A stretch of DNA of 22,067 nucleotides from a virus. The stretch lies in the IMG/VR virus record IMGVR_UViG_3300045135_000192, positions 1 through 22,067 of that record; one strand, 5' to 3'. Every line of letters starts with the position of its first letter. The stretch's first letter is position 1. This document shows, piece after piece, positions 1-22,067 of the stretch. The notes under the pieces are model-generated. The model did no database searches. It was not told where the DNA came from and was given only the letters and a program-made list of their open reading frames with translations. Made by a program: the position numbers and the translations under genes.

Positions 1-6
1 TGACAT

Positions 7-72
7 TTAGTTCACTTGTGATGACAGATAGGTAGATATTGTTAGGATGAAGCTGCTTACTAGTGCAATCAT
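7..72 (-). CDS. Possible 21-aa hydrophobic peptide, start of a leftward operon
   Basis: A 21-codon ORF on the minus strand, beginning M-I-A-L-V-S-S-F and ending Q-V-N before TAA. Its start is preceded by a perfect AGGAGG (78-83) five bases from the ATG, the same arrangement as the confident genes in this window. The peptide is mostly hydrophobic and has no charged residue, so it could insert in a membrane or serve as a leader peptide. Its TAA (7-9) is followed at once by another ATG (4-6), which may start the next leftward gene, but only two codons of that are visible. The ORF is short enough to be chance; the ribosome binding site is the main support. No family is recognised. Confidence 0.38.
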   Translation of the reverse strand: MIALVSSFILTISTYLSSQVN

Positions 73-117
73 TGTGTCCTCCTATGCTATATGATTGTTT
101 GCCCACTAGTAAGTAGC
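52..117 (-). promoter_or_regulatory. Long hairpin around the leftward SD and start codon
   Basis: Bases 52-65 pair with 104-117 (14 bp, one G-U wobble when read as + strand RNA), and bases 66-72 pair with 91-97 (7 bp), leaving a 6-base bulge at 98-103 and an 18-base loop at 73-90. Read on the minus strand, the loop displays AGGAGG while the ATG of the 21-codon ORF lies in the inner stem. That would suit translational control. Read on the plus strand, the loop shows CCTCCT. The pairing is seen in the sequence; the role is inferred. Confidence 0.5.
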
Positions 118-128
118 ACTAATTAATA

Positions 129-159
129 GGGGATAATAGGGAGGGTTATCCCCCTTTTT
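129..159 (+). terminator. Intrinsic-terminator-like hairpin just before the first rightward gene
   Basis: GGGGATAA (129-136) pairs perfectly with TTATCCCC (146-153) across a 9-base loop, followed by C and five T (155-159). This is the form of a Rho-independent terminator for rightward transcription. It lies three bases before the SD of the gene at 172, so it may act as an attenuator for the early operon. An 8-bp inverted repeat with half-sites about 17 bp apart could also be a repressor operator. Confidence 0.5.
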
Positions 160-171
160 ATGGAGATCAAT

Positions 172-393
172 ATGGACAAACATTTAGAACAAAGACGTAA
201 AGGATATCTATCATACTTCAAAGATGGAGTAGCTGATGGATTAATCTATGGTGAGATAGATGAAACAAAAAGGTTTTCAACTTACTATAAACAAGGTTAT
301 GATTATGGCTTGGCTTTATTTGAAGAGCAGCAAAATCAACCAACTGATATAATTTATGAAACATGGGAGAAAGAACTTGGAAGAAAGATTTGA
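172..393 (+). CDS. Small protein with a duplicated YxKxG..xGL motif, weakly RMF-like
   Basis: First gene of the rightward early operon, 73 aa. The start at 172 is chosen over the in-frame ATG at 160 because GGAG (162-165) sits six bases upstream of it. The protein contains two similar segments, Y15-F-K-D-G-V-A-D-G-L24 and Y38-Y-K-Q-G-Y-D-Y-G-L47, which suggests a pair of short helices. The paired GYxxG-like segments and small size recall ribosome modulation factor, which binds near the 3' end of 16S rRNA. That resemblance is by eye only and weak. There is no signal peptide or membrane segment. Its last bases overlap the next gene. Position as the first early gene would suit a host-takeover protein, but this is inference. 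Confidence 0.8.
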   Translation: MDKHLEQRRKGYLSYFKDGVADGLIYGEIDETKRFSTYYKQGYDYGLALFEEQQNQPTDIIYETWEKELGRKI

Positions 394-553
394 AGATGTA
401 CCAGTAGAACTATCAGAGCAAGATAGATTTGGTGCTGTAAAAATAAATAGTTATATGGATTTCTTTTTGAATGTGAGATTCATGCCTGACAAAGATGATA
501 TGAAACAACCTGCAGGTATGACAGCAAACAATAGAAACTATAGGAACGTATGA
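377..553 (+). CDS. Unknown early protein (58 aa)
   Basis: Family not recognised. The protein is short, acidic near its N-terminus (E-E-R-F-E-D-V-P-V-E) and polar at its end (N-N-R-N-Y-R-N-V), with a hydrophobic, aromatic patch around M-D-F-F-L-N-V-R-F. The TTG start at 377 is preferred because GGGAGA (365-370) lies six bases upstream. An in-frame ATG at 356 has no visible ribosome binding site and would lengthen the overlap with the preceding gene from 17 to 38 bases. The stop overlaps the start of the HTH gene as ATGA (550-553), which indicates translational coupling and supports this being a real gene. No enzymatic motif or membrane segment is seen. Confidence 0.65.
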   Translation: MEERFEDVPVELSEQDRFGAVKINSYMDFFLNVRFMPDKDDMKQPAGMTANNRNYRNV

Positions 554-780
554 CACCTGAGCAAAGGTATCAGTACAACAAAATAATAGACACACTAATT
601 AAACAAAGAAAAGAACGTGGCCTTACCATAGAAAAACTAGCTATGGAAATAGGTACTGATACCAAAACTCTTGGCGATTGGGAGAGAAAAAATAAAGAGC
701 CAAGACTATTTAACTTGCTATGTTGGTGCGAATCATTGCAAGTTTATTTAACTGTAACATTAAATGATGGAGAGTTTTAA
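550..780 (+). CDS. XRE/Cro-type helix-turn-helix DNA-binding protein
   Basis: A 76-aa protein with a helix-turn-helix of the XRE/lambda-repressor type at about residues 26-47: L-T-I-E-K-L-A-M-E-I-G-T-D-T-K-T-L-G-D-W-E. The following N-K-E-P-R segment and a hydrophobic helix fit the usual five-helix fold. Proteins of this class bind operator DNA, usually as dimers. As an early-operon member it could control the divergent region at 1-171, where inverted repeats are present; that link is inferred. It starts with an ATGA overlap with the previous gene and ends with a TAATG junction to the next, so it is translated as part of a coupled series. There is no C-terminal oligomerisation or cleavage domain, so it resembles a Cro-like or auxiliary regulator more than a full repressor. 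Confidence 0.85.
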   Translation: MTPEQRYQYNKIIDTLIKQRKERGLTIEKLAMEIGTDTKTLGDWERKNKEPRLFNLLCWCESLQVYLTVTLNDGEF

Positions 781-938
781 TGGATTCAATATTTACACGT
801 ACTGATTTGATTGCGATAAATGTTGCAATGAAATTTATACAAGAAAGCTTTTATACTAATGAAGAAGACCGGCATACTGATACATACAAGACATTAAAAT
901 CTATAATGAAGAAATGTAAAGATGCCCTCGAAGAGTAA
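780..938 (+). CDS. Unknown 52-aa early protein
   Basis: A short ORF of 52 codons that fills the otherwise empty gap between the HTH gene and the nuclease gene. It begins at the ATG that shares its A with the preceding TAA (TAATG) and ends at TAA 936-938, overlapping the nuclease start by 17 bases. The protein begins M-D-S-I-F-T-R-T-D-L and ends K-D-A-L-E-E. It looks helical, with alternating hydrophobic and charged residues, and is Lys-rich in its second half. No family is recognised. Support comes from the coupled junction, the exact fit to the gap and an absence of any better reading in other frames. Confidence 0.6.
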   Translation: MDSIFTRTDLIAINVAMKFIQESFYTNEEDRHTDTYKTLKSIMKKCKDALEE

Positions 939-1233
939 GATCAAGGGTAATTACCATGAGAATTGGTTTGTAAAATTATTTACATCATGGAAGTATCCTG
1001 TAAAAAAAGTGCCACTATCAGGTAGTCTTGGTGGTGAACATACTGGTGACATCAAACTAGTAATCAATGGCAAAGAATATGTCGTTGAGATTAAGTATAG
1101 ATCTGTTGATGGCTTTCCTAATCCTTTCAAAGTATTAGAGAATAGAGATCTTGCTATATACAAACGTAAAACTGGTGAGCCTAAATGGATAGCGATCATA
1201 CCAGATAAAATATTTAAGGAGGTTATTAAATGA
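922..1233 (+). CDS. PD-(D/E)XK nuclease, Holliday junction resolvase-like
   Basis: A 103-aa protein with the small PD-(D/E)XK nuclease layout seen in archaeal Hjc-type resolvases and VRR-NUC-like enzymes. The candidate metal-binding and catalytic residues are E13 in the first helix, D43 in T-G-D-I, and E57/K59 in V-V-E-I-K-Y-R, preceded by the S-G-S-L-G-G loop. Such enzymes cut branched DNA, so in this phage it probably resolves recombination or replication intermediates. This fits the neighbouring exonuclease and annealing genes. The ribosome binding site is weak, and the start overlaps the preceding small gene by 17 bases. The stop overlaps the next gene as ATGA. Resolvase activity rather than another structure-specific nicking activity is inferred. 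Confidence 0.75.
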   Translation: MPSKSKIKGNYHENWFVKLFTSWKYPVKKVPLSGSLGGEHTGDIKLVINGKEYVVEIKYRSVDGFPNPFKVLENRDLAIYKRKTGEPKWIAIIPDKIFKEVIK

Positions 1234-1415
1234 TATGCGTAATATGTCATAAAGATATTGAGCCTGATCGTGATAAAGATGGCAATATATATTGGACTGA
1301 AGGTAATAATGCACAACCAGTAGGTGAGGGTAGGTGCTGTAACAAGTGCAACATTGATATTGTTTTGCCTATGAGATATGCAGAAGTTGATATCAAATTA
1401 TCGGAGAGCAAATGA
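1230..1415 (+). CDS. Small Cys-rich zinc-binding protein
   Basis: A 61-aa protein with a CxxC pair near the N-terminus (C3, C6) and a second cluster C36-C37-x-x-C40, which together can form a zinc ribbon. The W-T-E-G-N-N-A-Q-P-V segment between them is typical of small zinc proteins found widely in phage genomes. The function is unknown; DNA or protein binding is likely. A strong AAGGAGG (1216-1222) precedes the start, which is also coupled to the nuclease gene by an ATGA overlap. The stop overlaps the next start in the same way at 1412-1415. Confidence 0.8.
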   Translation: MICVICHKDIEPDRDKDGNIYWTEGNNAQPVGEGRCCNKCNIDIVLPMRYAEVDIKLSESK

Positions 1416-1684
1416 AATACTTAACTGAAGCTTGGCAACCAAGCAACGATCTATGTGAACAAATCAAGGAGGTAAATCACAATGAAGAAACTAAGTACTT
1501 TAAATACTTCAATATCCGTAACCAAGTCAGAAGAGATGACTGGGATAATGAGTATAAAAAATGGTGTGCAAGATCAAAGACTCGCAGACTTAGTACTAAC
1601 ACAGCAAAAAGAAATCACACCAAGCAAAGCAACAACACTAACAGTTTCTTTGCTAGAGTCCATGCTGAACTGCAAAATAGATGA
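1412..1684 (+). CDS. DnaT-like small replication protein, overlapping the next gene out of frame
   Basis: A 90-codon ORF starting at an ATGA overlap with the zinc-protein gene, with GGAGAG just upstream. Residues 1-57 match the pattern of the DnaT/replication-protein DNA-binding domain by eye: W8-x-P10-S near the start, F30 in K-Y-F-K-Y-F, W44 in R-R-D-D-W-D and W51 in Y-K-K-W-C. DnaT-type domains bind single-stranded DNA and help load the replicative helicase. After about residue 58 the sequence becomes basic and Asn-rich and looks like a shadow of the other reading frame. A 203-base overlap with the next gene begins at 1482, and the coding signal appears to move to that frame near 1575-1590. 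It may be a true overlapping gene or the first half of a frameshifted product. Confidence 0.6.
   Translation: MKYLTEAWQPSNDLCEQIKEVNHNEETKYFKYFNIRNQVRRDDWDNEYKKWCARSKTRRLSTNTAKRNHTKQSNNTNSFFARVHAELQNR
1466..1472 (+). promoter_or_regulatory. Strong ribosome binding site inside the DnaT-like gene
   Basis: AAGGAGG lies nine bases before the ATG at 1482, in a different reading frame from the gene that contains it. It decides the start of the overlapping gene and argues against reading 1412-2129 simply as one gene with a sequencing error. Confidence 0.6.
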
Positions 1685-2129
1685 AGAGGTAACATCTGAA
1701 TACGATTTCAAAAGATGGACACTGCCACGTGGTAACATATTCAGTGGTACTATTGAAGAACAAAAAGAGCAGCAGAAAAAAACTATTGGCTTGATGAAAA
1801 AGCTAATGGTATGTGCTGACCAATCTACTATTGAGAACTGGATTATGGAAGTCTTGGTGTGTACTACTGCACAAGCAAGACTTACTGAATCAGACTTGGC
1901 TTTGAAGTGCAGGGTGTATGCCAGTAAGATGGCACATATTCCTGCTGACATACTCAAAGCAGCTTGTGATCAGATATGTATGACAAGTACATTCTTTCCA
2001 TCACTTGCTGAGTTTATTAAATATACTAGTGTATCTTATGATAGACGAATCAAATTAGTAGATGCAGTACTAAGTAAAGTAGCTACTTACTCAGATAAAA
2101 ATGATCATAAAAAATATTTAAGTGCTTGA
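1482..2129 (+). CDS. Putative helicase loader / replisome organiser-like protein
   Basis: A 215-aa protein started from a strong SD within the preceding gene. Roughly residues 29-70 and 100-185 look like genuine globular protein, while residues 1-28 overlap the well-conserved-looking part of the other frame and resemble a by-product. The C-terminal part has L-K-C-R-V-Y-A followed by I-P-A-D-I-L-K-A-A and T-S-T-F-F-P-S-L-A-E-F, a pattern found in phage helicase loaders and replisome organisers. That role fits beside a DnaT-like protein. There is no visible ATP-binding motif, so it is not an AAA+ loader. The family assignment is by pattern only, and a replication role is inferred. A 58-base gap follows it, where I see no clear promoter. 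Confidence 0.65.
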   Translation: MKKLSTLNTSISVTKSEEMTGIMSIKNGVQDQRLADLVLTQQKEITPSKATTLTVSLLESMLNCKIDEEVTSEYDFKRWTLPRGNIFSGTIEEQKEQQKKTIGLMKKLMVCADQSTIENWIMEVLVCTTAQARLTESDLALKCRVYASKMAHIPADILKAACDQICMTSTFFPSLAEFIKYTSVSYDRRIKLVDAVLSKVATYSDKNDHKKYLSA

Positions 2130-2187
2130 TTTATTTGATAAAATAGATTAGGCTGATAGCAACTAACTATATAACGTGGAGGTTAAT

Positions 2188-3030
2188 ATGACAGTTAGCA
2201 CGATCAATCCTACCCTATCGCCACACATTGAAGACTACATTCGAGGGTCTGATATGATAAAGATTATGACTGGTGAATGGAATGAATTGTGGAGAATCAA
2301 AAAAGGTTTGCAAGGCAGACCTGATTTATCACACCAGTTCAATGTACAACTTGGACTAGCTACAGAAGATTTTAATATAAAATGGGCTGAAGATAATTAC
2401 TATCTTAAATTTAACAAACAAGCTGCACGACAAATGCAGTATGGCTTAATTAAACTTAGAGGCACACTTGATGGATTCTCAGGTACTAATGCTGATGATG
2501 AAGTTGAGTTTATTGGTATCGAGTGCAAGCATACATACTCCTACAATACTATGGATAAGATGCTTGAATATTATATGCCACAGTTACAGTTCTACATATG
2601 GATTGCTAAACTAGAGAAGATGATATTCTCTGTTATCTTTGGTAATCAATGGAAAGCAGTAGAGGTATATCCATCTGAAGAATATTTAGAACTAATGAAA
2701 GAAAATATAAGAATGTTTTGGGATCACATTGTCCATAACTCAGAGCCTGATGACAGTAATTATCACAATGATGTACTTAAACGTAATGCATCTGCATACA
2801 TTGATAGTGTGCCTATCAACAAGATGACTGCACGTGATGCATCAAAAAGCAATAGCTTTACAGAATACACACAACAGTATTTGCAACATGAAGATGCTGC
2901 AAAATCTTTTGAGGTAGCAAGGAAAGCCTTGAGAGAAGAAATCAGACCAAATGAAAGGGAGGTATATAATGATCTGATTTCAGTTAAGAGAGACAAACGT
3001 GGATCGGTACGTATAACAAAGAAAGGGTAA
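2188..3030 (+). CDS. YqaJ-type recombination exonuclease (PD-(D/E)XK)
   Basis: A 280-aa nuclease of the lambda Exo/YqaJ class, which degrades one strand from DNA ends to expose single strands for annealing. The motif series is complete: G56-L-A-T-E60, L-D95-G-F, I-E112-C-K114 and the helix Q132-L-Q-F-Y136. Length is usual for the family. The start at 2188 is chosen because GGAGG (2178-2182) stands five bases upstream; an in-frame GTG at 2176 overlaps that site. The partner ERF annealing gene follows, so the two form a resection-annealing pair like Red alpha/beta. The stop codon lies inside a hairpin (3021-3052) that separates it from the ERF gene. The C-terminal tail after residue 190 is helical and charged and may contact the annealing protein. 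Confidence 0.9.
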   Translation: MTVSTINPTLSPHIEDYIRGSDMIKIMTGEWNELWRIKKGLQGRPDLSHQFNVQLGLATEDFNIKWAEDNYYLKFNKQAARQMQYGLIKLRGTLDGFSGTNADDEVEFIGIECKHTYSYNTMDKMLEYYMPQLQFYIWIAKLEKMIFSVIFGNQWKAVEVYPSEEYLELMKENIRMFWDHIVHNSEPDDSNYHNDVLKRNASAYIDSVPINKMTARDASKSNSFTEYTQQYLQHEDAAKSFEVARKALREEIRPNEREVYNDLISVKRDKRGSVRITKKG

Positions 3031-3052
3031 GCCGATCAATACTTACCCTTTC
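3021..3052 (+). promoter_or_regulatory. Hairpin with possible pseudoknot between exonuclease and ERF genes
   Basis: GAAAGGGTAAG (3021-3031) pairs perfectly with CTTACCCTTTC (3042-3052) around a 10-base loop, and the exonuclease stop codon lies in the left arm. The loop sequence CCGATC (3032-3037) is also complementary to GATCGG at 3002-3007, so a pseudoknot is possible. No T-tract follows, which argues against simple termination. mRNA processing, stability or control of the ERF gene 27 bases downstream are alternatives. Confidence 0.5.
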
Positions 3053-3078
3053 GTATCTATAACATTTTGGAGGTCAAC

Positions 3079-3579
3079 ATGATAGATACTAAAACTACTA
3101 ACAAAAAACAAGACTCAAGTAAAGCATATAACTTGAAGACTGCTATGCATGAGTTTCAAAAACTATCCATCAGTGCAAGTAAAGATGGTAAAAACCCACA
3201 CTTTCAAAGTAACTATGCTACTTTAGAAGCTGTAATACAAGCAGTGAATCAAGGTAATCAGTTTGGTTTATACTTTACACAAGAGATTACATATGTCTTT
3301 CATGCAGAACACGCAGTACCAGTACCTGCAGTACGTACTACTGTACATCAAATCAATGATGACAATACATACGTATCTGAGTGTCCAATCATACTGCAAC
3401 CTGCCTCACTACAGAACCCACAAAAACTGGGAGCAGCGATAACGTACTTAAAGAGATACACTTTGCAGAGTGTGTACGGATTACCATCTGAAGATGACGA
3501 TGGTAACTTGGCAAGCAAGCCTTCAATCAAAACTGGAAACAGTAAATCATCACAAGGAGAACATGACGATGGATTATGA
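3079..3579 (+). CDS. erf: ERF-family single-strand annealing protein
   Basis: A 166-aa protein with the signature of the ERF recombinase family: N-P-H-F-Q-S-N-Y-A-T-L near residue 41, then Q-K-L-G-A-A-I-T-Y-L-K-R-Y followed by G-L-P-S-E-D-D-D-G-N. ERF proteins form rings on single-stranded DNA and anneal complementary strands, working with a resecting exonuclease, here the preceding gene. The start at 3079 follows GGAGG (3069-3073) by five bases; the upstream in-frame TTG at 3067 overlaps that site and is rejected. The C-terminal 20 residues are polar and probably disordered. Its last 11 bases overlap the next gene, a likely single-strand binding protein. Such a set allows circularisation of redundant ends or recombination-dependent replication. 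Confidence 0.93.
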   Translation: MIDTKTTNKKQDSSKAYNLKTAMHEFQKLSISASKDGKNPHFQSNYATLEAVIQAVNQGNQFGLYFTQEITYVFHAEHAVPVPAVRTTVHQINDDNTYVSECPIILQPASLQNPQKLGAAITYLKRYTLQSVYGLPSEDDDGNLASKPSIKTGNSKSSQGEHDDGL

Positions 3580-3967
3580 TAACACAGATAGAGGTAGCCT
3601 ATTCAAACCACGAGCAGATGAAAGTCTGCTTGTGCAAGGCAAGATGGATAGCAATCGTAATGAGTACAGAGTAGTAATCATTAAGTCTTCATTGCCTGAT
3701 GGCAAAATTGCTAGAGATGTCTACCAAAAAGTAGGTACTATGTACGAGAATGAAAAGACAAATGAGAAAGCACCTGACTTTTCTGGGCCAGTACAATTCA
3801 ATGGTGAACAGAAACGTAGGATAGCAGCTTGGAAAACTGTATCCAAAGATGGTGCAACCAAGTTCTTATCTTGTCGTGTTGGTGACTCAACACCACGTAC
3901 AGATGGATTCAGTAATGATCAAACAACCGACGTTCATATAGATGATGATGTCGAGATACCATTTTAG
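3569..3967 (+). CDS. Probable ssDNA-binding protein with SSB-like acidic tip (DUF736-like)
   Basis: A 132-aa protein starting at the second of two close ATGs, eight bases after AGGAGA. It begins D-Y-D-N-T-D-R-G-S-L-F-K-P-R and has a beta-rich body with K-A-P-D-F-S-G-P-V and R-I-A-A-W-K-T-V-S-K-D-G, a pattern also seen in DUF736-like proteins. The last residues, I-D-D-D-V-E-I-P-F, strongly recall the acidic D-D-D-I-P-F tip of bacterial SSB, which recruits partner proteins. Together with the place after ERF, this points to a single-stranded DNA-binding role. The OB fold cannot be confirmed here, so the function is inferred. The gene overlaps ERF by 11 bases and ends at TAG just before the SD of the next gene. 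Confidence 0.8.
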   Translation: MDYDNTDRGSLFKPRADESLLVQGKMDSNRNEYRVVIIKSSLPDGKIARDVYQKVGTMYENEKTNEKAPDFSGPVQFNGEQKRRIAAWKTVSKDGATKFLSCRVGDSTPRTDGFSNDQTTDVHIDDDVEIPF

Positions 3968-3976
3968 GAGGTAAAT

Positions 3977-4420
3977 ATGATAGGCAAAGCAAGAAACACA
4001 GACCCAAGAACTTCGCATGAAGCTGCACAGAGCATGGACACTAACAGACTTGAACGTATCGTACTCAATGCCATCAAAGCACATGGCAAGAATGGTGCTA
4101 CCCACGACGAGGTATGGGATTATCTGCACCAAAGCAATGATAATCCCAGATACCGAGAAGGTAGCATCACACCAAGATACAAACAGCTAGAGATGAAAGG
4201 TCACATCTACACAAACGGCACCACCAGAAAAGGTAGAGCAGGTCGTGGGCAACTAGTTAGGTATTTAAATGTACACAAACAAGAAGATTTTAAAGCTGAA
4301 AATATACATGATGCTATAATTTCAGACCAAGATTACGAAGATGGTGTACAAAACCTAGCTGAAGAGGAAGCTTGGAAGAGACACGAGCAATATTTAAAAA
4401 GTATAGGAAAAAAGTCTTGA
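3977..4420 (+). CDS. Winged-helix-like DNA-binding protein, last early gene
   Basis: A 147-aa protein that begins with N-T-D-P-R-T-S-H-E-A-A, a lead-in common to a phage family of small helix-turn-helix proteins. A winged-helix-like region covers about residues 23-97: L-E-R-I-V-L-N-A-I, then G-A-T-H-D-E-V-W-D-Y-L, a recognition segment with S-I-T-P-R-Y-K-Q-L, and a basic wing G-T-T-R-K-G-R-A-G-R-G-Q. The rest is acidic and helical. It probably binds DNA as a regulator of the early-to-late change or as a replication accessory; neither is shown by the sequence. GGAGG (3967-3971) lies five bases before the start. It closes the rightward operon, 11 bases before the convergent hairpin. Confidence 0.82.
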   Translation: MIGKARNTDPRTSHEAAQSMDTNRLERIVLNAIKAHGKNGATHDEVWDYLHQSNDNPRYREGSITPRYKQLEMKGHIYTNGTTRKGRAGRGQLVRYLNVHKQEDFKAENIHDAIISDQDYEDGVQNLAEEEAWKRHEQYLKSIGKKS

Positions 4421-4431
4421 TTTAAGAGCCG

Positions 4432-4460
4432 TACAGTAGGGGTAACGCACCCCTGCTGTA
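4432..4460. terminator. Bidirectional terminator hairpin between convergent operons
   Basis: Bases 4432-4443 pair with 4449-4460 over 12 positions (one G-U wobble) around the loop AACGC. It lies in the 62-base gap where the rightward early and leftward late operons meet. Neither side has a strong T-tract, so it may work with a host factor or mainly protect mRNA 3' ends. Confidence 0.7.
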
Positions 4461-4482
4461 TGATTGTAACCAAATTAATACT

Positions 4483-4929
4483 TTATGTCTGTACGTTTTG
4501 CATACGCTGAATGAGCCTATGTGCCCTATTTGGCACTTGCTGACACCACTTTGAGTTAGTCATTTCGTATGCAGCCTCAAACCAATCACGTTGATCGACT
4601 GCTTTTTTCATGTTTTTAAATTGACTTAGCCTTGGTCTGCCCATATTGAACATCATATTGGCAATGATATGTTGTACATCTACTGGTAGTACATCAAAAT
4701 CATCATAAAGTTTTTTACATTCTTCTATTGTTACGTGTATATCCTGCTTCAATAACTGTTGCACTCGTTCTTCAGATACAGGAGTACCCACAGGCTTTTC
4801 ATATTCTTCATCCCATTCAGTAATTAAATGACCAACACCTACAGTAGGTAGACCTAAGTGATCAAGATAGACTTCATGCTTTACACCTTCATCTACTGTG
4901 ATCTCTTTTACAAACTCCTCCATATTCAT
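4483..4929 (-). CDS. Endolysin, T4-lysozyme type (GH24 muramidase)
   Basis: A 148-aa peptidoglycan muramidase. It aligns well by eye with T4 lysozyme: the catalytic triad E11/D20/T26 of T4 corresponds to E14 (in D-E-G), D23 and T29 in L-P-T-V-G-V-G-H. The C-terminal signature S-K-W-C-Q-Q-V-P-N-R-A-H-R-L-I matches the T4 S-R-W-Y-N-Q-T-P-N-R-A-K-R region. It is shorter than T4 lysozyme (164 aa) because it ends soon after that region. It has no signal peptide or membrane anchor, so it needs the holin to reach the wall. It is the last gene of the late operon, and its ATG overlaps the holin stop as ATGA. AAGGGG upstream supports the start at 4929. Confidence 0.95.
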   Translation of the reverse strand: MNMEEFVKEITVDEGVKHEVYLDHLGLPTVGVGHLITEWDEEYEKPVGTPVSEERVQQLLKQDIHVTIEECKKLYDDFDVLPVDVQHIIANMMFNMGRPRLSQFKNMKKAVDQRDWFEAAYEMTNSKWCQQVPNRAHRLIQRMQNVQT

Positions 4930-5321
4930 TTCGTTAACCCCTTTTGTTTTTCATATGTACGTAAGCCACCTAATCCTAACATACCCATCAACACTGTCAT
5001 CAATGAACCCATGTCAAAAGTAGGTAACTCAGGTATAACAATTCCTATATATGCACACAAGAATATTGTTATTGGTGCTAGTACAAAGTGCCAACAGAGT
5101 GCTACACCACAAGTCCAACCGATAAATGGCCTCCATCCTGCCACAAAAATAGACTTGTGTTGTGCCTCTGCTTTATTAATTTCAAGCTGACCTTTAGCTA
5201 GTTCTTGTGCGTGCTTCTCAGCCATAGTCGCTATCTCATGTGCCAACTTATTCTTGGCATCTTTATCTTCTATAAACTTGCCAACTAAATTGGTAACTGG
5301 CCCTATCAATGCTGTTAACAT
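4926..5321 (-). CDS. Holin, three-TM type (GTA holin-like)
   Basis: A 131-aa membrane protein. The N-terminal half (residues 15-56) is a charged, helical region. R64-P-F-I-G-W69 then leads into hydrophobic segments at about 67-81, 82-99 and 105-120, with a charged tail. The R-P-F-I-G-W lead-in and this layout match the three-TM holin family named for gene transfer agent release (GTA_holin_3TM). Such proteins make holes in the inner membrane and let the endolysin out. It lies directly before the endolysin gene (4-base overlap), which supports the assignment. The C-terminal G-L-G-G-L-R-T-Y-E-K is also typical. Confidence 0.85.
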   Translation of the reverse strand: MLTALIGPVTNLVGKFIEDKDAKNKLAHEIATMAEKHAQELAKGQLEINKAEAQHKSIFVAGWRPFIGWTCGVALCWHFVLAPITIFLCAYIGIVIPELPTFDMGSLMTVLMGMLGLGGLRTYEKQKGLTK

Positions 5322-5530
5322 TACTTCTGCTCCTTATGTTCATGACCCATCCATATACCAAAGACACCTGTCATCACACCCATGACCACAGATACAAATG
5401 CTGATTGTGCTGCTGTTGGTGCATCTAAATCCATGAACCATTCAGCACATCTCCATGACATGACTGTACTAGCAAGCATCATACATCTTGGTAGTATCTT
5501 CCATTTAAGAAACTGTTCTACTGTAACCAT
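5321..5530 (-). CDS. Small two-TM membrane protein of the lysis cluster
   Basis: A 69-aa protein with two likely membrane segments (about residues 13-33 and 40-62) and a charged C-terminus H-E-H-K-E-Q-K. The short loop carries D-L-D-A-P-T-A-A-Q. It overlaps the previous gene as TAATG and the holin as another one-base junction, so it is produced with the lysis proteins. It could be a second holin, a pinholin or an antiholin, but size and topology alone do not decide. No family name is recognised with confidence. Confidence 0.75.
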   Translation of the reverse strand: MVTVEQFLKWKILPRCMMLASTVMSWRCAEWFMDLDAPTAAQSAFVSVVMGVMTGVFGIWMGHEHKEQK

Positions 5531-5727
5531 TAGTATACCCTCACTTTATCAGTATCCACAAATGGTACGAGCTTACATATACACTCATATGTTTGTGGCT
5601 TATCGTCTTTCATAAAAGTTTGTTGATTAAGTTTGTCTTTGTAATCTATGCAATGATTTACGTTTTGGAAGTAAATACCACCAGTAGCAATACCATTCAT
5701 TGTGCAAGCAAGTAAGAAAGCTGTCAT
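5530..5727 (-). CDS. Unknown 65-aa Cys-containing protein, possible secreted or lipidated
   Basis: A small protein that begins M-T-A-F-L-L-A-C-T-M-N. L-L-A-C resembles a lipobox with Cys8, but the segment before it is too short and lacks positive charge, so lipidation is doubtful unless an unusual upstream start is used; no in-frame start is seen upstream. Further cysteines at 26, 49 and 51 could form disulfides or bind a metal. The start overlaps the preceding gene as ATGA and the end overlaps the next as TAATG. Its place in the lysis cluster raises the idea of an outer-membrane spanin, but no inner-membrane spanin partner is visible, so the function is unknown. Confidence 0.65.
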   Translation of the reverse strand: MTAFLLACTMNGIATGGIYFQNVNHCIDYKDKLNQQTFMKDDKPQTYECICKLVPFVDTDKVRVY

Positions 5728-6194
5728 ATGATACCTTTCTTTTTGGCTATGATTGCCAGTATAGTGACTACACCTGACAACATGGCTGTAATTAGTATAG
5801 CTAGTATTACCTTTAATGCTATCTCTTTGATCTTCTCTCTACGTTTCTCTGCATCTATCTTAGCTTGCCTTCTCTTCTTACGAGCTTCTGCACAGAAAGA
5901 AACATAGTCATTGTACAAACCTGCTCTGCCATATAGCTGCATGAACTCTCTAAGCTGATCGTTCTTGACTCTGATCTCTTCCAAAGCCATAAACTCTTCT
6001 AGGTCATTGTCTGTTTTACCTAGAAAGTTAGTCCAGATACTGTTCTTTTTCTTATGTAAATCTTGTTTGAGTTGTTCTTCTGCACCTACAAGAGTAGCGA
6101 TTTGAGAACCCACACTACTTATTTCTTTACCATTTTGAATGGTTTGTTTGATGATTGCAAATGCACTATTAGCTGCCACTAGCATTTCAAGCAT
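5724..6194 (-). CDS. Unknown helical protein with C-terminal membrane segment
   Basis: A 156-aa protein of a type seen in marine phages, without known function. Residues 1-40 are an amphipathic stretch (A-F-A-I-I-K-Q-T-I-Q-N-G-K-E-I). Residues 40-125 are charged and probably coiled, with L-Y-G-R-A-G-L-Y near 87-94 and a basic region A-R-K-K-R-R-Q-A-K. One transmembrane helix occupies about 127-150, followed by K-K-K-G-I-I. The topology suggests a cytoplasmic domain held at the inner membrane. It stands between the fibre genes and the holin; a role in virion assembly at the membrane or in lysis timing is possible. The stop overlaps the next gene as ATGA. Confidence 0.8.
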   Translation of the reverse strand: MLEMLVAANSAFAIIKQTIQNGKEISSVGSQIATLVGAEEQLKQDLHKKKNSIWTNFLGKTDNDLEEFMALEEIRVKNDQLREFMQLYGRAGLYNDYVSFCAEARKKRRQAKIDAEKRREKIKEIALKVILAILITAMLSGVVTILAIIAKKKGII

Positions 6195-6198
6195 AGTG

Positions 6199-6360
6199 TC
6201 ACCTCAGTAATAAACCTGCCATCATAACAATCATAGTACCTGCTGTACCAATCATAATATGTTCTATGCGTTTGATGCGAAGTATAGTTTCTTTCCATCT
6301 CTCAGCACATACTGCTTCATGTGTATCTATCTGTGCTTTTACTTCTGATGCCTTGACCAT
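6199..6360 (-). CDS. Small membrane protein with XhlA-like layout (53 aa)
   Basis: A 53-codon gene that fills the gap between the 156-aa gene and the last fibre gene. It starts at an ATG sharing a base with the preceding TAA (TAATG, 6358-6362) and stops at TGA 6199-6201. Residues 1-33 are charged and helical (T-H-E-A-V-C-A-E-R-W-K-E-T-I-L-R-I-K-R), and residues 34-52 form one membrane helix ending L-L-L-R. This layout, a helical domain followed by one TM at the end, recalls XhlA-type haemolysin or holin-accessory proteins, and the neighbourhood is lysis-related. The likeness is by architecture only. Confidence 0.7.
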   Translation of the reverse strand: MVKASEVKAQIDTHEAVCAERWKETILRIKRIEHIMIGTAGTMIVMMAGLLLR

Positions 6361-6815
6361 TACCCAGCAATCTCCATAAGTGTAATTGTTGAGGTTGTTC
6401 CACCTAATCCAACAGATGCTGTTGCATTATTTTGTGTAGATTTAAATTGACACTTATATGTTGTTGCTGATGTTGTGGCAGGAGAGTCAAGATATGAACA
6501 ACTAACAGTGCCAAGAGCATCACCTGTTGTTAAACTGTTACCTCCTCTACCACCCATACTAGCTATTATTTGTGTTGAATCTCTTAAAAGATTTATATCT
6601 AATTCTGTTCCAGTATTAGTATCTGTAAAACAAGAGCTAATTTGTGCAATTACAAGAACTTTGCTTGATGATGATGTTGGAGTGATTGTTGCCGTTAATC
6701 CAGTGTCAGCAAAGGTGCTTGAAGAGCTATTCTTTTGACCACTATACGTTCCACCAATTACTTGCAAAACACTACCAGTAGGCATACTTGATGAGTTTAA
6801 TTTTGTTAATGCCAT
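6360..6815 (-). CDS. Accessory fibre / receptor-binding type structural protein (151 aa)
   Basis: A Ser/Thr/Gly-rich, beta-rich protein with low charge, typical of phage fibre tips. The N-terminus M-A-L-T-K-L-N-S-S-S-M is nearly the same as that of the 376-aa fibre gene (M-A-L-S-K-I-K-S-S-S-M), so both may attach to the virion by the same short peptide. The rest alternates hydrophobic beta strands and Ser/Thr loops and ends I-T-L-M-E-I-A-G, a common ending of jelly-roll tips. AGGAG stands just before the start, at the end of the previous gene. Receptor binding is inferred from composition and context. Confidence 0.75.
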   Translation of the reverse strand: MALTKLNSSSMPTGSVLQVIGGTYSGQKNSSSSTFADTGLTATITPTSSSSKVLVIAQISSCFTDTNTGTELDINLLRDSTQIIASMGGRGGNSLTTGDALGTVSCSYLDSPATTSATTYKCQFKSTQNNATASVGLGGTTSTITLMEIAG

Positions 6816-6816
6816 G

Positions 6817-7665
6817 CTATGCTCCTATCAATTTAAATCCCATGAAAGCTGAATCACCAGACACATAAGCATTACCACTTGCATTGCCATCTTTATTGTA
6901 AACAGTAATCTCTACTGTATCTGCTACAGATAAATTTAAGATAGTTGAGCATTGATTCGTATATGATGAAATATTATATCCACTAGATTTTGTAAAATCA
7001 TTTGAAACCATTGTACTATTTGAACCATTTTTTCTAAATTGTATAAATGCTCGTTCACCATCATTACCTACACCAGAAAAGTTTGATGTTATGCTTGCAT
7101 TAAAAAAGTAAACCCCAGCTTTCCCACTAGGAACAGTAAAGGTTGTCCCATCAAAAGCACTGTCAGTATCTATTTCATCATTAGTAAAACCTGTAACTAT
7201 TGTAGTTGTATTTCTAGTAATCGTTTGTGTTGATGCTTTTTTTCCATAAAAATATGGAGTGTTAGTTTGTGAATTAGCTGATGGTAATACACCAGTTACT
7301 TTGCTTGTTAAATCAATAGTACTATCAGCAATCTTTGCATTAGTTACTGCACCAGTGCCAAGTTTATTTACTGTCACACTGCCATCAGTAGGTGTAGATA
7401 TTGTGCCAACATTACCAAACACTCTTACAAAGTCTATGACATCACTGCTAGATAATGTAGCACCTACAGTTAGAGTAGAACCACTAAGGCTCATTGTGCT
7501 ACTGCCTTGTATAACTCCGTTGATAGATACTAAAAGATTATTAACACTCTCTGGATAATAGTTTGCTCCATTGAGTTGTAGTGTATAGTCTGCTGTTGCA
7601 CTAGCTGTAAGGCTGTCTAGCTCCAAGAAAGCACCAGTTGTAGGTTGTTGTCCTATGTATGGCAT
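6817..7665 (-). CDS. Fibre protein with C1q-like C-terminal domain
   Basis: A 282-aa structural protein. Residues 1-90 begin M-P-Y-I-G-Q-Q-P and form a small beta domain that parallels the N-terminus of the S74 fibre (M-G-Y-V-G-N-E-P), including a P-T-D-G-S-V-T linker with N-A-K-I-A-D repeats. From about residue 137 to the end the pattern F-T-V-P-S-G-K-A-G-V-Y-F-F-N-A-S, then R-A-F-I-Q-F-R-K-N-G, and the final A-F-M-G-F-K-L-I-G resembles the C1q/TNF-like jelly roll, which forms trimers and binds ligands. The protein probably ends in a trimeric receptor-binding head. It joins the upstream 56-aa gene as TAATG, with AGGAGG about eight bases before its start. Confidence 0.8.
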   Translation of the reverse strand: MPYIGQQPTTGAFLELDSLTASATADYTLQLNGANYYPESVNNLLVSINGVIQGSSTMSLSGSTLTVGATLSSSDVIDFVRVFGNVGTISTPTDGSVTVNKLGTGAVTNAKIADSTIDLTSKVTGVLPSANSQTNTPYFYGKKASTQTITRNTTTIVTGFTNDEIDTDSAFDGTTFTVPSGKAGVYFFNASITSNFSGVGNDGERAFIQFRKNGSNSTMVSNDFTKSSGYNISSYTNQCSTILNLSVADTVEITVYNKDGNASGNAYVSGDSAFMGFKLIGA

Positions 7666-7835
7666 TATTCAGCCTCCTGTATTGTGTTGCCTTCAGCTAC
7701 CCATTCTTGGATTGCTTGGTAGTGTCTGTTAGCAGTGTCTATTGGTACAAACATTTCTTGACCATCTATTGTAACTAAAATTGAAGTGTTATTGGCATCT
7801 ATATATCTTGCATTACTTATATTCATTTCACTCAT
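7665..7835 (-). CDS. Small 56-aa phage protein (XkdW/YorD-like), tail region
   Basis: A 56-codon gene filling the gap between two fibre genes. It starts at ATG 7833-7835 behind TAGGAG and ends at a TAATG junction with the next gene. The protein has a variable N-terminus, then V-T-I-D-G-Q-E-M-F-V-P-I-D-T-A-N-R-H-Y and A-I-Q-E-W-V-A-E-G-N-T-I. This pattern of a short beta hairpin followed by Y-x-x-I-x-E-W-V-A-E-G-N is common in small proteins beside phage fibre genes and recalls the XkdW/YorD domain. A role as a fibre assembly helper or small virion part is inferred. Confidence 0.75.
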   Translation of the reverse strand: MSEMNISNARYIDANNTSILVTIDGQEMFVPIDTANRHYQAIQEWVAEGNTIQEAE

Positions 7836-7844
7836 TCTTTGCTC

Positions 7845-8975
7845 CTATAGCTCTGCATCTGCTGTCCAACCACCAAAAACACCCCATATTGTGCTTCCAG
7901 TAACTTGATTATTAATACCTATCATTTGTTCTGTTTGTGCAGTAAACATTAGATTTTGATGAAAAGATAAAACATTATCTGATGTTGGTGATGAACCACC
8001 AGAAGCAATATATCCAAGATAACCACTACTATTTCCGTATCTTACTACTGTTGGCTTAACTCTCATTCTTACTGGTAAATATATAGGACAATTCCCAGCA
8101 GCAGTTCCTCCCCACTGCACACAATTACCTAAAGGTTCTGAAAAAGAACTAAAAGAAGTACTATCAGAACCATTAGAGGGAGCAATACTATACTGCCCAG
8201 CTTTTTGAAAAAACCTCTGACACAAAATATGCTCTTCCCCAAATGACCTATGCTCAAATGGTGTGGCTTGTTCGCCTACTTCTAGTTGGATGCCAGTGAT
8301 TTGCCAAGTGGCGTTAGCTGTAGTCATAAAACCTGTAGACTGCTCTACACGTTCTGAACCAGTATTGGCTTGCCAAGTTGTTGATTGAGTTCCACTTGTA
8401 TATTCAGAACCTGCATCTAACCAGAACTGCAAACGCATACTTTTATTTGCGTCATTATCTAAACTACCAGAAGTATCACCATCAAACGTAATTGTTTTAT
8501 ATTCCCAAGTATCTGCACTGGTAATCGTATATTTCTGTCCGTGGACTCTTGTGTTGTCTTGGTCAAACAACTCTAATGAGTATGTGCTTGCTACTGAAGA
8601 TTTAACGTAAAATGATACAGTTACTTTCTCTGCATCACTTGTACCTTTTTTTAGTTGCTGTAAATCTTGACCTTCAAAGTTGTATTTGACTGTCATATTA
8701 TCGCCAGAGCTTAAAGTTGTTTCTTCTGTTGTCACAGTAACTTTGTAAGAGTTTGAAAAACCGTTTGGAGCATCTGTGCTTTGTTCTACGTCATAAACTA
8801 ATTCAGAACCAGATGAACCAGACTCAAATCTGTCCAAAGTGTAATCAGCGTTAGAAACACCTGTAAAGCTCGTACCCCTCTGAGCCACTTGCATTGCACC
8901 ATTGATGATAAGGTTACGTCTACCATGAATAGCAGTGTCAGCCATTGATGAGCTTTTTATTTTTGATAATGCCAT
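7845..8975 (-). CDS. Marine-phage tail fibre with GRRNLIINGAMQ motif
   Basis: A 376-aa fibre protein. The N-terminus M-A-L-S-K-I-K-S-S-S-M is shared with the 151-aa gene downstream. Residues 18-34 contain G-R-R-N-L-I-I-N-G-A-M-Q-V-A-Q-R-G, widespread in marine phage fibres. A carbohydrate-binding-like jelly roll covers about residues 50-240 and closes with I-Q-L-E-V-G-E-Q-A-T-P-F-E-H-R-S. The remaining 130 residues form a separate Ser/Gly-rich tip with several aromatic residues. It probably recognises surface sugars on the host. The start overlaps the stop of the S74 fibre as TAATG (8973-8977). Confidence 0.85.
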   Translation of the reverse strand: MALSKIKSSSMADTAIHGRRNLIINGAMQVAQRGTSFTGVSNADYTLDRFESGSSGSELVYDVEQSTDAPNGFSNSYKVTVTTEETTLSSGDNMTVKYNFEGQDLQQLKKGTSDAEKVTVSFYVKSSVASTYSLELFDQDNTRVHGQKYTITSADTWEYKTITFDGDTSGSLDNDANKSMRLQFWLDAGSEYTSGTQSTTWQANTGSERVEQSTGFMTTANATWQITGIQLEVGEQATPFEHRSFGEEHILCQRFFQKAGQYSIAPSNGSDSTSFSSFSEPLGNCVQWGGTAAGNCPIYLPVRMRVKPTVVRYGNSSGYLGYIASGGSSPTSDNVLSFHQNLMFTAQTEQMIGINNQVTGSTIWGVFGGWTADAEL

Positions 8976-10060
8976 TAGCTATTCTCCAATGCTGTAATTC
9001 TAGCTTCTAGTTCTTGTATGGTCTTCACGAGTAAAGGCACAAGCTTGCTTTGGTCTATGCCTTGATAGACAGGATTACCATCATCATCTACTTCATTGTG
9101 TGTGCCAGTAATAGCTTCAGGTACAACTGACTGCACCTCATGTGCTAAGAAGCCATCTACTGTAGTATCTGCATCTGCTATGAAGTTAAAACGTACTGGA
9201 TTAAGTTGCTTCAGTCTAGTTGTTGCATCCCAATCTGCTGTTACGTTTTCTTTTAGTCTGTAGTCTGAGGAGGTGGCATATGTTGTTGAAGAGCTATTTA
9301 CTGTAATCTTACCTTTTTCTACAGCATTATTTGTAAAAGATACTAGAGTTCCATCATTAGGTCTATTTACTATAAGAGCTTCAACACCTGAATTTGTATT
9401 GCTTGTTTCAATAAAAGCACCAACAATATTACCATCTACACTAAATTTATAATTGCTATTAATACTTGAAATTGCAATACCTACGTTGCCTGAGCTATCA
9501 ATACGCATACGTTCTGCACTGTTGGTTTGAAAGGCTATATCAACAGGACCTGCCCTTCCAATGTTCAATACATTAGAAGAATCAATACCTATAAAAGCAG
9601 CACCTCCACCTGTGTTTGCAATTTGTATTTGATTATTATCAGCAGATGCTACGTCTAGTGCTACAGTAGGTGAACTAACATTTATGCCAACCCTATTGTT
9701 TGTGCTATCAACTTTTAGTGTTGATGTGTCTACAGTTAGGTCACCATCTATAGCTATGTTCGTATCTAGCTTTGCACTTGTTACACTGCCGTCTGGTGGT
9801 GTAGTAGTCTGTAAAGCTTTGCCTAAATATATAACATAGAAATCATCTGTACTAGCTACGTTGCCTGTCATAGTCAAAGCAGTACCACTAACTGTATAAG
9901 CTTCTGTAGGCTCTTGTCTTACATTGTTTACAAAGACTTCAATCTCATTAGCATTAGCTACTGCATGAGTAAGAGTATAACTTGCACCCCCATCACCAGT
10001 AATGTCTTGCTTTGCAAAGCTCGTAAAGTTTACTGATGGTTCGTTACCTACATATCCCAT
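8975..10060 (-). CDS. Tail fibre with C-terminal S74 intramolecular chaperone
   Basis: A 361-aa fibre with three parts. Residues 1-85 (M-G-Y-V-G-N-E-P start) are a small beta domain likely to attach to the virion. Residues 85-260 are a repeat-rich shaft with D-S-T-N-N-R-V-G-I-N and E-R-M-R-I-D-S-S-G-N-V-G-I segments typical of beta-helical stalks. Residues 265-361 are a Peptidase_S74 intramolecular chaperone: S265-D-Y-R-L-K270 is the Ser-Lys dyad, followed by D-G-F-L-A-H-E-V-Q and a final coiled helix. Such domains help the shaft trimerise and then cut themselves off before the serine, so the mature fibre would end near residue 264. Confidence 0.93.
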   Translation of the reverse strand: MGYVGNEPSVNFTSFAKQDITGDGGASYTLTHAVANANEIEVFVNNVRQEPTEAYTVSGTALTMTGNVASTDDFYVIYLGKALQTTTPPDGSVTSAKLDTNIAIDGDLTVDTSTLKVDSTNNRVGINVSSPTVALDVASADNNQIQIANTGGGAAFIGIDSSNVLNIGRAGPVDIAFQTNSAERMRIDSSGNVGIAISSINSNYKFSVDGNIVGAFIETSNTNSGVEALIVNRPNDGTLVSFTNNAVEKGKITVNSSSTTYATSSDYRLKENVTADWDATTRLKQLNPVRFNFIADADTTVDGFLAHEVQSVVPEAITGTHNEVDDDGNPVYQGIDQSKLVPLLVKTIQELEARITALENS

Positions 10061-10067
10061 GTTTCAC

Positions 10068-10403
10068 CTATGTGCTTATTGCATCTACAGCACTAACAAT
10101 TACATCAAGTGATGTTGCTGTATCTGATACAAAATATAACCTATCACCTGATTCAACGACTATCTTTGACCCACCATCTATTAGCTCTAATGAACTATGT
10201 GCAGGTATTGTTACATCTTTAATTAGATAATAATTTAATGAACTAGCTGTTATATATGCTGAACAAGTAATCGCATTGGTTGTGATGTTTGTCATTCTGA
10301 TTGAGATCAGACAGTCATAGCTATCAAAGTTACTACCATCAGGTATATCTGTGGCAGCAGTACCTATCTCTCTCATTTTATATTGTCTAAAATTTTGTGC
10401 CAT
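10068..10403 (-). CDS. Small structural protein next to the T7-like fibre (111 aa)
   Basis: A 111-aa beta-rich protein starting M-A-Q-N-F-R-Q-Y-K-M-R-E-I-G. It has T-A-A-T-D-I-P, then C-L-I-S-I-R-M-T-N-I-T and the hydrophobic S-S-L-E-L-I-D-G-G-S-K-I-V-V-E-S-G-D-R-L-Y-F. This pattern resembles small head or tail decoration proteins of marine phages, where an Ig-like beta sandwich is common. It sits between the T7-type fibre and the S74 fibre, so it may be an adaptor joining fibres to the tail. No named family is recognised. TAGGAG precedes its start. Confidence 0.75.
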   Translation of the reverse strand: MAQNFRQYKMREIGTAATDIPDGSNFDSYDCLISIRMTNITTNAITCSAYITASSLNYYLIKDVTIPAHSSLELIDGGSKIVVESGDRLYFVSDTATSLDVIVSAVDAIST

Positions 10404-10412
10404 ATTTAACTC

Positions 10413-11681
10413 CTATAAGGCTATAGCCATTGCTACTGCAAAGCCTTGCCCTGCAAGTGTTGAGGTATCGGTTGCTGCATCTTGCCAACTCGATCCATTG
10501 TAAATCCTTAAAATATTACTAACTGTATTAAAGTATAAATCGCCAGTAGTTAAAGCATCTCCATCATTGTCTACTGTAGGATCGCTTGACTTAGCACCTA
10601 GATATGTATCATCAAAATTATCTACAGAAGCTGCTGCTAACTCAGCATAATACTTAGCTGAATACAAACCACCTGCTACTGGTGTTGATGTAGTATAAGA
10701 GCCACCACCACCTAATGCCCACTGTTTTGCAGAACCTACTGCTTGTGTTGATCCTATTGCATATTCTTTAGATGAATATTCTGTGCCATCTACTGTGCTG
10801 TCTGTATCAGTTGCCCATTGCTTTGCACTACCAGACCCTGCTGTATCAGTTACACCAGTACCACCAATCGCCCATGCCTTTGATGAATAGTTACTAGACT
10901 CTACTGCACCATCTGTTTTGATTGCATAGTTCTCTGCTTTTGTTGCATTTGTACTAGCATTTTGTATTGCAGTTAGATTATCTGTTACGTTTTGCAGATT
11001 AGTTGTTTCACCTGCTACTATAGTTACTTGACCTGATATTCCTGCGACTGTGGTTACATTAGAAGATATACCTGCTACTTCTTGAATTGCATCAGTAGCA
11101 TCAGTGCCATCTTCAATATCAGCTAGTGTTGATATATCTGCTGTTATTGCAGCTAATGAACTAACATCAGCTATTGTAGGCCCTGCTTCAGCAGCACCAG
11201 TAGTAGCATTAAATCCTAAAACCTTACCAAGCCTGTCTGCCTTCAATGGTAAAGTAAGACTAACTGCTGAATCTGAATCTTGTAATCTTAATGCTCTTGA
11301 GTTTTCATCATCAGCATCAGTTATCATAGTAAGCAAAGTATCTAGCTCAGTATTTAACTTTGCTATTTCAAATGCACCTGATGAAGGGAAGTCTGTAGTA
11401 CGTGCTAGTGGAACATCTCTGGTTATAATAACTGTACTACCACCTGTAGCTCCAGTTACAGTTGTTGTTACTGTACCTGTAGAGCCATCTCCACCACTAA
11501 CAGTATATAATGTTGTGTTAGCAGTTGAAGCATCATATGTTCTTTCTACATTATCTACATATACATTTAAGTCTGTAGATCCATCAAAGAAAACAAACGG
11601 AACTGTAAATGATGTTTGCGTTACACCTTGATTAACTGTGTAACTTATTCGTGGTGTGTTGTCACTTAATGCTATAGTCAT
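10413..11681 (-). CDS. T7 gp17-like tail fibre
   Basis: A 422-aa fibre whose first 140 residues match the virion-binding domain of T7 gp17: S-Y-T-V-N-Q-G-V-T-Q-T-S-F-T-V-P-F-V-F at 13-31, V-I-I-T-R-D-V-P-L-A-R-T-T-D-F around 84-98 and A-F-E-I-A-K-L-N-T-E-L-D. Residues 140-250 are Thr/Ala-rich and helical, including tandem T-V-A-G-I-S units. Residues 264-350 hold five copies of a unit like Y-S-S-K-x-W-A-x-G (SSKAWAIGG, SAKQWATDT, SSKEYAIGS, SAKQWALGG, SAKYYAELA). The end has G-D-L-Y-F-N-T-V-S-N-I-L-R-I-Y. It lacks the long receptor-binding tip of T7 (553 aa), so the accessory fibres downstream may carry the specificity. TAATG joins it to the preceding gene. Confidence 0.9.
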   Translation of the reverse strand: MTIALSDNTPRISYTVNQGVTQTSFTVPFVFFDGSTDLNVYVDNVERTYDASTANTTLYTVSGGDGSTGTVTTTVTGATGGSTVIITRDVPLARTTDFPSSGAFEIAKLNTELDTLLTMITDADDENSRALRLQDSDSAVSLTLPLKADRLGKVLGFNATTGAAEAGPTIADVSSLAAITADISTLADIEDGTDATDAIQEVAGISSNVTTVAGISGQVTIVAGETTNLQNVTDNLTAIQNASTNATKAENYAIKTDGAVESSNYSSKAWAIGGTGVTDTAGSGSAKQWATDTDSTVDGTEYSSKEYAIGSTQAVGSAKQWALGGGGSYTTSTPVAGGLYSAKYYAELAAASVDNFDDTYLGAKSSDPTVDNDGDALTTGDLYFNTVSNILRIYNGSSWQDAATDTSTLAGQGFAVAMAIAL

Positions 11682-14600
11682 TAGAACCTAACCCTTAATT
11701 GTCTGTCAAACCCCTCATCCTCTAAATCCACTAAAACAGATGTTAACTCATTTACCATTTCTTTAATAAACCATAATCGCATAAATGGCAAATTTTTAAT
11801 AACTTCACGAGATCCTTCGCCATACTTTCCTTCAATAGCAAAATCATACAATCCCCTATAAATATCTACTCCTATAGCAGGGCCTGCACCTCCTATAGAT
11901 GTAAATGCATCTACATAATTTTGTTGTTGTGGAAACTTTGGTTGTAATAATCCCATTGAAATATCAGGCCCACCTAATGCCATACTTGTATTCATAGCTG
12001 TATAAAACAAATCACTATACATTGCCATAACACCTGAGGCATCTATAGATCTTGCTAACTTATCTTCCCATGACATATTATCCCATTTGTATTCCATAAA
12101 TCTGCCACTAAATTCACTCTTAACAGATAACGATAAGTAACCAAGACCTACTGCAGTGGTAAATGCAGCAGCCCTATTCTTTGCTTGACCTGTTATCATA
12201 GCTGCAGTTATCTTATTTGCAGCGGCAAAACTATATGACCAGAATTGAAATGGCAATCCTGCTAAACCAGTTTCGATTCTGCTATAACCTCTAAATCTTT
12301 TGTCTGATTTCAAACCAAACTTGTTACCAATCCATTCTGGAATATATACTACACCATCAGCTATTATTGGTTTATCTGCAGGTGTACCCATAAGAATAGT
12401 ATTCATAATACCATTATTTAATGCACCTCTAAATGTATCAAGTGTTTCTTCTGTTGCACCATTTTGTAACCACTTTTCAGTATTACCTAAATAAACCCCT
12501 GATCCATCAGGCTTTGTGTTTTCTATTACACCATCATCTACTAACTTTTTAATCTCAATAGCTTTTTGTTTATCTATATTATATCGTCTTAAATATTCTA
12601 CATCTTGTGCTTTTGCTATACCTTTAGCATCTGCAATAGAAAACTGTATTAGTTCATGTGTTCTTATTGTTGAATCTAATTTCTTCATAAGATTAGTAGC
12701 AGGTGCTAATCCATTAAGTGCATAAAATACATTACGCACTTTACTCATAGTAATATCGTATTTATTTTGTGATAAAGGATTGTTTTGCAAATCCTCAACC
12801 AATCTCATATGAGTATCACCTTGAAGTATCTCTAATATTTCACCTGCTAACCTACCTTCTTTTGCGTTCATTTTAACACGTGAGTCAGCTATTAATCCTG
12901 TAAGGCCTTTCATAACATTGCCAAGATCATGTTCCATTAAAACTTTAGCCAAATCAGGCATTGTACTAAAACCTGCACTACCTAAATAATTAAGCTGTGC
13001 TAAATCCTTAAGCATATTAACAAATCGTTGATCCATTCTGTCAGGATTTCTTAACACTCTACCTGCAACCCTATCATACATATGCAAGAAATCTTTACGC
13101 ACCTCATTGATTTTACCCATAGATGCACCTGAGTTAAACAAATCCATTTCCATATCAGCAACAACTTGATCTACAGATCTACCATCAAACTGTTTTGAAA
13201 ACTCATATTTACCTGCAACTCTTTGTGTATATATTTTCATTACTTGCACAGGATTTCTAACTATATAATTAGCTACAAATTTATTAGGTATATCTAATGT
13301 TCTATGTCTAAAGTGTTTTGATTTACCATGTCCATAAAAAGCCACTGCATCATCAGTTGGATCACTTCTTTCCTTTATGATAGTATCAACTGTTTCTTTC
13401 ACCCTTTTAGCTACACCATCTGGATCTCTTGCTCTCATTAGTTCTTCTGCAGTAAGAGCTTCTACTCTTTCTAAATTACCATCTTTATTTTTTCTTAATA
13501 CTGTAGGATTATTTAAATACCACTCGTATAATATCTTTTCAAAATCTGATCTATTTGCTTTTATTGCTTGCACATCCCAGTATCTAGGAAAGAAGAACTC
13601 CTCATTATTAGGTGAAACTTTTGATAGTTTTGCTACTTCTAGGTTTTCTTTTAGTTGTTTTAAATCTTCTTGTATCTTTTTAATCTCAGGTATTACCCTG
13701 TCATTTTTGTAAATGTTTGTTCTATTCTGCTTAATGCCGGGAATTTTGTATTGCTCTAGCTCTTCTAATGTTTTGTTTAATCTTGCTAAATCTATATCTT
13801 CGCCTCGTGTAAAAGATATAAAGTCTTTTTCTAGGTCTTGTGCTTTTTTGATTATAACAGGATCAATTCCAGATTTATCCAATATATCCTTTAGTTTTGT
13901 TACGTAATTTTGAAGTCTTATATTTTCTTGTACTATTCTTTGAGATATATTTTGTGTAGTACCTATAAGTCCTTGATCTCTAAGTCTTTTTTCCCAAGTA
14001 TTCATAAAGTCATCAACAATACTTTTTACTTGTTTATCAAGATCGCTAAGTGATTCTTGTTTTAATATTCGTGTATATGTATCTTCAAGCCATTCGTGAT
14101 AACCTTTCTTTTGAAAATCATAATCAAGAATAACTCTATCTTTTCCAGTATGCTCTGCATATAACTTACGCAATTTGTCATGTGCTTGCACATATTCGCC
14201 ATTACGTATAGCTGCTCTAGTAAATACAGACATACCTAATATGTCACCCATTTTATGTGCCACCTGTGTAAGACCTGCATCATTCGCTAACTTACTAAAG
14301 TTTCGTTTGATAGATAAAGGCAACTCACTTTGAAATACTTTTTTCATAGGTGTAACTAATGCTTTATAAACAAAATTATCTGTATACCAATTTGGTTGTA
14401 GCTTATACTTATCTATTGGCACACCATCTGCATCAAGTATAGCCTCATCTTCTGCTCTACGTGTAACAAGTTCAGTATTGACTTCACTTATTTTATTAAT
14501 CATTTCTTGTTCTTGTTTAAGAACTGTATTTAAATTATTATTAACTGCAATTTGTTTATCTAATTTTTTGTTTTCTAATAATAATTGATTAACCCTTTCC

Positions 14601-15895
14601 TCACTTATTATTTCGCCTGCACCTTTTCTTTTATTTAATAAATCTTGTGTATTTTTATTAATTGTTTTTTGTGCATCTTCTACTTCTTTAATTTTGTTTT
14701 TGATTAGTTTAGTCTGCTTAGTGCTTAAAAAATAATCTTTTTCTTGTTTTTCAATTTTCTTTAAAAAATCAATTTGCTTTTGTGTAAGCCCAAGATTAAA
14801 GCCCTTTTCCCCTTTTGATTGTGCTATAAGATCATCTTTTATTTTTAATAAATCATTTGCATATTTATCTCTTGTAACTTTTATACCTTCTAAAAATTTA
14901 ACAATATTCTTTGCTTTATCTGTTAAGTATTTGTTATCATTGACTAAATTATTTATAACTTGTTTTCTTTGTTTTAACTCTAATTTATTGTCAGCAAAGT
15001 TTGATCTAGTTTCAGCCTCTTCTTTTATACTTTTAAAAATAAGTGGATCTTTTTGCAGTGTTTCTTTTAGTGACTTTAGTTCCTCTAATGAATTTGGTAA
15101 TTGTTTTTGTTCGGCAACAAGCTCTTCTTGTCCTGCTTTTGCCAAAGGTCTTTTTGTAACATCAGCATTTTCTCTAGCTTTATTAACAGATTGTATTGTA
15201 TCAGCGAGTTCATTAAAGTCTTTAATTTCTTGCTCAATTTCTTTTATAGAGTTTCTAACTCTTAATTTGTTTACACCACTTAATGCACCACCTAATATAG
15301 CACCACCTATGGTTGCAATAGCAATATTACCTGCAACCTCTTCTGTTGTAGCAAGTGGATCAAAAGGAAACCTTGCAGCTTCAGCAACACCTGATATAAC
15401 ACCAACACCTGCTGCAGTACGATAAGCACCACCTAAAACAGTCTTACCTATTCCAACAAAAGGCAATGGTACTAAATTAATTGGATCAAATATACCTGCC
15501 ACTATCTGCTGTCCAATACTTGCATTTGCTAATATTTTTCGTCTATTAATATTTTCTCTTAATTGTTGTTTCAAAACATTCATATGTTCTTGATTAACTG
15601 CATCTTTAAGATAATCATCATACTCTTCAAAACCTTTCATATCATCAAAAGGATTGTAGTTTTGATCTCGATCTTCTTCTGTATATTGTAGATTATTAAA
15701 GAAATCAATTATAGGAGAGTAAGCATAACCTATAGATGCACGATAGGTTTGGCCAAAGTCTACATCTATAGGTGCTTCAATTTCTGGTAGCATAGGTGTA
15801 GGTCTTGCTATATCTACTGCAATATCACGAGCCTGTACAAGATCCCTGTTAGGATTGTAATTATTTACGTTTGTATCAAATAGATTATATTGCAT
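11681..15895 (-). CDS. Large internal virion / DNA ejection protein, T7 gp16-like position
   Basis: A 1404-aa protein, the largest here. Its place, third after tail tubular B and just before the T7-like fibre, matches gp16 of T7 (1318 aa), which leaves the capsid and helps build the DNA path into the cell. A hydrophobic, Gly/Ala-rich region at about 125-210 (I-V-A-G-I-F-D-P-I-N-L-V-P-L-P-F-V-G and G-G-A-I-L-G-G-A-L) could insert in membranes. A long Lys/Glu-rich coiled region covers roughly 215-500, and further helices follow. A second hydrophobic stretch lies near 1200-1280. I do not see the N-terminal lytic transglycosylase motif of T7 gp16. The assignment rests on order, size and composition. 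Confidence 0.85.
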   Translation of the reverse strand: MQYNLFDTNVNNYNPNRDLVQARDIAVDIARPTPMLPEIEAPIDVDFGQTYRASIGYAYSPIIDFFNNLQYTEEDRDQNYNPFDDMKGFEEYDDYLKDAVNQEHMNVLKQQLRENINRRKILANASIGQQIVAGIFDPINLVPLPFVGIGKTVLGGAYRTAAGVGVISGVAEAARFPFDPLATTEEVAGNIAIATIGGAILGGALSGVNKLRVRNSIKEIEQEIKDFNELADTIQSVNKARENADVTKRPLAKAGQEELVAEQKQLPNSLEELKSLKETLQKDPLIFKSIKEEAETRSNFADNKLELKQRKQVINNLVNDNKYLTDKAKNIVKFLEGIKVTRDKYANDLLKIKDDLIAQSKGEKGFNLGLTQKQIDFLKKIEKQEKDYFLSTKQTKLIKNKIKEVEDAQKTINKNTQDLLNKRKGAGEIISEERVNQLLLENKKLDKQIAVNNNLNTVLKQEQEMINKISEVNTELVTRRAEDEAILDADGVPIDKYKLQPNWYTDNFVYKALVTPMKKVFQSELPLSIKRNFSKLANDAGLTQVAHKMGDILGMSVFTRAAIRNGEYVQAHDKLRKLYAEHTGKDRVILDYDFQKKGYHEWLEDTYTRILKQESLSDLDKQVKSIVDDFMNTWEKRLRDQGLIGTTQNISQRIVQENIRLQNYVTKLKDILDKSGIDPVIIKKAQDLEKDFISFTRGEDIDLARLNKTLEELEQYKIPGIKQNRTNIYKNDRVIPEIKKIQEDLKQLKENLEVAKLSKVSPNNEEFFFPRYWDVQAIKANRSDFEKILYEWYLNNPTVLRKNKDGNLERVEALTAEELMRARDPDGVAKRVKETVDTIIKERSDPTDDAVAFYGHGKSKHFRHRTLDIPNKFVANYIVRNPVQVMKIYTQRVAGKYEFSKQFDGRSVDQVVADMEMDLFNSGASMGKINEVRKDFLHMYDRVAGRVLRNPDRMDQRFVNMLKDLAQLNYLGSAGFSTMPDLAKVLMEHDLGNVMKGLTGLIADSRVKMNAKEGRLAGEILEILQGDTHMRLVEDLQNNPLSQNKYDITMSKVRNVFYALNGLAPATNLMKKLDSTIRTHELIQFSIADAKGIAKAQDVEYLRRYNIDKQKAIEIKKLVDDGVIENTKPDGSGVYLGNTEKWLQNGATEETLDTFRGALNNGIMNTILMGTPADKPIIADGVVYIPEWIGNKFGLKSDKRFRGYSRIETGLAGLPFQFWSYSFAAANKITAAMITGQAKNRAAAFTTAVGLGYLSLSVKSEFSGRFMEYKWDNMSWEDKLARSIDASGVMAMYSDLFYTAMNTSMALGGPDISMGLLQPKFPQQQNYVDAFTSIGGAGPAIGVDIYRGLYDFAIEGKYGEGSREVIKNLPFMRLWFIKEMVNELTSVLVDLEDEGFDRQLRVRF

Positions 15896-18639
15896 TATAA
15901 ATCAGGATCAAAGTCAGGGTTTAGTGTTTCCATTAATTCATCTAAATCAAATGTAATTGGTATACCATCATTATCTTTTACTGGCTGCATACCACCTGTA
16001 TTATCTTTATAGAAAGCATTATATCTTACCCTTGTCATATCAGGGCCATAAGGCTGTGGCTGTAAAAATACTGGTGTTCCAGTTTTGAGTTCCTCTCTAC
16101 GTTTTGCTAGTAACTCTCTACCCTTTTTAGTTCTTATTTGTCTTTCAAAATCAACAGCATTTGGTGTGTAATTTAAAATAAACTTACTGGGTAATTCTGT
16201 TTCTTTTCTAGGTACTTTTGCATTACTTAATATATTTTGAATATAATGCCTTGCCTGACTTCTCATAATGTCATCAGGTATTGTTTTAATTAAAGAAAAT
16301 TTACTCCTTGTTAAAACTCGACCACCACCAAAAGCATCTATAATTGTTCCCTCACCATCTGCATATATTGCATCTTGTACCATTTTAAAGTGATTATCTA
16401 TTGTATTTTTATCTACACCTAAAGTTAAAAATATATCCATTGCAGGTTGTAATTCTTTAGCTTCTTGCAAATCAAATTTATATACAGCAAATAATAACTC
16501 AAATGAATTATCAACCTTATTATCTCCTGCAACAGAAGCAAAATTAGCTTTATATATTTCTGAATTTGTATCCATAGATTGCTGAGTCTGTATTAATTTT
16601 GTCATTAATTGACCACTATCTATGCCTGTCTGTCCTTGTCTAAGCTCTATTCCAAAAGCAGGTTGACCAATATATACCTGCATAGAAGCTGCAGCAGATA
16701 ATAAATTGTATGTTTTTTTATCTAATACATCTACTAATCTATCTACAACACCACCTGACTTTCTAATTTTTGTATATTTATTAAAGTAATTTAGTGCTGT
16801 ATTAACACCCATAGCACTAGCATTTCCATTAACTGCATTATTTACAACCCTTAAGAAAGAAGCAGGAAAGAAACCATTAGTCATAGCCTGATCTACTGCA
16901 TTTGCCTTTTGATATTCTGCTGTACCTTCTTCAGCTTCAAGGCCTCTTTGAAAAGCACCTTGACCAAAATATGCATCATCAACTCCTAAACCTACATCTA
17001 GCTCTGATGCTTTCTTTGATGTATGTTTGCCTATGCCAGTAGATGCTTCATAAAGAGTTATATCTATATTTTTTCTAGCTTCAATATTCTGTTCTTGCTT
17101 TGATTCAGCTATTGCATCTTGTGTTAATACAGAACCATAACTTTTAAGATAGAAATCTGTATCACCCTCTGCTGAGGTTATTACTTTCTTAATTTGTTCT
17201 GCTACTTTTTTTTGTGGCTCTGTTAAACCTGCATCATTATCATTTCTAATAAAGTTTGCTAAATTTTCTTTTGCTGCAGATGTGCCAAATAAACCACTAT
17301 TTCTTACTAATCTTTGACTTATTTTGTGTGTCATATTAGCTGTATTAACTAATATTTCTTTTTCAGTTAATTTGAATCCTACAGTTTCACCATCTATAGT
17401 TATGGTTTTAAATTCTTTTTGTGCAAATATATCTTTTGATAATTTATTTATTTTAGCTAAATCATTTTCACTTAGCTCTTCATTAGCAATAATATCATTT
17501 GCAATTTGTGTACCTTGATCGTTTATATTTTCACGTACATTTTGTTTATATAATAATGATTCTGATTTTTGTCCTACATCTCTTTCAAATTTATTTTCTT
17601 GTCTTTCTTCAAATCCTGCTATAGCTCTAGCATTACTTTCATCACCAGATACAATAGTTAATGATTCTGTTAATTCATCTAATGCATATTTATCTTGATT
17701 TTGTTTTTTTATTAATTCAAGAACATCTTTTTCATAATCAGATAAAAGCTCTTTGCCATTTGCATCTACAGTAGGTTCATTGTTTAGTAAATTTCTTCTT
17801 ACTGCTCTTATAAATTTACCTTCTTTGCCTGATATTAAACCACGCATTAAACCTATTGTAGTACTTGCTTTTAGCTTTCTGTATGTTGCTCCATGAACTT
17901 TTGCATCTTGATTATTTTCAGTATAGTTAGAATCATTATCTTGTAATAATTTATCTACAATAAATTTAGATACATTTAGTTCATCTTGTACATTTTTTAT
18001 TCCACCTATATCACCTTGAATATTAGAGTTTGCTCTTACACTATCAGCTATAGATGTTACATAATCATTATTACTTTGTGTTATTATAGATTGTTTATTT
18101 GTTGCAGCTATTTTAAGACTTTCTTTAAACTCTTCAGTAGACATATCATTAAAATGCTGAGAAGATATTTTAGCAATGTCTTGAGTAATTATACCTTCGT
18201 AATCACCTCCACCATACTTTTTTACACTGGTAATATACTCTCCCATACGAGTTTCAACATTTGTTTTAAACTCATTTGCTGATCTTGAATTACGTCTTAT
18301 ATTTAAAATTTCATTATTAATATCTACTCTTAATGCTTCACCATATCTCTGTCTTACTAATGGTTCTGCACTAGCACGTGCTATATCACTTAATGTAGAG
18401 TCTATATCTTTGAACTGTAGATTCCCTTCCGTATCACGAATATCTATTTTCATATTTCGTGCATAATCTTTACCAAACTTTTCTTGATCGGCAGTAGCTC
18501 TAGCAAATGCTGTTGTTGCAATGTCTTGTGCAACCCTAGCTAATACCTGTCCTGCTCTTTGCCCACCAGTATCTGTGCCAACAATGCCAACTGGTTTGTT
18601 TACAAATGATGTAGGTTTTGCTTTTAGAAACTGTACCAT
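15895..18639 (-). CDS. Internal virion protein, T7 gp15-like position
   Basis: A 914-aa, mostly helical, charged protein with no signal or transmembrane segment. It lies between the gp14-like and gp16-like genes, as T7 gp15 (747 aa) does. T7 gp15 forms a ring with gp16 that spans the periplasm during ejection. The N-terminus is short and basic (M-V-Q-F-L-K-A-K-P) and is followed by a helical region with V-A-R-A-T-A-D-Q-E-K type residues. Many Asn, Gln and Lys occur in the middle. The end is acidic and Pro/Asp-rich (N-P-D-F-D-P-D-L). No enzyme motif was found. TAATG junctions link both neighbours. Confidence 0.83.
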   Translation of the reverse strand: MVQFLKAKPTSFVNKPVGIVGTDTGGQRAGQVLARVAQDIATTAFARATADQEKFGKDYARNMKIDIRDTEGNLQFKDIDSTLSDIARASAEPLVRQRYGEALRVDINNEILNIRRNSRSANEFKTNVETRMGEYITSVKKYGGGDYEGIITQDIAKISSQHFNDMSTEEFKESLKIAATNKQSIITQSNNDYVTSIADSVRANSNIQGDIGGIKNVQDELNVSKFIVDKLLQDNDSNYTENNQDAKVHGATYRKLKASTTIGLMRGLISGKEGKFIRAVRRNLLNNEPTVDANGKELLSDYEKDVLELIKKQNQDKYALDELTESLTIVSGDESNARAIAGFEERQENKFERDVGQKSESLLYKQNVRENINDQGTQIANDIIANEELSENDLAKINKLSKDIFAQKEFKTITIDGETVGFKLTEKEILVNTANMTHKISQRLVRNSGLFGTSAAKENLANFIRNDNDAGLTEPQKKVAEQIKKVITSAEGDTDFYLKSYGSVLTQDAIAESKQEQNIEARKNIDITLYEASTGIGKHTSKKASELDVGLGVDDAYFGQGAFQRGLEAEEGTAEYQKANAVDQAMTNGFFPASFLRVVNNAVNGNASAMGVNTALNYFNKYTKIRKSGGVVDRLVDVLDKKTYNLLSAAASMQVYIGQPAFGIELRQGQTGIDSGQLMTKLIQTQQSMDTNSEIYKANFASVAGDNKVDNSFELLFAVYKFDLQEAKELQPAMDIFLTLGVDKNTIDNHFKMVQDAIYADGEGTIIDAFGGGRVLTRSKFSLIKTIPDDIMRSQARHYIQNILSNAKVPRKETELPSKFILNYTPNAVDFERQIRTKKGRELLAKRREELKTGTPVFLQPQPYGPDMTRVRYNAFYKDNTGGMQPVKDNDGIPITFDLDELMETLNPDFDPDL

Positions 18640-19148
18640 TACCTACCTAACCCCATTTGACTAGGAACAAAACCATAATTAGGCTGCCCTGTTGTGTTTG
18701 GCATCAAAGGCTGTGCTTTCATTGCACCACTAAACAATGTACCAAATGCTTGATATTGATATGCTCTTGACAAATTCCTGCCTTTTTCTGCAGCAATCGT
18801 TTGAGCAAGTGAAAGCCTAGAAACTTCATTTAATGTTTGTAAAAATTTTCTATCAGTTTCTGTACCAACTTCTTGTTTAGCTCTTTCTTGTATTGCATTG
18901 AAACTTCTATCTGTACCTGCATCTCTACCTGATACACCTGCCAATGCTCTATTTGTACCAAGAAATACCTGTAAGTTTTTCATACGTGCATTGTGATCTT
19001 GTAACGCAGCAAGTTGGGCACCTTCTATTTGTGCTTGCAGTTGTCTGCGTTGTAAAGCAGCTTCTCTTTTTGCAGCCTTAGCTGCACTTTGTGATCCAAA
19101 AAATCCTAATACTGATGAGCCTATAGCTAATGCTGTCATTGGTTCCAT
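18639..19148 (-). CDS. Internal virion protein, T7 gp14-like
   Basis: A 169-aa protein, close to T7 gp14 in size (196 aa) and position, directly after tail tubular B. The N-terminus has one hydrophobic segment (M-T-A-L-A-I-G-S-S-V-L-G-F-F-G) followed by S-A-A-K-A-A-K-R-E-A, an Ala-rich amphipathic helix with A-A-L-Q-R-R-Q-L-Q-A-Q. In T7 this protein is ejected first and forms the pore in the outer membrane. The rest is helical up to a Gly/Pro-rich tail. Assignment by order, size and Ala-rich helix pattern. Confidence 0.85.
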   Translation of the reverse strand: MEPMTALAIGSSVLGFFGSQSAAKAAKREAALQRRQLQAQIEGAQLAALQDHNARMKNLQVFLGTNRALAGVSGRDAGTDRSFNAIQERAKQEVGTETDRKFLQTLNEVSRLSLAQTIAAEKGRNLSRAYQYQAFGTLFSGAMKAQPLMPNTTGQPNYGFVPSQMGLGR

Positions 19149-21406
19149 TAAAATGCCACCTCTACTATCATACCATTAATTTGAAGATCCAAAGGAAACG
19201 ACTGAGATACTGTTACTCTTGGATCACGACTGTAACCTAACATCCTAAACTCTTCCTTGCCTGTAACTGCTGCCCTATCTAAACTCATATCATCTGTAAC
19301 ATTTCTAATAACAAGATCTCTAACAGTAGATGTATCTTTAGGGCCTCTTACACTTACTGCTGTTGTTTCAAATAAATCTAATACAACTTTAGGAATCTGT
19401 CTAGGTTCTCCTGTTAATGGGCCACCTTGTATAGCTGCATCAATAGGTAATGTTTTTATTGTAGGAGTAAAAGCATAGCCAATATAGGCTTGTGTAATAC
19501 CACTCTTTACAGAAGATGCATCTATCTGACCACCTGATATTGTAAATTCACCAAGATAGTCATTGCCATTTGTAGCCTTTACTACTGCATTATTAGCAAA
19601 ATGTGATGTTGTCAATCCAGTAAATACACTAGCTGTACCTGTAAAACTATCACAGAAGTCCATAGGCATATCGTCTTGGAACTCTTCTAAAAAATATTTA
19701 GTAGTGCCTGATCCATCATCTCTAGCTGCAACAACAAATAATCTTTCATGTACAGCACATATACTGTGCCATGTGCCTTGTGTATTCCACAAAGCCCATC
19801 CTGCTTTCTGATCTCCCCTTACAGAATAAAATACAGCTAATGTACCATCACTATTTACTAAGAAAGCATATGATTCACTTCTGTTTAACGCACCTTTAAT
19901 AGATGTCATTTGTACTGGATCTACAATTAAATGAGGTGCAAGGCCTGATACAGCAACAGAAGTATAAGCTGCTTCTGCATCTGTAAATAGAAACTCTCTT
20001 AATGCACTACCAGTTTTCTGTATAAACAAAGTAGCACCATCAAATACACTTGGCTTTACATAAGAAGCACCATAAGGTGTTTGTCTACGTATCTGTGCAT
20101 TAGAAGGTGTAACTGGTTTATCTACTGGTGCTTGTACAAATAACTCTGCACCTGTAGTAAATACCTGTAAATCTCTATTAGATACTAAATGCCTAATAGT
20201 AAATATCTCACCTACGTTTGCAGTCAAATCTAACGCATCATCATCTTCAGCATCACCTATGTCAAAGTTAAAGAACTGACCAGACTTACTACCCCATATA
20301 CCATCAGGCTGAGATAATGTTCCACCAAACCATAATCTATTTTGATGAAATGTAACTGCTGCAGGATATCCTCTAAGTGCCGAATAACTTTGCTCTTGCC
20401 ACTCAGATGTAGCTGCACCTGTAATAATTCTTGGCGAACCTCCACCTATAGCACTAGATGAAGCAGTATTCCCACAATCAAACTCATAACTATTCTCATC
20501 AATAACTGTTATAGTATGGGCACCATTAATATGACTATTTGTTATACCACCTAATGATCCTGCCCTTTCTACAGTTATAGATGCACCAGTAGCAAGACCA
20601 TGTAAAGCATGAGTAACCTTAATAATACTAGAGTTTTCTATAGTTTCTAAAGAATCAATAGGTAACTGTACTCTTAATGTTCCTTTAATATCTGCTGTAA
20701 CATTTTGTGCATCTGTATATGCAGTTATTCTACATCTTGTTTCACCAATCAGTAAATCAGTACCAACATGATCTGATGTAAAATAATCATCTGATGTCGT
20801 TAATGTTGCACCTGTTCCTGTTGTAGCACTAGAAGATATTGTTACACCTAATGGCTGAAATGGAAAGTATGGTTGATATATCTCATTACCATCCCTTGAT
20901 TCATCAAAGTTAAATGTACTAACTGCAAATGTAGTTAATGATGTTCTTGTTAACATCCTAATCATAAAAGTTTGATGTGCTATAAACATTACATCACCTT
21001 GTTGAGCAAATGTAATCTCTTCAAGATAAGGTGCTGCAGTTGTATTTACTAACCAAGATTGTCCAGTAATAGACTGTATAGAAGATATATCACCTGTAGT
21101 AGGGCTGATTTGAAATATCTCTATCCTCGTATTACTAAATGCTATTATATATTTTTCATCATCTGAAAATATAAAAGGTTCTATTCTTACTGATTGTCTA
21201 AGGTCTGAAGAATGTGCAGGGTTACTACCAAAGTTTGCCCATCTCTTTGTACCAGTTCTTTTTTTTAAACCACCTTCTGATCTAATAAAAAAGTTTCTTA
21301 CTTGTTCTGCTGCATTAGTATAAACCTTTGTATCGGTTCGAGATGTCAATGCAGGGCTTACCTCTCCAAACTGAAAGTTATTTAATGGCACTCTTACTCT
21401 AGCCAT
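19148..21406 (-). CDS. Tail tubular protein B (T7 gp12-like nozzle)
   Basis: A 752-aa protein, near the size of T7 gp12 (794 aa). The N-terminus matches the podovirus nozzle family: N-N-F-Q-F-G-E-V-S-P-A-L-T-S-R-T-D, then E-Q-V-R-N-F-F-I-R-S-E-G-G-L-K-K-R-T-G-T. The body is beta-rich, consistent with a beta-propeller-like nozzle, with repeated F-T-x-G type strands and R-L-W-F-G-G. Six copies close the lower tail and hold the fibres. GGAGAAG stands a few bases before the ATG at 21406, which directly abuts the stop of the tail tubular A gene. Confidence 0.93.
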   Translation of the reverse strand: MARVRVPLNNFQFGEVSPALTSRTDTKVYTNAAEQVRNFFIRSEGGLKKRTGTKRWANFGSNPAHSSDLRQSVRIEPFIFSDDEKYIIAFSNTRIEIFQISPTTGDISSIQSITGQSWLVNTTAAPYLEEITFAQQGDVMFIAHQTFMIRMLTRTSLTTFAVSTFNFDESRDGNEIYQPYFPFQPLGVTISSSATTGTGATLTTSDDYFTSDHVGTDLLIGETRCRITAYTDAQNVTADIKGTLRVQLPIDSLETIENSSIIKVTHALHGLATGASITVERAGSLGGITNSHINGAHTITVIDENSYEFDCGNTASSSAIGGGSPRIITGAATSEWQEQSYSALRGYPAAVTFHQNRLWFGGTLSQPDGIWGSKSGQFFNFDIGDAEDDDALDLTANVGEIFTIRHLVSNRDLQVFTTGAELFVQAPVDKPVTPSNAQIRRQTPYGASYVKPSVFDGATLFIQKTGSALREFLFTDAEAAYTSVAVSGLAPHLIVDPVQMTSIKGALNRSESYAFLVNSDGTLAVFYSVRGDQKAGWALWNTQGTWHSICAVHERLFVVAARDDGSGTTKYFLEEFQDDMPMDFCDSFTGTASVFTGLTTSHFANNAVVKATNGNDYLGEFTISGGQIDASSVKSGITQAYIGYAFTPTIKTLPIDAAIQGGPLTGEPRQIPKVVLDLFETTAVSVRGPKDTSTVRDLVIRNVTDDMSLDRAAVTGKEEFRMLGYSRDPRVTVSQSFPLDLQINGMIVEVAF

Positions 21407-21994
21407 TTAACTTCTCCTAGTGGTTATAAACCTTGATGTTGATAGTCTTCTTGTTGTTTGTTGTTGTGAATCAAGATTTCTAGCTTTAGCCATAAGCTCT
21501 CTACCTTTAGCTTCCATTACCTGCATCAATCCATCATCTCTTGCTATGGCTGTTGCAAATATAGATGCCAATGCATACTCAACTGCTAAAGAAAAGTAAC
21601 TAGGCCATGTATTTTCTAATGCTCTAAATGTATAGTCTGCTATCAAAGTATCTTGTGTTGTAGAATCTGAAAATACTTTGTCACCATACACAGTATATTC
21701 TATTAATCTATCATTTGTAGTAACACCATGTAACACTAAAAGGTCACTTGGTAATTGATGTGCAATATCAAATCTACCAGTAGGTACATCTGTTAATTGA
21801 TTTAAGACTGCTTGCTCTGTAGCAAATCGCCATCTTGCTGATGAAAGTGTTGCTCTTACTGTATCTTCATACATATTAGAAGCAACTAAAGCCTCCGTAC
21901 TTGCAGTATCAAAAGATGTTATAGGCTCTGATCCTATTAGAACTAATGCCCTTGATGCTATATCTATTGATGAGTTTGCTGCAGTACTTGTCAT
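21407..21994 (-). CDS. Tail tubular protein A (T7 gp11-like adaptor)
   Basis: A 195-aa protein, almost exactly T7 gp11's length (196 aa). Family features include I-A-S-R-A-L-V-L-I-G-S-E-P-I near the start, S-S-A-R-W-R-F-A-T-E-Q around residues 53-63, then R-F-D-I-A-H-Q-L-P-S-D-L-L-V-L and a helical C-terminus with a basic tail. Twelve copies usually form the adaptor ring between portal and nozzle. No SD sits close to the ATG at 21994. A GGA-containing stretch lies upstream of a hairpin (22002-22021), which may bring it near the start. Confidence 0.93.
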   Translation of the reverse strand: MTSTAANSSIDIASRALVLIGSEPITSFDTASTEALVASNMYEDTVRATLSSARWRFATEQAVLNQLTDVPTGRFDIAHQLPSDLLVLHGVTTNDRLIEYTVYGDKVFSDSTTQDTLIADYTFRALENTWPSYFSLAVEYALASIFATAIARDDGLMQVMEAKGRELMAKARNLDSQQQTTRRLSTSRFITTRRS

Positions 21995-22001
21995 ATAAGA
22001 T

Positions 22002-22021
22002 AAGGGGGATTGCTCCCCCTT
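22002..22021 (-). promoter_or_regulatory. Hairpin between capsid and tail tubular A genes
   Basis: AAGGGGG (22002-22008) pairs perfectly with CCCCCTT (22015-22021) around the six-base loop ATTGCT. It stands seven bases before the tail tubular A start. There is no strong T-tract on either strand, but T7-like phages often carry a partial terminator after the capsid gene. It could lower downstream transcription or, as a folded spacer, bring the AAAGGA upstream of it near the ATG. Confidence 0.6.
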
Positions 22022-22028
22022 CCTTTAC

Positions 22029-22067
22029 TTAGTCACTATCAGTAGCTGTTATCGCAACACCATTGAC
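22029..22067 (-). CDS. C-terminal end of the preceding late gene, probably the major capsid protein (partial)
   Basis: The last 12 codons of a leftward gene that begins beyond the window. They read V-N-G-V-A-I-T-A-T-D-S-D before a TAA at 22029-22031. In T7-like phages the major capsid gene is directly upstream of tail tubular A, so this is probably its C-terminus. Identity rests on position only because too few residues are visible for a family match. Confidence 0.5.
   Translation of the reverse strand, partial: VNGVAITATDSD

Follow-up and report, generated by a model that had tools for sequence, protein, structure and literature searches.

A conserved 203-nt dual-coding overlap between a putative DnaT-domain gene and its downstream neighbour in a viral replication region

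Introduction

In bacteriophage lambda, gene O, which encodes the origin-binding initiator, is followed on the same transcript by a second replication gene, the helicase-loader gene P, whose start lies inside O; the two genes share 4 nt (39582-39585). In initiator systems of the phrog_1408/3992 type, as found in Mycobacterium phage Marvin (gp71-gp72) and in the prophages L087, L089, L090 and L103, the first protein has a C-terminal DnaT domain, and in some cases a loader or the DnaB helicase is encoded next. These genes lie end to end or share 4 nt. The nearest parallel to the case described here is a prophage of Nitrosomonas sp. Nm132 (L086, 4209-4949), in which the genes for a DnaT-domain initiator and a P-like loader (phrog_109, 4.5e-22) have a +1-frame overlap of ~98 nt. 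Long overlapping genes are known in DNA phages, as exemplified by Rz/Rz1. Rz/Rz1 likewise yields two proteins from two frames of the same strand, but concerns different genes and functions. For viral +1 overlaps on the same strand, the median length is 14 nt (IQR 8-26 nt; PMC8903798), and the length distribution of same-strand overlaps in prokaryotes has been modelled (PMC3887535).

Here, we analyse the gene pair ORF1/ORF2 on a 22 kb contig of a marine phage (22,067 nt, G+C content 35%), which is referred to in its entirety as the window. The pair resembles lambda O-P in the order of an initiator-type gene and a putative second replication gene that starts inside the first, presumably on one transcript. 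Unlike in lambda, the overlap comprises 203 nt, which also distinguishes it from the phrog_1408/3992-type systems, ORF1 represents a DnaT domain, and ORF2 lacks detectable similarity to P. An initial annotation had offered three options for this arrangement: a real long overlap with overprinting, a programmed +1 frameshift, or a one-base sequencing error. A non-exhaustive literature search returned no description of the overlap and, for pelagiphages, nothing about overlapping genes or DnaT.

Results

The two start codons are 70 nt apart (1482 - 1412), which places ORF2 in the +1 frame relative to ORF1 (Table 1). The sequence AAGGAGG is located 9 nt ahead of the ATG at 1482 and GGAG 5 nt ahead of the ATG at 1412; the Shine-Dalgarno (SD) sequence and the ATG of ORF2 are both inside ORF1. 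The two frames, their coordinates, the 203 shared bases and both SD sequences are present exactly as initially annotated. The accompanying statement that overlaps elsewhere in the window are short holds for most same-strand overlaps among its first genes (1-17 nt), but one overlap at 356-393 could comprise 38 nt.

Table 1. Features of the ORF1/ORF2 locus and its surroundings (window coordinates)
Feature	Position	Strand	Basis
Separate HTH protein, 76 aa	550..780	+	PF01381 1.8e-07; BLASTP 3e-07 to Hodr gene 031
Cys-rich gene, 61 aa, 4-nt overlap with ORF1 (ATGA)	1230..1415	+	ORF list, sequence
ORF1 Shine-Dalgarno GGAG	1403..1406	+	sequence
ORF1, putative DnaT-domain protein, 90 aa	1412..1684	+	ORF list; ATG start, TGA stop
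ORF1 landmark residues W8-x-P-S, E20-V21, F30, D43-W44-D45, W51	within 1412..1684	+	
DnaT-like domain of ORF1, residues 4-61	1421..1594 (about)	+	Pfam PF17948 alignment span
ORF2 Shine-Dalgarno AAGGAGG, in ORF1 codons Lys-Glu-Val	1466..1472	+	sequence; GAG kept at Glu codon
ORF2, 215 aa, no recognised family	1482..2129	+	ORF list; ATG start, TGA stop; +1 frame relative to ORF1
Dual-coding overlap, 203 nt	1482..1684	+	third-position divergence, NN/NS and NN/SN
RecE-like exonuclease gene, synteny marker	2188..3030	+	phrog_434 6.3e-19; Hodr match, 26% identity
Erf-family ssDNA annealing protein	3079..3579	+	PF04404 3.5e-16; phrog_2324 1e-26

When compared directly with PF17948, ORF1 of the window scores 13.7 bits (E=0.051), which is under the gathering score of 25 bits. 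BLASTP links it (8e-06) to a protein of contig L145, which passes the PF17948 gathering score with 27.4 bits and, with 1.1e-13, is similar to phage replication initiation proteins. In addition, ORF1 of contig L034, which is 57% identical to that of the window, matches the DnaT domain of Pelagibacter phage EXVC031P Hodr (E=7e-5), and the ORF1 family profile matches the Hodr family with P=1.3e-06. A PDB sequence search with ORF1 yielded mainly HTH matches. Transitive homology thus supports the presence of a DnaT domain in ORF1, and on this basis the original 'DnaT-like' call is right. Since DnaT of E. coli is a primosomal protein, a role of ORF1 as a ssDNA-binding, DnaT-type primosomal or initiator protein is the natural inference.

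As tblastn searches of phage records with ORF1 and ORF2 of the window returned no matches, relatives were taken from IMG/VR, and Hodr was reached via the neighbouring exonuclease. Searching with ORF2 identified 16 viral contigs with full-length matches of 84-91% identity, and in 16/16 cases ORF1 comprises 90 aa, ORF2 215-216 aa and the overlap 203 nt. The ORF1 search added L034 and L035, whose ORF1 is 57% identical and whose ORF2 type is 62% identical to the respective window protein, once again with lengths of 90 and 215 aa and a 203-nt overlap. Repetition of the viral scan with an ORF2 alignment retrieved no further loci. Altogether, 18 contigs share both frames and their lengths with the window at ORF1 identities of 57-94%. 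A one-base sequencing or assembly error in the window has virtually no probability left, as identical frames and lengths recur in these 18 contigs and homologous overlaps occur in an isolate genome; we reject this option of the initial annotation.

The isolate genome is that of Hodr (OQ414635.1), whereas the relatives are nearly all metagenomic contigs. The product of Hodr gene 031 combines an HTH with a DnaT domain in one protein (PF17948, 4.4e-06, 26.8 bits, above the gathering score). A +1 ORF of 203 aa begins within the DnaT domain (record position 15714), generating an overlap of 245 nt, and is followed by genes for a RecE-like exonuclease and SSB. Thus, Hodr genes 031/032 resemble the window in their homologous DnaT domain, a +1 ORF starting from the same place and the subsequent genes, but differ in the N-terminal HTH fusion, the length of the overlap, and in that the latter was left unannotated. 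In Hodr relatives, the overlap measures 236-260 nt, with identities down to 54-62%. A third type, represented by L145/L146, has a free-standing DnaT protein as in the window and a 248-nt overlap, and its ORF2 is 35% identical to that of Hodr over almost the full length. Relative to the DnaT domain, the start of the overlapping ORF has an unchanged position in Hodr, its relatives and L145/L146.

The alignment with related phages that had been proposed initially was carried out on these contigs. Of 74 loci counted, one was set aside as untestable, the contig ending too early. In 73/73 testable contigs or records (58 distinct sequences), the +1 frame is open through ORF1 into a complete ORF2, and a search of the same 73 for a single uninterrupted frame joining DnaT and ORF2 found none. 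When codons were re-drawn while keeping the ORF1 protein, the ORF2 frame stayed open in 21-29% of cases; in the reverse experiment keeping the ORF2 protein, the ORF1 frame stayed open in 0.2-1.3% only. Because codon randomization of a single sequence is weak for the ORF2 frame (0.21-0.29), it was not taken as proof; it is the conservation across all testable relatives which indicates that the overlap is not a product of chance. As a separate observation, in L085/L144 (contig 3300003702_000324) the HTH continues in frame directly into ORF2 following deletions, the second of which is inside ORF2; this may be a real HTH-ORF2 fusion or a misassembly.

Selection within the overlap was assessed by classing substitutions as non-synonymous (N) or synonymous (S) in ORF1 and then in ORF2. 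If ORF2 were untranslated, NN/NS should be near 1, and the same applies to NN/SN for an untranslated ORF1. As codon positions differ in tolerance and raw NN/NS values could therefore mislead, the null was calibrated with phantom frames placed in the single-coding parts of these genes. The phantom +1 frame in ORF1-only DNA gave an NN/NS of 1.16 (CI 0.85-1.59), and the phantom frame in ORF2-only DNA an NN/SN of 1.61 (1.21-2.27). CIs were obtained by bootstrapping, which takes codon columns as independent while sequence pairs share ancestry. In the Hodr-family overlap, NN/NS is 0.47 (CI 0.32-0.67) and NN/SN is 0.62 (0.40-0.90), to be compared with 0.43 and 0.45 for genuine ORF2-only and ORF1-only DNA, respectively. 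The window group gave 0.31 (0.11-0.82) for NN/NS and 0.19 (0.06-0.54) for NN/SN, both CIs being below 1. A wider set of 16 representatives yielded ratios of 0.71 and 0.72, again with both CIs below 1, and an independent subset of seven sequences was consistent, the CI for ORF2 reaching 1.1. Addition of L034 to the window group weakened the ORF2 test (0.63, CI 0.39-1.10), and the first half of ORF2 alone in the close group gave an NN/NS of 0.49 (CI 0-2.15). Concomitantly, third-position divergence in the window group drops from 0.27 in ORF1-only and 0.18 in ORF2-only DNA to 0.05 in the overlap in either frame, and in the Hodr family from about 0.35 to 0.13 (ORF1) and 0.19 (ORF2).

These data show that purifying selection acts on both frames within the overlap, which is therefore real and not a sequencing error. 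The high overall nucleotide conservation in 1482-1684 could also be ascribed to constraint on the nucleotide sequence itself rather than on two proteins, be it RNA structure or origin iterons as in lambda, whose origin is located inside gene O. Constraint of this kind predicts no excess of changes that are silent in one frame, but such changes exceed those affecting both proteins by a per-site factor of about 1.6 to 5. Moreover, no iterons, no Rfam match and no unusual folding were detected, leaving this explanation very little credit.

It is also conceivable that only one frame is translated in the overlap and that ORF2 starts late, near the ORF1 stop. Gene 032 of Hodr is annotated in this manner, from 15993, i.e. 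93 codons later than 15714, and ORF2 residues 1-30 are of low confidence in structure prediction. However, frame-2 constraint covers ORF2 residues 1-33, the SD sequence and start codon are conserved, and the overlap is the only part in which third-position divergence is reduced to roughly half or less in both frames. We consequently regard a late start as improbable. In all likelihood, Hodr gene 032 begins at 15714, within gene 031, which would give it a span of 15714-16325 of the record (L018 3329-3940).

The signals for initiation at ORF2 are likewise maintained. The Glu codon embedded in the SD sequence is GAG in 31/31 lineages examined, as compared to 44/242 (18%) of the other Glu codons in the same ORF1s and 31% in the genes of the window. 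In the sub-clade L082, L131, L135 and L143, the ORF2 ATG is gone through a change of the ORF1 Tyr codon from TAT to TAC. These contigs have a TTG two codons upstream, derived from a change of Ile ATA to ATT that is synonymous in ORF1, and a stronger SD sequence, GGAGAGGAGG, 6 nt ahead of it. Apparently, mutations silent in ORF1 have thus shifted the start of ORF2, with the TTG probably serving as the new start codon. In Hodr, an in-frame TAG is present between the SD sequence and the ORF2 start.

These observations also bear on the second option of the initial annotation, a programmed +1 frameshift in which ribosomes starting at 1412 would shift near 1560-1684 to produce a single DnaT-ORF2 fusion. 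The +1 register is indeed found in every relative, and the constraint on ORF1 declines over a part where that on ORF2 persists: in the ORF1 tail past the DnaT domain of the Hodr family, NN/SN is 0.82 (CI 0.52-1.32), a value below the phantom frame (1.61; P=0.0035), yet not clearly below 1. However, a fusion product would require neither the constraint on ORF1, which remains coding downstream of the proposed switch, nor that on the ORF2 frame upstream of any such shift. There, upstream of the DnaT-domain end (columns 1-33), frame 2 in the Hodr overlap has an NN/NS of 0.30 (CI 0.09-0.72), and the DnaT segment alone shows both frames constrained (0.30 and 0.33). Nor would a frameshift account for an SD sequence and start of ORF2's own that are maintained and even re-created. 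Furthermore, ORF1 stop contexts vary (AGA TGA/AAG TGA in the window group, TCG TGA in L034, GAA TGA in Hodr), inspection of the ORF1 stops by eye revealed no shared slippery motif, folding is unremarkable (z -0.64), and no relative has DnaT and ORF2 in a single frame. A frameshift is thus unsupported, and we consider it unlikely to a similar degree as a late ORF2 start. The change in protein character noted initially near 1585 coincides with the C-terminal edge of the DnaT domain, but it is not a switch of frames, as ORF1 is still coding beyond this point, though less constrained.

The identity of ORF2 was addressed by several approaches. No loader family matched ORF2 or its relatives in Pfam, PHROG or NCBIfam, hhalign of ORF2 with lambda P aligned 14 columns (P=0.087), and neither lambda P nor prophage loaders showed convincing similarity. 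A PDB sequence search found no relative of ORF2; AlphaFold models were too poor to use (pLDDT ~50), and a fold search gave no PDB match at E<=0.001. Regarding the initial description of ORF2 as helicase-loader-like, the position fits, as ORF2 directly follows a DnaT-type initiator gene, in parallel to the P-like loader in the Nitrosomonas prophage, whereas the sequence and profile tests provide no loader similarity. From gene order, ORF2 may have a helicase-loader-type role. The ORF2 proteins of window and Hodr are about 20% identical. In a one-way HMM search, ten of ten window-group ORF2s outranked 1456 decoys, nine of them clearly, with E values of 0.001-0.1 for most members and E=2 for ORF2 of the window itself; the reverse search and hhalign between the two families (P=0.056) were not significant. 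The suggestion of homology comes mainly from the common start site and from synteny, with the order DnaT, ORF2, RecE-like and annealing/SSB genes present in both, and weakly from sequence.

According to Pfam and PHROG profiles, the pair is surrounded by HTH, resolvase-like, RecE-like, Erf-like and SSB-like genes. The HTH protein of the window is a homologue of the N-terminal HTH of the Hodr DnaT fusion protein (L018 3046-3234), but has a gene of its own, located about 0.6 kb ahead of the DnaT gene; the initiator therefore looks split or fused between groups. The small protein encoded directly upstream of ORF1 contains CxxC and CCxxC motifs, possibly forming a zinc ribbon, and also adjoins the pair in L034. 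Across the window and its otherwise close relatives L002-L017, the gene in this place (window 1230-1411) is of at least three different types, pointing to a possible recombination boundary near the ORF1 start.

Discussion

Taken together, ORF1 and ORF2 form a genuine, deeply conserved dual-coding overlap whose length greatly exceeds what is usual in phages. Extended overlaps on one strand are an established category in DNA phages, within which this case is unusual in its length and depth of conservation. Of the options considered initially, it is overprinting that the conserved frames and the purifying selection on both of them bear out. We infer that the frames are expressed separately through internal initiation, that is as two proteins made by separate initiation on a single early mRNA, a reading to which we assign a probability of about 0.88. 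Ribosomes would begin at the ATG at 1412, in the ATGA overlap with the previous stop codon, to make the 90-aa DnaT-like protein, while initiation of other ribosomes at the internal SD/ATG (1466-1484) would yield the +1-frame product, ORF2, of 215 aa. Frame 1 of the shared 203 nt would encode the DnaT fold plus a basic/polar tail, and frame 2 the N-terminal ~68 residues of ORF2.

As for the origin of this arrangement, outgroup DnaT initiators often abut the next gene or overlap it by 4 nt. The simplest history would be mutual extension: from an ancestral junction near 1590, at the end of the DnaT domain where the initial annotation had placed its switch, the ORF2 start may have moved upstream into the DnaT domain and the ORF1 stop downstream into ORF2.

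The overlap of 203-260 nt is held over very large divergence between two adjacent genes of the replication region. On the practical side, phage genes can end up with wrong starts when gene callers trim overlaps, as illustrated by Hodr gene 032 with 93 codons lost. The system also provides a tractable case of overprinting: Hodr can be cultured on Pelagibacter HTCC1062, the ORF2 start codon occurs in several states, and outgroups are known in which the overlap is short. Tentatively, and as a doubtful proposal at present, the overlap might be an old device that became fixed in these marine phages: the N-terminus of ORF2 would have been overprinted on the DnaT domain and become essential, its start relocated by ORF1-silent mutations and the pairing kept, so that a DnaT-type protein and a novel family of helicase loaders or other replication partners may be locked in fixed co-expression.
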